Of a DNA stretch of 64,000 nt, positions 1 through 64,000 are shown piece by piece (the stretch's first letter is position 1; each line of letters opens with the position of its first letter). Location of the stretch: NCBI RefSeq assembly GCF_000516985.1, contig NW_006917097.1, positions 3,262,593 to 3,326,592 on the forward strand, in the 5' to 3' direction. A program made the translations under genes and the position numbers. The DNA is from Pestalotiopsis fici W106-1. Its lineage: Eukaryota; Ascomycota; Sordariomycetes; Amphisphaeriales; Sporocadaceae. The notes under the pieces were generated by a model. It was given only the letters and a program-made list of their open reading frames with translations, was not told the DNA's origin and made no database searches.

Positions 1-390
1 AGTCGAGTCGGCAGAGCTGAATCTGCAAATTCCATCATAGATAGATTGCCAGTGATCATTGTGCCCATTCAAAAAACGGGTGGGTTTCATCACGAGCCAT
101 TATGACGTCCATGACACGACTGAGTTTCGAAGCATCAATTGTCTTTCTGATTTTCTTCAACATTATGATAGGAATCGATTAAGTCTTGATTGAAAGGTGA
201 CGTACTTCAGCCTTGATCGCGGTGTATAGGCTGATTCGATATGATGATGAGAACGACAATAGAAATTTCCAATCAGCACAAGGAAGGGTCGTAAGGTTGG
301 TCCTTAGCATATGAGTGTTTTTTAAGCAGAACTATGTTTGATGCTAGTGTTTATTTGAGATAATGCTCTTATCATTTCAACACGCCGAAT
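1..390. other. Intergenic, no gene seen
   Basis: This AT-rich stretch lies downstream of the dehydrogenase gene and is probably its 3' flank. I see no coding frame with conserved features, no RNA gene and no repeat. Confidence 0.5.
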
Positions 391-1641
391 TCAAAGATTG
401 ATCACTGCTTTGATCACAGCAGTGCCGTGCTTATCACGAGTTGCCAGCGCTACATCAAATGCTTCTGCCACAGATTGAAGACCCTGGAAGCGATGAGTAA
501 TGAGCTTTCGGATATCCGGGAGTTTTGGTCCATCTTTCTTCCCCGTTACTGACGCGATAGCTGTGTCAATCGCCCTTTCATAGCATGCAGCATATCGCCA
601 AGTTGGAATCAGTGCGACTTCTCTCGTCATCATTTCTGACATTGGTATCTCATGCACGGGAAATCCCAGGCCAATCGAGATGACTGCACCTCCCGACACG
701 GTAGCCTTGAGATATATTCATTAACCATACGTCACGCGGCCGAGGGTAAAGAAAAGCTGGCTTACATAGAAAGACGCTTGGATACAGGATTGTACGCCAG
801 TGCATTCAAAAACCACCTGCAGCCGGCCAACTCGCGAACCTGTGTCCGGCCAATCCATCTTGGCGATCTGTTCCGCAGTTTCCTTGGCAACAGCCATCTT
901 ATTTGTAGGATCGAGAGCCTTGGGCCGCTTAACGAGGTACGCAGCATCAGCAAAGCCATGATCCATGGCAAAGAGGAGCCTCTGCTGATCAATGTCAGCA
1001 ATGACTATGCGCTTCCATCCTGACGCCCGCGCAGCAAGACAGCACAAGAGCCCGACGGCGCCGGCGCCAAAGACCAGGCAGCTCTCGTGGACAGAAGGCA
1101 AAGCAAACTTCTCGGCCTTGGCCACAGCCTGCACGGCAACGGCCAGAGGTTCCAGTAAAGCTCCGACCTCACAGTCGAGGGCGTCTGGAAGTTTGTGCAC
1201 CCACTGGGCAGGATGGTTGATTCTCTTTTGCAGGGTTCCTTGGTAATGAGGAAACTTTGAGCCCGAGCTGCGGAATCTCAGTTGCGGACAAATATTGTAA
1301 CGCTTCGACTTGCACACATCACATTCTCCGCAGGGGACGCCGCATTCGATGGCCACGATGTCGCCTTGCTGGAGATGTGGCTGAGTCTTGTGCACGTCAG
1401 AGCCCAGCGCAATGATTTCACCCGCAGACTCGTGCCCAAGACATAGAGGCTCTTGCACGGTAATATCGCCATTTCGAAATTGGCTAAAGTAATGGAGGTC
1501 TGAGCCGCAGATTGTGTTGGAACGGATGGCTATTTGCACCTCGTCAGGTTGAGGAGCCTCGAGATCTCTGCTTTCGAGATGTAACTCCTTGGGCCCATGC
1601 AAGTATAGGCCTTCAGTCTTGGTCGTAGTTTGTGTTGCCAT
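391..1641 (-). CDS. Zinc-dependent sorbitol/L-arabinitol-type dehydrogenase
   Basis: This is a medium-chain polyol dehydrogenase expected to oxidise a sugar alcohol to a ketose with NAD(+) in the cytosol. Two exons (1641-766 and 705-391) with a 60-bp intron (706-765) encode 396 residues, the family's usual size. Seen: the catalytic-zinc Cys in TICGSD, the GHE motif in LGHESAGE, the four structural-zinc cysteines in CGVPCGECDVCKSKRYNIC, and a Rossmann GAGAVG followed by IADID, whose acidic end favours NAD over NADP. The splice joins CTGVQSCIQASFY to ATVSGG, which restores the conserved family sequence. The ATG at 1641 is preferred over an upstream in-frame Met because the family N-terminus starts about there. 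The gene is divergent from the monooxygenase across 537 bp. The substrate (sorbitol, xylitol or L-arabinitol) cannot be told from sequence. Confidence 0.9.
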
Positions 1642-2178
1642 TCTGAAAACTTCGGTCTGGCTAAGGGAATATGTGGGGCTTATCGTATGGCACAAGCACT
1701 GTAGCCGCCGCCATGGTTATAGGCGGGTAGTAGTATATTTTCGTCGATCTCATCAACCACAATTCCTGGGCAGGTACTTTGAAGCAATTCCAGCTCGGTG
1801 GGTGCGACTATGACTCGGCGTCGGGAAAATGGAATTAGCGACCGTGGAACCCCTGACTCTTCTGCATGACACTTCCAGTGTAGCATCCGGAACTCATGTC
1901 CGACCATAACCGAACGCATGCCGCCGCCATCTCCCCACAAACTTACCCCATGGCCCCACTGACTTCCCCGGAACTGCTTGATTTCCGGTTGTGGCGATTC
2001 ATTGGTTAACCTGGTGTATGCAGGAAGTATAGTCGACCTTGTGATCCCGAGATTGCCTGTTGTTGCAAGATTCATGCCGACATAATAGGGTCCAGAGAGA
2101 GAATGCAAATTTGTCTCTGCCTTCCTGTCTCAACAGTTACCTCCAAAAACCAAGACCTTCACTTTCAAACTTTACAGG
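1642..2178. promoter_or_regulatory. Shared divergent promoter region
   Basis: The 537 bp between the start codons of the dehydrogenase (minus) and the monooxygenase (plus) must hold both promoters. I see no convincing TATA box or conserved gene here. An open frame on the minus strand has no recognisable features. Co-regulation of the pair is possible but is inference from geometry only. Confidence 0.4.
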
Positions 2179-3953
2179 ATGGGCCAATCAAGCGATTTGA
2201 ACGCCATCATTATTGGTGCTGGACCAGCGGGCATTTCAATTGCATATCGTCTCAAGCATCAACTTGGGTTTCATGACTTTACAATTTACGAGAAATTAGA
2301 TGGAGTGGGTGGAACATGGAGGACCAACACATACCCGGGATGGTGAGTCTTTATTCCTTGTTGAGCGACTCGTTTTCCTCACCGAACTAACATGTTACAG
2401 TGGATGTGATTTGAAGTCGCATCTTTACTCTTTCAGCTTCAATCCAAACCCCAACTGGTCAAAAGAATTATGTGAACAACCAGAAATTCTACAATGTGAG
2501 TCCTCTCCTACATCACAGCGGAGGCCTGAGCTCATATGATGTTACAGACATGGAAGACACAGTCGACAAATTTGACATCAGAAAGCATGTTCACGAGTCT
2601 GTTGAATGCACTGGTGCATTCTGGAGAAATGACGAGTCAAAATGGGAGGTTCGGCTCAAGGATCTCCGGACCGGGCTGGAGTACAGCCGAATGGCCAACG
2701 TCCTCGTATCCGCTGTAGGAGCCATTTCTTTCCCCCGCGACGTCAAGTTCCCGGGAATGGAAACCTTCAAAGGCCCCATGTTCCACACTGCGAGATGGGA
2801 CCACAGCGTAGACTACACAGGCAAGCGGGTAGCCGTCATTGGTAATGGCTGTAGTGCTGCTCAGGTTGTACCAGCAATGGCTAAGAAAGCGGCTTTCGTC
2901 AAGCAATACGCACGCAGCGGGCAATGGTTCCACGCCCGTCCAAATCGCAACTATACTGCCGCAGAGAAGTTCATGTTTCGCTGGGTCCCTCTGTACCAGC
3001 GACTTCTCCGTCTAAGCATCTTCCTCGACGCGGACGAGGAGACCACGACCTACTTCCCCACCCCCAAGGGTGTCAAGGCTCGTGCCGAGAAGGAGGACGA
3101 GTCGCGGACCTACATCAAGTCCAAAGTGCCCGAGAAGTACAGCAAGTTCATTATTCCCAATTTCCCACTAGGATGTAAGCGCCGCATCTTCGACCCCGGC
3201 TACCTGGACAGCTTGAACAAGTCCAACGTCGAGCTTCTCGCCGAAGGAATCCAAGAAATCACCGAGACGGGCATCATCAGCGCTTCCGGTATTCGTGATG
3301 ACTTTGACATCATTGTCCTAGCTACCGGCTTCCAAGTTTCTCAATTCTTGACTCCCATGCACATTGTTGGTTCCACTGGGGTCTCCCTCCACGATCAATG
3401 GGCACAGTGTCGTGGTGCGCAAGCCTACCTCGGAACTCATGTCCACAATTTTCCCAACATGGCCATTCTCTTTGGACCCAACACGTTTCCCGCAAACAAC
3501 TCTGCGCTATTTGCCTGCGAAACGCAAGCAGACTATGCCGTGGCCTCGCTCTTCAAGCCACTTTTGGACAAGAGAGCCAACAGAATCGAGGTCAAGCAGA
3601 CTGTAGAAGACACAACAACTAATGCGATCCACAAGGAGTTGGCCAACACCGTCTTTGCCGGCGACTGCTCCAACTGGTATATTGGCGACTATGGACGCAA
3701 CGCCGCGTCATGGCCGGGCCTAGCCCGCTCCTACTGGGCCGCAACGTATTTCCCTGACTGGAGCGCTTTCAACATGGACGGTGGAAGTTCATTCTGGCCA
3801 GTATTCAAGACACAGCGTTTGATGTCTACCACCTCTACCTCGCTCAAGGTGCTGATTCTGCTTGGTTCTGTTGTTGGGCTCATGAGATGGAGGGGCCCAA
3901 CGTTCATGTCGATACTAGAGATTGTGAAGAGTCGCAGCATTCGGTCAGGGTAG
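2179..3953 (+). CDS. Type I Baeyer-Villiger flavin monooxygenase
   Basis: This FAD- and NADPH-dependent monooxygenase is expected to insert oxygen into a ketone, giving an ester or lactone. Three exons (2179-2342, 2401-2495, 2548-3953) give 554 residues. Seen: FAD-binding GAGPAG near residue 14, GGTW and the splice-restored YPGCGCD, the Baeyer-Villiger fingerprint FKGPMFHTARWD (FxGxxxHxxxWD), and a second Rossmann motif VIGNGCSA for NADPH. Introns of 58 and 52 bp join in frame (TYPGC/GCD and EILQY/MEDT). The C-terminus carries a hydrophobic stretch (LKVLILLGSVVGL) that could be a tail anchor, which is unusual for soluble bacterial relatives but common in fungal ones. The substrate is unknown. 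It is divergent from the dehydrogenase and convergent with the ceramidase-like gene. Confidence 0.9.
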
Positions 3954-4334
3954 AAAATAAGGGCGAGCAGAATTTTTGCTGTACCATTGAATTCCAATTT
4001 ACTCCTCAGTATGTGATATATAGTTGTCTTCGCCTTTCGATGTCTGTGCAGCTGATTCAAGTCTGGTGCTACATCCCAGACTTCTTTTCCAAATTAGCCA
4101 AAACAGCGGACCATCGATTCTGGTCACTTCCAACATTTTGCACAGAAGTAATAAACCCCCTCAGCAACAAGACCAAATGGTCCTTCTTCCTTCTCGGCTG
4201 ATTTTTTGATGCAGAACAGCAAGAGCTGGGTCTTTTGTTAAAACAAATTCATAGATACATATGTCTTGAGAAATCATGTTTTAAATGAGTATGATGTATT
4301 ATGTTATTGTTATAGTGGACAACCCAGGTAGCTC
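3954..4334. other. Convergent intergenic spacer
   Basis: These 381 bp separate two convergent stop codons and should contain both 3' untranslated regions. The sequence is AT-rich. No gene was seen. Confidence 0.5.
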
Positions 4335-5968
4335 TTATTTTCCAATGTTGCCGATACGATCAACAAACTGGTGGTTACTAGTTGTTTGGTTGTACTCTAG
4401 GTACTCATTAACAAGAGCCGTAATATTTCCCGATATGCCGTCTTCTGCACAGCTGCCTGGCACCAGGTTTGATCCAAGCACTTCAAAGGTCAAATGAGTG
4501 AGAAAGCTCTCCGTGTCTGGAATGTACCCGGAGGGTGCTTTTCCATTACTCATTGTGACCAGCATCGTCTTGTTCATGGGCGTCATCTCCTTGATCTTCC
4601 ATCCAATCTTGGTGTAAATCTCAGCGCCCACGGTGACCAGGACAATATCGCCAATGCCCAGGGCACCGGTACGTATCTCAATCGGCGCCACACCTTGGGT
4701 TGTGTAGTTGCCAGGCCTGCCCGCACGATTGACAATCGAGTTGTCCAAGCGCTTGCGCCCCGGACAGGTCACGTTTTGCTGCTTGGCCCATATCGTCGGC
4801 GCGTCTTGCCACTGATCTGTTTCCGACATGACACGAATCACTACTTCGCCGACAATGATACCCAGCGCCTCGATATTGTCAAAAGCCTGCTTGATGTACT
4901 TTGGATCTGCCCGTCCCAACGGGATCGAGTTGTTGCGGGTGGCCACCTCGACCGTTTCGTGGTCCGTCTCGTACCCGGAGATGGCAGCGTGGCGCTGCGA
5001 TAGCAAATTGTTGGTCGTAGTGCGCATCCAGCGTGGGTTCACGTCGCCCGAGGCCTGTTGACTATAGATAGCCACCATATCGTCGTCGAAGCTATTTTCG
5101 ATCCAGCGCGACATGGCACCAGGCCAATCAGCAGAAGTATATCCCGTCAGATAGGACATTACGGGGTGCATCGCGTACGACGTGTAGGAGGCAATGGGAG
5201 ACTTGTCGGAGGGTCGAATAAACGTTAGGACCTCGACTTCGCGATCGGCGGGTGCAGTCAGGTTCAGGGCTTCGGTCCACAGTCCCGTGATCGGGGAGAT
5301 GGCGTCGCGGTTGGCGTTTGCATTCGAGCTACCAGTATTGTATCCTACCCAAGCCGGCTCTAAGCTGGCAAGGGCAAGTTCAACAGCTTTGACAGCGGCG
5401 TCGGAAACTTGATAATCTATAGATATCATTGGAATATGCCTATTGGCAAGTAAAAGTCAGAAGAGTTGTTAGCAGCCTGCTTACATCCATAGTTCTCTGC
5501 AGTTGAAAACAGAGCACTACCACACGGTGTTGCTCCATGAGTATGTGTGCTTGATAGAATGATGTTCTCAACAGACGTATTGAGCAGAGTTGACACACGT
5601 GCAACTGTATCTTGGTAGATGACTTCCTCGATATTGCTCAGATCCGACCCAATGATGGCGGATGTAACGCCCTGGCTCTGGAACACTATCGCACGAACCC
5701 ACAACTTTTCATGTTCGTACTCATTTAGCGGTAGCCAGGTTCTGTTGACAGCAGGTGTGATATCAACGCGACCTGCACCGGCCACTAGAGCCTTTGCGAC
5801 CGTCGTGTTGGTAGCAGTCGGAGACACAGGATCTGATGAGGATGGAGCTGGCCAGGCAGCGGTTGTTGTCTGAGGGTCGATATCAACACCGTAAATGTTA
5901 CTGGAAGCTGAGCAAACCATGCCATACAGGGCAGTGGCTCCCGAGAGAGAAATAAGCAAGCCACGCAT
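4335..5968 (-). CDS. Secreted neutral-ceramidase-like protein, N-terminal domain only
   Basis: This belongs to the neutral/alkaline non-lysosomal ceramidase superfamily, whose active members hydrolyse ceramide. Two exons (5968-5485 and 5416-4335) around a 68-bp intron encode 521 residues. Seen: a signal peptide, AGAGRVDITP, the zinc-type THTHGATPC, and a C-terminal NGKAPSGYIPD block. Classical neutral ceramidases have about 700-780 residues with a C-terminal Ig-like domain, which is absent here. The family hexapeptide GDVSPN, which holds the catalytic serine, reads GDVNPR in this protein, so the serine is replaced by asparagine. Ceramidase activity is therefore doubtful; this may be a related hydrolase subfamily. 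Many N-x-S/T sites fit a secreted glycoprotein. Confidence 0.8.
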
Positions 5969-6062
5969 TATCTTGAACCGGACCCAAGGGTCTACTTTGA
6001 TTGAAGGGGCTACACATGTCCACCCGAGCGGCTCTGCATTAAAAGCAAGGAATGATGCAATC

Positions 6063-6070
6063 TATTTATA
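6063..6070 (-). promoter_or_regulatory. TATA box of the ceramidase-like gene
   Basis: On the minus strand this reads TATAAATA, about 95 bp upstream of the ATG at 5968, a normal distance for a fungal TATA promoter. Confidence 0.5.
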
Positions 6071-8345
6071 CAGGTACATGGGCGGATATTCTGCAACATC
6101 ATTCAATGAACCTATGCAATCCCTTTCTTCTATCTCATTAACTAAAAAGCAAGCCTTCGTAGTAGAAAGTGATGGTAGCCACTACTGGTACGAATGCGGA
6201 GATATCTCTGCGGAACCCCGGATTCACCACAAGCGACAACAAGCAGCCAGCAGCTTGGTCAGTAGTGTATGGTGTATAGGCCGTTGCGGAGTGCAAAAGA
6301 AAAGGCCCGATTGCGGTGGACCGGGAAACCTACATTGGTCATATAATCCTTGGAAAGGGTGTGATGCTTGTAAAAATGGGAAAGAAAAACAAAAGCCCAG
6401 CACCACGTGAAAAGCACGCAAAATTCGTTAGTCATCTAGCTTCAGTAGATTAAAAACATACTAGCATGATAGAAGATACCTTTTGTTAGCTATCTTCATC
6501 CTATGCACCCCGAAGCCCCCTTTTCTGTGTGTACTAGGCTTCATTAGTGCAGGCTCCTGATGAACTAATACCAAGGTAGATAGGTCTACACATACGATTT
6601 GCCCTTGCTCTCCTGCAACTGTTCTTCTGAGAAATACCCAAGTATGTCATCTTTGGCATGTCTGATCTCTGCACTATAAATCACGCGATTAAATACAAAT
6701 CCCAAGTCATATGAGATGTACGCTGCTCCGTCTATACAATTCAAGACGGTGTCATTTTTGCTCGTGGACCTGACACTGAGCTCGCATGCGCAGTTAAATG
6801 TGCAACCCCTGTTTTCGCTTTCTGGACTATTTCCCAAGCCATTCAGTGGTCATGATTAGATAATAATTCCCAGCAAGAATTCAATGTATTTCCGTTGGAA
6901 TTTTTCGTCACTCTGGGAAGCTCATCACCGAGCTGTCTCGCTGAAGTCACGCCATCATGACCAAAGGAAACATCAGACAATAACGCCATCACAAACCAGA
7001 ATTCTTGCCACTGACGAGAACGGAGCACCAAAAAAGTTTGGACTAGAATCATGGATCGATTGGTTCCAGGTGACACCTGGGAAAGCCAGTGTAGTAATGG
7101 CAGGAGGCGAGAACAGCTCGAAGGGATATGAACCAATTGCCTGGATTTGCCTACTAAGATGTCAAGATGCTCATACAAGAAAAGATTATAAATTCATCGA
7201 TGCCCTCAGATATCTGAATTTGACTTCTCTCCAAATATGTCTTTCCGTTGAAGCCTAATCATGGATCATGAGGCTGATAATATCTCGAAAACCAATGAAG
7301 AAAACGGGTGCCATCGTGCCGAACTACTTGATTTGGCAATATAGGCATGTTTCGGCACTAGCTCCTGTCGATCTCAAGTGTCATACATGAGCCGGCCCGG
7401 AGCCTTGCCAACTTAGAAAATCAGCCTTCGTGTTCGTTTCCGGAAACCGACGTTGACCCAGCCCCGAGTCAGTTAGGCAATTGGCGCCCTGGGCTCTTAT
7501 CGAAAACGGATACTGTTTATACTCGGTTTTATTGGGAATGGTCTAATGCCGAGCTTATCACCGAGTAGCCACAAAAAAGTTACCACAACGTCTGATGCTA
7601 TTAAAAACGTTTTTGGTGGCAAACACACATGCCGATATTAATTATTGCGGGGTAGATTGCGGCTCTCAGTATCTGCAAGGGAAAAAGGCTTGATTTAAAG
7701 GGCCTTGACTAGCTGCTCAAATGAGTGTTTTCGGCTGTATGGCGGTCTGAGTCGTTTTAAGCTTAACGGCGAATTATACTGAGCACCGGATTTTCCGAGT
7801 TGAGTGAGATTCCATGCCGTTCATCCGCCTGGTTGACACATGAAGTCATTTCTATCATGCCCTCCTTCAGTCAGTAAGAGAATTTCAAAGATCTTTCTGT
7901 GCAAATGGAGACGATATACCAAGTCCGATCTGGAAGACTGCGAGTTGGTATCTTGCCAAACTCACTGTCTTTGGGTTGCATCGAGCTCAAATGCCTACTG
8001 CGAACCGATTGGCCGCTTTGGTAGCTTCCGTCCGCCTACAGGGGGACAAGAACGGTGGTGCTCAGCGGTAATCGCATAGGTTAGATCAAACAATGACGGC
8101 CTCGACACGGCCCGTCCTGATCACTAATAGGCAAGATGATTAGTAAGGAGAGGCTGCATCAAATAACCCACTTTGTGCACAAGGAAGATGCCTGCAACTC
8201 ATGGGTAACGCGGCAGCAAACCTTGGTACCCACGATTTATACCTAGTATGTATCCCCACCGTTAAGTGCATTATGTAAGTCTGTGGGCCGAATCTGGCAT
8301 GTAGTATTTCGACATGTAGACGTACGTGGATGCCACTAAAGGGAT
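6071..8345. other. 2.3-kb intergenic region, no supported gene
   Basis: I see no open frame with an ATG, family motif or convincing splice sites. A minus-strand frame at 6586-6837 is Cys-containing but has no ATG. No repeat or RNA gene was recognised. The interval must hold the 5' regions of the genes on both sides. Confidence 0.4.
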
Positions 8346-8352
8346 TATATAA
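8346..8352 (+). promoter_or_regulatory. TATA box of the esterase gene
   Basis: The sequence TATATAA lies 78 bp upstream of the esterase start codon at 8424. Confidence 0.5.
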
Positions 8353-8423
8353 TAACATACAGGAACCACGTATTCTTTGCATTCAATTAGAACCTCGACA
8401 GCATATGTTCATATCCTGGCGCA

Positions 8424-10231
8424 ATGAAGTACTCAAACTGGTTTCTGAGCATCAGCCTCGGCCTTGCGGCTGGTGTTGCCTCTCAAAGCACCTGCTCACT
8501 TGCTACCTTCCAGTCGTTTCTCGATACCAATCAGACCACAGCCGTAGTACAGCGGGCAGAGCTTGTCGCAGACAACGGTACCTTCAAAGTAACCGGTGAC
8601 ACCCCGTATCCTACTTCGCCCACCGGTCTGCGCGCTCTGTGTGCAATCCAGGTGAATGTCACCTCGGAAGCCAATACCCACTACAGCTTTGGCTTGTTTC
8701 TCCCGGTCGATTGGAATGGGCGTTTCTTGTGAGCATCTTGACACTATGCGATCCGAGACACGGGCTGTCAACTAAACTACAATACAGATCCGTGGGCAAT
8801 GGAGGTTATGCTGGCGGCATTAACTGGATAGATATGGTATGAGCATCTTTATCAACTTTGCTCACGAGTTCACACTAATCATGTCTAGGGTGCCGGAGTT
8901 GGTTACGGCTTTGCCGTCATGTCCACAGATACCGGGCACAGTGGCAGCTACTCGGATACAGCTTGGGCTTACGGCAACCCAGAGTCCATCACTGATTGGG
9001 GATGGCGCGCAATGCATGGTTCCACTGTGATCTCCAAGATGCTGATCGAATCCTGGTACGGACTATCGTCGAAATACAATTATTATAGCGGGTGCTCCGT
9101 GGGAGGTAGACAAGGCCTGAGAGCTTTGCAGCTATTCCCAGGTGACTATGACGGTGTTTCAGCTGGTGCACCGGCATGGTGGACGACGCACTTGCAATTG
9201 GACGCTGTCAAGACATTGACATACAACCAGCCCGTTGGCGCCGAACACACGATTCCTTCGAGTATGTTCACTGTCATTGCTGCTGAGGTGCTCAAGCAAT
9301 GCGATCCCCAGGATGGCTTGACTGATACCATCATCTCCGATCCGATTGGGTGCAACTTTGATCCCACCCCATTGTTGTGCAACAGCACGGCCACAACTGG
9401 ATGTCTCAATGGCGAACAGGTCAAGACCATGTACAAGATCTACAACGACTGGGTGGAAACGAATCAGACTTTCGTCTTTCCTCACTACCTGCTTGGCACT
9501 GAAAGTCAATGGAGTATGAATATCGGTGAGGGCAGTGAGAGCTCGTTGGAAAACCAGTCTGGTTTTGCCCAGAACCTACTTCAGCTCGGTGCCAACTGGA
9601 CTTGGCACGATCTTGACTATGAGACGGTACTTCTCGCCGAGCAGATCAACCCGGGCAATGCTACCGCCGACGACTTTGACATTTCGCCATTTTACGCACG
9701 TGGTGGAAAGCTTATCCACCACCACGGCCTCGCCGATGCTACACTTGCCACTGGCAGTAGTATCTACTTTTATCAACAAGTCAAGGCTGCTATTCTGAGC
9801 CAGTCTATCCAGCTCGATGACTTTTACCGCATGTTCTTGGTCCCTGGTCTCGAGTTAGCCAGCCCCTCCTTTTATGTTCCATGCGTTTTCTTTGGCTTAC
9901 ATGATAATCTAGGCATTGTATGGCATCCCCGAGTAATGTGAATGCACCATGGTACATCGCAGGCGCGAATCAGGCCGCCCAGTTGGGCACGTCTGCTTCT
10001 GGTGTTCCCGGCTTCCGTGACGCCCAGCACGACGTCATCCTCGCACTGATGAACTGGGTCGAGAACGGCACGGCCCCAGACGCCATTGTGGCTACGAAAT
10101 GGGACAATGACGATGTAACCAAGGAGGTTTCGCGTCAACGTCCAATCTGCCCATATCCACAGCAAGCCAAGTTTAACGGTTCGGGAGACCCTAACCTGGC
10201 CGAAAGCTGGCAGTGCGCACGCTTGTATTAG
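8424..10231 (+). CDS. Secreted tannase/feruloyl esterase family protein
   Basis: This serine esterase is of the fungal tannase and feruloyl esterase B family, which releases gallic or hydroxycinnamic acids from plant esters outside the cell. Four exons (8424-8728, 8788-8836, 8889-9853, 9913-10231) with introns of 59, 52 and 59 bp give 545 residues, the usual size. Seen: an N-terminal signal peptide, the nucleophile motif CSVGGRQG, the acid in HHGLADATL, and the catalytic His in GLEHC. The last is created only by splicing exons 3 and 4. This is the family's CS-D-HC arrangement, in which the Cys next to the Ser and His form a disulfide. WNGRFLSVGNGG is likewise rebuilt by the first splice. A TATA box lies 78 bp upstream. 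Tannase versus feruloyl esterase cannot be decided from sequence. Confidence 0.92.
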
Positions 10232-10741
10232 AGCCTTGAGTTGTATTTAGATAGGCACTACTCGGAATACGATTTTAACGGAAACAGTTCCATGAAAAAG
10301 GACGTCGGCTGAAAGTTGGATGCTCGGAGATAGAGCTTTGATACAGATCGACAAGATCGATAGGCTTGCTGTAAGTTTAGAATGGGGTGAGCAAAGCACC
10401 ACCTTGAAGTTGGTGTCGCCCCGATCGAATGTTGCAATGACGAGTAAAATATTCAGTTCCTCAAGTCTTTTCTTCATGTGCATGTGAGCGAGGTTTCTTA
10501 AGTTTTGAGCAGAAGCGACCTCGTGGTTAATTCTTGGACCTACGTAGGTATCTTTAATGCCAGTGGACTAGTCGAACCTTCAACAGTGATTAACATGTGT
10601 CGCAATCCATTCATACCCCCGCATTTGTTTGAGGGTGACAGGTACAACTCTGTCACCTTTTCAACTGTAATAAAAAATGCATCTTTACATTGCGTGCTCG
10701 CAGTTTGACAAAGAGGCAAGAGACTCGGTCGAGACGTCGTA
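10232..10741. other. Intergenic, no gene seen
   Basis: This 510-bp stretch holds the esterase 3' flank and the upstream part of the decayed gene. Nothing else could be supported. Confidence 0.4.
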
Positions 10742-12099
10742 GTGGACCGACCGCTTGATCAAAGCTTTGCGCTCATGTTTGCAGCGGTCCAAAAGTATTT
10801 GACTGTTCATGAGGCCCAGTGTATTATTGACCAATTCAGTTCAAAGTCATGGCTTCCCAACCGCCAAGTGCTGTGGGAGAGCGTCGACCATGATGAAGTC
10901 GAGGCCTGGGCAGAGCGTCATACCATGCAAACCCTCTCAATCGCACTCGGCCCATTAGTAGAAGAAGGGAATCACGGAATCTAAGGGCTGGAATGAGCCC
11001 TTCCCGTACTCAAAAGTTCATGAGAGGCGCTGGTGCGCTTTTTCACCTGGTATATGTCGTTGGGAGACGAGTTGACCATCATCTACCGACCGCCACCCGG
11101 GAGATTCCATCCAGGCCATCACACCAATTTTCAACAGAATGAACTTCCAATACTGCGGACTGCGATAGAAAATCTTTTAATGACCGTGTACATGGCCCAT
11201 CCGGAGATCAAAAAGTCAAAAGGATTTCGCTATCAGGTTTGGCCTCATAATAATGTTCAGAAGTGGAGCGACAAATATGGCAAGCACCCATATACACCGG
11301 GGCCGTGGAGAACTGTCTCGGAAAAGTCCATTCACATTGAACCACTAGAGCCATCTGCCATTATGAAGGTGAACAACATTCTCATGCGGATAAGCATGCG
11401 ACAGGTGAGTTCTCGTGGCTCCAAAGATTGTCACATTACTTTTCCATCTGGGGCAAGGAGTACTCTAGACGATACTGACGGATAAAGATGACTCACATAA
11501 TGCAACATCGTCTTGAGCATTCCATGTCTGAACTATGCTCAGATTCAGAATGCAAACAAGTCATGCAGTCGTCAGTGTCAACTGCTGAAGAGATGAATAC
11601 CCATCCCACAAGAGCCAAAATTCAACTCTCCGCAAGGATACCAGAAAACGCCCCAGAAAGCGGGAACAAGGAAAATAATTCACCTCAACAGTCTGGTAAA
11701 TCGAAGGCAGTTTCGGCAGGAACAAGCATTGAGAATGCTAGAAGTCAGCCAAACAAGAATTAAACAGGATCGAAAAAAACGTCCAGATCGAAGCAGGCAC
11801 CGAATTCGAAGAGAACACCACAACCGAAGAAGGCACCGGAACCGAATAAGGGACTCGAAATAAAGGAAGCAGTAGAAACAAAGAAGGTACAGAAAGTGAA
11901 GGAAGGGCCAAAAATGAAGAACGGGCCGAAAAAGAAATGCCAGTCGAAAGGATGCGAGCTCAGGCCGAGACTGCAGCCTACATGTGCAACAATCAAGTGG
12001 GAAATATCTATTGGCGCACAAAAGAAGTGGATTCGGGCGATTGATATTGTAAGTGGAAATCCTCATATCATTAAAACGAGGAAAGAACTCTATCGGTAA
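10742..12099 (+). pseudogene. Decayed or mis-sequenced gene of unknown family
   Basis: Consecutive same-strand reading-frame pieces look like one broken gene. The first piece (10742-10984) begins DRPLDQSFALMFAAVQ without an ATG. Coding sense then moves one base at a time through three frames: GWNEPFPYS near 10990, RGAGALF near 11025, and TWYMSLGDEL from 11042. The shifts sit near short homopolymers. A good intron (11405-11487, GTGAGT donor, TACTGAC branch) then joins MRQ to MTHIMQ. The last exon is interrupted by an in-frame TAA at 11761-11763, after which the same frame continues to 12099 as a Lys/Pro-rich tail (for example GPKMKNGPKKK). I do not recognise the family. The alternative to a pseudogene is a live gene with sequencing indels, though these would not explain the TAA. 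Confidence 0.5.
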
Positions 12100-13054
12100 A
12101 TATTACAACAAAGACTTTATGTATTGTGCATATATTTGAAGATGCGTCCTCAAAAAGTCCATCCTTGCTGATAAGTTTACATCAAACAATGACGACTTGT
12201 AATATAGACGCCTCGGAGCGTGATGCCTTCCACGGTTTTTTATTCGACTCGTTTAGCTGCCATGATCTGATTTTAGCATTTACAATTGCTGCAATATGTA
12301 AGCCAAATATATCGCAAAAGCTTGCCCCGTTGTGACATAGAATTGAGAGGATGGGCTGTTCATGGTGGTAATGGCGTTGCGACTTGATAGTTGATTTCTT
12401 GTCCAATACTCTTATGATGAAACAATCAACTGGCCTATATGACCTAGACAACATGTTTGATATACATTTACATTCCACAAGTGGTTTCCTGTTGACGTTG
12501 GGTTACGAACAGTACGCAGACAGAGTACAATGAAGTAGATACTTGATGTTGAAATTATGATTACGAACAATGAATGCGACCCTAGGCGGTTCCAAGCCAA
12601 CATCACCTACCTAGGCTACAGCTGGCCGGGTGCCGATCAACCCCTACAAATATGCACAGGGCTGCATTAGCGCATCCGTAATCACTTTGTCTGACGTCTG
12701 CCCGCCCATCTTTAGCGCATTCGTAATCGTGGTATTACCGTATTTTGCCGGGTGCCTTCAAGGTTGGAACCTTTGGTGCAACGGTTCAGGACCAGTGGCA
12801 GCACATTCTGCAGGTTTGAAAATGTACAATGAGACAAGGGCCCCTCAAGTGCACCAACCATCCGTTCCGCGTCCTAAGGGCTCTTACTAATCGTGCAGAA
12901 TTCTCTGCTATTCTGGGTTGTCAGCGTTCCATTCCTGGATGATCATGTGCCAGTTGATGTAGTACGTGTTAGGTGCTAGGCACCACCCTACATTACTACC
13001 ATAGTGGGAAAATATGGGGCTTGACAAGACTTGTAATCCTTATCCAAGCGCTAC
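12100..13054. other. Repeat-bearing intergenic region
   Basis: No gene could be supported. The interval holds short dispersed repeats around 12665-12760, including a motif GCGCAT(C/T)CGTAATC at 12671 and again at about 12714, and GCCGGGTGCC at about 12625 and 12748. Confidence 0.4.
12665..12685 (+). repeat. Dispersed repeat copy, inverted mate at 17473
   Basis: These 21 bases (CATTAGCGCATCCGTAATCAC with its last base) match 17473-17493 exactly on the opposite strand. Weaker similarity continues for about 15-20 bp on the 3' side, with mostly C/T differences. A degenerate third copy of the core lies about 45 bp downstream. Confidence 0.6.
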
Positions 13055-13455
13055 AAGCCTTCTGTAGTACAGATATCTTGTGAAATAGAGATTTCTTGTG
13101 AATCTGACAATTCTTGTGACCCCCCTGAAAGCCCACTGGAAGCCAACACTACGAGATATATAGCAGTTCAAGCCGCCTTATTCTCGTTCCTCGTAAATCC
13201 GTAAATCCGCCGTAGTATAACTGTAAATACGTAACTCCCGTGATAATTCTTTAAGTCGTACGTTCAATTCAAGTTGTTGTCAAGAAATAAAAGAAAAAAA
13301 ACCATATTTTTGACTTTTTGCCAGCCTAACTTAGTGGATGGTTCTAGCGGACGTTATAGTGGACTTATAGTGGGTGTTATAGTGGGGAATCCACAAGAAT
13401 TGTGTGGCTCACAAGAAATCTCTATTTCACAAGATATCTATGCTACAGAAGGCTT
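13055..13455. mobile_element. MITE-like element with long terminal inverted repeats
   Basis: The left arm (13055-13122) and right arm (about 13391-13455) are near-perfect inverted copies. Both share AAGCCTTCTGTAG, then ATATCTTGTGAAATAGAG and TTTCTTGTGA, then CAATTCTTGTG. Similarity fades outward, and a further partial copy of CTTGTGAGCCAC lies near 13511. The roughly 270-bp interior has no coding capacity and contains three copies of a TTATAGTGG-like motif (13354-13386). Short, non-coding and with long inverted ends, it fits a non-autonomous DNA transposon. The exact ends and target-site duplication are not clear. Confidence 0.65.
13073..13122 (+). repeat. 18-bp tandem repeat in the MITE arm
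   Basis: Three successive units of about 18 bp share the core TTCTTGTGA (the first unit has ATCTTGTGA). The inverted counterpart is in the right arm. Such subterminal repeats are typical of transposase binding regions; that role is inference. Confidence 0.6.
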
Positions 13456-14048
13456 ACGGTGGGCATAAGGCTTAAACTCTTAGCAAGTAATAATATACTA
13501 CAGAAGACTTGTGAGCCACCACAGACCCCCGCAGCGGTAGGTAGGTACTAGTACCTAATTTCCCCCGCAGCTGCTACAGCTTTCCGCCCTCTTTGGTTCA
13601 TCAACCTTTTGCTACACATTGCCACAATAAGACTGAGAGATCATCAAGCCTGACAATCATCAATCCCGTGGCCCGTAGCTAGTTACATTTTCATTGTCCA
13701 TCATAAACCTTCTTTTCCGTCGTTTTCCGTGAAGTACCGGTACTAATCAGCAAGGCTCTAGCCTTACAGTACGTGCCACAGAGTTCAAGACCCCGCATGC
13801 TATATTGAAGTTGTGCTGATTACGAACAGATGGCATTACCAGGGTATTCGTTCAATAGACGTTACAAAAGTTCAGGTACAACTAAATTGATTGCCAAAGA
13901 AGTGAACATGTGAAGGATATAGATATGGAGCTGAAACCCACAAACTATACTCCGTGCTAGTCCAGAGGTCGAAACTCTTGTCGAAATCAAGTAGTATCAT
14001 ATTTCAGAAATTCTCGCATCATTTGTCACCACCAATTTGTATATCAAA
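13456..14048. other. Intergenic, 5' flank of disulfide reductase
   Basis: No gene was seen. It contains the outer partial MITE-like copy near 13511 and presumably the promoter of the gene at 14049. Confidence 0.4.
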
Positions 14049-15596
14049 ATGCCTTCAATCGATTCTATCAATCTTCATCCCGACACTCATCCCCCATCTT
14101 CTCTAAAATCCACGACGTACGATGTCATCTGTCTCGGTTCCGGATGGGCAGGACGCATAATTGCTTCTCGCTGCGTCGCTGCAGGATTATCCGCGCTCAT
14201 CATTGAAAAGGAGCTCGTCGGTGGAGACTGCCCTTATTGGGCTTGCGTTCCTTCAAAGGCTCTTCTGCGTCCTGCTGAAGCCCTAGACGATAGCCGGCAT
14301 GTGACGGGTGCTCGCGAGCGTCTCACGAACCCGGAACTCGGCGTTGATGCGGAAGCAGTGTTTCGGCGCAGAGACACATTCACCGCCGGGTGGGATGATA
14401 CCAAGGTGCTTATCCCCATGGTCGAGAAGGCCGGCGTGCATTTGGTCCGTGGCGTTGGCCGAGTCACCGGAGTGAAAAAGGTCAGCGTAACGCTGGGTAC
14501 AGGGCCCCAGGAAAAGGAGGAGCTCGACCTAGAGGCGCGACAGGCCGTGGCAATCTGCACCGGATCTGAGCCCACCATCCCCAACATCCCAGGCCTCTCA
14601 GAAGCCAAGCCATGGACACCGAGAGAAGCAGCTTGTTCAGGCATTGCCCCCGAGACACTGTTCATTATCGGCGGTGGTGTTGTAGGCGCTGAAATGGCGA
14701 CTGCCTATACGAATCTGGGATCGCATGTGATCCTAGCCAGTAGAAGTCCGGAGTTGCTTCCAAACATGGACCCTGAGGCTGGCAAGATTGTGAGGGAAAA
14801 GCTTGCATCCCGCGGTGCTCAAATCATGACATCAACAACAACCACAAAGGCAGAGCGGAAAACACCAGGCGGCCCAGTCATCGTCACATTTTCCTCGAGC
14901 GATGGCGAACAGCAAGTGTCTGTTGCTGAAGTTTTGGCTGCTACCGGCCGCCGTGCCATCACTCAGGGACTCGGTCTGGACCTCTTGGGCCTCGATGCGA
15001 AGGCGCTTCAAGCAGGTGCTCCCATTGCCGTAGATGAATCGCTCCTGATCCGTAATGTCCCATCTAATAGTGACAGCCCATGGCTGTACGCCGCGGGAGA
15101 TGTCAATGGTCGCGCCATGCTCACGCACACTTCAAAGTACCACGGGCGTGTCGTCGCCAATGCCATAGTCGCCCGCGCCCAGGGCAAATTCCCCGCCACC
15201 GCATCCCATCTCGACAAGTACAGTGCCTCAGCTGATAACTTGGCTATTCCGCAAGTCATTTTTACGGACCCGCAGGTGGCTTCGGTTGGCTTGACACGTA
15301 CCGCGGCCAAAAAGGCTGGAAAGTCCATTCGCGTCGTCACGGCGCCGGTCCAAAGCTTGGGAGCGAGTCTACATGCAGAGGGATACGAAGCTGGTTGGGC
15401 ACAGTGGGTGTTGGAAGAGAATACTGGGGTCCTGCTTGGGGCGACGTTTGTTGGTTTCGAGGTCGGAGACTTATTGCATGCCTCGACAGTGGCAATTGTC
15501 GGTGGGATGCGGATCGATCAGATCGTTCATGCGATCCCGTCATTTCCTACCATGAGTGAAGTCTATTTGAATTTGCTGGATGCGGCAGGAATGTAG
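14049..15596 (+). CDS. Class I pyridine nucleotide-disulfide oxidoreductase
   Basis: This FAD- and NAD(P)H-dependent flavoprotein is of the dihydrolipoamide dehydrogenase / glutathione reductase / mercuric reductase superfamily. A single exon encodes 515 residues from the ATG at 14049 (context AAAATGCC). Seen: the FAD motif GSGWAG around residue 31, the redox pair in GGDCPYWACVPSK (CxxxxC), the second Rossmann motif GGGVVGAE, the second FAD contact YAAGDV, and a C-terminal HAIPSFPTMSE carrying the His-Glu active-site dyad. There is no N-terminal heavy-metal-binding domain and no C-terminal vicinal Cys pair, so mercuric reductase is unlikely. The spacing of the C-terminal motif differs from the usual HAHPT. 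The electron acceptor is unknown. Confidence 0.88.
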   Translation: MPSIDSINLHPDTHPPSSLKSTTYDVICLGSGWAGRIIASRCVAAGLSALIIEKELVGGDCPYWACVPSKALLRPAEALDDSRHVTGARERLTNPELGVDAEAVFRRRDTFTAGWDDTKVLIPMVEKAGVHLVRGVGRVTGVKKVSVTLGTGPQEKEELDLEARQAVAICTGSEPTIPNIPGLSEAKPWTPREAACSGIAPETLFIIGGGVVGAEMATAYTNLGSHVILASRSPELLPNMDPEAGKIVREKLASRGAQIMTSTTTTKAERKTPGGPVIVTFSSSDGEQQVSVAEVLAATGRRAITQGLGLDLLGLDAKALQAGAPIAVDESLLIRNVPSNSDSPWLYAAGDVNGRAMLTHTSKYHGRVVANAIVARAQGKFPATASHLDKYSASADNLAIPQVIFTDPQVASVGLTRTAAKKAGKSIRVVTAPVQSLGASLHAEGYEAGWAQWVLEENTGVLLGATFVGFEVGDLLHASTVAIVGGMRIDQIVHAIPSFPTMSEVYLNLLDAAGM

Positions 15597-16046
15597 GAGT
15601 CTGGAAGCTAGTCTTGTAGTATTGACGAGATGCTCTTTCATTTTTATATGACCGCTGGAACGAAATCGTATTGTAGCATCTTTGAAACTATCCAATTCGT
15701 AGTAATTATGAAGAGCAGACCGATGGTGAGGCATTCATAAAGTATTTTGATGCTGGGCACGGTGAATTCCGACTGCATGGAACTTGACACGCAGAAAAGT
15801 TTCCGGACACTTCACGACAGCAATCAATTAATTCTCAAAGAATTTGCTTAAACATTAAGTGAAAGGCGAAGTTTCACAGATGAAATCAGCAACTGAGGCA
15901 AGCACCCGGGGTATGATATTACAGTACGTTGCAATGATACAAGTTGATTTTCATGAATTAGTCCTCATTTCTATCTGTCGATAACGACACAGCTGATGCC
16001 TTTCTCTTGAATGTGGCAAACAAACATGATGTTGACGCCAATGATT
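15597..16046. other. Convergent intergenic spacer
   Basis: The interval holds the 3' flanks of the reductase (plus) and the hydrolase (minus). It is AT-rich and no gene was seen. Confidence 0.5.
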
Positions 16047-17074
16047 TTATGCAGCGTGTTTTCCAAGAAACGATAACATGGCCTCGACGCTCTTGGGGAA
16101 ACCAGGGTTGAAATACTGCGCCAGGTGCTCCCCATCCAGAACACAAATCTCCTTGGGACACTGCAGCTTGTCATACCACCCTCGAGTAAATTCTAGCGGT
16201 CCGCAGACTACATCATTCGTCGCCATGACCCACAACACCGGCGCCTGAATGGCAGCAAACCAGTCTGTCGGTCGAGTATTGAAATCCTCCCAGAAACTGG
16301 CCAAGGTCAGCCGACCGGTAAAGGACGTGTTTCCGCCCTGCTTCGCCAATGTTTGCGCAACGACGGACCAGTCACGCACATAGTCGCCTGAAAGCACCGA
16401 GCCCCCAACGCCGGCAGCTTGATCATCAGTCAGCGGCCAAAATGGTATGGACTCTGCGTCGCTGAGCTTCCCTTGATAGCGATGGCGTTGTGCGGCTTTC
16501 CAGGTTTCTTCGCCCCAGCGGCTCTTGTCCCAGGCGCCGTCAATACAGGGCAGGAACATTATGATGCCGGCAATGCGCTTATCTAGGGCAGCTGCACTAA
16601 GAAGGAGAAACAAGTTAGCCCATACAGATGCGGAAGAAGAGAAAGGGAGGAGTGAAGGGAAACAACTCACATGGCAATCAGCCCTCCCGAATGGGCCACC
16701 CCCCATCCAAAGACTCTGTCCGAGTTGACCTCGGGAAGACTGCACACATATGTCACAGCATCGATAAAGTCCTCGGCCTGGAGCACCCAGTTGAAGTGAT
16801 TCCGCGGTAGACCATCCGAGTCTCCGAAGCATCGGTTGTCGTAGGTGAGGACGTGATAGCCCGCCTGTAGAAAATGGCGGAACCAGTTTTCGAGATACTG
16901 TTCCTTTACCAGCCCGATCCCGTGGGTGAAGATGACAATGGGTGCTTGCTTTGGCGCGTTTGTGCCATGGTACAAGTTTCCTCTCAAAGTTGTTGAGTCG
17001 TACGTGCTGAACTCGACACGCTTGTACGGGAGGACCGAGTCGTAGGGTCTTAGCTGAGCAGAAGGACCAGCCAT
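16047..17074 (-). CDS. Alpha/beta hydrolase
   Basis: This serine hydrolase is of the alpha/beta fold, related to the X-Pro dipeptidyl-peptidase/dienelactone-hydrolase-like group that often appears near secondary metabolism genes. Two exons (17074-16671 and 16596-16047) around a 74-bp intron encode 317 residues. Seen: the oxyanion region FTHGIG, TYDNRCFGDSDG, the nucleophile context GVAHSGG (Ser about residue 129), a likely acid in MATNDVVCG, and the catalytic His in LDGEHLAQ. The splice creates GGLIAIAAALDKR. No signal peptide was seen, so it is probably intracellular. The substrate is unknown. Confidence 0.85.
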
Positions 17075-17758
17075 TTGTGATGTATGCTGACCAAAAAACG
17101 GAGTAATGTAGAAGCTTCCGTTGGGGTATACAGAAAAGCAATACGTAGATGATGTGCTTAATCAGGCGGTTGTGATTTCTCGAGGTAAGCAGGTCGCTTT
17201 GGACGATACGCGGTGATCAGGTATATATTATCATGAAGCTCCCTTATAATATCCATTTTGAGGACATATTCCACCAGGCGCTGGTTATTAATCAGAAGTC
17301 GTCAGAACTCCTGGTCCGCCATGTAGGTGCTGGAAAACGGATTGAGGAACCATCGCTAGATCAAAAGTATGAGCAGAAATCTTGACCAATTGCATTTGCG
17401 ATAAAAGGTCTACGTTGGCCATCATGCAAAGTTTCCAAGTTGATGTCAAGGGCGTAAAGTGACATCAAACAGGTGATTACGGATGCGCTAATGTAGGCCT
17501 ACAATACTGATCAGAGCCTATGGAAGTGTTCAGTGCAGGTGGGGTGAGTCAATAGCGGGTTGATCCGCTAGCTCGTCAGTTCGTAATCAATCTCAGGAAG
17601 TCAAACGTGTCTAACCAATCATTCCAACGATGAAGATTGAGTGTCTTGATTATATGGGTCGATTATTTAGGCAGTCTCGTCTCCAGACTTGTTGACATGT
17701 CATAGTCTCTAACATATGAGGGGGTTACGGCAATAGCATATATATGCTGGTGCCACGG
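17075..17758. other. Intergenic with one repeat copy
   Basis: No gene was seen. It includes the dispersed repeat at 17473-17493, the promoter of the hydrolase gene and the 3' flank of the transporter. Confidence 0.4.
17473..17493 (-). repeat. Dispersed repeat copy, inverted mate at 12665
   Basis: This is the exact reverse complement of 12665-12685. The flank on one side keeps similarity with C/T differences, as expected for an old repeat. Confidence 0.6.
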
Positions 17759-19509
17759 TTAGATCTGCGATGGTTCTTCTGCCAAATGATCTGCAATCGT
17801 CCTGCCTGTATACTCGCTCCTGGGCGGCCATATCTTGCTCAATGCAATATACAAAGCCGAACTGCTCAGGAATGCATAAAAGTACCCAAGAGCATACAGA
17901 TTGGACGCACCCGCCGAGACGTTCAAGCCCGATGTCACGGCTTTGGCGAAACCCGGCAGCAATGGTGCAAAGCCCACGACAAAGGCCACAACAGATCGCC
18001 AGTTGGTTCCCCACTTCTCATACGAATACATGCCGTGTGGCTGGTACATTTCGACGACATTTGCGCGCTGCTTGTTGACAATCCAGTAGTCGGAGATTAG
18101 GATGCCAGCCATGGGCGCCAGCCAGATTGAGTAGCCGTCCATGAATGTCAGCAGGGACTCGGCGGATGCGAGAATCTCCCACGGGCACATTGCCCAGGCT
18201 CCGAGAACCGCGCAGACATATTGTGCCCTGCGGATGTTGAGGTATCTCGGGAAAAGAGTCGAGAGATCGACAGCGACAGAGATGGAGTTGGCACTAATGT
18301 TAATTCCAATACTGGCAATCAAGAAGCCCAGGGCGATAAAGAAGGCCGCAGCGCGTCCTCCGGGCGACGTCCAGTTGTCAATAATCAGCATGGGATCCCA
18401 AAGCACCTCGTCGTAGATAATCCTCGAGCCATTCGCACCAATGATGCCAAATAGCATCATGACGATAAAGGCCACTGGTATGATGAATAGTTGAATGTAC
18501 GGGCTGTTTGGCTTCTTGGAATACCTGGCAAAGTCATTCATGTTGACACCGAGGGTGGCAAAGTTGCCAATCATGGCGTTGACGCCAGACATGAATGCCC
18601 AGCCCAGCGATGATCCCGAGTATGAGTTGCCGTAGGTGAAGACTTGGTCGCCGCCGCCTGTGCTGTGAATCACCCATCCGAGAATGGCAAAACCGGCAAT
18701 CGGTGTGACGATGGCTTTAAAGGTAAAGAACCAATGCAGTTGGTGCGCTGGAATCCAGTGGAACGGAAGAACCAGGATGAAGTAAATGAAGTAGCAAATC
18801 ATGAAGCCGGTATCAATGTTGGCTGACTCGGGCAGGTGATTTGGCACATTTCTGAAATTTGGTGCCCAGGCGTATATAATGCTGCGAATACACTCTGCGC
18901 CAGTATATGTTCCAATGCCGTACCAAAAGATGCTCACAATGACTCGAAAGACGATCATCACATATGAGAAGTAGAAGCCGAAAGCCGATCGCGCCTGGAC
19001 GGTGAAGGGAATGTGTAATCGAGCGCCTGTTTTTCTACAGTCAGACTGGAGAGGCGCCTCATCTTATCGATTGCACTCACCAATAACGCCATTGTAAGTA
19101 ACCACCAATGCAGTGACAAAATTACCAATCACAACGGCCACGAGTGCCAGTTTCCAGGAGAGGCCAATCGCGACAAGCGACGCACCAATTCTCCAGTTTG
19201 AAATGGCAAAGGCATCGGAAATCCAATACGTGACAAAGTTATACTGATGCTCGGATTAGTCCCGGCCTCTGACTGATGAAATGTCGAGGGTGCAATTACC
19301 GTATGCCAGGTCTGCATCTCTGGCGGGACTGGGTCGAGGTCCTTGTTGCTCCATGATGTCCCCGGCGGAGCATAGCTGCTCTCTTCCACCTCGAGGGTCG
19401 CATGGCTCTTGATTCTGGACCATAATCCGCCCTGGTGCGGCTTCTCCACCGATCCCGCGACGGCGACGGGGTGAGCGTCGCTAGTAGGATAACCGGAGTC
19501 CTTCTCCAT
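17759..19509 (-). CDS. NCS1-family nucleobase/allantoin-type transporter
   Basis: This plasma-membrane nucleobase:cation symporter-1 family protein imports uracil, allantoin, purines or related compounds. Three exons (19509-19300, 19243-19081, 19026-17759) with introns of 56 and 54 bp give 546 residues, the usual length, with about twelve hydrophobic segments. Seen: the hydrophilic N-terminus ending in PPEMQTWHT, then NFVTYWISDAF, NGVIGARLHIPFTVQARSAFG, and SDYWIVNK, all typical of the Fur4/Fui1-like branch. It diverges from the adenine deaminase gene with 802 bp between start codons. From that I infer a purine-related substrate, although the sequence alone cannot separate uracil, allantoin, thiamine or adenine. 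Confidence 0.9.
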
Positions 19510-20311
19510 TTTCGAAACTCGACCTACACGCTTTTTGTTATGCAGTATGGGGTAGAAACAAAGCCGTCAAGTACGTAAAGGAAACACAAAAGAATGGATC
19601 CATGGCTATTTAATAGTTATTTCGACCTGCAGGCATCGAACTGCATCCCTGCGAAATTGCTTTTCTTTTCTTTGCTTGGACCGCGCTGACATATGCGAGG
19701 GTGGCAAGGGTAGTATTGATAAGAGGCTCCCCACTTGATCTTGAATGGGAATGATACCCTCAATCCTCGCAATCGGTATCCAATGATGAGTCTGGTAATT
19801 GTTCTACGTACTTACTTCGAAGCGTCCCAAGAGACTTCAGTGCCTGAATATCATTCCAGCTAAAGACTAAATTAAATAGCAATAGTCGCCTGATAAGGAC
19901 AAAGGCTTGTTGGTATCATGCCATTGTGCGATACCCTTGCCGGAGGTAACCGGATAACCCAAAAGAGTATTTGCTATTCCTGAGGGTGTTGAGTAGCAGT
20001 GAATGCTTTAGCGGAGCTGACCGATGCACTTATCATTCGCCAAGTGATTATTGATAGGCGTCGTCTCGTCCGTATGTTGGGCAACACAATGTGGCGCTCG
20101 CTACTAGGTCGCATGGCCGGTAAGTGCTTCCGATACCACGGGACCTATGCTGCCTCTCTGCCGCCGGCATTGCATAGCGCGGATAGCGCCATTCCACCCA
20201 TGTTTGTAGGGATATGGAACCACGACCTGTCAGTCAAAAGTCAATATACCGAATTGTCTGCATTCACTGCAGAATATCATGTGCATGTAGTGCATCTCGA
20301 GTCCAAAAAAG
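19510..20311. promoter_or_regulatory. Divergent promoter with GATA-type sites
   Basis: This interval lies between the transporter and adenine deaminase start codons. HGATAR sites, the recognition sequence of AreA/NIT2-type nitrogen regulators, occur at 19717-19722, 19891-19896, 20030-20035 (minus) and 20052-20057. About two such sites are expected by chance in 800 bp, so the excess is slight. Nitrogen control fits the gene functions. No gene was seen inside. Confidence 0.4.
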
Positions 20312-22559
20312 ATGTCAACATTTTCGACAGAGTCCAATGCCACTGGATCGCATTTGGCAATTACTGCTGAAGAACTGTTCCAGCTCCGGCATGTTGCTAG
20401 AGGTACTGCGCCGCCAGACTTGATCATTCAACATGGCATTATCCTGTCAGTTCACACAGGCGAACTTCTCGAAAGAGACGTGATCATCAAGGGGCGCCAC
20501 ATTGCTGCTGTCACACCATGGGATTACTTTCAACGATCCCGATATCCTGATGACGCCAGCATTGAAATCATCAACGCCAAGGGCAAGTTTGTCAGCCCGG
20601 GCTTCATCGACACGCACATTCATATCGAGTACACAAAGCTGATTCCTGGCGAATTGGCAAGATTGAGTGTTGCACGGGGCACGACGACTGTCCTGGCTGA
20701 CGCCAATTGCATTGCAAACGTATGTTCCAAAATTACTGCATATTTGTGCAACAGCTTTCTAAAAATGATCAGGTTCTTGGCGGTAAAGGCATGGATTTTA
20801 TGGGTAAGAGGACCAACTCGTTATTGTTCTAGCCAATCATCTCATGCTCTGCTTTTTAGGAACAACCACCACGCCACTGCGGATATTCCGCCAGGTATCC
20901 CACAAGGTCCCCATGAGCGGTCCCGAGATTGAACTCGGCGGTACCTCGCTCGCCACGGAAGAGATATGCGACCGGGTATCGCGGTGCCAAGCCGCAACGC
21001 TCGGCGAGTCGAACCCGTTCTCGCTTGACATGGCGTCGGCCGAAAAGCAGGCTGCCGCGCTGCGTGCCGGTAAGAGAATTACTGGTCATTCGGCTCTTTT
21101 GGTGAATGAACCACTTTGGGCGTATTGTGCTGTAAGTTTCTGGTGTTGTGATATGTTCCGAAGGCCTCCTTTTTGTTTTACTTCTCCGAACAGCGGTTGC
21201 AACAAGTATTAGCAATCTCACAAAGTGACTATGTAAACTAAATACGGAGACTTCTGCTAATATACTACACCTATTACTAGGGCGGAATTGGTGATGATCA
21301 TAATGCTCACAGGCCTGAAGACGTAATAGAGCGCCTACGTCTGGGAATGATGCTCACGGTCATGTCTGGGAGCATGAACTCCAACATTGAGCCTGTTTTC
21401 AGTAACTTTGAGCTGTACAAAGACGGCCTCAGGTACATCAGCTTCTGCGCCGACGACAAGTACTGTGAAGACTTTGATAAGACGGGCCACATTGATCTTC
21501 ACGTCCGTAGAGCTATCGAATTGGGCGTGCCCATGATGGAAGCTTACAAAATGGCCACCATTAATGCAGCTTCGTATTATCGACTTGATCATTTAATTGG
21601 CAGTATTACACCTGGAAAACTGGCTGACCTGCTCATCTTGGATAATCTGGAGAGTGCGCTGTAAGTTGTTACGTGGTTCAAACTGCGCATCTCGTATACT
21701 GATACTACACAATAGCCCTGCCATTGTCATTGGCAATGGCTCGATTGTTGCCTCTGACAACAAGGCTCTGTTTACCAACACTGACACAATCCCCGAGTTT
21801 ACCCTCAACACAATTCATATCAACGACCACCATCTCAAACCCTCATCGTATCATCTTTTTGCGCCGCCATCATCATCTGGAGAGCCATCTGAGGAAGCAT
21901 GGGTGCAGTGCGTGGAAATGTACGACGGCTATTTCAAGCGAGCTTTCCACGCTCAACTTCCCATTGATCCAACCCCTCCTCACAATATCCTCTGTGATAC
22001 AGAGAACGATATACTAAAAGTGGTCATTGTCGATCGCCATCACGCAACTGTCAACCGGGGCATTGCTTTCGTGCGCGGCTTTGGCTTGAAACGAGGGGCC
22101 ATCGCAACCACTACCAACTGCGAGAACCAGAACCTCGTGGTCATTGGCGTGGATGACGAGTCCATTGCAGCGGCTGTGCAAGCAATCAAGGAACTGGGCG
22201 GCGGCATGCTAGCAGTAAGCGGCAAGGGTGAAGAAGTGTTGGGATCTGTCAAGTTGGATGTTGCAGGATGCATGTCCTCTGCACCGTGGGAAGAAGTCAG
22301 AGACAAGAGTCTGGCGCTGGACATGATCGTCAGGACGGAGCTGGGCTGCACGATGGAGCAGAATCCGTTCCTGATTGCCAGCTTTGTGGGCTTGGTCGCA
22401 GTACCCGACTTGGGCTTGACAGAGCTTGGTCTCGTGGTGGGTGGTGGTGAGGCTTTGATGAACCCAGTGTTGACTACGGAAGCGGCAGATGTTGACAAAC
22501 TTGAGTCTACCTCGCAGGCAATAAGAGTATGTTGTAGATGTCCAAGCCATATACATTAA
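20312..22559 (+). CDS. Bacterial-type adenine deaminase (amidohydrolase superfamily)
   Basis: This enzyme is expected to convert adenine to hypoxanthine and ammonia. It resembles bacterial Ade/AdeC, a metal-dependent amidohydrolase, not the adenosine-deaminase-like Aah1 of yeasts. Five exons (20312-20719, 20773-20803, 20860-21131, 21281-21660, 21716-22559) with introns of 53, 56, 149 and 55 bp give 644 residues; bacterial enzymes have about 570-600. Seen: PDLIIQHGIILSVHTGE, the metal site PGFIDTHIHIE, ARGTTTVLADANCIANVLGG across the first splice, ITGHSALL, and GIGDDHNAH. The C-terminal half has GFGLKRGAIA, ELGGGM and the FL..SF..L..VPDLGLT block. The last 25 residues after NPVLT are not family-like, so the 3' end may be mis-modelled. 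It pairs with the divergent NCS1 transporter. Confidence 0.87.
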
Positions 22560-23189
22560 TTGTTTTCAATGAATGCATTATATTTATGTATTCGACATGA
22601 GATAATATCGTTCAGCTGACATGATAGTCTCTGAGATTCCAAGTATTAGAATAGGTGTCGCTCAGGTTCCCCCAGAAGGCCAAGTCCTAGTCAACAGTCC
22701 CCAATACATGGTTGTGCCCTTTCGCGAGATTCGACTCCGTCAAACGCGCTCAAACTTCAGTATGGAAGTTAGATCGTGTAGCCCGGATTCATCTTACCTA
22801 CATGTGGAAAGATTTGAACCCAATTTCGAAGTAATGAAACTCCAAAAGTCCATGTTATTCCTACATGCTTCCGTCAGAGGCGTTCGCTGGCCCTCTTCCA
22901 CAGCTTTTGAACAAGTATGGTAGCCCTGTTTGTCCTCTTTGAGTTCCTTGCGAAGTCATCCTAGCGTGGGTAGTGAAAATTGGGCATCAGGTCAGCTCAA
23001 TGATATGACGAAGTAGCCTTGACAGTGAAGACCTGATTGGTGAAGGTCGATCTCGGTTATTATCAAAGGTGTAGTTCCAGCGTCACAAGGTTGTGTAGTC
23101 CTTCGCGCTCCTATCATTTCGCTTCAACACAGGATGTTTGGCATGTTGAATGGTGTTTCTTTTGATGTATGGTCCTGCCGTATCGCTCT
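22560..23189. other. Convergent intergenic spacer
   Basis: This holds the 3' flanks of the deaminase and of the secreted-protein gene. No gene was supported. Confidence 0.4.
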
Positions 23190-23990
23190 TCAACCCGATG
23201 CCGAAGCCTTCTCCGGCTTTTGTTTGACGGGCAGATTCAGGTTCAGTGGTGCCGGCTGCGTACTCTTGATGCCGCACTGGACTTCGATGCTTCGAATGAC
23301 GCCCCCTACCGGGCGGAGTTCCTCCATGAAGACTGCAAGATTCGTAAAGCTCTTGCATCCAGGCTCGGCAAATACTCTAGCCTGACATCCATCTTCCACT
23401 ACAAAGACACTGTTAGCCATTTTCACGTAGACTATATACAAGTTTATGCGCCACTTTTTCTAAGCCTTTGCTCCGTAAAACCCCTTAACTAAGCACGAGT
23501 AGATATTCTTTCTTGTTGTGAGGGAATCTAGTAATGTCCGCAAAAGTCTCAAGGACTGTCACTTACTGTTTGCCATAAAGGTCCCACACTCGGCCTGCGC
23601 GGCTCTCGTGACATTATAACACGTCGGCCCCGTCGGCGTTGCAATACCTGCACCCTTGGGAACATTCAATTGAAAGACCGGTGTACCGCGACATTCCTTT
23701 GGTCCTGGCGAGGAGCTGTAGAGCAGAGCGGTAATCGGTAGTATCGGTTTGGCTGGCATGGCCTGCGGCGTGGGCTGGATCGCCGGCCGCGACGAGGGCA
23801 GAGTCGCGTTGATGACGGGGACGATGGTTTCGACCATTGCTTCCTCGCCAATCTTGGAAACATCTTCCTGTGCTACGGCGCCATCGACCATGAGGGCCGC
23901 TTGCTGGTCGCTGAGTCGACGCCGCTGTGCCTCGCCGGGGAGGGCACATGCGGCGATGAGCAATGCTACGATGGGCGACGGAAAACGCAT
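23190..23990 (-). CDS. Secreted cysteine-containing protein, unknown function
   Basis: This is a predicted secreted protein of 210 residues. Exon 1 (23990-23567) carries a signal peptide (MRFPSPIVALLIAACALPGEAQ) and a Pro/Ala-rich spacer before the first cysteine region (PGPKECRGTPVFQLNVPKG, TCYNVTRAAQAECGTF). The preferred intron is 23399-23566, because GTAAGT pairs with TTTGTAG and a GCTAAC branch. Exon 2 (23398-23190) continues EDGCQARVFAEPGCKSF and ends after VQCGI and a Lys/Pro tail. Six cysteines lie in the mature C-terminal part. An alternative acceptor about 70 bp upstream would add roughly 20 residues. I recognise the general form of fungal secreted cysteine proteins but no named family. 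Confidence 0.65.
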
Positions 23991-25374
23991 CGCGTCTGCT
24001 TTGGTGGAATTATCCTAGGCAGAGTATTCTGGGGAATCAATCATGCTCTGCTTTGTCTTTTTGAAATCTGGGGTTGTTGGATTTTTATATGCCGTCTCAT
24101 GATACGCCAAGATGGCGACTCCGCATGCTTGGCGTTTCATACCGAACAACCCTGAGCATCTGAGCTCTACGCAAGGAGCGATGGATTGTGTGAAGTTTTT
24201 AGAGTTGCAGCCAGCGAATGAAATAAAAAGTTCATATCGATGCGTCCTACCACTTCTTCAATAATCTTATTGTGTCTTGTTCGGCCATGGAAGACTTGTT
24301 GTATCAGTAGTTATTCACCTCCAACTTGCCAACTTTCAGCTATTCTGTCGCGACTTGCCCACGAGCCAACCGTGCGCGCCATGTCAAGCGGTGCTGACTT
24401 CCACATGTTGTGATTGGGGGATTGAATGGGCAGTCAAATAAAAGTCGAGTAATCTGTCATTGGTTCACTGGCGGGTTTACATTAGGTCTGGGGACAGGTA
24501 CAATATTGTATCAGTAATAAGCCAGTTGAATCTGGGAGAAGGACAGAAGAGCCTATGGCGTCATGCGGTAAGAGCCAAGCCATGAGCTCCAAATCCTCAG
24601 TGCCGATATTACTGCCGGTCGCGTTTGGCTGCATTCATCCTCTACCTTGTAGTGTTTGATCAACCTGATGGCATTCTAGAACCTACACAAACACATGTAT
24701 AAATAGTTCCAAGTCACAAGTATTTCTTCGTGTTTGCTCAAGTTAGCTCTTAGGTAAGGGGACAATGGAAAACATATTTGCCTTAGCATGAGTTTCCTTA
24801 CTCGAAGCGGTCCATTATCTGCTGTTAGTCGAGCGACCTAGTGCGTCAGGGCCCTCAGGTTGTCAGGATTCAGGCCGATCTGGGGACCAGTGATGAACAA
24901 AGTGGTGCTAAAAGTGCCCCTCAATTCGGGAAATGCCGCCCCTCACTTGCCCCAGAGGCGCTGGCTGTTTGTTCGTCACACCCCTTTGCTTGTGACTGCT
25001 CAGCAGCTACGTAGGTAGCCTAATAATGGGACAACACGGAGAAAGCGCCGATGCGCTGCGCATTAACTGACACCAAACTACAATCGTCACTTGACATCGG
25101 GCCGCCATTGACGACCTCTCTTGCATCTCCTCCTTCGCCCTTCTTTGACTCGCCCTTGACTCACCCTTCTTGTCTTTTGTTCTTCTTCTCAACTCAGCTA
25201 CAACCACAAATCACTAAACATCACAACGCTGCTCTCGTCCTGCGCAACCTACTGCGAAGACCGCCGAAAAAAAAAGTACCCTTGTTCCTGTACCCGCTCC
25301 CCCCAGCGGTGACCTCGATCCTTATCACCAACCGAGCCCCCCGATAAGCCGACTCTCCGACACAGGCCGTCAAG
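23991..25374. other. 1.4-kb intergenic region
   Basis: No gene was seen. A minus-strand TATAAAAA at 24083-24090 lies about 95 bp upstream of the secreted-protein ATG. The last 250 bp before ubc8 are CT-rich (25120-25340), like many fungal housekeeping 5' leaders. Confidence 0.4.
24083..24090 (-). promoter_or_regulatory. TATA box of the secreted-protein gene
   Basis: On the minus strand this reads TATAAAAA, about 95 bp upstream of the ATG at 23990. Confidence 0.4.
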
Positions 25375-26469
25375 ATGAGTAGCCCTCGCAGACGTATTGA
25401 GACTGATGTAAGTCCCTTCGCAAGAGATAGTCGGGTCAACATGCATGTTGCAAACGCCATACTAACCATGAGTTTTGCCTCCAGGTCATGAAGTAACCAT
25501 GACCCTCTGCCAATGGCTTGGTGTACATTCGCTGACCCGATCTACAGGATGTACGGCGCAAACCCCCTCGACAACGACGATTATTGCCCCGGACCCTCTG
25601 GATGCTAATGCTATGTCGAAAATAGGCTCATGAGCGACTACGAGGTCACTCTGGTCAATGATAATAGTAACTTGGATCCTCCCTGTTTATGCGACGCCAG
25701 ACCGCAGGCAGACTAACCTTTGTTACAGTGTAACACGCGACCACTCTTTTCTACCTCCGATAAACAAGCGCTTATAATGATGTAGGCAAGAGTTCTATGT
25801 GCGATTCAAGGGACCGTCTGAGAGTGCGTATTTCCTATCCGTCACTGACAACGCCAAGTCTTTCCGCTAATACGTGTGACAATAGCACCCTTCGAAGACG
25901 GAGTGTGGAAAGTCCACGTCGAGTTGCCCGACCAATACCCGTATAAGTCGCCCAGTATCGGCTTCGTCAACCGCATCTACCATCCCAACATCGATGAGCT
26001 GTGAGTGTTTTGGTCTCCCGAATGAAACACATAACAGCAGTTCAAGAGAAGGAACAGTCACTAAAAAGAGACGGTTTTCTTTTACAGGTCCGGCTCTGTC
26101 TGCCTGGATGTCATCAACCAGACCTGGTCTCCGATGTTCGATATGATCAATATTTTCGAGGTCTTTTTGCCCCAGCTTCTACGTTATCCCAACCCTGCGG
26201 ATCCTCTGAACGGCGAGGCGGCGGCACTGCTCATGAGAGAACCAAAGAGCTACGATGCAAAAGTCAAGGGTACGCGGCCAATCGCACCGATACACGAAGT
26301 TTTGGAACAAACACGGCTGACAAGAATCGCAGAATATGTGACAAAATACGCCAGCAAGGACGCTGTTGATGAGGCCGGCGCCGAGAGCGAGGACGACGAC
26401 GACATGTCTTCCGTGGCCAGTTTCGGGGATGAGGAAGAAGAGCCGCTCGGTCAGATGGACGATGTATGA
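25375..26469 (+). CDS. ubc8: Ubiquitin-conjugating enzyme E2, Ubc8/UBE2H type
   Basis: This E2 carries ubiquitin to substrates. In yeast, Ubc8 works with the GID/CTLH ligase that degrades gluconeogenic enzymes. My model has eight exons: 25375-25407, 25485-25492 (8 nt), 25548-25550 (3 nt), 25626-25666, 25729 (1 nt), 25786-25823, 25886-26000 and 26088-26469, giving 206 residues. Seen: the N-terminus [48 protein letters not shown], and the active-site Cys in [15 protein letters not shown]. The acidic C-terminal tail (EDDDDMSS...DEEEEP) is typical of Ubc8. The 1-nt exon is needed to keep frame and to restore the Met of NDNMQEF. The 3-nt exon restores the one residue otherwise missing from the first helix (KMLMSDYEV). 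All introns are 55-87 bp. Confidence 0.92.
25548..25550 (+). other. ubc8: Predicted 3-nt microexon of ubc8
   Basis: The triplet GAT is preceded by a CTGAC branch and CTACAG acceptor and followed by a GTACGG donor. It splits a 133-bp intron into introns of 55 and 75 bp. Including it gives K-M-L-M-S-D, the same helix length as yeast and human orthologues. Skipping it leaves frame intact but deletes one residue. Confidence 0.65.
25729..25729 (+). other. ubc8: Predicted 1-nt microexon of ubc8
   Basis: A single T sits between TTACAG (with a GACTAAC branch 5' of it) and GTAACA. Introns of 62 and 56 bp flank it. Joining A (25666), T (25729) and G (25786) makes the ATG for the conserved Met of NDNMQEF. 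Without it the downstream frame is lost. Confidence 0.75.
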
Positions 26470-26767
26470 ACTGGCGGCCAGCCATAATGTTTTCTTGAGT
26501 TATCTGTTTCACACGACCACAAGTCAGGATCAAGGAGTCCCGGATTGGTATCATGGCTTGGGACAGGTTCATCCGTTTGGAGTTTGCATATAATTGATTT
26601 CTAGGGGTTTAAACCTGTCAGCGAGTCGCCATGTTGATATTTTTAGGTGGTCCTGGTGTTTTGCACGTCGACTGGCTTCTGAATCTTTTACTAAACAGTT
26701 GTCTCCATTCTCACACTCAGCAACATATGTTCTATTCAAAGTGATCAGTCGTGCCGAAATTACCCAA

Positions 26768-28038
26768 CTACGGGGTACCCGGGTTGTTCAAGATACATTC
26801 GTCCGACTTCTTCTTTGGGGACGCTCTCTGAAAATGAACAGCCTTCATGCCAATGGGCTTCAACAATTCCAGTCTCTCAAGAATTGTGTTCATCTCTTCG
26901 TCATTTCTCCAACCACCGATCTCAACGACTTTGGGAGCTTGGTAACAAGGACCTCCAAAGTCTTTCTCGCACCATTCAGCGTTGACTGGGCCCTTGAAGC
27001 TATCTGTGAGGGTGTTGAGTACCCACTCGACCTTTCTACAGCATCCAAACCCGCAGGAGCACTCATCCAAGTCAATGTGTAACCTTTCCAGACTACGCAT
27101 CTCCCGCATTGCGAGTATCTTTTGAGTCCACCTGTTCTGCAAGGAAACATTTCTACTGTTGTGCAGACGGCCTAGAAACTCCTGCACGGCCGGCGGCGGT
27201 ATGTGGTCGAAAGCCCCTATAAACTGACCCTGGTTGTTCTTCATAGTGGGGATATAGGCGTCAAAAGTGTAGCTGACATCGCGCATTGAAAGTGTCAGCT
27301 CCTTTAGCTCTACGTCAAACTCGTTCTTTGGATCTTCGCCATTGAGGAACCGGGGCCATGAACAATCGCGGCCAGGAAGGATGAACCTGTTGTTCTGGAA
27401 GAAGACACGACTGGCCTCAAGATGGAATTGCCTGCTGACACCTCTCAAGGCGCCCGTGCAGGGAAGGAGAGGCAAATTGGAGCCCAACAATTGATTGTTC
27501 CAGAGATTCGGACATCGGTCGTGGATCCGAACCATTTGGTTGAAATCTTTCCCTCGCGCAACGCATATTCGCTCCCCGAATCGTTTGGCGTCAGTCACGA
27601 CGAGGTGGCGATAGACCATATCGCGCAGCTCGCGCGGCAGGGACATGAAGCCGTGGAACTCGGTCACGCTCTTGCGAAGTTGTCGCAGGTGGTGTACAGG
27701 CTGTTCCATCTCGGTGGTATCCCGAACTTTGGCCAGTGAACCCGAACTCGGGCCCTCTTCCTGGCTTCGCCGTTGTTGCAGCCACTCTGCCGTGTCAAAG
27801 GGGCCATGGTAGTTCTTTACACGGCCGCGCCACTCCACCAGGCGCACGCTGGCAAAGTATTCAATGGCTCGCGATTGTAGTGTTGGATTGCGTGTGAACT
27901 ATACGGTCAATTCTAATCAGTCGTCTGTTACAAGGATGAAGCGGAAATATAATGCATCCTTACAAGACACTCGGGGAGGCTTCCAATAATTTGGGTCTCC
28001 CATTCTTTTGCTTGCTCATATGATAGTTGAATGGCCAT
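26768..28038 (-). CDS. F-box-like/2EXR-like protein of unknown function
   Basis: Two exons (28038-27964 and 27898-26768) around a 65-bp intron encode 401 residues. The middle has the pattern FMSLPRELRDMVYRHLV followed about 70 residues later by LRGVSRQFHLEASRVFFQNN. This is the layout of large fungal F-box-like or 2EXR-like families with a short N-terminal helix pair and 'returned to bin' style second block. No WD or LRR repeats are evident. The longer second exon starts with no ATG of its own, which is why the upstream exon (MAIQLSYEQAKEWE) is needed. Its promoter and first codons resemble a second copy near 28798. The substrate or partner is unknown. Confidence 0.7.
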
Positions 28039-28468
28039 GATTACGATTGAAATCAAGAAGAATATTAGAATGTAGAAAAGGTTGAAGACAATTGGGTATT
28101 AATTGGTGAACTTCAAAACCAGAAGACTATAGATGAGTACGGATGTGATGAGAAGAGAAACAAAACGGTAATGGGATGCAAAAGAAGCGAAGAGCAAGTT
28201 CGAGGGCATCAGTTCGCGTTTCTCCCCCTCGGTATTTGTAGTGGCCCTGGGCGATCAATCCTCCACTTTGTCAAAGCAATCCGAAGGAGCAAATATATTT
28301 GGTTTTTGATTTGATTTACTTCATGTGAAGATTTCAGTGTTGCGAGAGATGGCTTCGGAGTCTTTGGCAAGCAATGAAGCTGGCAAAAGCAAAATCTATA
28401 TGCACGACCACCTGGGCAAGGGTCAACAACAGCCAACCACTTGCATATTTCTTATGCACTAGAACCAT
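28039..28468. other. Intergenic, promoter of the F-box-like gene
   Basis: No gene was supported here. A GTTCACCAAT motif (minus strand, near 28105) recurs upstream of the similar start at 28798. Confidence 0.4.
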
Positions 28469-28798
28469 TTAAGATTGTGACGCGAACACGCGAGCTGTGC
28501 CCATAAGACTGCCGATGATAAGAATTTCTTTTTCATCCATGGCAGAACATTTCGGTACCTCCTTTGAGCCGTGAGTCACATTTCCAACGCGTGAATGGTG
28601 GATATGGATGTCATCACAGCGATAGGACCCAGCAGCATGTTTTCTTTTTGTGGTGACTAAAGGACATGGGTCAAAGTCCGTACATATCAAATCGACTACG
28701 GAAGATTCGGTGGATGGAGCATCCCTCTGGTAGGCGATGCTTTGAACCAATTCAAATTCCCATTTTTGGGCTTGCTCATATGGTACTGCAATTGCCAT
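28469..28798 (-). pseudogene. Partial duplicate of the F-box-like gene's 5' end
   Basis: An open frame of 109 residues starts MAIAVPYEQAQKWE, closely matching MAIQLSYEQAKEWE of the neighbouring gene 760 bp away on the same strand. After about 25 residues the similarity ends. The rest has no F-box-like block and no recognisable domain. The upstream sequence also shares GTTCACCAAT. It may be a duplication remnant or a short diverged gene. Confidence 0.35.
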
Positions 28799-29519
28799 GA
28801 TTGTGGTGGTCGAGCCAAGGGATATGAAGAAGAAAGGTTGCTCAAATTGATCAAAACAGCAAATATTGAGAAGGCTTATGAGGGAGGTATCACAGGTCGG
28901 GATGAGACAAATTGGTGAACAGCAGGAGGTGAAAGACATGCAAAAGAGAAAGAATTTGCATATTATACACGGAAGACGTGTACGCGCTTTCCCAATTATC
29001 ATACGAAGAAACCTTAAAATGCAACAGCGTAGGTTTGCTTGGTTTGAAGATAACTTCCTCACAACAAGACTGCCGGAAAGCTACATGATAAGAGCCCGAG
29101 GTACTATATACACTTTGGAGGAATACTTGTGAGCCACTATTGCCACTACTTGCAAAAGCATTACCAAATTGACTTTGTGACACGAATCCAACGCGAGCCA
29201 TGTTTACGCGATGGCTTGGGTCATGAATCAACAAATCTTCCAAGCAATAAGTCCTGGACCTTCATGCGCGTTGTGAATTACATTCTCAGTGAGCGGATGT
29301 CAATTGCGGCCTCGTCACCGCGACTTAGCCATTCTGCTAACTGGTTTAGTATGGTAGAAATCACAGAATAAAATACCATCCCTGTATCATTAATACATGT
29401 CTCTGTTATTTCACTGTGAGTCTACTCTAAGTCTAGATAAATAAATGCTAGTAGCGGGGGTATCATTGAATCCATTGTCCATAACGCCTTACAAAACTCG
29501 TTGCAGCCCATAAATATCA
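28799..29519. other. Intergenic, no gene seen
   Basis: This AT-rich 720-bp interval contains the upstream region of the duplicate start and the 3' flank of the splicing-factor gene. Confidence 0.4.
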
Positions 29520-30590
29520 TCAGTCTGTGTCAGAGTCGTAGCTCACCAAAGCCACCGATGCCGTGTCCCTTTTCACCTTGTGCTCCGGGGACGATCTGCC
29601 AGTCTCTGGATCTTCATCTTCAACACGCTTCCGCTTGATACCTGGCATCCTATGGGAAGCTTTAGTGACAGACGCGCTCCTGTCCAAATTCAAAAATGGA
29701 TCAGTGACAACTCGCGTATTCCCGACTAATTCAGACACCAAGTTGTCCTTTGTCTGCTCCGCCTTGACTTCGGATTTGAGCCGCTTTGCCCCAATCAAAG
29801 CTTCGTTCTTGGGCCTTGGGGCCTTTTTGTCGAATAAAGGTCGGCTCAAGCCTTTTCGTTCCAAATCGTCCTCTCGACCGTCTTGCAAAGTCGAGCCAAA
29901 GTCGATTAGACCGGCCCGTCGCTTGTCCTCTTCTCTCTCGGCCACAAGTTCAATACCCAAACTCAGTTTGTCTTTTAGTTCCTCTGTCTTGAGCGCGTCC
30001 TTTTCCCGCTCGTGCCGACCGACCCTGAATTCTTTTCTCAACCGTCGGTTCATCTCGTAAGGATCTTCCCACGTCCTGTTATTGGTCTCTTGCAGCTCCT
30101 CCACCCTCTGCCTCCCGACAATCAGCTGTTCGCGATCCTCGATGGTCTTTTCGAGTCTCGCAAACGAGTTGTTTCGGAGCTTCTCCCGCTCGGCGTCGGT
30201 CAAGATCTCCAAGTCGCCCTCGCGGACCTTGCCCTCGGCATCGTCGCGGCGCCGGCCGCCCTCGGTCACCACGTACGCCGTGTTCTGCGGATCGGTCCGG
30301 ACCTCGATGGTGCCGCCGCAGTCGGCGTGCTTCATGCGAAACGCAAAGATGGGGGTCGAGTAGTAGGAGCCCACGCGGCTCTTGGCGGCGTTGAAGCGCA
30401 CGCCCTGCCCGATTATGGTCGGCTTGGGGCAGGTCCCGCACCACACGGCAAAGGGCATCTCGAAGCGCACCGTCAGGGCGCCGGGCTTGGACGCCCGCGA
30501 GCCGAGCGGGTGCTTCTTGTGTAGCTTGTTGCCCGAGACCGTCCCCTCGAGGTCCGGGGGGACGTACCGGCCCATGTTGAAGCCCTGCAT
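29520..30590 (-). CDS. Yju2/CWC16-family splicing factor (CCDC130/YJU2B-like)
   Basis: This 356-residue, single-exon protein belongs to the Yju2/CWC16 family of spliceosome-associated factors acting in the nucleus around the catalytic steps. Seen: the start MQGFNMGRYVPPD, the zinc-binding pair WCGTCPKP near residue 52, RFNAAKSRVGSYYSTPIFAFRMKH, a second pair in HADCGG, and IEVRTDPQNTAYVV. A charged coiled-coil region and a basic C-terminus with KRKRVEDED follow. The length and the long charged tail fit the CCDC130-like branch better than Yju2 itself. It is GC-rich in the first half, which produces long open frames on the other strand that are not genes. Confidence 0.88.
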   Translation of the reverse strand: MQGFNMGRYVPPDLEGTVSGNKLHKKHPLGSRASKPGALTVRFEMPFAVWCGTCPKPTIIGQGVRFNAAKSRVGSYYSTPIFAFRMKHADCGGTIEVRTDPQNTAYVVTEGGRRRDDAEGKVREGDLEILTDAEREKLRNNSFARLEKTIEDREQLIVGRQRVEELQETNNRTWEDPYEMNRRLRKEFRVGRHEREKDALKTEELKDKLSLGIELVAEREEDKRRAGLIDFGSTLQDGREDDLERKGLSRPLFDKKAPRPKNEALIGAKRLKSEVKAEQTKDNLVSELVGNTRVVTDPFLNLDRSASVTKASHRMPGIKRKRVEDEDPETGRSSPEHKVKRDTASVALVSYDSDTD

Positions 30591-32057
30591 CTTGAGCTAG
30601 GGAATGGCGCCGGCGAGCGCAACTCGATACTGTATGTTGCCTAGTTGTTGCTACGGGCGGATGGACAGGGCAACGAGGGACGTCGTTATTGAGAATATTG
30701 TCTGCGCAGCTGCTTCTGCGCGATGCGCGCAAGCGGACAACTTTCGAGGGTTGCCACTGGTGAATGCGACTGACTGTGCAAAAGGATATTTCCTTTCCGG
30801 GGTGTTTGGAGGGACTTTACAAAGTTTAGGCAGCGGGGTGACAAGTGCGTCACAGTCTGGAACCCGCTAATGACCAGAGCCGGCAGCCAACTTTAGGTAG
30901 GTCCGTTTACCCCAGATTTTTAAGTCTATAAGCTTTGAATTTGGTTACCTTCTGCTTCTCAACATTTACCGATCATGCATCTGCATCTGCATTGGCGTCT
31001 GCATTGCATGGTCGACGGAAAGCCTAATCTGCCATCTTTTGCATGTAAACAAAGACACGGTATTGAACCAGAGCACCATTTTTTTTATTTTTTTAACACC
31101 AAGAAGAACTCCTTCATCGGGAATAATAGATCGCGACCTCGATCTCTGGATTGGACACAATGGTATGTGCGTTTGGATATATGGGTCTGTTCAATAGAAA
31201 CAATGCGCGTATGAAGTATTATGGTGTCGGGACTAGATTGGAGAAAACGTATTACTTTCATTACCTGGCATCGGCCGCGATCACTCCTCAGATTATTTCA
31301 ACTTGAGCAAAGCTACGATTTCTGTGAAATCGTTTTGGAATTTTGACATCTAGATGAGAAATGACCACTAGGTAGACGCTGCGAGAGCCTGAGCGACGTC
31401 CGCCTTGAGCTCAATTCTCGTATCTTGAACGATCATTGCCAAGCTAAGCTTTAAAGGCCCAGAATTCTGAGATTCCAATCTGCCTCAGAATGAGTTTCGC
31501 GGTTAATGGTAAATGGTCTCTCGCGGCTAGTCAACGACTAAACACCGAGGATCGACACGGCTTGAAACATTCTAGCGAACTTTCATCCGTTCGTAACTCC
31601 GTGGCATCGCCGGATCGTCTATTCCCACAATGCCAAGGTGGGAAAGATATTCTTGGCTGACGGCACTTGACTGTAGCAAAATGGATCCTTGAAAATAATC
31701 ATCGGCGCCATGCCCAGGTCCTCTCAGCCAGTCCCAATATTCAAGCGTTCTTGGGGATTTCCATTTTTATTACAGCTTGACTAGGTGGATCAATGCCTTG
31801 GTATCTTGATTGGATCGTATATACGAGTTGCTCGCCTGCATTGCAAACGCAACATGTTTGACGGTACAATATCATGTCATGGTGGACAACAGATCATGTC
31901 TGGGATTTATGCTTGGCCAGGAATCGCTAATTTCGCATCCCTTGGCGTGTAGGACCATCAGCACGCTCTGGAGTATGTGTCTTTTGTACAGAAATATGTC
32001 TCTTCTCGAGCCATCCCTTTTCTTCTTTTCTTGTACAGATAACGTTGACAGGCAGTC
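30591..32057. other. 1.5-kb intergenic region
   Basis: The interval holds divergent 5' regions of the splicing factor and the acyltransferase. No gene or RNA was recognised. A T-rich run lies at about 31079-31096. Confidence 0.4.
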
Positions 32058-33530
32058 ATGACGATACGATCAAGATGGTCCAGCGAGCTGGCCAAATTCA
32101 TACTTCCAAGCTTTGCCCAAGACTGGCTACACACTACTCGCCCACGGCCAAAGAAGACGCACTCGACATCATACCTCGACGGGCTTCGAGGTTTAGCAGC
32201 TTTGGCAGTGTTGGGCTACCACTTTACCGACTATAACCTCAAATTCTTTCACCCAGGTTATGGCGTAGAAGAATCCTCTTCACTATTACAGTTGCCATAT
32301 GTCCGTTTATTGTATGCGGGTAAACCCATGGTTCATCTTTTCTTTGTTGTCTCTGGGTTTGCTTTATCGATTCGACCTCTACAGCAGCTCGTGGCAGGCC
32401 AGCATGATGAGTGTCAGGAAACACTATCGTCGTCGATCTTTAGAAGACCAATCAGACTCTTGGGGCCATGTCTTGTCCTGACCTTTTCACTCGTCTTTTG
32501 GGCCCGTGCTGGATATTTTTTGCATTACCTCAAGTATCAACCTACCTTGTGGGCTCAGATCTCTGATTGGAGCTCCGACTTCTTCCTTCGTATTGCTTGG
32601 CCCTGGAGTTGGGACTTCGGGGAGCGACCCAAGTACAATGTGCATCTCTGGACAATTCCGATCGAGTTATCGCACTCTTACCTCCTGTTTCTGACCATAC
32701 TGTTGATTGCACATCTTCGACCTACGTTTCGACTTCCGATTCTGATTTCAATCATGAAATACACCCTGCAATGCGGACGATGGGCAGCCTTTGAGTTTAT
32801 AGGGGGTTGCCTACTGGCATACATACATATTCGCCAAGAGCAGGACTCTGAAGAAGAGACAACGAAAGCCCAAAGTCTTTTGTGGTCGATTTGGCATGGT
32901 CTTGTTAACATCATTCTCATATTGATGTTTCTGGCAGGTGCCTTCGTCATGTCCTGGCCGACGGACTTCAAGCAACTTCCCGAGACATATCAATTCTTGG
33001 TAGCCCATGTACCAGAACCCTTTGCCAATAATGCGTCGGACTTTTGGTTCGCGCTTTCGGCCTTTGCTGTCGTAGGATCAATAGGCCACTTGAGAACCCT
33101 GCGCCAATGTCTTGAGCTGCCCTTTCCTCAATACCTGGGCAGGATCAGTTTCTCCCTTTATATCCTCCAGCATCCCTTTCTGAACCTAATTCAACCTTAC
33201 CTCATGGGCGCGGAAGCACGGCCTGCCAGCGGCAATCAACCGGCTATACCCGGCTGGGGTCTGAGAGGCTGGCCTGGCGTCGAGACATGGCGGCAACGCG
33301 TCATCACGTGGTTTATAGGATGGATGATTGTGGTGCTGCTGCAGATCTGGCTGGCCGACATGTACACGCGATGGATCGATCAGCCGTGCGTAAGGCTCGC
33401 AAAGGCGGCAGAGCGATGGATGTGTCTTCAGGCTGATCGGCAACCCGAAAGACTTGGCACCGAGGAAAAGTCGTTGTTGACTGACCAACTCCGAGTCAAC
33501 TCTGAACCTAGTAGCGACTCCCCCGTCTGA
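32058..33530 (+). CDS. Acyltransferase-3 family membrane protein
   Basis: This integral membrane O-acyltransferase (OafA/NolL-like acyltransferase 3 family) transfers acyl groups to sugars or small molecules. It is a single exon of 490 residues from the ATG at 32058. Seen: the signature SYLDGLRGLAALAVLGYHF with the conserved His, VHLFFVVSGFALS, RR..RL in the second helix region, WTIPIELSHSY, and FPQYLGRISFSLYILQHP, with about ten hydrophobic segments. The C-terminus is hydrophilic. The acceptor substrate is unknown; fungal members often lie near metabolite or cell-surface genes. Confidence 0.9.
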   Translation: MTIRSRWSSELAKFILPSFAQDWLHTTRPRPKKTHSTSYLDGLRGLAALAVLGYHFTDYNLKFFHPGYGVEESSSLLQLPYVRLLYAGKPMVHLFFVVSGFALSIRPLQQLVAGQHDECQETLSSSIFRRPIRLLGPCLVLTFSLVFWARAGYFLHYLKYQPTLWAQISDWSSDFFLRIAWPWSWDFGERPKYNVHLWTIPIELSHSYLLFLTILLIAHLRPTFRLPILISIMKYTLQCGRWAAFEFIGGCLLAYIHIRQEQDSEEETTKAQSLLWSIWHGLVNIILILMFLAGAFVMSWPTDFKQLPETYQFLVAHVPEPFANNASDFWFALSAFAVVGSIGHLRTLRQCLELPFPQYLGRISFSLYILQHPFLNLIQPYLMGAEARPASGNQPAIPGWGLRGWPGVETWRQRVITWFIGWMIVVLLQIWLADMYTRWIDQPCVRLAKAAERWMCLQADRQPERLGTEEKSLLTDQLRVNSEPSSDSPV

Positions 33531-33912
33531 CACTTTTTTTTTCTTTCTGGCATTTGGCAGTAACGTGGCAAAGAAATTTCCCAAGGGTATGCAGCCGCGC
33601 CCGAATGACCGGTAGCTCAAACCTTGACATCACAATACGAACATTGGCGCGGCCTTTTTACCTTCCAGTACGCACGTTGAGCGCATTCCTTTTTTGCATC
33701 ATCTGGTTTGGAGTACATATGACCTGGCTTTTATTGTGACAACAACCAAAATATGTTTCGACGCAGCATCACCAGCTCCGTCGTCACGCGTCTGGAGTGT
33801 AAATAAAACACCATAGCCAGCCCACCTCCTATTGTCGTCGCTCTTCATCCGCCCTCTGAAATATCTTTGCGATCAATACACACAAGGTCCAGACAAATCA
33901 ATTCAATCCATC
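33531..33912. other. Intergenic, 5' flank of the secreted protein
   Basis: No gene was seen in these 382 bp, which should include the secreted-protein promoter. Confidence 0.4.
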
Positions 33913-34573
33913 ATGTTGGGCTTTGTCATTCGCCTCACTGTCGCTCTGGCGTCAAGTGTCATCTGCACCATGGCAGATGCTGCGGCCGTAAGCCATATGG
34001 TTGAGCGCCGCGTCACCAATGCAGACGGCAAAACCGCCACGATCCTGGTGAACCGCGAGCTCACTCATACTTCCAACAAGGTCCTCAGAACAGACTACGG
34101 GCCCAGCAGTACCTTCTTCCCTTCCGATCAGTTCGTATCGCTGTGCACTCCTACCAGCGACATTGGATCTACCGTCATTGACAGCCCCTACACCGAGGAT
34201 TGTAGTTACATTCTCAGTTACTACCGTAGCGAGGACCATTGGGGCTGGTGGAACCTAGACGGTCTCGTCCCTGGTGTAGACTATGCCTTCATCAAGCACA
34301 ACACTTGCTCCCTGTACGGCCGAGTTCCTGACGGTCATACATCCTTGCAGTAAGCAACTATACTCTCTTGTCACGAATCTTATGCCCACTAACACGATCG
34401 CCCGTAGAATCTCCAATGCTGATGCCGAGGTTTTTGTCAACACAACCATCAAGAAATACAGCACAAAATTTGACGATGGCAAGTTCGACCGGGTACAGGG
34501 TGATGGGACTATCGACTGCTGGGAATCGAATGGAGCCGTCGAAGTGGTCGCCACGCTGAGTCTCAGACGCTAG
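33913..34573 (+). CDS. Secreted Hce2/Ecp2-like effector candidate
   Basis: This is a predicted secreted protein of 200 residues. Exons 33913-34349 and 34408-34573 flank a 58-bp intron, and the splice gives SLQISNADAEVFVN. Seen: an N-terminal signal peptide (start MLGFVIRLTVALASSVIC) and four cysteines in the mature part, in the order VSLC, EDCSYI, NTCSLY, TIDCW. That order, with the W-containing segment after the second Cys and a final strand ending VATLSLR, resembles the Hce2 domain of Ecp2-type fungal effectors. The assignment is by pattern only. No restoration is needed, as the frame is intact. Confidence 0.65.
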
Positions 34574-34922
34574 GACAGCTTTCATGACCTTGTTTTGATA
34601 ATTCCTCGACTGATTAGCATTGCGCCTCGCGAGCCCTTCAGCATTATTTCTAGAACGAATTCATCATTTTTGTATTGTTGGATTACCCCATTAACCAAGG
34701 AAAATAATTTTCACATTGTGCTCAACATGTCACCAGTGCATAAAATAATTCGTGGGGATTCGTTCTTTTTTACTACGTCTAGATACTATACTTACCGCGT
34801 CTAGGCAGACTTCTTACATTAGACTTACCGATTCTTACCCAAGTTTTGGCCAGTTCCTGCAGCATTTTAGCTGGTAGCCTGCTGAAATACCTGTCGACGG
34901 GATTATGTTAATAAAGTGCAAA
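34574..34922. other. Convergent intergenic spacer
   Basis: This 349-bp AT-rich spacer lies between convergent genes. Nothing else was seen. Confidence 0.5.
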
Positions 34923-36239
34923 TCACGGCAGCATGGCTGGCTTTATCTGAGGGATGAGTTCTGGGTTCCGTCTCCATGTCACCTGATCTCCTTTGAGCGG
35001 TGGATAACATCGCTCATGCGGAGTCGTTCTCGCGATATAATTAGCAGTCTCGGGAAGCTTTAGGACATTCCGCACAAACGCATCAATGGTCATGGCACCT
35101 TCGGAGGCTTCACCATTCTCTCCAATCAACGACAGCGTGGGGACCAGGTGCAGCCAGAATAACGTACCGTTGGCCCGGCGGCCCAAGTCGACGACCGCCG
35201 CCAGAATGTGCGACCAGTGTAGTGCCCACTCGGGGTTGAGGGTGCCGGCGCCCTGACGGCATTCTATAGTTGGCTTGACGTGATTGAGGAGGTTGTCAAA
35301 GGTATAGGCAGGGCGGTCGGGCGCCGTCATCATCTTGATCACGGCGGGCACGCTCGTTGTTCCCAAGAGCGCCTCGACGCCGCGCTGGAGGGTGGCGCGG
35401 GGGGTCGGCACTTCGGGTTCGTACTCGCGCGTCCATTCATCCCACGTGTTAACAGTGTGACGAGGGTTGTTGGCCTCTTCAGCCGTCATTCCTGCACCCG
35501 CGTTGGTCCAGTTGCGGATGCTGGGGTGGTTAAACGGGTCCAGGCGGCGGTGTCCGGGATGAAGGCTATTGAAGAGTCTCTCGACGCACAAGAATAGGGC
35601 GGCGAGTTGTTTTGCGGCGTCGGCGTCGAAAAAGACATTTCCCTGGCCAATGTGAATATGTAATCCACAGCATTTCGGTGTAAAACACAGGAATACATTC
35701 TGGATTATCTCCAATACCGTTTTGATCTGCTTGTCAGCATCGGGATCATTGTCGAGCAGAGGGGGCGATACAATCTCCACGTCGGCGAGTTGATATGGTC
35801 CGGCGTCCTCGGACCAATGATCCGCCCAGAGTGCCCCGAGACTAGCGTCTGATTTGATATTCCAACGATAGTAGACCGGAGCGCCAGCCACTTGGGCGTT
35901 CGGGTGACCGGGCTCAGGGGGGAGGGTATCGTAGGTCTCGACGGATCCGGGGTCGTTGCAGTCGATGCCGTGCATAGTCAAGAGCCCGTACAAGATGTGA
36001 TGGCACTCGTTGCGTGCGTCTGCAAACATGATCTCCGGCACATCATGGTAGAAATTTTCTCTGGGTAGCACAATACAACCAGCGTACATGGTAAAGTGTT
36101 TACCCTCGGGAATGACAATGTCTTGGTAGCCGTCAACCTTGTCAAAGCGAAATGGTATAAGGAATTCAAACTCAAACCCTCGAGTCAGAGGAGGGAAGCG
36201 CGTCGCTTTCATACCAGGTGTGGGAGGCTGGGACGACAT
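34923..36239 (-). CDS. Putative amidoligase (GCS/GS fold), copy 1
   Basis: This 438-residue, single-exon protein belongs to the Amidoligase_2 group of carboxylate-amine ligases with a glutamine-synthetase-like fold, thought to make ATP-dependent amide or peptide bonds on unknown substrates. Seen: the N-terminal metal motif GFEFEFLIPF (ExE, residues about 21-30), the central LADVEIVSPPL, and CGLHIHIGQGN (HxHxG) about residue 198. Later come LNHVKPTIECRQGAG and the C-terminal helical region. It lies 413 bp from the oxidase gene on the same strand. The second copy at 63033 shares all N-terminal motifs. The substrate is unknown. Confidence 0.85.
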   Translation of the reverse strand: MSSQPPTPGMKATRFPPLTRGFEFEFLIPFRFDKVDGYQDIVIPEGKHFTMYAGCIVLPRENFYHDVPEIMFADARNECHHILYGLLTMHGIDCNDPGSVETYDTLPPEPGHPNAQVAGAPVYYRWNIKSDASLGALWADHWSEDAGPYQLADVEIVSPPLLDNDPDADKQIKTVLEIIQNVFLCFTPKCCGLHIHIGQGNVFFDADAAKQLAALFLCVERLFNSLHPGHRRLDPFNHPSIRNWTNAGAGMTAEEANNPRHTVNTWDEWTREYEPEVPTPRATLQRGVEALLGTTSVPAVIKMMTAPDRPAYTFDNLLNHVKPTIECRQGAGTLNPEWALHWSHILAAVVDLGRRANGTLFWLHLVPTLSLIGENGEASEGAMTIDAFVRNVLKLPETANYIARTTPHERCYPPLKGDQVTWRRNPELIPQIKPAMLP

Positions 36240-36652
36240 GATTGATTAGGGGGACTTTTGAAGAGGCGTATTCAGTTTCTCTGCATTCGCGGATGATTCT
36301 GAAGATATAGTTTCAATTTCAAAGCGAATGCTAATACTAGATGTACTCCCTTATATTTATACATGATCCTATTCGATACAACGTGCTTGATGCCTACTAC
36401 TTGACAAAACAATGTATATGGTGTAGGCAACACAGAATCCTTTGCAAAAGAATACAACTCTTTGTCCCAAGAAACTCCCGTAATGGATCTTTGTTGGGCC
36501 CTGGCAGCGCAGCTCCAATTCAATAGGACCCTTTGTCGCCATCAACAACCTTGTGTTTACAATGTCATTGTACCACCGTTGAATATGATTCTGAATATTT
36601 TCCGGGCTATCATGAGCAAGAGATTTGCGCAAATGGCAGAACCATTTTTCCC
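36240..36652. other. Intergenic between two same-strand genes
   Basis: These 413 bp between the oxidase stop and the amidoligase start have no gene. The amidoligase promoter should lie here. Confidence 0.4.
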
Positions 36653-38230
36653 TCAAGAATCGGTATGAGAGGCGGGAACAAGATTGACAGCCTTCCTAAA
36701 GACGTTGTTAGGGTCGTAAACTGTCTTGAGTTGCCGAAGCCTTTCGACGTTTGGCCCAAATACACGATCAGCCTTGACAAAGGCGCGGTCGCTTTCCACG
36801 ACGGGGTCTGGGGTTTTGTTGTCTTGTTAGCTAGTGCCAAAACATGACTCGAAAGCCCAGGCAAATGGAATCACTTACTTAGGTAATTGTAGTATGTACC
36901 ACCGCGATCGCCAGATTCATCACCCTTCCATCCATTTTCCTTCATGAATCCGGCAATCGCGGCGCAGATTCTCTTGGCTTCTTTGTCTCGCTCCTCGGTA
37001 TCCCACGATATCACAATGATGACATTGTATGCGGTGCCCCCTCGGCCTGCAAATGCCGTATGACTTGTAGGGACGGATCGGACTTTGGTGTGCGGTGTGA
37101 GCTCGAATCCCACCATGCTCCGTGCTTTCAATTCTTCATTCCCGGGCTTGGAAAGCAGTGCGTGGAACATGTCGGATGCCTTTTGTATCAGATCAACATC
37201 CACCGGGCACAGAAAGTTGGCTCCACTAAACAAGTATCGCTTGCCGTGAGGAACCTTTGGCTCGGGAAATGTGTTGGCCTTTGGGTACGGGATGACGGCC
37301 GTCTGATCCATCACCTTGCCAAGCGCCAGGACTGGAGCGTAAAACGACTCGGCGGATTCCTTGTCGCCGTTGTAAAATAATGATGCCGCAATGACTGGTT
37401 CCAGCGTCTTTGGGTGACATGCCAGCATCGGCATCATGTACTGGTCGCCATTCGTCTTGCGGACAAAGTCATTCATGAACGACACGATTTGCGGTATGGC
37501 CGATAGCGGCCAGACGACGACGCCTCCCCAGACTTCTCCCTGCGGAAAGATGCGCGAGGTAAACGATGTCACGACGCCAAAGCTTTGGCCCGCACCACGT
37601 AGTGCCCAAAAGAGATCAGGGTTCTCGCCTTCGTTTGCAGTAACAACGTCGCCGTTTGCCAAGACGACCTCACAGCTGATGAGGCAGTCAATACTGAGAC
37701 CATATCGTCCGGTCAGCATTCCATAGCCACCGCCGAGGATCAAACCGCCCACTCCGGTATGACTGACAGTGCCACCAACAGTTGCATAGCCCCTCTCCCA
37801 TAATGCCGAGTCGACATCACCCCAGATACAGCCACCGCCGAATGTGGCGGACTGTGTCTCCTCGTGGACATATACCGAGCGGAGAAGACTGAGATCAATC
37901 ACCATACCCCCATCCGAGGACGAACCACCGCTTGGGTTATGGCCGCCGCCGCGAACAACAAACGGGATTGAGTTTGATGTTGCAAATTTTACAGCTGCGC
38001 TGGTTTCTGTCGAGTCTGCTGGCCGAATGACAAGTGCCTAGGCTGGTGTCAGCTTTAAATAACTTGCAAATTGCAATGGTATAAGGTCACTGTGATTAGT
38101 GAGGACATACTGCAGGACGAACACAAGTGGCGCTCCAGCGTTGAAGACTGTCCGGGTAACCCTCATCTCCCGGTACTAAAACATCACCTTTCGTAATGAG
38201 ATTTCGAAGTTCGGCGATTATAGGGGCCAT
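36653..38230 (-). CDS. BBE-type FAD-linked oxidoreductase
   Basis: This flavoprotein oxidase is of the berberine-bridge-enzyme / 6-hydroxynicotine oxidase family. Three exons (38230-38111, 38037-36879, 36807-36653) with introns of 73 and 71 bp give 477 residues. Seen: [13 protein letters not shown] at the N-terminus and the FAD-linking His in [29 protein letters not shown] has no Cys in the second FAD position, so the flavin is probably attached through one bond only. The C-terminal [10 protein letters not shown] is the family's last motif and appears only after adding exon 3. No signal peptide was seen. It lies between the amidoligase and the P450, all on the minus strand, so a joint biosynthetic role is possible. 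Confidence 0.9.
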
Positions 38231-38934
38231 TTCGTCTGTCTTTTGTTTTTTTTAAATACGAGCAATTGGGAACAAGTACCCTTCAAATTGCAGCTACAAT
38301 AAACAAGGTAATATAGCTGGCACGACAAGCACTTTGAACAAAGGAGTCAGAGTAGTCTATTATAGCAACCAACTGGAGCTCGAGCTCCAGGTTTTAAATG
38401 CCAATCGCTGTACATTCATCAGTGACTCGTTACACATCCATTGCAGCGCTGACACCGCCATGTTGAATGCCCAAAATTGCCTGACTCGGAATCGTGCATT
38501 GTAAGACCGTTTTTAGTGCACGCCCTTACCCACGCTGCTGGGTCGTCTTTATGTAGGGGGTTTTCCTCAAACGCCTACATTGGCGTGCCACTTGGGTCTA
38601 ATAAAGACTCAGCTGTTAACCATCAGCATACTAGATGCGCCACAAATCAATCGAAACAGCAACAGGTCAGCGAATGTAGCAAGGGCTGATTGGCTTTGTG
38701 TGTCCAAGCGCGCAATCACATGAGTGACACGTAGCGCAGCATTTCAGCTGGTCAGCATGTCTGTGGCGAGTTTCTATGCAAGGCGAATGTCTGGATATGC
38801 TTTGTGTAACAAATGTTTATTGATGACCTGATACATTTACCGGCTTACGATAGATGAAACATGCACGTTTCCGGCAATGCACGGCAATAGGTGAGAACGT
38901 CGACATGTCCGAGTATGAATACATCAAACTTGCC
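38231..38934. other. Intergenic, promoter of the oxidase
   Basis: A 704-bp interval with no supported gene. It contains GAGCTCGAGCTC (38378-38389) as a short palindrome. Confidence 0.4.
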
Positions 38935-40868
38935 TCAGTTTCGTGAGTTGAGATGACAAATAAGACCCCTTTGTCTACAGAACCAGCTGCCCGTTACCTC
39001 CCACTCCTTCTTGGGGTCTACTAGTCGAATGTCATATCTAGACACCAAGGTGGCAGTAATCTTGTACACCTCCATCAGGGCTAGATTCCGGCCAATGCAA
39101 ATGTGCGACCCTCCACCAAAGGTGAGGTCAGCCGCGTTGAAGAGCTTGAGCCGCTTGTGGTACGCCTCGTCGGTCTCGTCCGCGGGACCCGGGCTGTGCC
39201 CCTGCAGCCAGCGCTCGGGTCGGAACATCTCGGCGTCGTCACCCCAGACGCCCCGGTTCCGGTGGACGACGTAGGGGTTGATGCCCACGGCCGTGCCGGC
39301 GGGGATGAAGCGCCCGTCGGGTAGCGATAGACCGGACTCGGGGACGTAGCGCTCGAGGAGCATGCAGACTCCGGGGTGTATGCGTGTGGCTTCACGGACA
39401 ACAGCTTCCAGGTCTGAATAATACGTATTAGTGTATGGTAACCAACGAAAGAGACGGGAACATTTACTCACATGGCAGAGCTCTCGCAGCGCTAAAGGAC
39501 GCGACTTCTCCGAGATTGGCAGCAGTGATTTCATCCTTGAGTCTGCGGTACACCGCTGGGTCTCTGAGAACATGATAGAATATGGCCCGGACCGTAATGG
39601 CAGTAGTGTCTGCGCCGGCAATGAGGTTCACAAGCATGTAGCCAATGATGACGCCATCGTCAACCGTGTCTGGATGAGCCTTTTTGGCGTCGAGAAAGTG
39701 CTGAAGAAAATCCGGGACTTTGGGGTCAAAGCTTTTATCGTTGCCCTGAATTCGTGCCACCAAGTGTTCCAGTGCGATGCGCGTCACGTTGTTCAAATTT
39801 GGTGGTCCGATTCGCATCACTGGGTTCTTGTCTAGGACGAAATCTAGAAACGGGATTTGCCCAACAGCGGAAAAGCTGCGCGTGTATCATGGTCAGTTGC
39901 TGTGGCCTTGTGAGAGACAAAGAAAAAAGGCTTATGTTGGTGACCTACTAGTCCAGTGTCTTGTCTGCGAACCCAATGGTTCCGTCAAAATCATGGCCCT
40001 TGTCCATGTACCCAAATCGCTGGCTCATGGTTGCGGCACCGATCAAGTCCCAAGCATCTTGGGATTGACATGATTAGTATCAGAAACATCATAAAACTGC
40101 GGCATGCGTTAACCTACAAAAGGCAATCCATTCACCCAGGTCGCATACTCGGCCACTTTGGGGGCCCTTGGCGAACCGAGTATCGAGGTGTGCACAAAAG
40201 TCTTTAATGGTCTTGTCCATGAGTGGCTCCAGCGCCAACACACTTCCCTGGGAGTAGTACCTGATGACTGGACGCTTGATACGGGCATGTTCAGCATGGT
40301 CTGTCTGGCTGAATAGATGGTAAGTAATCTTGCCATTGACGACGGCGCTGTTGTTGTGGTAAAACTCCGTCTTTGAGACAACAACCAACTCGTGTTAGTC
40401 AATCTTAATATCCTCGTTTACATATAGGTACGTCTACTTACCTTGCGCCATTTGCCGTCCGTGCCGTACATGATCTTGATCAGCTCGGGAAAGTCAAGGT
40501 CCAACAGGTTCGGGCCAATCCGAATCACCGGCCCGTACTTGTCATGGAGATCCTGGATCCTGAGGTGGTAGTTGCCCGTCCTGACGAGGAAGAAGCGCCA
40601 GAGGTTGGTCCATCCTGTACATTTCGCTTCAGTATCACGTCAAAAAGTCATGATGTAAAAGGACACGCAGTAACTCACTGGCCAGGGGATGGCCTGGGTA
40701 GCCTCGCAACGGCGACAACCACTCAGAGACTAAAGATACACCAAGCCATGTGGCAATGGCTATAGCCAGGGTTACAACCGCGGTAGATCTCAAGTCGGGA
40801 GGCTGCTTGAAAATCTGCATGATCCTCTCCGTGTATGCAGAATAGATGACAGTGTGCGCAACCGACAT
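38935..40868 (-). CDS. Cytochrome P450 (pisatin-demethylase-like class)
   Basis: This membrane-anchored heme monooxygenase has six exons: 40868-40679, 40614-40442, 40370-40118, 40057-39949, 39875-39472 and 39413-38935. Introns are 58-73 bp and the product is 535 residues. Seen: an N-terminal anchor (VVTLAIAIATWLGVSLV), the I-helix LIAGADTTAIT, the ExxR in REATRIHP, FRPERW, and the heme loop FGGGSHICIGRN with its Cys ligand. All six joins keep frame and conserved spacing. The general pattern is that of fungal P450s near pisatin demethylase and related metabolite enzymes. The substrate is unknown. It is the third gene of the same-strand amidoligase/BBE/P450 group. Confidence 0.9.
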
Positions 40869-43342
40869 TTTCTGCTGTGCTGTGTTTTTTCTTCTTCTTG
40901 TCTGGGTATTCCTGGAACAGAATGCGGGTGTGCTTTTTCTTGGGCAAAATATCACCGGGACCTCGGAATACCACGCACATTTAAGCTTGATCACTTGTCG
41001 AATGTGCACCGCAGCATTGGTTGGAGGCTGTTGCATGCACAGAACTTTTGTATTAATGGTGACATTGGAAAATGCCAGCCCTGCATGTGGCAACAGGCTT
41101 TGGGGGTCCCCCCTTATCCTGCGTTGTAACTTGAGCCCTGCAGACGGTATCAAGGCTGCAGTTGGCTATGGTTTCTTCTTTTCCGGAAAAAGTTTCCCCT
41201 TGCACAGAGTGAGGAAGTCATTATTTTGGCATTGTGGTGTGGAGTGATTCATCAAGTGATTGATCTTCTTTCCTCAGGAATAAAGTTTACTATGACTAGC
41301 ACTCTTGTAATGACAGAATGAAGCCCTTGTCGGAATGTTGAGCATGAAGGCTGATGATACAAATCTCCCGGTCGGGCAACCACATGAACCGGTGGACGAA
41401 CGGCAACGGCGACAAGGCTTTGCCCACATCGCCCCCGACATGGCCAAGAGCCTACGACCAGTGAGCATAAGATATTACTATGCCTCCGTATGCAAGGAGC
41501 CGAAAGAGACGTATACCTGGCCGCAGGGATATCCAAGCAGCCAACCGCATGTCTTGGATACGGCCCGAGATGCAGAGGGGCCGTTGGTATAGCCTGACAC
41601 TATCAACTGAAACTGCAGAATGCAACGCGTCCCGAGCCGGTGAGAAATCCTTTCAAAAGACATCCAGGTGCCCGGGGGCGGTTGCGGGGGAATTGATATA
41701 CTGCAAGGAAGATTTAAGTTCTGGACAATATTGCAACCCTGACGATGTCAAATCCTGTTCGAGACAGCCGGATTTGATACCCTGGTTTTCCGCATTCCGT
41801 TGCCCAACCGCCAACTATAGACCCCGCCCCCCATATGCTGGGTTGTGTAACGACGACAACAAATCATACCTCATGCGTCGGTGGGGAATACGGATAGCTG
41901 CAGGTATCAAAGATTCCCAATCCTCTGATGGGCTGGATCGTCAAGGGCTAGTACGTGTCTGGATGCGGCTTTGCACGAACGCGACATGATTGGCATAGTA
42001 CTCTCTGGATCGCTCATGGATGGTCATGTTCGTGGGGGCAGCGGGAAAATGTCTTCGTGATGAACCAAGAAGTTGAAAAATAAATCAAGTAATCCATGGT
42101 GTTTTGATAAACCTCCAACACTCCAGGAAAAGGACCATTCTATTATATCTGCAGCATTCATTCGTATGAGAGCGCTCTGCATAGGTTGACAACAAATCGA
42201 ACCTACAATTCATGACGGGTTATTTACGGTTCACTATTATCAGAGATACCCGCGATTATCATTGCTTCCATCTATTATGGGTTGCTATATGATTAGTAAA
42301 CATGGCGCAGGTTGTAAGGTCACAATATAAGTAACTCAACTGAAGATCGTCCAAAGTACTTCAAGGGTTATGCGGAGTACGCGCCAGACTCTTCATAACC
42401 AACTACATATGGAGTATTTCAGTATTTGACGATGTCATTCTTCAAAAGTGCAATTCCATGACCAGCCTTGGGGGCTACACACCATATTGGGCAAACCTCG
42501 TGGCAAGTAGGTACCATGACTGGTAACAGCGCTTGGGTGACACAGCAGTATATGCAATTTTAATAGAATCCTCGACAACGGTCCTATACAGGGTCATGGT
42601 AATTTATATCCCAATTCTGCAAAAGAGTAGCCTTGCAGATCCGAGACAACAGGCAGAAATGTAGGCAAAGTAGATGATTTACTCAAGAACATTACTTCCA
42701 GATACGAGCATTGAGGATGCAGTTCCTGGTTTCCGCCCGCGTTCATTACTTCCATCTACTTGGCGATGGCCCAATAGCGCTCGCAGCCAAGAATACTCCA
42801 CGACATTACCAGCTCATTATGAGACAGTCTCTTTGTCTACTGCGCCTCGGGGCAGTTTCAGCATGTGCAATGAGCCATCAGCTCAAGCGTCTTGCAATTC
42901 GAGTCATCACAACGCGCATATCACTTTTTTCTCGGGAGAGTCGCCAACAGACGAGAGAGTGCTTTGACTCAAAACAGGTCAATAATTGACCGGGGAATCG
43001 CGTCACTACCCGAGCCGTTTTATGCGCTGCAAAAAAACGCAATGACACTCGAGGACGAGGCTGGATCACGGACCAACGATTACTACTCCATGATGTCGCA
43101 TTGCATATCTCAACCTTAATATAACTTTAAAGGAGTTTCTTCTCCCCCAGCGTCGAACAGTAAAATATGGGAAGTGATTCAACAGTATAGAGATTCGTAC
43201 ATCAACAGAAACTTCATCCTCTCAAGCTGACTTGCAACATTCTTTCTGTAATTTTCTATCACCAACACGAGGCCGCCCACAGATTTTCGTCGAAAGTGCA
43301 GCTTTATCACCGCATCAAATTCAAACTCCAAGGTCTAGCAAA
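40869..43342. other. 2.5-kb intergenic region
   Basis: No gene, RNA or clear repeat was seen. The open frames are short and without motifs. It holds the divergent promoters of the P450 and the PTH11-like gene. Confidence 0.4.
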
Positions 43343-44935
43343 ATGGCATATGGCGGCGATGCTCCATCTGCCGTCACGGCCATGTGGGTGTTGACAGTTC
43401 TGACACTGGTATTTGTCGTCCTCCGCACCTATACAAGAGCCCATGTCGTCAAGGCATATGGTATCGACGACCACGTCTACAATCTGGCATTTGTACGTCT
43501 CTAACCACTAAACCAATCCAACGACGCAGGGACAATACAAAAGACAAACTAATGACTAGAAACCCAAAACAGATCCTCCTACTCTGCTACGTAATCTTCA
43601 TTACCATCTCGGGCCACTACGGCTTTGGCAAGTCCATGATCGACATACCCGAGGCCGAAGACGCCGTGCGCGCCGTACTGTTCGAGGCCATTGGGCAGAC
43701 GTTTGCCGTGGTCGGCATGGCCGTGGCCAAGTGGTCCCTGGGCCTGTTCCTGCTGCGGCTCGTCACCGAGCCCTGGCACAAGGCCGCCATCTGGACCGCC
43801 ATGTGCGTGCTCATGTCGGCCTCGGTCAGCGTCTGCTTCGTCTTTTGGCTGCAGTGCTCTCCGCCCGCCTACCTGTGGGACAAGCGCATTGTGGGCGTCT
43901 GCAAGGTCAATAGCACGCCTGTCAGTATGCTGCTGTGTAGTGAGTGTAACGTGTCCCGGTACTCAGTTATGTGACAACTAATACTGTCTCGTCTAGTCTT
44001 GTGTGTCATGGTTGATTTCTTCTTTGCCTTGTTCCCGTGGTTGTTCATCTGGAAGTTACAGATGAACAAGAGGGAGAAGCTCGTTATCCTTTCCAGTATG
44101 AGTCTGGGTGTCATGTAAGCCATGAGTCTTGTACTCCCTTCACGACTGTTTCTAGCATCAAGAACTATACTCTAACGAGAAGACAAAAGTGCCGGCGCAT
44201 GCGGCATCAAACGTACGCTCGAAGTCCCCGAACTGTCAAGTCCCGACTACTTGAGTGAGTGCCCTCCTCCACTCTCGGTTTTCCTCTGAAAATTTCAGAC
44301 GTGAGAAGCAATGCTGACTGTTTTTACCTATAGAGGCCACAGTCGGTCTGATTGTGTGGTCTGCCGCTGAAATCTCAGTCACCATGATCTGCATCGGCAT
44401 CCCTATCTGCCGGCCCCTGTACCGGACATTTCTGGAGAAACTCACATCGCAGCTCTCGGGCAATGGAGCTTCGGGCAACAGTCGTGGGGCCGGCAGCGGC
44501 ATCAAGACCTTGGGAGGCTGGTTCCCAAGTCACAGTCCCAAATCATACGGCCTGCGCACCTTGGGCAGCTCCGAGTACCAAGGTCAACACGCCCACGACG
44601 ACGACAACGACGAAGACCATCATCACACGGCCGTGGAGCTCGAGGGCGGCAAAGCCGTGATGGAACAGGAAAGCGTCTTTGCCCAGCCGGATCATCAGTC
44701 CGAGACCAGCTCAAGCCCGGGCGTAGTAGGCAGCTATACGGGCACCAAGACCTTTGCCGTCAGCACCGGCCGTAGGCACAGCGACGAAGACAGCGAGCAG
44801 GAGATTCTCGGTCTCCAAGTTGAACATCATAATTGTAACAAGACGGATGGACACAACAGAGATCGTCGCCATGCAAAGACCATCAAGGTTACGGAGGAGT
44901 ATCAGGTTACTAGCAGCACGCGTCGCTTCAATTGA
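43343..44935 (+). CDS. PTH11-like/fungal rhodopsin-domain integral membrane protein
   Basis: This seven-transmembrane-type protein carries the fungal rhodopsin domain, a family that includes Pth11-related receptors. Five exons (43343-43492, 43573-43939, 43997-44114, 44190-44254, 44334-44935) with introns of 80, 57, 75 and 79 bp give 433 residues. Seen: AMWVLTVLTLVFVVLRTYTR, GIDDHVYNLAF, GHYGFGKSM, AKWSLGLFLLRL, CSPPAYLWDK, FALFPWLFIWKLQMN and WSAAEISVTMICIGIPICRPL, in family order. The last 180 residues are a long hydrophilic tail with an acidic His/Asp run (DDDNDEDHHH). No N-terminal CFEM domain is present. The ligand is unknown. Confidence 0.88.
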
Positions 44936-45222
44936 AACAGCTCCGTTCATCTTTGGCTCTGACGAATCTAGACCCAAGCGAGAGCAGGTAGGAAACGATA
45001 CCATTGACAGTATTGAGCTACAGTACAGCGTAGCGTCGCATGGGCTCATCGACCTCTGTATTCTTCACCAACTGGGTTTTAGCTACTGTTGAATAGACTT
45101 CCCACTAACAAATCCGACTTTGTCGTTTGCCACATCATAATTGCAGTAGAATATATTAATCATTGGCAATGATGAATGAGAGCAAACACATCTGTCCATC
45201 CTTGATCCCAACCACCCCCCCC
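44936..45222. other. 3' flank of the PTH11-like gene
   Basis: No gene was seen. It ends in a run of C next to the assembly gap. Confidence 0.4.
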
Positions 45223-45322
45223 NNNNNNNNNNNNNNNNNNNNNNNNNNNNNNNNNNNNNNNNNNNNNNNNNNNNNNNNNNNNNNNNNNNNNNNNNNNNNN
45301 NNNNNNNNNNNNNNNNNNNNNN
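45223..45322. other. Assembly gap of 100 N
   Basis: Exactly 100 unknown bases, the usual placeholder for a gap of unestimated length. It lies between the PTH11-like gene and cdc4, so the true distance there is unknown and a gene could be missing. Confidence 0.98.
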
Positions 45323-46130
45323 GGTTGCGTAGAAGTGCTCACAAACTGCATTCTACTTTTACCGAGCAATGAATGATGAAACGAATTTTTACAATCATGT
45401 CAATGACTTATTCATGTAGTTTTGGGTTGTAGAGACCTTGTCGCGTCACCTGATTCATGAATATTGCAATGTTTGCATATTTGCCGTCTATTGGTTTTCA
45501 AAATGAACCTTTCGCTTCTCAGAGTAAATTCATGTTTTCATTTGACAGTGCCTAACACTACATGCGCAAGTGTTCCCCCGGATATCTCGCTGTTGTTGCA
45601 CAAGTCCTCTTTTGTGTACAATTAAAAGCAAAAGCAAAGAAAAGAATTAATATGATCGACCTGCCTCTAACGCCCTGCTTGCCGACAAATGCCCCTTAAA
45701 ATACTCTTGCAGGTCAAAAACCTCTCTTTGTCATCCTATGAGCCTGCATATGCTTTCCGGTGTATGCTGGAAGAGCTGCTCCTACTAGCTCGCTCTGTTC
45801 ATGTCTGAAGTTTGCTTTTCGTCCTTTTTGGTGGATACTGTACTCGCAGTGCTGTCCTCCATGAAAAGGTTATGTGAATGCCGTAGATGAATGCTGCCGC
45901 TCCTTTGCCATGTCTAACGCCTTGGGGGAAAAGAATTGCCAATGAACTGAACCAGTCGTGCAATGTGGTATATGTCGGCCCAACGGGACCGCAGTGAAGA
46001 GGTATCGTGAAAATAGGTTATTGATCCGCAAACGCCAACGAGCAAATTCGCCGTCCGTCTATAATGCGCCAAATGCGTAGCTGAAGAAAGACAAATGACT
46101 GCCACAGAGCACCTGGATACAGGATCAACT
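45323..46130. other. 3' flank of cdc4
   Basis: No gene was seen in these 808 bp, which follow the cdc4 stop codon. Confidence 0.4.
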
Positions 46131-49100
46131 CTAATTATCGTCATTATCAGTTGCCGTCAGTCTCTGAACTTCGGAAGGGTTGAGAAGAATGCGTTTTCCG
46201 AGCTCTTCGGGGCTCTTGCCATCACGGACAGCCCCAAAATCAAGGATCTAATGATACTTTAGTAAATTGCGACATTGGGATTGCTCATACAATTGGCTTA
46301 CCTCGACATATGTGAGTGACCCACGCTGCACAGCAGCAACGCATCGTCGCTCATCAAAGCGCACCTGCCAGACGCCACTAAGGTCTGTGAGCAGGTCTTG
46401 AATACATTCTCCTGTTCGAATATCCCACATCTTGAGAGTCCTGTCGCTGCCGCTAATGACCTTGCGGCCGTCATGCTGAAAACAGGTAATAGCACCAGTA
46501 TGAGCCGTAAGTGTAGACTGGCAGCGGCCGCTCTCTGGGTCCCAAATGCGCAGGGTCGAGTCGGCTGCTGCAGAGACCAGGCGCTCGTCCCGGAGGTCTA
46601 GGAGACCGACTAGGAGAGTATGGCCCTCCAAAGTATGAGTACAAGCTCCTGTCTCCAAGTCCCAGATCTTGACAAAGCTGTCCATGCTGCCCGAGATACA
46701 GCGGTTACGAGCTGTATCCAGCACAACACTGTACACCTTCTGAGTGTGACCAGTGAGTGTGTGAACAGTTTCTCCCGTGCTGATCTTCCAAACACGTACT
46801 GTGTTGTCGTAACTGCCACTGACAAGAGTGTCAGCATCGGCCGCAATGGCACGAACTGAATGGGTATGGCCGTGCAGTGTGCGAATAAAGTATGGGCAGT
46901 CCGCATCATTTGCAGGCGGGCCAGTCTGAATGTATCGCCGAGAGTTGGGTTCCGGCAGACGCCAGACACGCAGCTGACTATCTCGGGAACCGGTGATAAT
47001 CAATGGCTTTGGAGGCATCATGATTGGCGAGCCATCTTCGGAGATCTTGCCTGTGTTCTTGGGCATAAGAATCTGCAAGCAACGGACAGTACTAGTGTGT
47101 CCGTAAAAGACTTGACTGCATAGGCCCTTCTCGATATCCCACACGCGAACAGAGCGGTCCGTAGATCCGGATACGAGAATGTTGCCTTCGTACTGCAGAG
47201 CCCAGACACCACCCTCATGTCCTTCTAGCCTCTTGCGCAGTTTACCGGTCTTGGTGTCATAAATGTGGATAAGCTGGTCATCGCTACCGGTGATGATCTT
47301 GTCTTCATCAAACTGAAGGCAGGTGATGACATGTCGTGGATGAGCAGCGAAAGCGACGTGACTCGGTTTTACTTTGCCACTGGTCCAACTCTTCTGGATC
47401 ATGTAGTGGCGTCGATACAGGGACTTGAAGAGGTGAAGCTTGCGAAGACTGGAAAGGCCAATGAGTGGTTCGGGCACAGCGAGGGCCGCGGCATTAGCAG
47501 CCGAATTGGGGCCCTCAGATTTGTGCATCTTGACCTCGGAGGTTCCCTCTTCAGTCTGCTCCTTTGCTCGGACGACATGGTCCTGAGCACTCGCACGCCG
47601 CTTGTAGCGGTCATGTCCAAGGTGAGTCAAAGTTCTCTTACGCTTAGAACTCCGCAATTTCTGTGCCGGGGGTTCTGGTTTCGACGCACGCAGCTCTGCT
47701 TCACTGGCCGTGAGGCGATTTTGCAAACTGAGGTCGCGTTCGCAGCCCTCCGGACCAACCGGATCTTGCCAACCCCAACCTTCTCGGATTGCTCGTTCCA
47801 GTTCACCAGGGGGAAGGGTAAATCCATCTCTGTCGAAAAGCTCCTTCCAGCCTGTTTCATCGCTGTCGATGGTGTTTCGCCACGTCTTTGATACTTGAGC
47901 GGCACGGCACCGATCGCGGACTTCGAGATATGAAATGATGTGTAGCGTCAACTCTAGGGGAAGATCTTTGAGAACATCACACTTCAAGGCAGGATTCACG
48001 ATATCGGCAACAACGTGAAGTACTTTTCGGGAACAGCGGCGAAGCAGCTGAAACATCATGAATGACTGCATTTCGGCTGGCATCGACTCGTATGTGTCTA
48101 GCATTTGCTGACTACTCATCAGACTAGAACGCGCCATTTCGGTGGCTCCAAAGCGTTGTAGTGCTCGGGATGTGACTTCGCGGAGGGCCGATGGGTCTTC
48201 CTCCTCGTCAGCAGTGTCGTCATTTGTGATGAGCGACACATTGTCGTCCTCCTCGCGCCCATTTGAATGCAAGTGGGCGGCTTGTAATGTCGGTGATAGA
48301 CGTGGACTAGGGAGGCTAGCATCCTGCGCAACAAGAGTGTTGATAGAGCGGGGATGTTGCAAAGCACGAATTGACTGCTGCAGAGACTCGTCGGCATCAA
48401 CGAATAATTCAGCGTCGGCAGCAGTAACCGGGGGAGTAGCCACATTACTGCCGCTGAAGACTGTATGGGAATCACTGCCAGACGGGCTGTCAATGTTGAA
48501 GTATTCCTCTGCCTGAACCTGGCTCGGTTCGGAATCATCGGGCGTCTCAAATGAGTCTAGGTGTGAACGCCGAACCCTTAGAGGGGGGCGACTCGAGGAC
48601 GCGCTCAGCTCGGATGTGTCAGGAGTGATAGGAAGGCCTCCATGCCTGGATTCGTTCTCAGGCGCAGTCTCCTTTTGTTTTCCACGGGCTATGGCTCTTC
48701 GCAGTTTGTTCGAAACAGCACTGGCATGCGATCGGTTATGACGATACACCTTGGCACCAACTCGCGGCCATGCATCGTAGGCACTAGGTGAGCCGGGACG
48801 TGGATTTGAGTCCTGGTCATCGTGAAGGGCATTGTCAAAGCGAGAAGGGTTCTTGTGGGATTGTCGGGGGACTTGATATGCGATTTCGGTCTTGGCATCG
48901 ACATCTTCGATAGAATCATCGAAGGAGTGAAAGGACTGATGATGCCGGCGTAGCGAGTTAGCAATCAAGGATACGACAGGTTCAGGGTGACATATAGATG
49001 GGAGGAAACCAACATCATGACTAGGTTCGCTGTCCGCAATCCAGGAGAGTGCTCCGTGCTCATCGACATCGAATGTGAAGTTGGCCAACTCGGGTGGCGT

Positions 49101-49358
49101 TGGCTTGCGGGCGAGTGGATACTCTTTCGAGTCCAAAGACGTGAGCGATCTAGGTTCTCGTACAAACATGGGAGGGAAAGAACGCTTCGTAGTCGTAGTA
49201 GTGGTGATGGTCTTTGTTTCGATGCATTCGGCAACCTCGTACTTGATGCGAGGATGCGGTGAAACGGAGTCGGCGTCCTCCCAGTTGACGGATACAGTCG
49301 TCTGGCTGGAGCGAGGCCGCGAACGCGGCAGCGCTTGTGGCGTCGTCGACTGATCCAT
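46131..49358 (-). CDS. cdc4: F-box/WD40 protein, Cdc4/Fbw7-type SCF substrate receptor
   Basis: This is the substrate-recognition subunit of an SCF ubiquitin ligase that binds phosphorylated cell-cycle proteins. A long exon (49358-46302), a 54-bp intron (46248-46301) and a short last exon (46247-46131) give 1057 residues. The 3' exon (ILDFGAVRDGKSPEELG) is family-like, so stopping at the TAG inside the intron would truncate the protein. Seen: a disordered N-terminal third rich in Ser and Pro, an F-box (DLPLELTLHIISYLEVRDRC) about residues 465-510, and seven or eight WD40 repeats from about 680 to 1015. These begin HPRHVITCLQFDEDKIITGS and include GHEGGVWALQY and DRSVRVWD. The repeat sequence matches Cdc4 rather than the sulfur regulator SconB. 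Confidence 0.92.
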
Positions 49359-52300
49359 CTTCCTCCGCTGTAGAGGCTGCGCTGACTAGTAGATAGAAGA
49401 CCTCATGTGCTCCTACTGGCGGCAGTATGTACAACGGAGAAAGGTATGCGTCGGGGGATGTTGTAAATAGTGCGGATGCCTGTGCGGGTGCAGGCAAGTC
49501 GTAGAGCGAGGCGACAGAGGGATAAATGTACTGGAATGTCGTGGCTCAGTTAAGGGCACAACGCTTGGAGTTCTGGTGTTGTATTGTATTGGCCTCGATT
49601 GCAAGTTGTTGGACTGGACTGTTGGGCCAAACTTGAGAGTTCCTTCGTTATGTTCAAGGGAGAGAAACGGCGAAAGCGTACATCAGCCCCACGACGAAAT
49701 GTGGTTTGTGGTCAGCAGCCCAGCCGACGACGGGATGGTATGTGCTAGTGTCGCCGCAGTGAGATGGTCTTTAGGCAAGTTTCGTGTGACGCTACGCCTG
49801 CACGTCCGCTGGATTTGTAAACCGTCGATAAGAGGGAGAAAACACAGAACAGACAAAGAGAGGCAGGTAGCGAGGGTGGAGAGTGATGAGAGCCTGCACG
49901 CCCTATTCTCTTAGGGCGAGATGATCAGCTTCGGGCCCTGGCTGCGTCGGTCGCTCCAAATGCCGCGACAGAAGTCTCTGTCTCTGTGCTGGCTGCTGGC
50001 AGGTCCAATGAATTTGGAGGTGGCGGCAGTTTTTCCCCCCCTTGGTTTGGAGCAGAATGTTGTTTGGATGCTACCTAGGTAGGTTAGATGCTTTTTCTCC
50101 GTTTGCTGTCGTCTCGCCCGCCCGGTGGCACCGACCGACCCTTTTCAAGAACGCGATCAAGAACGAATTTGGCGTCTCAAGCTGAGGAATTTTTTCGGAT
50201 TTTTTCTCTCTCTTTGAATCGTGAGTCGCAGTCGTTTTTTTTTTTTTTTTGAATGCTTGAATGCTCAAGGTAATCTAGGTTGTCCAGGTGAGGAGGATAA
50301 TTTGTTGCCCCAGGCTGCATTCGTTGTCGCTGATGAAGAAGAATAATTCAAGGTAAACAATTTATCGGAACGCCAAAACAGAGCAGTCAGACAAACGCAG
50401 TCAAGGCAGTCAGTGAGTTTGTTAGTCAGTCAGCCAGCCAGGGAAGCGACGTGTTCGTCTTATTATTATCTTTTTTATTTATGGGCAGGCACGGGGATGA
50501 CCCCCTTGGCAGGCTGTTTTGGCGGGCTCCTAGACTCCTTAGTATCGGCCTAAGCTTGGAAATTTATGGAGTTTTTCGGGACGGCAGGGCCAAGGAGCGG
50601 CCATCCACCAGCTAATCCACTGTTACAGCACCTGGGTGATTCCTCCCCATGTTGCCATGCCCCTCTCTCTCCAGGCCGTGTAACGCGTCTCGCAGCCATC
50701 GACAGCCAGCCAGTACGTGAAAATATAGATTGGTAGTATATGCATGCACTGTAAGTACTATGTAGACCCGAAGCAGCAGAGCAGAAAAGCAAAAGCGTAC
50801 TCCATCTCCTGCCGTGCTTTCTTATCATGATCAACCGGTGTCAGGGATTGTTGGGGTTCAAACACTAGAGATTCAAAATGTATCATAAATCACAAATACC
50901 AGTGATTTCTTCTCCCTTCTTCAAATTTTTGTTACCAGTATTGCGACTTTTGCAGAGGGCAAAATGAATTTGCCAACACCCTGACAGCAATCCCATATCT
51001 GAGGCGTTGAGCCGACGTGTGCCCAAGTAGATTCAAGGACTATATCCGTGCCACGGACAGCACAGAGTAGCTCAATAGAATGAAGGGCTGACTACATTAG
51101 GCACGGAGCACCTACATAGACGGGCAATACATGTCTAAAAGCCGGGACCCGGAGAACCATGGACGACATGAACATTGCCTAGCGAGCGGGTTTGTTACTG
51201 CTCCGAGAGGTGGCAGCATCTTGTTGTCCCAACGTGCGATCTGGGACAACCGTTTCCCGTCGTCATATATGCAGAGGGGGGGCATGTCTCACACGGAGGT
51301 AAGCTGCAAAGACGGAGGATGCATCAAGGGCTCGGTTCCAGACCACAGCGGAAAGCGAGGGCGGAAGCGAGGGCAGAGGGCGCCGTATCTTGCCCAACGG
51401 AGAAGTGAAGAGCGATGTGCTCCAACGGCCCCTAGATTATTGGATGTGGAGGGATGGGAGGTTAGGTACTAGGCAAGGCTCTGCCTGCCTGCCTTCTGCC
51501 GACTGGGCAGCGGCGGCTGGCGGACCAAAAATACATGCGGAAGGTGGGCATACTGGACGTCAGAATATGGCACGACTCCAGACAGCTATTGGGCTGACTT
51601 TTCGTTTAGTTAGTTGGCTTCAGTCGGCCCTCACATTACCTTTTCAGAGACCAGGCGAGCCCATTTGATGTTTTAATCTGACGTGTGCATTACTGATGCG
51701 CGCTGCTTCGATTTCAATCATGTGACCTGGAAGTACATAATAAGTTCGATTGAACCCAAGGTAGGTTGATTGGGGGGCACGAAGAACCTCGACATAGCCA
51801 CATCCTTCGAAGATAATCCCCTGAGCAGTACATATAGCCTGAACTAATGTCCACTCTTTCTATTCTTATTGATAGATATCTATGACGGCAAGCGGGTATT
51901 TTATCGTTTCTTGTGCTATGGCAATGCCTATTGACCTCGACTTGCAACTATTGACAATATCTGCCTTTTCGTGCTCATGGTACTTGCGGCCAGCCGCGAG
52001 ATGAACTAGGATCTAATCTTGCTCCGACCTCGTTGCACACTTGCCGAAGAATGCTAACCTCTCTATAAATTACCGACTCGGGCCCTCGTCCGTTTCTGTT
52101 CTGCTTGGAGCCGACCCCGCTATTGAATGGGTAGGCAGTAGATACTAGGTAGTCCTAATACCATGGCACCATACCTTACTTCACTGTGCCCCTTAGGGAG
52201 TTGCGCTAGGGATCAAAAGCAAAGCATCATGTCTAAGCAGACAATCAGAATCGTGATACGTCTTGAGGCGTCCAAGAAGACATACCAAAAGCGATATAGT

Positions 52301-54521
52301 CAACATACGAACCGGCAAGGTCACAAGGAGGTAGAGGCAACAGATGGCAAATGTGAATTCAAGAGAACTAAAACTCCACGATACGTACCACCTGACAAGA
52401 TTGAGTTGTGGAACTCTAATGTGGAAGTGGACGCGCTAAACTCGGGAGCCCAGTCCACTCACTGCCAGCCACTTATGCGGGGTCGCGTGTTTTGTCTGTC
52501 TGTTCACGGAGTTGGGATCCCTTTTGCAGGGATCATTTGGGGATGATTGCTTGGTTGGGGTCGGCGTTCAGCGTGTGCTGTGCTGTGCTGTGCTTCTATA
52601 CACATAATGCAGTGTAGTGCAGTGCAGTCCCATGTTCTCAAAAGTGACGCCACGAATGATGATAAGGCAATGCTAATGGCTCGATCAGTGTAGTATAGTG
52701 CGATGGTGATGTAAATATTACCAAGCTCGACACCATATTGGGTAATGCTCCTACTATCGCGGCTGAATAGTCCTGCAAGCAAGCAGAGGATCAGTCAGTC
52801 GTCTTATTGAAAGCACGGAGCCAGGGGATCATAAGGTAGGATGATCAACCAATTGCTATTCTCGACAGGATTTCTTCTAAACTGCCTGCTTGCATTTAGA
52901 CCTAGCCCGGTTCGAGAGACTGCCGTGACTCGCTGTCAGCTCTAGAGATTGAATAGGTAATCTTGGTTATATCCCAAGTAGATCAAACACAAAAGGATCT
53001 TCCTTCTCTTCAGGATTACACGCCAGATACCTTCCCAAGTTTGTATGGTCACGATTCAACTCAGAAGCCGCGGCTAGTAAATCATCCTGCCAATCAAGCG
53101 GCAATCCCACAGCAGCCGATACACAGCTGATCTGCAACTCTGCTGCGCGTGCGGCTCGGGGTCTGCGTCGGGCCATGAGGGCCCATTTGCATGCGAGAGT
53201 AAGCTGGTACAAGAATCCTACAACATGTTTCAAGCAATCAAAAATAGTATGACGATATTTGCTTTACAGGCACTTTTGACGCGGTGCGGCAGCGGAAAAG
53301 GAAATAATAAATAATACCCACGGAAGCAGGTTGGCCGGTTTTTTTTTTTGGCCATGGCCCGGCCATCTTTATCGGCTTCACCCGCTGACCGCCGCCGGCA
53401 AAGGCTTCGTTTCACGCTTGACCGCCCCTCGCACGAGTCAAGAAGAGTTCTTTTTTCCCCAAGAGCACGCCTCTCGCACCTCTCATAATAGTTTACCAAA
53501 CGCCTCGAAACTCATTGTGGCAAAAACAGGTCTTGTCAAGCCTCAAGATGGATTTTTCACTTCGTGTAGGGCTTCAGACCTTCCAGTGCAATTGCATAAT
53601 TCTCAGTATCAGCACTCAGTGATTCCACAGTCATGTTCCAACGAAGACGATGGGAGCTCCCGGCGACAGGAAGATAACACGCGCTTTGAATATACCATTC
53701 TCACATATCCGCACCTGGCTGATGCGATGTATGGTGCAAAGGACCGGCTGGTTTATATAGCTACTCCATGTTTTTGTGATGTACATCGTATGCACTCGCG
53801 ATTTGTTTTTCTGTTCAATGCAGATGCCGACACGTTGAAAGCAAGTCGATCATCATGCCCAGAGTAATCACTCTGCATCATGTGCAATATTTGCCGAAAC
53901 AAAAAGTTTATTTCAGCCCTCTTTCATTTTCGTGAATTGATTGTACCTGTCCAATATTGTACCTCGTAGGACAGACTTTACATCTACCATTCGCCGATAC
54001 GTCCGTTGTTGATGAGGTCAGGACGAAGATGGACTCTGATCACAGCATCGTCGTCTTTCAATTCAAGCGATACAAGTATTATTCAGTGTTCACCTATTTT
54101 GATGGCTGAGCCCCTTCTCGCCCAACTGCGATGATCCTGCAAATGCGGTGACACCCGCGGCGCTGCCCAAGTGGATCTCATTTGTGGCTGTTGCGGTTCG
54201 TCCTTCGCTGGCGCAGCCTCAGTGAAGACACCGCTAAAGCCGCGCACGTAGTTTGGCCATTTGAACTTTGAGGTTACTTCGTGACAGACCACTGAATTTG
54301 CGTGAACCATACAAGATATCTGCAGGAAGAAGGCGACGACACCGGCCACGAGGAAACTCGCCCGTTGGCTTTTGCATGTGATTACCAAATAAGCTGAATT
54401 CTCGTGTCCTTCACAGCTGCTGACCGTGTAATCTAGCCTTCATTTCTGAGCACAAATTGTGCTCAGGGGAACACAAAAACACCCCGACCTTGGGTTTTTG
54501 ATTGACCCTTGCTTGTACGAA
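49359..54521. other. 5.2-kb region without a supported gene
   Basis: This is the longest gene-free stretch in the window. The first 1 kb looks like a CT-rich cdc4 5' region with a 16-T run (50235-50250) and repeated CAGTCAG words near 50385-50450. A (TGTGC)n-like microsatellite lies at 52574-52594. Apparent frames at 53331-53867 and 54083-54388 lack an ATG start. I could not support any protein or structural RNA gene. A non-coding transcript or very long regulatory region is possible. Confidence 0.4.
52574..52594 (+). repeat. Pentanucleotide microsatellite
   Basis: About four units of TGTGC/GTGCT in tandem, followed by degenerate CAGTG/TAGTG words to about 52630. Confidence 0.6.
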
Positions 54522-57407
54522 ATGTCATATTTTCACGACCATAATTATAGACCTCCGTTGCCACCCCGGTCTCCGCGTCCGGGACTGGCAACTTCACCCG
54601 GTCCGGAGTTTTCACCTTTTCCTACTCCGTCCTTGAGCTCAGAATGCGGTGTGCCATCGCCATCTTACGAGATTCCCCCACCGCTTCCCCGGCGGCCCGT
54701 AGGTGCGCCTCCTGGAACGAGCACCTCGACTCTTGGTGGCTTACGGTCCTCCTCGGCGCCATACCTTGATGCTTCTTCGGCTCATGGTCCTGGATATGCT
54801 AGCTTCCCGCCGCCCCCTGTTTCTCCTAATCGACCACAGGCACAGGCCTCACGACAGCATCAGAAACCACCACCTCTGCCCCCACGGTCTCCACATCAGG
54901 TTGCAAGCCCGTTTACACAGGCAGTATCTAGAGCTTCTTATGCGCAGGCACAGACCGTGACGACTTCAAATGACGGTCCTGTTACTCCAACCCAGATTAC
55001 CAGCTTTCCTTCACCACCTTCTAGGCCTCCGCAGCACAGGGTAACGTCAGGAGGCAGTCCTGTTCAACGTGACAATGGCGGCTTCCGTTCCAAATTTCCG
55101 CTACCACCGGATCCTCCTTTCGACCCAGAGATACCTAGCTCGCCGCCGCCGGCTTACTCTGTGGTAGATGAAGCTGGAAGCGAGATACAGTCTCCAGGGG
55201 CAGACTCACTCCCACATGCAGCGTACAGCTCTTCTGAGCCGCCAATGACACCAGGAGGATCTGGGGCAACGACACCGGATCCGTCAACTTATATGACTTT
55301 TCCCACGGCGTCCTTTATTCCGCCGACAACAGCACCCGCGATACCACCACAGGTCGTCGTGGTGTCTCCGACGGTTAGTGCTCAGAGAACTTCATCAGCG
55401 ACATCATCTTTACCGTCAAGCACCAATGTATCCAATCCGCAATCGCCGGATGCAATGTCCTTCTTTCCAACTCCTCCCTTGGTCTCGCCCATGCCAGTCA
55501 AAGATCCTATTGAGGAGTTGATGCAATCCGTGAGCCTTGATTTGAAGTCAGCGTCAGAAGACTCGACACAGAAAAGTCGCCCTGTGCAGCTCCAGACGCC
55601 AGCGTCCTCGACAGAAGACCTCGCAGTTTCGCCCAGTCCAAGCAAACCGGTAGTTACACCTTTACGACCACCGAAGAAGCCGCTGGACGACGTTCCGGCA
55701 GCTGTACCGCAGCTGAATGGCGGAGCACCTGGTGGTAAGCCCTCCGTATCATTTGAAACTGCCCGACCGGGCGCTGCCGTGCTGGTGTCACGGCCAAGGC
55801 TGCGATCCCACAGTTGGAAATCAAAAGCCGTTGTCACCTCCTGCATTGATACGCCAGCGACATTTTCGACAACCTGGTATTCTCATCCCGGAACTCCAGG
55901 CTTTCTCATCTGCTCGCGCTGCTACGCCGATCACATTTCGACAACAAAATTTGCCAATCTCTTTCAAGGTTCGACGCTTGACGACGGAAAACCTCGGGTT
56001 TGCCGCTTCAGTATCCCGCGCTTCAAGAATCACATGTTTCCTACAGCCGTCACGACTTCATATCTGCAGCCTCTGATTGACTATATGCGTCGTCGATCCA
56101 ATATTCCAGACTGCCGTGGCGGCGATGGCATCTTGGGGTCGACTGCTTCGGCTGCGAATATCAAATGGTACAACACAAGAGATAACGCGATACCTGGCTT
56201 TCTCGTTTGTGAGGCTTGCTATGAAGATTACGTTGGTTGTACTCCGTCACTTGCAACCTTTTTTCAAGCACACCCACAAGGTCAGGGCCCCACAGAAGTC
56301 TGGTCGTGCGACTTTGCCTTGTCCTTTATACAAAGACAGTATGCAGCCGACAGCAAGAATACTAACCCGCGGATTGGTTGGGATAATTTTGTCGTTGAAG
56401 CAAAAGCCCGGATCGGCATTACTCGCTGTGGGCAGGGAGAGCGCGTCAGGACCTTTGGCAGGAAATGGTTCCAGCCCGTATCGGGTCCCAAGGACCTCGT
56501 CGTCTGTGCAGCTTGCTATTGCGACGAGGTCATACACACTGGCGAGGAACCGAAATGGACGATTGTCCCCGGCCTCACCGAGGCGCGAGATACCCATATC
56601 CGCTGCGCTCTAGGCGGACAGTTCAATATCAAGATCGCCATGGCGCGCGCACAGGAAAAGAAGGATTTCTCTTGCTTCTGGGATGCCGTCAAGAAGCTCG
56701 AATGGCACCCTCCGTGCGAGGAGGCGGGTGTGGTAGATACCGAGTGGTGGACTTTGCCTGGCGACCCACTGGGTTTCCAAGTGTGCGGCGCCTGCTATTC
56801 GGTGGTTTGCGAATCTTTGGATGTCGCCAACATCTTTACAAGAAAGACGGTGCGACATGCCACAGGCAAGCCGCTGCGCTGCTGCTTCAATATTGCACAT
56901 CCCAGACTGCGAAACTACATGCCCAGACTCTTGGAGCTTTACTTTACCAACAACCCGGCCGCTCTGATCACTTACGCCGAGATCTACGCGAGCATCCCTC
57001 CTTGCTGCAGAGACGAGGAGGTAAAAGGAGGCAGTTGGTATGGTTGGGACGACTGTCACATTTGCGCAGAGTGCTATCTAGACTTTGCAAGGCAGCATGA
57101 GCTTGCTGAACACATGCCGCTGAGAAACGCCTTCAAGGAGCAGGGAGTCATGTGCGAAATGTACTCGACGCGTATGCGGCAGCAATTCGTCGTGTGCTCG
57201 CGCCGGTTCCCGCCCGACGTCGGCGAGCTCCTCCATTCCAGTCGACACCGACGAGAAATCTACGACCAGACGGTCCCACAAATGAAGCGAATTCTACGAC
57301 AGCAAAATCCCTCTCTAGGCCAGCAAGCTGGGGAATCCCCGGAAAAGTTTCATGGCGGCATGAGGCTGTTCAAGACATTGGAGGAGCAGTGGAAAACGGT
57401 GGAGTAA
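54522..57407 (+). CDS. Proline-rich protein with five CxxCY cysteine modules
   Basis: This is a 961-residue, single-exon protein that I do not recognise. The ATG at 54522 (MSYFHDHNYRPPLPPR) is the first in frame. Residues 1-440 are disordered and Pro/Ser-rich with SH3-ligand motifs (PPLPPRSP, PPPLPRRP, PPPLPPRS). Residues about 445-905 contain five repeats centred on CxxCY: CSRCY at 464, CEACY at 563, CAACY at 662, CGACY at 755 and CAECY at 848. The spacings are 99, 99, 93 and 93 residues. Each has an upstream Cys, then a W followed by an aromatic or W-containing pair, then the CxxCY, then another Cys (for example RVCRF, VWSCDF, HIRCAL, LRCCF, VMCEM). Four cysteines per unit suggest one zinc site or two disulfides. 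No signal peptide or membrane segment is evident, which favours zinc and a cytoplasmic adaptor. Function is unknown. Confidence 0.85.
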   Translation: MSYFHDHNYRPPLPPRSPRPGLATSPGPEFSPFPTPSLSSECGVPSPSYEIPPPLPRRPVGAPPGTSTSTLGGLRSSSAPYLDASSAHGPGYASFPPPPVSPNRPQAQASRQHQKPPPLPPRSPHQVASPFTQAVSRASYAQAQTVTTSNDGPVTPTQITSFPSPPSRPPQHRVTSGGSPVQRDNGGFRSKFPLPPDPPFDPEIPSSPPPAYSVVDEAGSEIQSPGADSLPHAAYSSSEPPMTPGGSGATTPDPSTYMTFPTASFIPPTTAPAIPPQVVVVSPTVSAQRTSSATSSLPSSTNVSNPQSPDAMSFFPTPPLVSPMPVKDPIEELMQSVSLDLKSASEDSTQKSRPVQLQTPASSTEDLAVSPSPSKPVVTPLRPPKKPLDDVPAAVPQLNGGAPGGKPSVSFETARPGAAVLVSRPRLRSHSWKSKAVVTSCIDTPATFSTTWYSHPGTPGFLICSRCYADHISTTKFANLFQGSTLDDGKPRVCRFSIPRFKNHMFPTAVTTSYLQPLIDYMRRRSNIPDCRGGDGILGSTASAANIKWYNTRDNAIPGFLVCEACYEDYVGCTPSLATFFQAHPQGQGPTEVWSCDFALSFIQRQYAADSKNTNPRIGWDNFVVEAKARIGITRCGQGERVRTFGRKWFQPVSGPKDLVVCAACYCDEVIHTGEEPKWTIVPGLTEARDTHIRCALGGQFNIKIAMARAQEKKDFSCFWDAVKKLEWHPPCEEAGVVDTEWWTLPGDPLGFQVCGACYSVVCESLDVANIFTRKTVRHATGKPLRCCFNIAHPRLRNYMPRLLELYFTNNPAALITYAEIYASIPPCCRDEEVKGGSWYGWDDCHICAECYLDFARQHELAEHMPLRNAFKEQGVMCEMYSTRMRQQFVVCSRRFPPDVGELLHSSRHRREIYDQTVPQMKRILRQQNPSLGQQAGESPEKFHGGMRLFKTLEEQWKTVE

Positions 57408-57842
57408 AATCAGACTACATTCTTTAGACCTTGTTTTTATGCATCAGATACACCGGCATTGTACCTGTAGCGATTACGATAGAATTCCCACCATCAAATA
57501 GAGAAAGTGAACTCACTGGAAGAACACATGTCTCGAGCAGCAAGTGTCATTGAAAACTACCAGATACCATCAGCCCCGACACCTTGATTCTATCATTTGT
57601 CTCGCAGCATTAACATTCTTACAGAACCCATCCTGTTTCCGATCCTATTTTTTGTTGTTCATGATATTTCGAATCATCGATCCAACTTTTATGAAATGAT
57701 GTTCCCATTCCCACACGACCGAAGCACATCCAATCCAAACCTCCTTCAAAAATCGACCTCTGATTTTCATTGCCCTGGCAAAGTGCCCCAGAACACAATC
57801 CAACATCAAACTACACCCATGCCATGATCTGTCCGTCATATT
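57408..57842. other. Convergent intergenic spacer
   Basis: This holds the 3' flanks of the repeat protein and the small Ser-rich gene. No gene was seen. Confidence 0.4.
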
Positions 57843-58250
57843 TCACTCCTTCTTTCGTTGCGGCGGAGTGCCGTCTGTACCATTCTTGCCGTGATGTGCA
57901 GCACGGGTATCCTCAGCATCGCCACGCTGCTCCACCGGCCACGGATCAGGCCAGACGACGGCAGTGTTGCCCATTAGCACCTTGGGCAACCTGGGAACAA
58001 TCGGACGCCCCGTCGACGGGGGATTGGGGAACATTGTGTGAGGTCGGTGTCCCATGCAGATGCTTATGCTGGATAGTTGTCTGCGGTCATCCAAGTTTGG
58101 GCGGCTATTAGGCTGAGGCGACATGGGGTGCCACTCCGTAGCGGACCCGGCTCCTGTACCCGAGGCGTTGGTGGAGTCTGCGCGGCCGTTTTGAGTGGAG
58201 GATGAGGCTCGCGAGGAAGGGGCAGCGGTGCTGTCTGATGGCTTTGACAT
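57843..58250 (-). CDS. Small Ser/Pro-rich hypothetical protein
   Basis: An uninterrupted frame of 135 residues starts at the ATG at 58250 (MSKPSDSTAAPSSRASSS). It is rich in Ser, Thr, Asn and Pro and ends in a basic QRKKE. A central part (SISICMGHRPHTMFPNPP, TGRPIVPRLP) is more ordered. No signal peptide or known domain is visible. It could be a real small disordered protein or a chance frame; composition and the clean ATG favour a gene slightly. Confidence 0.4.
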   Translation of the reverse strand: MSKPSDSTAAPSSRASSSTQNGRADSTNASGTGAGSATEWHPMSPQPNSRPNLDDRRQLSSISICMGHRPHTMFPNPPSTGRPIVPRLPKVLMGNTAVVWPDPWPVEQRGDAEDTRAAHHGKNGTDGTPPQRKKE

Positions 58251-60169
58251 GTTTTGTTGACTGTGACTGATTTTTATTGGCTGTGATTGATAACTCTTGT
58301 TGGCCAATTGGAGCTGGAAGGTGAACCAGGAGTAGTCTTATAATCTGGGGCTTCGTTTTGTGTCTTAGCTTTGGTCAGATGAAGGGTAAATATTCCCTCT
58401 AAAGGATACAGAACTTCGCCTGGTAAATATGTAAGATAATTGAAGAAAATTTGAGCGCAAAAATTGCATCTGAGGTCTGATTATTATGTTGACTAGCTAA
58501 CCTGGAAATATCACCTGAGATTACCCAAGTGACTCATGTCTGTTTTTCACAAACATTGTTTTCGCATTCGTCTTCATTCATTTTCAAATCAATTGGTCAA
58601 GCATACCTTTGTCTGTTTGGTACTAGTTTGTGTTTTTAGTAAACCTCAATGTAGTTGCTCGAACGTACTTTTGTTTGTTTGCTCTTTGCTCGTATATTGC
58701 TTATTTCTCGTAGCAACATCTAGCATTCAGCTTCCAACATGCAACATGCAACACCCAACATCAGAGCATCGCGTGCAAACAGTCAAGTTTACCTGCTTGT
58801 ATGAAAAGGAACTGCACCGCAATACAGCGTGTATGTACAAAATGAGATCAATAGTTGATGACGACAACGTCTGACTTGTTTCATGCTTGATACGCACAGT
58901 AGCATACTTCAGTGGCAAATTATCAATCCTGACTCGGGGTATAGCAAACACCGTATTCGCTCGGTTTAATTCAGGATGTCTTTCCCTGATTTAGCTTCGT
59001 GCCAAGTAACTGATAGGACGGATCGTCATGTTCCATGTAGAAGAACATTTATTCTCTCATTCTTCGGTGAAGGCCCAGAAGGGAACTGGGCTTGACGCCA
59101 TGATAGAACTCGACTAGGGTAAAGATCCTGTGACCAGCAAGAGTTTCACCGCTTTCTACGCTTGGTATAGATTTTCGATGTAGTCATGAGGCTCTCAAGT
59201 ATATCAGGCAGACTCTATACGCGATATCAGCATCATGACAGGGGTCGGTCCGATCTCCATGTCAAATGGATGCGTATTGCTTCCAAAGCCAATGACGTGA
59301 GGATATCATCAAGTGGCATTGTTGTTTTGAATCAAGGAAATACCTGCACTAGATGTAATAAAATTTGTTGTATTGCTCTTCTTTATGGAGTTGTCATCGC
59401 TCAGATTTGCGCACTTTCTAGAATCAAGTAATTGTGTGGCTCTAGAGTCAGCCGCATGACGAGTCTTTGCAACACTCACTGTCCTAGAATAGAGCTTATG
59501 GCGCTGATAAGTCTTAAGCGAGAGAAGACAATTTTCAATTGCACATTAATTCAACATGATCCTTCAGGATTACCCAATGCCTGTTGAGAATGGAGCGTTG
59601 ATTGGAGATTACGAGGCGCACATGTGCATCAGATCCCGGTTCGGTCCCGGCCGAACCAAGTGGTCATCGGCATGCCGACAAATAGCAATAGTACATGGTA
59701 GATTTTTTTTTATGTCTGTTTCAGGAATAAGCTGAGAAGAAATCCTTTGGCAGATGCTGTCTGCTTACCGAGAAGAGACAAGTCTGGTTGTAATGGCTGA
59801 CTTAAGTCAGCTTACGGCCACGTTGTGTCCAAAATTGTACTTCAGCCCTACCGCCTCATCGCTGCGCCTGCTGCGGCCCCCGCCAGGCACACCACTCAAC
59901 TTGGCCAACGATACCCGAGTTGTAAACACCAAGTCTCCTCGTGGCTTTTCTTCCTGGCCAATCGCATGCATGAAAGTAACCCGCGGACATGGTACTGGCA
60001 TTGTAGGAACGTGGCATACCCTGAATCCATGCGACCCTGCACGCGAGTTGGTATAGTCGTTAGATGAAGCGCCTCAATGAGGCACAGTAAGAAGTACGAC
60101 GTATGTTGCTCGTGAAGTTGATTGTTGGTGGCCTAAATCCAGAGCCAGGTCAGTCCGGCATGGAAATAG
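58251..60169. other. 1.9-kb intergenic region
   Basis: This AT-rich interval contains no gene that I can support. Near 58736-58752 the words CAACATGCAACATGCAACA make a short tandem. Confidence 0.4.
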
Positions 60170-60176
60170 TATAAAT
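60170..60176 (+). promoter_or_regulatory. TATA box of the secreted peptide gene
   Basis: TATAAAT lies 188 bp upstream of the ATG at 60358. A transcript starting 30-40 bp downstream would have a leader of about 150 nt that includes the duplicated segment. Confidence 0.5.
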
Positions 60177-60219
60177 GGCCCTCGATGTTCCAGAAAATGG
60201 ACGGATTTTGATTCACTAC

Positions 60220-60329
60220 GATCTCAAACACATCTCCAGTCATACATACTGATCAACTTCATCAACGTCTTTGATTAAAACACGATCCTAAACACATCTC
60301 CGGTCACTCGCATTGATCAGCTCATCAAC
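60220..60329 (+). repeat. Duplicated segment in the peptide-gene leader
   Basis: Two direct copies of about 46 bp (60220-60266 and 60284-60329) share AAACACATCTCC, GTCA and TGATCA..TCATCAAC with a few substitutions. They lie between the TATA box and the start codon. Confidence 0.75.
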
Positions 60330-60357
60330 TAAAATCTACTTTCTCGACTCTGTCAAC

Positions 60358-60626
60358 ATGAAGTCTTCAATCTTCCTCGTCCTTGTCAGCTCTGCTCTGG
60401 CTCTTTCCGCTGCCCTTCCTCACGCCAAGCTCGCTCGCTCTGATGTAGCTGGAATGGAAAGCCGTAGTGCTCATGACGCCCGCGGTAAGGATGATGGATA
60501 TCTTTTGATGAACGAGTGCTAATTTTCTTACTAGACGATGTCTGCCCTGATGGTCGCAGTGGTTACAACTGCAGTGAAGGAAGTGAAAAGAGGCAGGCGG
60601 AAACGGATGCTTGCGACGGGTGCTAA
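60358..60626 (+). CDS. Small secreted cysteine-rich peptide, 72 residues
   Basis: Two exons (60358-60484 and 60535-60626) around a 50-bp intron encode 72 residues. Seen: a clear signal peptide (MKSSIFLVLVSSALALSAAL), a propeptide-like stretch with basic residues, and a 30-residue C-terminal part created by the splice. That part has four cysteines (DVCPDGRSGYNCSEG and DACDGC at the very end) and a KR pair (EKRQ) between them. The strong TATA box and leader suggest high expression. It has the form of a fungal small secreted effector or signalling peptide. I do not recognise the family. Confidence 0.7.
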
Positions 60627-60953
60627 GAAAACGTCAAACTGCTTTCTTCAACGGCTATCATCATGGATGTATATTATAGATTCAATCGGGCAACCGAACT
60701 AGACATCATTTGAGTGTAATAAGACTAAGCGACGCACACTGCGGCTGTATTTTGACTACCTAGATAATTTCCCCTTCAGTTCAAACTCGTGAGCTACTGC
60801 CTGTACAGCCCCTCATATCTTGCGCTTCTGCAGGTTGTTTGTTCAGTGGACCGAATAGACCAATTAAACGCCATAATTCTTTTTTTTTCTCTTAATAATA
60901 ATTCATATTTCCTGTCTATGCCGCCTTGAATGAAATGACTTGATACGTGAATA
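60627..60953. other. Convergent intergenic spacer
   Basis: This 327-bp spacer lies between the peptide gene and the acetyltransferase. No gene was seen. Confidence 0.5.
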
Positions 60954-61607
60954 CTAGACATACCATTTCCCTTTGGCCTTGAGATCAGCTTTCACCTTCT
61001 GCCATGCATCCTTATGGACCTTGTAAATGCAGCCAACTTCACCATTATAGCTCGAGGGCGCCTGTTCCTCAAAATCCCCCAGGCCAATGGCCACCATGAG
61101 CCCGCGCCATCGCTCATTCACCAGCGAGGTCTCGAGCCGGACAACCTGACAGCCAATGGTCTCAAAGGCGAACTCGACGGCAGAGCAGACGGCCTCGAGG
61201 GCATAACCCTTGCGGCGGTGCCGGTAGTCGATATTGACACCGACGTCCGTGAGGTAACGGCCCTCGAGGCCGGGCGTGGGCTCGTCGCGCTCCGGCACGG
61301 TCCCGTCAAACTCCTCCTTGGTGCGGAAGCAGTTGAAGCCCATCCAGCCAACCATCTGGTTCGTGTCGCGCAGTGCCACGGACAGGAATGCATTCTTGCC
61401 CGCCAGAGACGTTTTTTTCCACCGCCCAAATCGCGCCACCACGCTATCGACGGTGAGACCCGTCATGGCTTCGGTCTCACCCATGGGGAGGTTCTCTACT
61501 TTGCCCATGAGGTCGACGAATGCCTCTGCATCTTCTGGGACTGGGTCGCGAATGACGAGTCGCTGACTTTTGACTTCGTAGCTCTGAGGTGGGAATGAGA
61601 AAGCCAT
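60954..61607 (-). CDS. GNAT-family N-acetyltransferase (RimJ/RimL-like)
   Basis: This 217-residue, single-exon acetyl-CoA-dependent acetyltransferase starts at the ATG at 61607. Seen: the N-terminal strand SQRLVIRDPVPEDAEAFVDLM, GWMGFNCF, the strand VGVNIDYRHRRKGYALEAV that carries the acetyl-CoA pyrophosphate-binding loop (RHRRKGYA, the Q/RxxGxG/A motif), and the late block VVRLETSLVNERWRGLMVAIGL. The substrate could be a small molecule or a protein N-terminus. The GC-rich exon gives long antisense frames that are not genes. Confidence 0.87.
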   Translation of the reverse strand: MAFSFPPQSYEVKSQRLVIRDPVPEDAEAFVDLMGKVENLPMGETEAMTGLTVDSVVARFGRWKKTSLAGKNAFLSVALRDTNQMVGWMGFNCFRTKEEFDGTVPERDEPTPGLEGRYLTDVGVNIDYRHRRKGYALEAVCSAVEFAFETIGCQVVRLETSLVNERWRGLMVAIGLGDFEEQAPSSYNGEVGCIYKVHKDAWQKVKADLKAKGKWYV

Positions 61608-63032
61608 GATGTCTGTTTGAATAGTATAGTGAAAAGGTCAGAGATTTGACTCGGGGCTTGCGCGTAGCGGTGAGAGTATTGTTCCGATTGGTTGATTTGT
61701 TACTGCGGTAATATTCGGTAACTTGAAATGACTGCGGTGGTCTATAGTAGGCTCAATAAAATGAAAAGATAAATGATCCTATACTAATTATATAGTCCTA
61801 TACCTACGAATCCGAATGTGAAGGGTACTTTTGGATCTCGCGATAATTCGTTGAAGGATTATGCTTAAGCCCGAATGGGCTGGTCGCGTTGTAAAACTGA
61901 CTCACAGATGCAAGATTTGCTCCACCAATGTGACTGTTTAAGCCACTGCTGATGCAAGCCCCGGGTTATTCTACCAGGATTTAATGCAGAGTATACGGTC
62001 TGGCTTACACAACACGCGGGTTTACACTCGTCTTTAGATTAATCCGTTCCATCAAATGCATAGATGCTCAAGAATGACTCACAGCTAGATTGGTACATTG
62101 TTTCTTGACCCCCCTTTAACATGCATTATGATCTGATAACTTTGTAATTACATCGTGGTTCGAGCAATTCGTTATGCTTGATACCGCAATGCGTCCGTCC
62201 CAGTGCGTTTGCTGGCAACGCCGCAATGTAGCCCCGCAGTGCACTGCCCACTGCACATCTTTTCCACATACCTATCGTGGATAACGGGCTGGAACAAAGC
62301 TTGGCACATTGGGGGAACAAAGAAGGCGGAAAGCACAAAGGCAACTGGCTTTGAAGAACAATTGTTTTGAACTCCGTCGCCAATGGAATAAGTGCAAGAA
62401 AAACAAGTTATTGCGAATTGGTCATCTGTTGCTGACTACCATGAAGACTTGCTCGAAAGGAGTCAATATCTGTCGTATATCATGTCGCACGTACATATCA
62501 ATGCACGAGAAACGTTTTTCTGTTTTCTTTTTGCGAATGGTGTGCAAATATCTCTAAATGATCGCATACTTCGTCGTATTCATTCTCTGAAAGGAAAGTA
62601 GCAAATCAATCTGTGGAGGAAGGGAAATGGCGTCGATTCAGACACGGGTGAGTGTGTACTCCTGCTGCTCAAAGCCGTATGTTAATTGATCGACCAGCAC
62701 GTCACGGCACCATCGTAACACAGTCCCGTCTCTTGCAAGTCGTGCGAAATCCAAAGGTCTCAGGATACGCCGAAATGATCAAAGACGTATCAAAGCACCT
62801 TTGTATAGGACAATGGACTTGTTTCTAGAAAACAAACACAGTGTAATTAGACTCGAGGACAAGAGAACAGCCCAAATGTAAACCCATATAACAGCAGCAT
62901 CCTCAACGTGAAGAGATGGTTTGATACGATATTACACACAAGATATAGGTAAGAAGAGTCACTGAATTGTTTCTTTGCTACCACGAAAATCAGTTTTCGG
63001 TCATTGTTTCCCGGCAGGCACGAGGAGAAAAC
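61608..63032. other. 1.4-kb intergenic region
   Basis: It contains divergent promoters for the acetyltransferase and the second amidoligase. No gene was supported. Confidence 0.4.
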
Positions 63033-64000
63033 ATGGCCACCAAAGGCAGAGGTGTCAGCAAAGCATCTTCCAGCAAAGGTGCTGGCAAAACTTCTGGCAA
63101 AAAAGCCCCCAGCAAAGATTCCAAGAAACCTCCCAGGGTATTTCCCGTCCTCACCAAGGGCATCGAGTTTGAGTTTCTCGTGCCATGGCATTTCGACGTT
63201 GACGAAGACGGGAACGGAGGAACGGCCCTTGCGCCCGACCAGCGGTACCGGATCACGGACGGCTACGTGATTGTCGCGCGCCACACCGTCGCGACTGATA
63301 GTTCCGGCGCCGCGAGTATGAGCACCTGGAATGCGGCAATGACCATGGTGCGGGTGGCTATATACGACGTCCTCGTGGCCAATGGCGTCCAGGTCAACGT
63401 GCCTGGGGGCTTCACGATACCAGCCTTTGACCCTACGCATCCCCGCGCAGCCTTGACGAGAGGTGCGGGATTTCTCCGCTGGAATGTGAATAGCGACTCT
63501 AGTATCACGACGGATTTGGACGCAGGTGATTGGGTCGAGTGCGTTGATCCACCACAAACCGAGTTTGATCTCGCAGACATTGAACTCATTACACCAGTGT
63601 TGGAGGCTAACAACGCTGCAAGCGACGCTGAGATCACGAATGCCATTGGCATTCTCCGAGCTCATTTCTTGTGTTTTACTCCGACATCCAGTGGGCTTCA
63701 CGTCCACGTTGGCCAGGGGTCAGTCTTGTATGAAGAAGAGGACCTAAAGAGGATAGCAGGTGTGCTATTTGCCATTGATGTCTGGTTCCAACGGTTGCAC
63801 CCGAATCATCGGCAGAACTCTATGTATTGTGTAAGCACACGCCGAAAGTCATTCCTCGCACATGGCTACACGGCAAAGCAGGCCCACGATATGGAATACG
63901 GTCTTCTGGGGAATCCCTTCAATAACCCAAGCATTACGCCCGGCAACCCTGCGCCAGATGTCATTCAAGCCTGGAAAGAGATTGAGGCGGCTAGTGATAG
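63033..64000 (+). CDS. Putative amidoligase (GCS/GS fold), copy 2, partial at window end
   Basis: The frame is open from the ATG at 63033 to the window edge (322 codons and part of another), so the C-terminal part is missing. A basic N-terminal tail rich in Lys, Ser, Gly and Ala (MATKGRGVSKASSSKGAGK) precedes the family domain. Seen: KGIEFEFLVPWHF (ExE), GAGFLRWNVNSDSS, LADIELITPVL, FLCFTPTSSGLHVHVGQGS (HxHxG) and RLHPNHR. Each has a counterpart in copy 1 (GFEFEFLIPF, LADVEIVSPPL, FLCFTPKCCGLHIHIGQGN, SLHPGHR), but the Lys-rich tail is unique. It is not part of an evident cluster within the window. Confidence 0.85.
   Translation, partial: MATKGRGVSKASSSKGAGKTSGKKAPSKDSKKPPRVFPVLTKGIEFEFLVPWHFDVDEDGNGGTALAPDQRYRITDGYVIVARHTVATDSSGAASMSTWNAAMTMVRVAIYDVLVANGVQVNVPGGFTIPAFDPTHPRAALTRGAGFLRWNVNSDSSITTDLDAGDWVECVDPPQTEFDLADIELITPVLEANNAASDAEITNAIGILRAHFLCFTPTSSGLHVHVGQGSVLYEEEDLKRIAGVLFAIDVWFQRLHPNHRQNSMYCVSTRRKSFLAHGYTAKQAHDMEYGLLGNPFNNPSITPGNPAPDVIQAWKEIEAASD

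Follow-up and report, generated by a model that had tools for sequence, protein, structure and literature searches.

The nuclear exons of one nucleotide that have been published are those of plant APC11 (PMC4674806), plant VPS55 (PMC8831610) and Fusarium CYP621A (PMC12940212), and there may be further nuclear cases beyond these three. The CYP621A report presents its finding as the first in a fungus and the second in any gene, though the exon of VPS55 had already been published (PMC12940212, PMC8831610). The CYP621A exon had been missed by annotation, and in F. graminearum its AG-N-GT sits in an interval of 139 nt (PMC12940212). For Arabidopsis APC11 it was proposed that the introns around the 1-nt exon leave successively, by intron definition (PMC4674806). 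The short introns of Pezizomycotina are spliced by intron definition, as the consecutive excision of stwintrons shows (PMC6616335), and for animals there is a speculative model in which PRP-40 bridges the introns adjoining microexons (PMC8378409).

In this study we analysed a stretch of 64,000 nucleotides (the window) of the genome of Pestalotiopsis fici W106-1, which comprises 51.7 Mb on 20 contigs. The window carries the gene ubc8, whose 5′ end appears to be cut by six short introns, out of eight in all, into exons of 33, 8, 3, 41, 1 and 38 nt. Text searches on ubc8 together with microexons or introns gave no literature on the gene structure of ubc8 among the matches listed (15 of 559 and 10 of 558), and the word ubc8 is absent from these matches. 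A conserved housekeeping gene with a 1-nt exon beside 3- and 8-nt exons would be another case of a rare kind.

Materials and Methods

Candidate gene structures were compared by dynamic-programming spliced alignment to yeast Ubc8, allowing either any GT or any GT/GC donor, any AG acceptor and introns of 40–400 nt.

The splice signals of the genome were modelled with a gene finder trained on the window and 22 stretches of 10 kb (284 kb together). In the run that was kept, the coding scores were fixed, the penalty was higher, and introns of at least 130 bp were disallowed, which cuts the upper tail of the lengths; ubc8 itself was not called. This run gave 71 genes with 114 introns (median 62 bp, 95th percentile 104 bp). 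These modelled introns have G at +5 in 105/114 cases, RCTRAY branch points, and YAG acceptors in 103/114 or AAG acceptors in 10/114 cases. For the final matrices we used those introns of the preceding round that ended in CAG/TAG and were flanked by exons of at least 40 nt (85 introns). Because signal strength played a part in the choice of the intron set, and the acceptor matrix is restricted to YAG, the percentiles of weak donors and of an AAG acceptor, which refer to the 114 modelled introns, are pessimistic.

Three other models were rejected: one based on codons only, which found too few genes (24); a signal-free Markov model, many of whose 105 introns are probably false (43 with AAG/GAG acceptors); and a model with signals whose penalty was set too low, which drifted to 52 exons in one "gene". 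Three internal exons of 12–13 nt are predicted among the 66 internal exons of the window and the 22 stretches.

Results

Identity and copy number of the gene

The gene at 25375–26469 (+) encodes a ubiquitin-conjugating enzyme (PF00179, 134.9 bits). Its coding sequence of 558 nt has a single stop and specifies 185 amino acids; it is spread over nine exons of 33, 8, 3, 41, 1, 38, 115, 182 and 137 nt, which are separated by eight introns, all GT-AG. The product matches 8pmq_E, which we take to be yeast Ubc8, with 240.5 bits and without gaps over residues 1–178. Further PDB matches among the best 60 of 249 are 8pjn_2 (E2 H, human UBE2H) with 224.8 bits, 2z5d_A (E2 H) with 221, 2onu_A with 209.5 and 1yf9_A with 192.4 bits, and within these best 60 the next E2 after the Ubc8/UBE2H group is E2 13 at only 101.4 bits. 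By the best match of the whole predicted protein and by its UBC fold the gene is ubc8, an E2 of the yeast Ubc8/human UBE2H class; the name that the original prediction had given it is borne out by the PDB matches and by PF00179. In yeast, the Ubc8 E2 is linked to gluconeogenesis.

A second ubc8 copy was not seen genome-wide. The 13 remaining protein matches in the genome reach at most 48% identity, from which we infer a single copy, and ubc8 appears to be a working single-copy gene. Scans for stray fungal ubc8 confirmed 0/87 pattern matches in bacterial and archaeal contigs and 0/5 in viral contigs, and a blastn search of plasmids with 25800–26470 gave no match.

Exon–intron layout

The predicted features of ubc8 are the following:

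25375..25407, + strand: exon 1, 33 nt, 11 residues, aligning with MSSSKRRIETD of 8pmq_E; intron 1 follows in phase 0
25408..25484, + strand: intron 1, 77 bp, GTAAGT...TACTAAC...CTCCAG
25485..25492, + strand: 8-nt exon, GTCATGAA, encoding V M K-
25493..25547, + strand: intron 2, 55 bp, donor GTAACC, branch point CGCTGAC, CTACAG
25548..25550, + strand: 3-nt exon, GAT, which ends a Lys codon and opens a Met codon (AA/GAT/G)
25551..25625, + strand: intron 3, 75 bp, GTACGG...TGCTAAT...AAATAG
25626..25666, + strand: exon 4, 41 nt, G- then 14 residues
25667..25728, + strand: intron 4, 62 bp, GTAACT...GACTAAC...TTACAG
25729, + strand: candidate 1-nt exon, T, middle base of ATG (A/T/G) for the Met of NDNMQEF
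25730..25785, + strand: intron 5, 56 bp, donor GTAACA, poor branch point, ATGTAG
25786..25823, + strand: exon 6, 38 nt, G- then 13 residues
25786..25790, + strand: GCAAG with a rival AAG acceptor ending at 25790, in frame without the 1-nt exon
25824..26469, + strand: remainder of the gene, with intron 6, exon 7 (25886–26000), intron 7, exon 8 (26088–26269), intron 8 and exon 9 with the stop (26333–26469)

Coordinates, lengths and motifs of the zone of tiny exons are all as they had been predicted. Skipping of the 8-nt exon (25485–25492) shifts the frame, and we regard this exon as close to certain. The 3-nt exon (25548–25550) is likely. The 1-nt exon T25729, which stands in the context TTACAG-T-GTAACA between introns of 62 and 56 bp, is in our judgement likely as well.

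Choice of the gene model by protein alignment

With yeast Ubc8 as reference, the model with exons of 33/8/3/41/1/38 nt at its start was returned exactly in 6/6 settings (two donor sets; intron penalties 0, 4 and 8), in agreement with the earlier claim that the tiny exons are needed to keep the Ubc8 sequence. At penalty 0 the free alignment scored 256, compared to 220 with exons of at least 2 nt and 207 with exons of at least 4 nt; with exons of at least 9 nt the score was 192 (196 with GC donors). The best yeast-referenced model that dispenses with the 1-nt exon uses the AAG acceptor at 25790 and reads NDNKF for NDNMQEF. When human UBE2H was the sole reference, the model with the 1-nt exon scored 183 versus 182 for the AAG model at penalty 0, and at penalty 4 the AAG model won while retaining the 8- and 3-nt exons. 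At penalty 8 and with GT donors the top score of 142 was shared by AAG-acceptor models that include the 3-nt exon and ones that omit it; once GC donors were allowed, a model that has none of the tiny exons won (143). The 1-nt exon could thus not be established from human UBE2H by itself; the hairpin of this protein is one residue shorter than that of yeast Ubc8.

A profile of four PDB relatives gave 258.6 bits to the full model, 253.0 to the model lacking the 3-nt exon, 248.0 to the AAG model and 242.3 to the model with both changes. The first two values agree with the claim that GAT at 25548–25550, which splits 133 bp into introns of 55 and 75 bp, restores the length of the helix. In pairwise BLAST the form with the 3-nt exon is ahead of the form without it against 8pmq (221/216 bits), 8pjn (203/199) and 2onu (199/194), whereas against 1yf9 the shorter form is slightly ahead (184 versus 182). 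Against human UBE2H the lead of the full model over the AAG model is small, with 203 bits versus 202.

The Met of NDNMQEF matches 8pmq_E, and an acidic residue before the Phe is common to the four PDB relatives (QEF, NEF, QDF, AEF), where the AAG model has Lys. If T25729 is skipped and 25667–25785 are removed altogether, the frame shifts and a stop follows after 98 residues. The base had been described as required both for the frame and for the Met: for the Met this holds, but the frame can also be restored by the AAG acceptor at 25790, with the loss of two residues.

Acceptors and donors of the tiny exons

The acceptor with branch point at 25728 scores 16.27 bits, a value that none of the 114 modelled introns exceeds, and it ranks 1 of the 27 AGs in 25400–25900. 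The other acceptors of this zone, likewise taken with their branch points, stand at the 98th percentile (25484), the 58th (25547), the 51st (25625) and the 10.5th (25785), compared to the 100th at 25728. As the acceptor at 25728 is the strongest in the zone, an intron end at this position is hard to avoid, and an exon starting at 25729 must also end there, because retaining the following bases gives ATG TAA at once. The acceptors that would fix the starts of the 8-, 3- and 1-nt exons range in strength from ordinary to very high.

The donors beside the tiny exons are weak. That of intron 1 stands at the 85th percentile, those of introns 2, 3 and 4 at the 1.8th, 7th and 6th (GTACGG in intron 3, GTAACT in intron 4). 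The GTAAC donors of introns 2, 4 and 5 (25493, 25667 and 25730) make up 3/8 of the donors of ubc8 and are found in 0/114 modelled introns and in 0/105 introns of the signal-free model, which is cruder; in the run with too low a penalty, which was too permissive and was discarded, GTAAC accounts for 12/457 donors and intron 5 reaches the 20th percentile. Ranked by the matrix or by predicted U1 pairing, the weaker half of the gene's eight donors consists of exactly those that adjoin the tiny exons (25493, 25551, 25667, 25730); by our own arithmetic one such ranking would arise by chance 1 time in 70, and it was noticed after the fact. The weakest of the eight donors is GTAACA of intron 5 with −0.38 bits (1.8th percentile). 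The branch point of this intron is at the 2.6th percentile, and its total of 6.89 bits is below all 114 modelled introns. Consequently, of the signals that had been reported around T25729 the consensus acceptor is confirmed, but GTAACA cannot be taken as a plain donor, since it is weak for this genome. What is found at T25729 is a single base flanked by AG and GT with segments of intron length on both sides, and with a poor branch point in intron 5.

Expectation by chance

The 119-bp interval was shuffled 20,000 times with its dinucleotide composition preserved. An AG-N-GT that leaves space for an intron on each side arose in 963 of the shuffles, with N being T in 208; AG-T-GT with the observed strength of acceptor and branch point arose in 0/20,000. 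The 284 kb contain 1,524 AG-N-GT sites on both strands, and the ubc8 site is the sole one with T and such acceptor strength. All of these properties were combined in 4/41,140 genomic "non-genic" 119-mers, which most likely are overlapping windows on ubc8, because the gene is contained in that set and no other such site was found. For the 3-nt exon GAT, a chance equivalent (residues K/R followed by M/L/I/V, with both signals) arose in 1/20,000 shuffles and was present in 6/40,848 overlapping non-genic 133-mers, a set that includes ubc8, as the gene was not called by the gene finder. Without the tiny exons the undivided intervals would measure 119 and 133 bp, versus the modelled median of 62 bp and 95th percentile of 104 bp (at least 130 bp being disallowed in the model).

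Copies of introner-like type were not found: 25660–25800 and 25400–25640 each match only themselves in the genome. Duplication of introns was considered and rejected, as 2/28 pairs of the eight introns (1–2 and 2–3) had p<0.05, which is about the level of chance.

Alternative explanations

The main rival to the 1-nt exon is the AAG acceptor at 25790, by which one intron of 124 bp would extend from 25667 and the protein would read NDNKFYVRF, two residues shorter. This model is in frame, it is the top model for yeast Ubc8 when exons below 2 nt are forbidden, and with human UBE2H as the only reference, with its shorter hairpin, it is level with the 1-nt model or above it. Nevertheless, its acceptor with branch point scores −0.15 bits and its intron 3.22 bits in total, below all 114 modelled introns under a YAG-only matrix that penalises any AAG. 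In addition, it passes over the strongest acceptor of the zone at 25728 and over a TAG five bases upstream, and it loses the conserved acidic residue together with 10.6 profile bits, so that we consider this acceptor an unlikely choice. The weak signals of intron 5 would also suit an error of assembly or sequencing, with a base missing near the exon edge and a single true intron of 119 bp (25667–25785), as one extra base restores the frame. The strong acceptor, the branch point and the correctly placed T-GT would then be a coincidence that the shuffles never produced and that is unique among the AG-N-GT sites; moreover, such an intron exceeds the 95th percentile of modelled lengths and the 3-nt exon is left unexplained. 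An error of this kind is therefore very improbable.

Stwintrons are documented in Pezizomycotina (PMC5639578, PMC6616335), and the two abutting short introns resemble them; in a stwintron no base of 25667–25785 would be kept in the mRNA. This would entail the frameshift and early stop described above for the loss of all 119 bases, and no split donor is formed at the junction (ATA+T/GTAACA), which leaves this explanation with hardly any probability. A further alternative concerns the 3-nt exon, which might be skipped always or sometimes. The protein would stay in frame with a first helix shorter by one residue, the donor GTAACC of intron 2 is among the weakest, the loss costs just 5.6 profile bits and 1yf9 slightly prefers the shorter form. 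On the other hand, the acceptor with branch point at 25547 is ordinary, the skipped intron would have 133 bp, and three of the PDB relatives, 8pmq, 8pjn and 2onu, favour the longer helix. We regard skipping as rather unlikely.

Neighbouring loci

About 3 kb downstream of ubc8 lies a gene of the Saf4/Yju2 family (PF04502, 239.5 bits) at 29520–30590 (−). Members of this family are splicing factors; the vicinity is probably a coincidence. An Amidoligase_2 gene (PF12224) is found at 34923–36239 (−), and the start of a predicted protein at 63033–63834 (+) resembles its product by eye. Elsewhere in the genome, one RibD_C (RIB7-like) gene adjoins a purine/cytosine permease (L026:8195-9530, L027:1-830), a neighbourhood as it is described for Fusarium CYP621A (PMC12940212). 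CYP621A was sought there as a positive control, but the P450 motif FxxGxRxCxG was not found in 20 kb around the two genes; a motif split by an intron would escape this search.

Discussion

Proposed splicing of the tiny exons

We favour, with considerable though not complete confidence, the explanation that ubc8 is spliced stepwise by ordinary intron definition and has exons of 8, 3 and 1 nt. An exon of one nucleotide is unlikely to be bound from both sides at once, and thus its introns should leave in turn. The strength of the signals suggests an order. Intron 4 would leave first, drawn by its very strong GACTAAC/TTACAG, and exon 4 would from then on end in T25729. Next, intron 5 with its 56 nt would be recognised like any other short intron that has a weak donor, and its removal would be slower. 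In this order U1 and the acceptor-binding factors would never share the single base. Removal of intron 4 does not strengthen the donor of intron 5 (from −0.38 to −0.95 bits), and we therefore expect the excision of intron 5 to be the slow step. The 3-nt exon would be dealt with likewise.

Such an ordered route is plausible. In potato invertase, of the introns beside a 9-nt exon, the second leaves first (reported in PMC4674806), so that the order with intron 4 first is not certain for ubc8. The original prediction held that simple intron-definition models struggle with 1-nt exons, which is too strong, as intron definition with introns of 55–75 bp and stepwise splicing can cope with such exons, in the way argued for Arabidopsis APC11 (PMC4674806) and shown for fungal stwintrons that are spliced in several steps (PMC6616335).

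When intron 5 is retained, AUG UAA is read immediately after the junction. The intermediate that keeps this intron would encode only 29 residues and should face nonsense-mediated decay. One could go further and see the start of ubc8 as an acceptor-driven, obligatorily ordered splicing cassette in which weak donors and strong upstream acceptors are kept and the retained intron 5 serves as a built-in off switch, possibly conserved in related fungi; we find this doubtful.

If the 1-nt exon is real, the ability of fungal spliceosomes to process an exon of minimal size would seem to extend beyond one P450 family. The 5′ end of ubc8 is a compact site for testing the order of splicing and acceptor-led intron definition. 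Exons of three bases and of a single base are a structure that gene-finding software easily misses, and automatic annotations of ubc8 probably contain errors in the N-terminal region of the protein.

Comparison with known one-nucleotide exons

The case of Fusarium CYP621A (Nelson and Syed 2026, PMC12940212) has much in common with ubc8. Both genes are nuclear genes of filamentous fungi, in both an AG-N-GT contributes the middle base of a conserved codon, and in both the junction passes from phase 1 to phase 2. The base is G within AGGGT in CYP621A and T in ubc8. The two genes themselves are of different kinds: CYP621A encodes a P450 that is said to be rarely expressed, whereas ubc8 encodes a conserved E2 and has 3- and 8-nt exons within 250 bp. 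Also, the exon of CYP621A is backed by 18 SRA reads and by Fusarium orthologues, whereas that of ubc8 is predicted from the genomic sequence (PMC12940212).

Within the ascomycetes, the mitochondrial rnl gene of an Ophiostomatales strain likewise has one exonic base between two introns (PMC12308204). In contrast to the nuclear ubc8, these are group II introns of a mitochondrial rRNA gene (PMC12308204). The stwintrons resemble the arrangement in ubc8 in that two abutting short U2 introns need consecutive removal by intron definition, but they keep no exonic base between the introns, whereas ubc8 is predicted to keep the T (PMC5639578, PMC6616335).

The plant exons differ from the ubc8 exon in several respects. 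In Arabidopsis APC11 the interval measures 422 nt and is longer than that of ubc8 (PMC4674806), and the donors of VPS55 are GTRAGT as opposed to GTAACA in ubc8 (PMC8831610). Both plant exons have been verified by RT-PCR, that of APC11 also by reporter mutants, while the ubc8 exon is derived from sequence (PMC4674806, PMC8831610). As in APC11 and VPS55, the predicted exon of one nucleotide in ubc8 is needed for the frame of a conserved gene (PMC4674806, PMC8831610).
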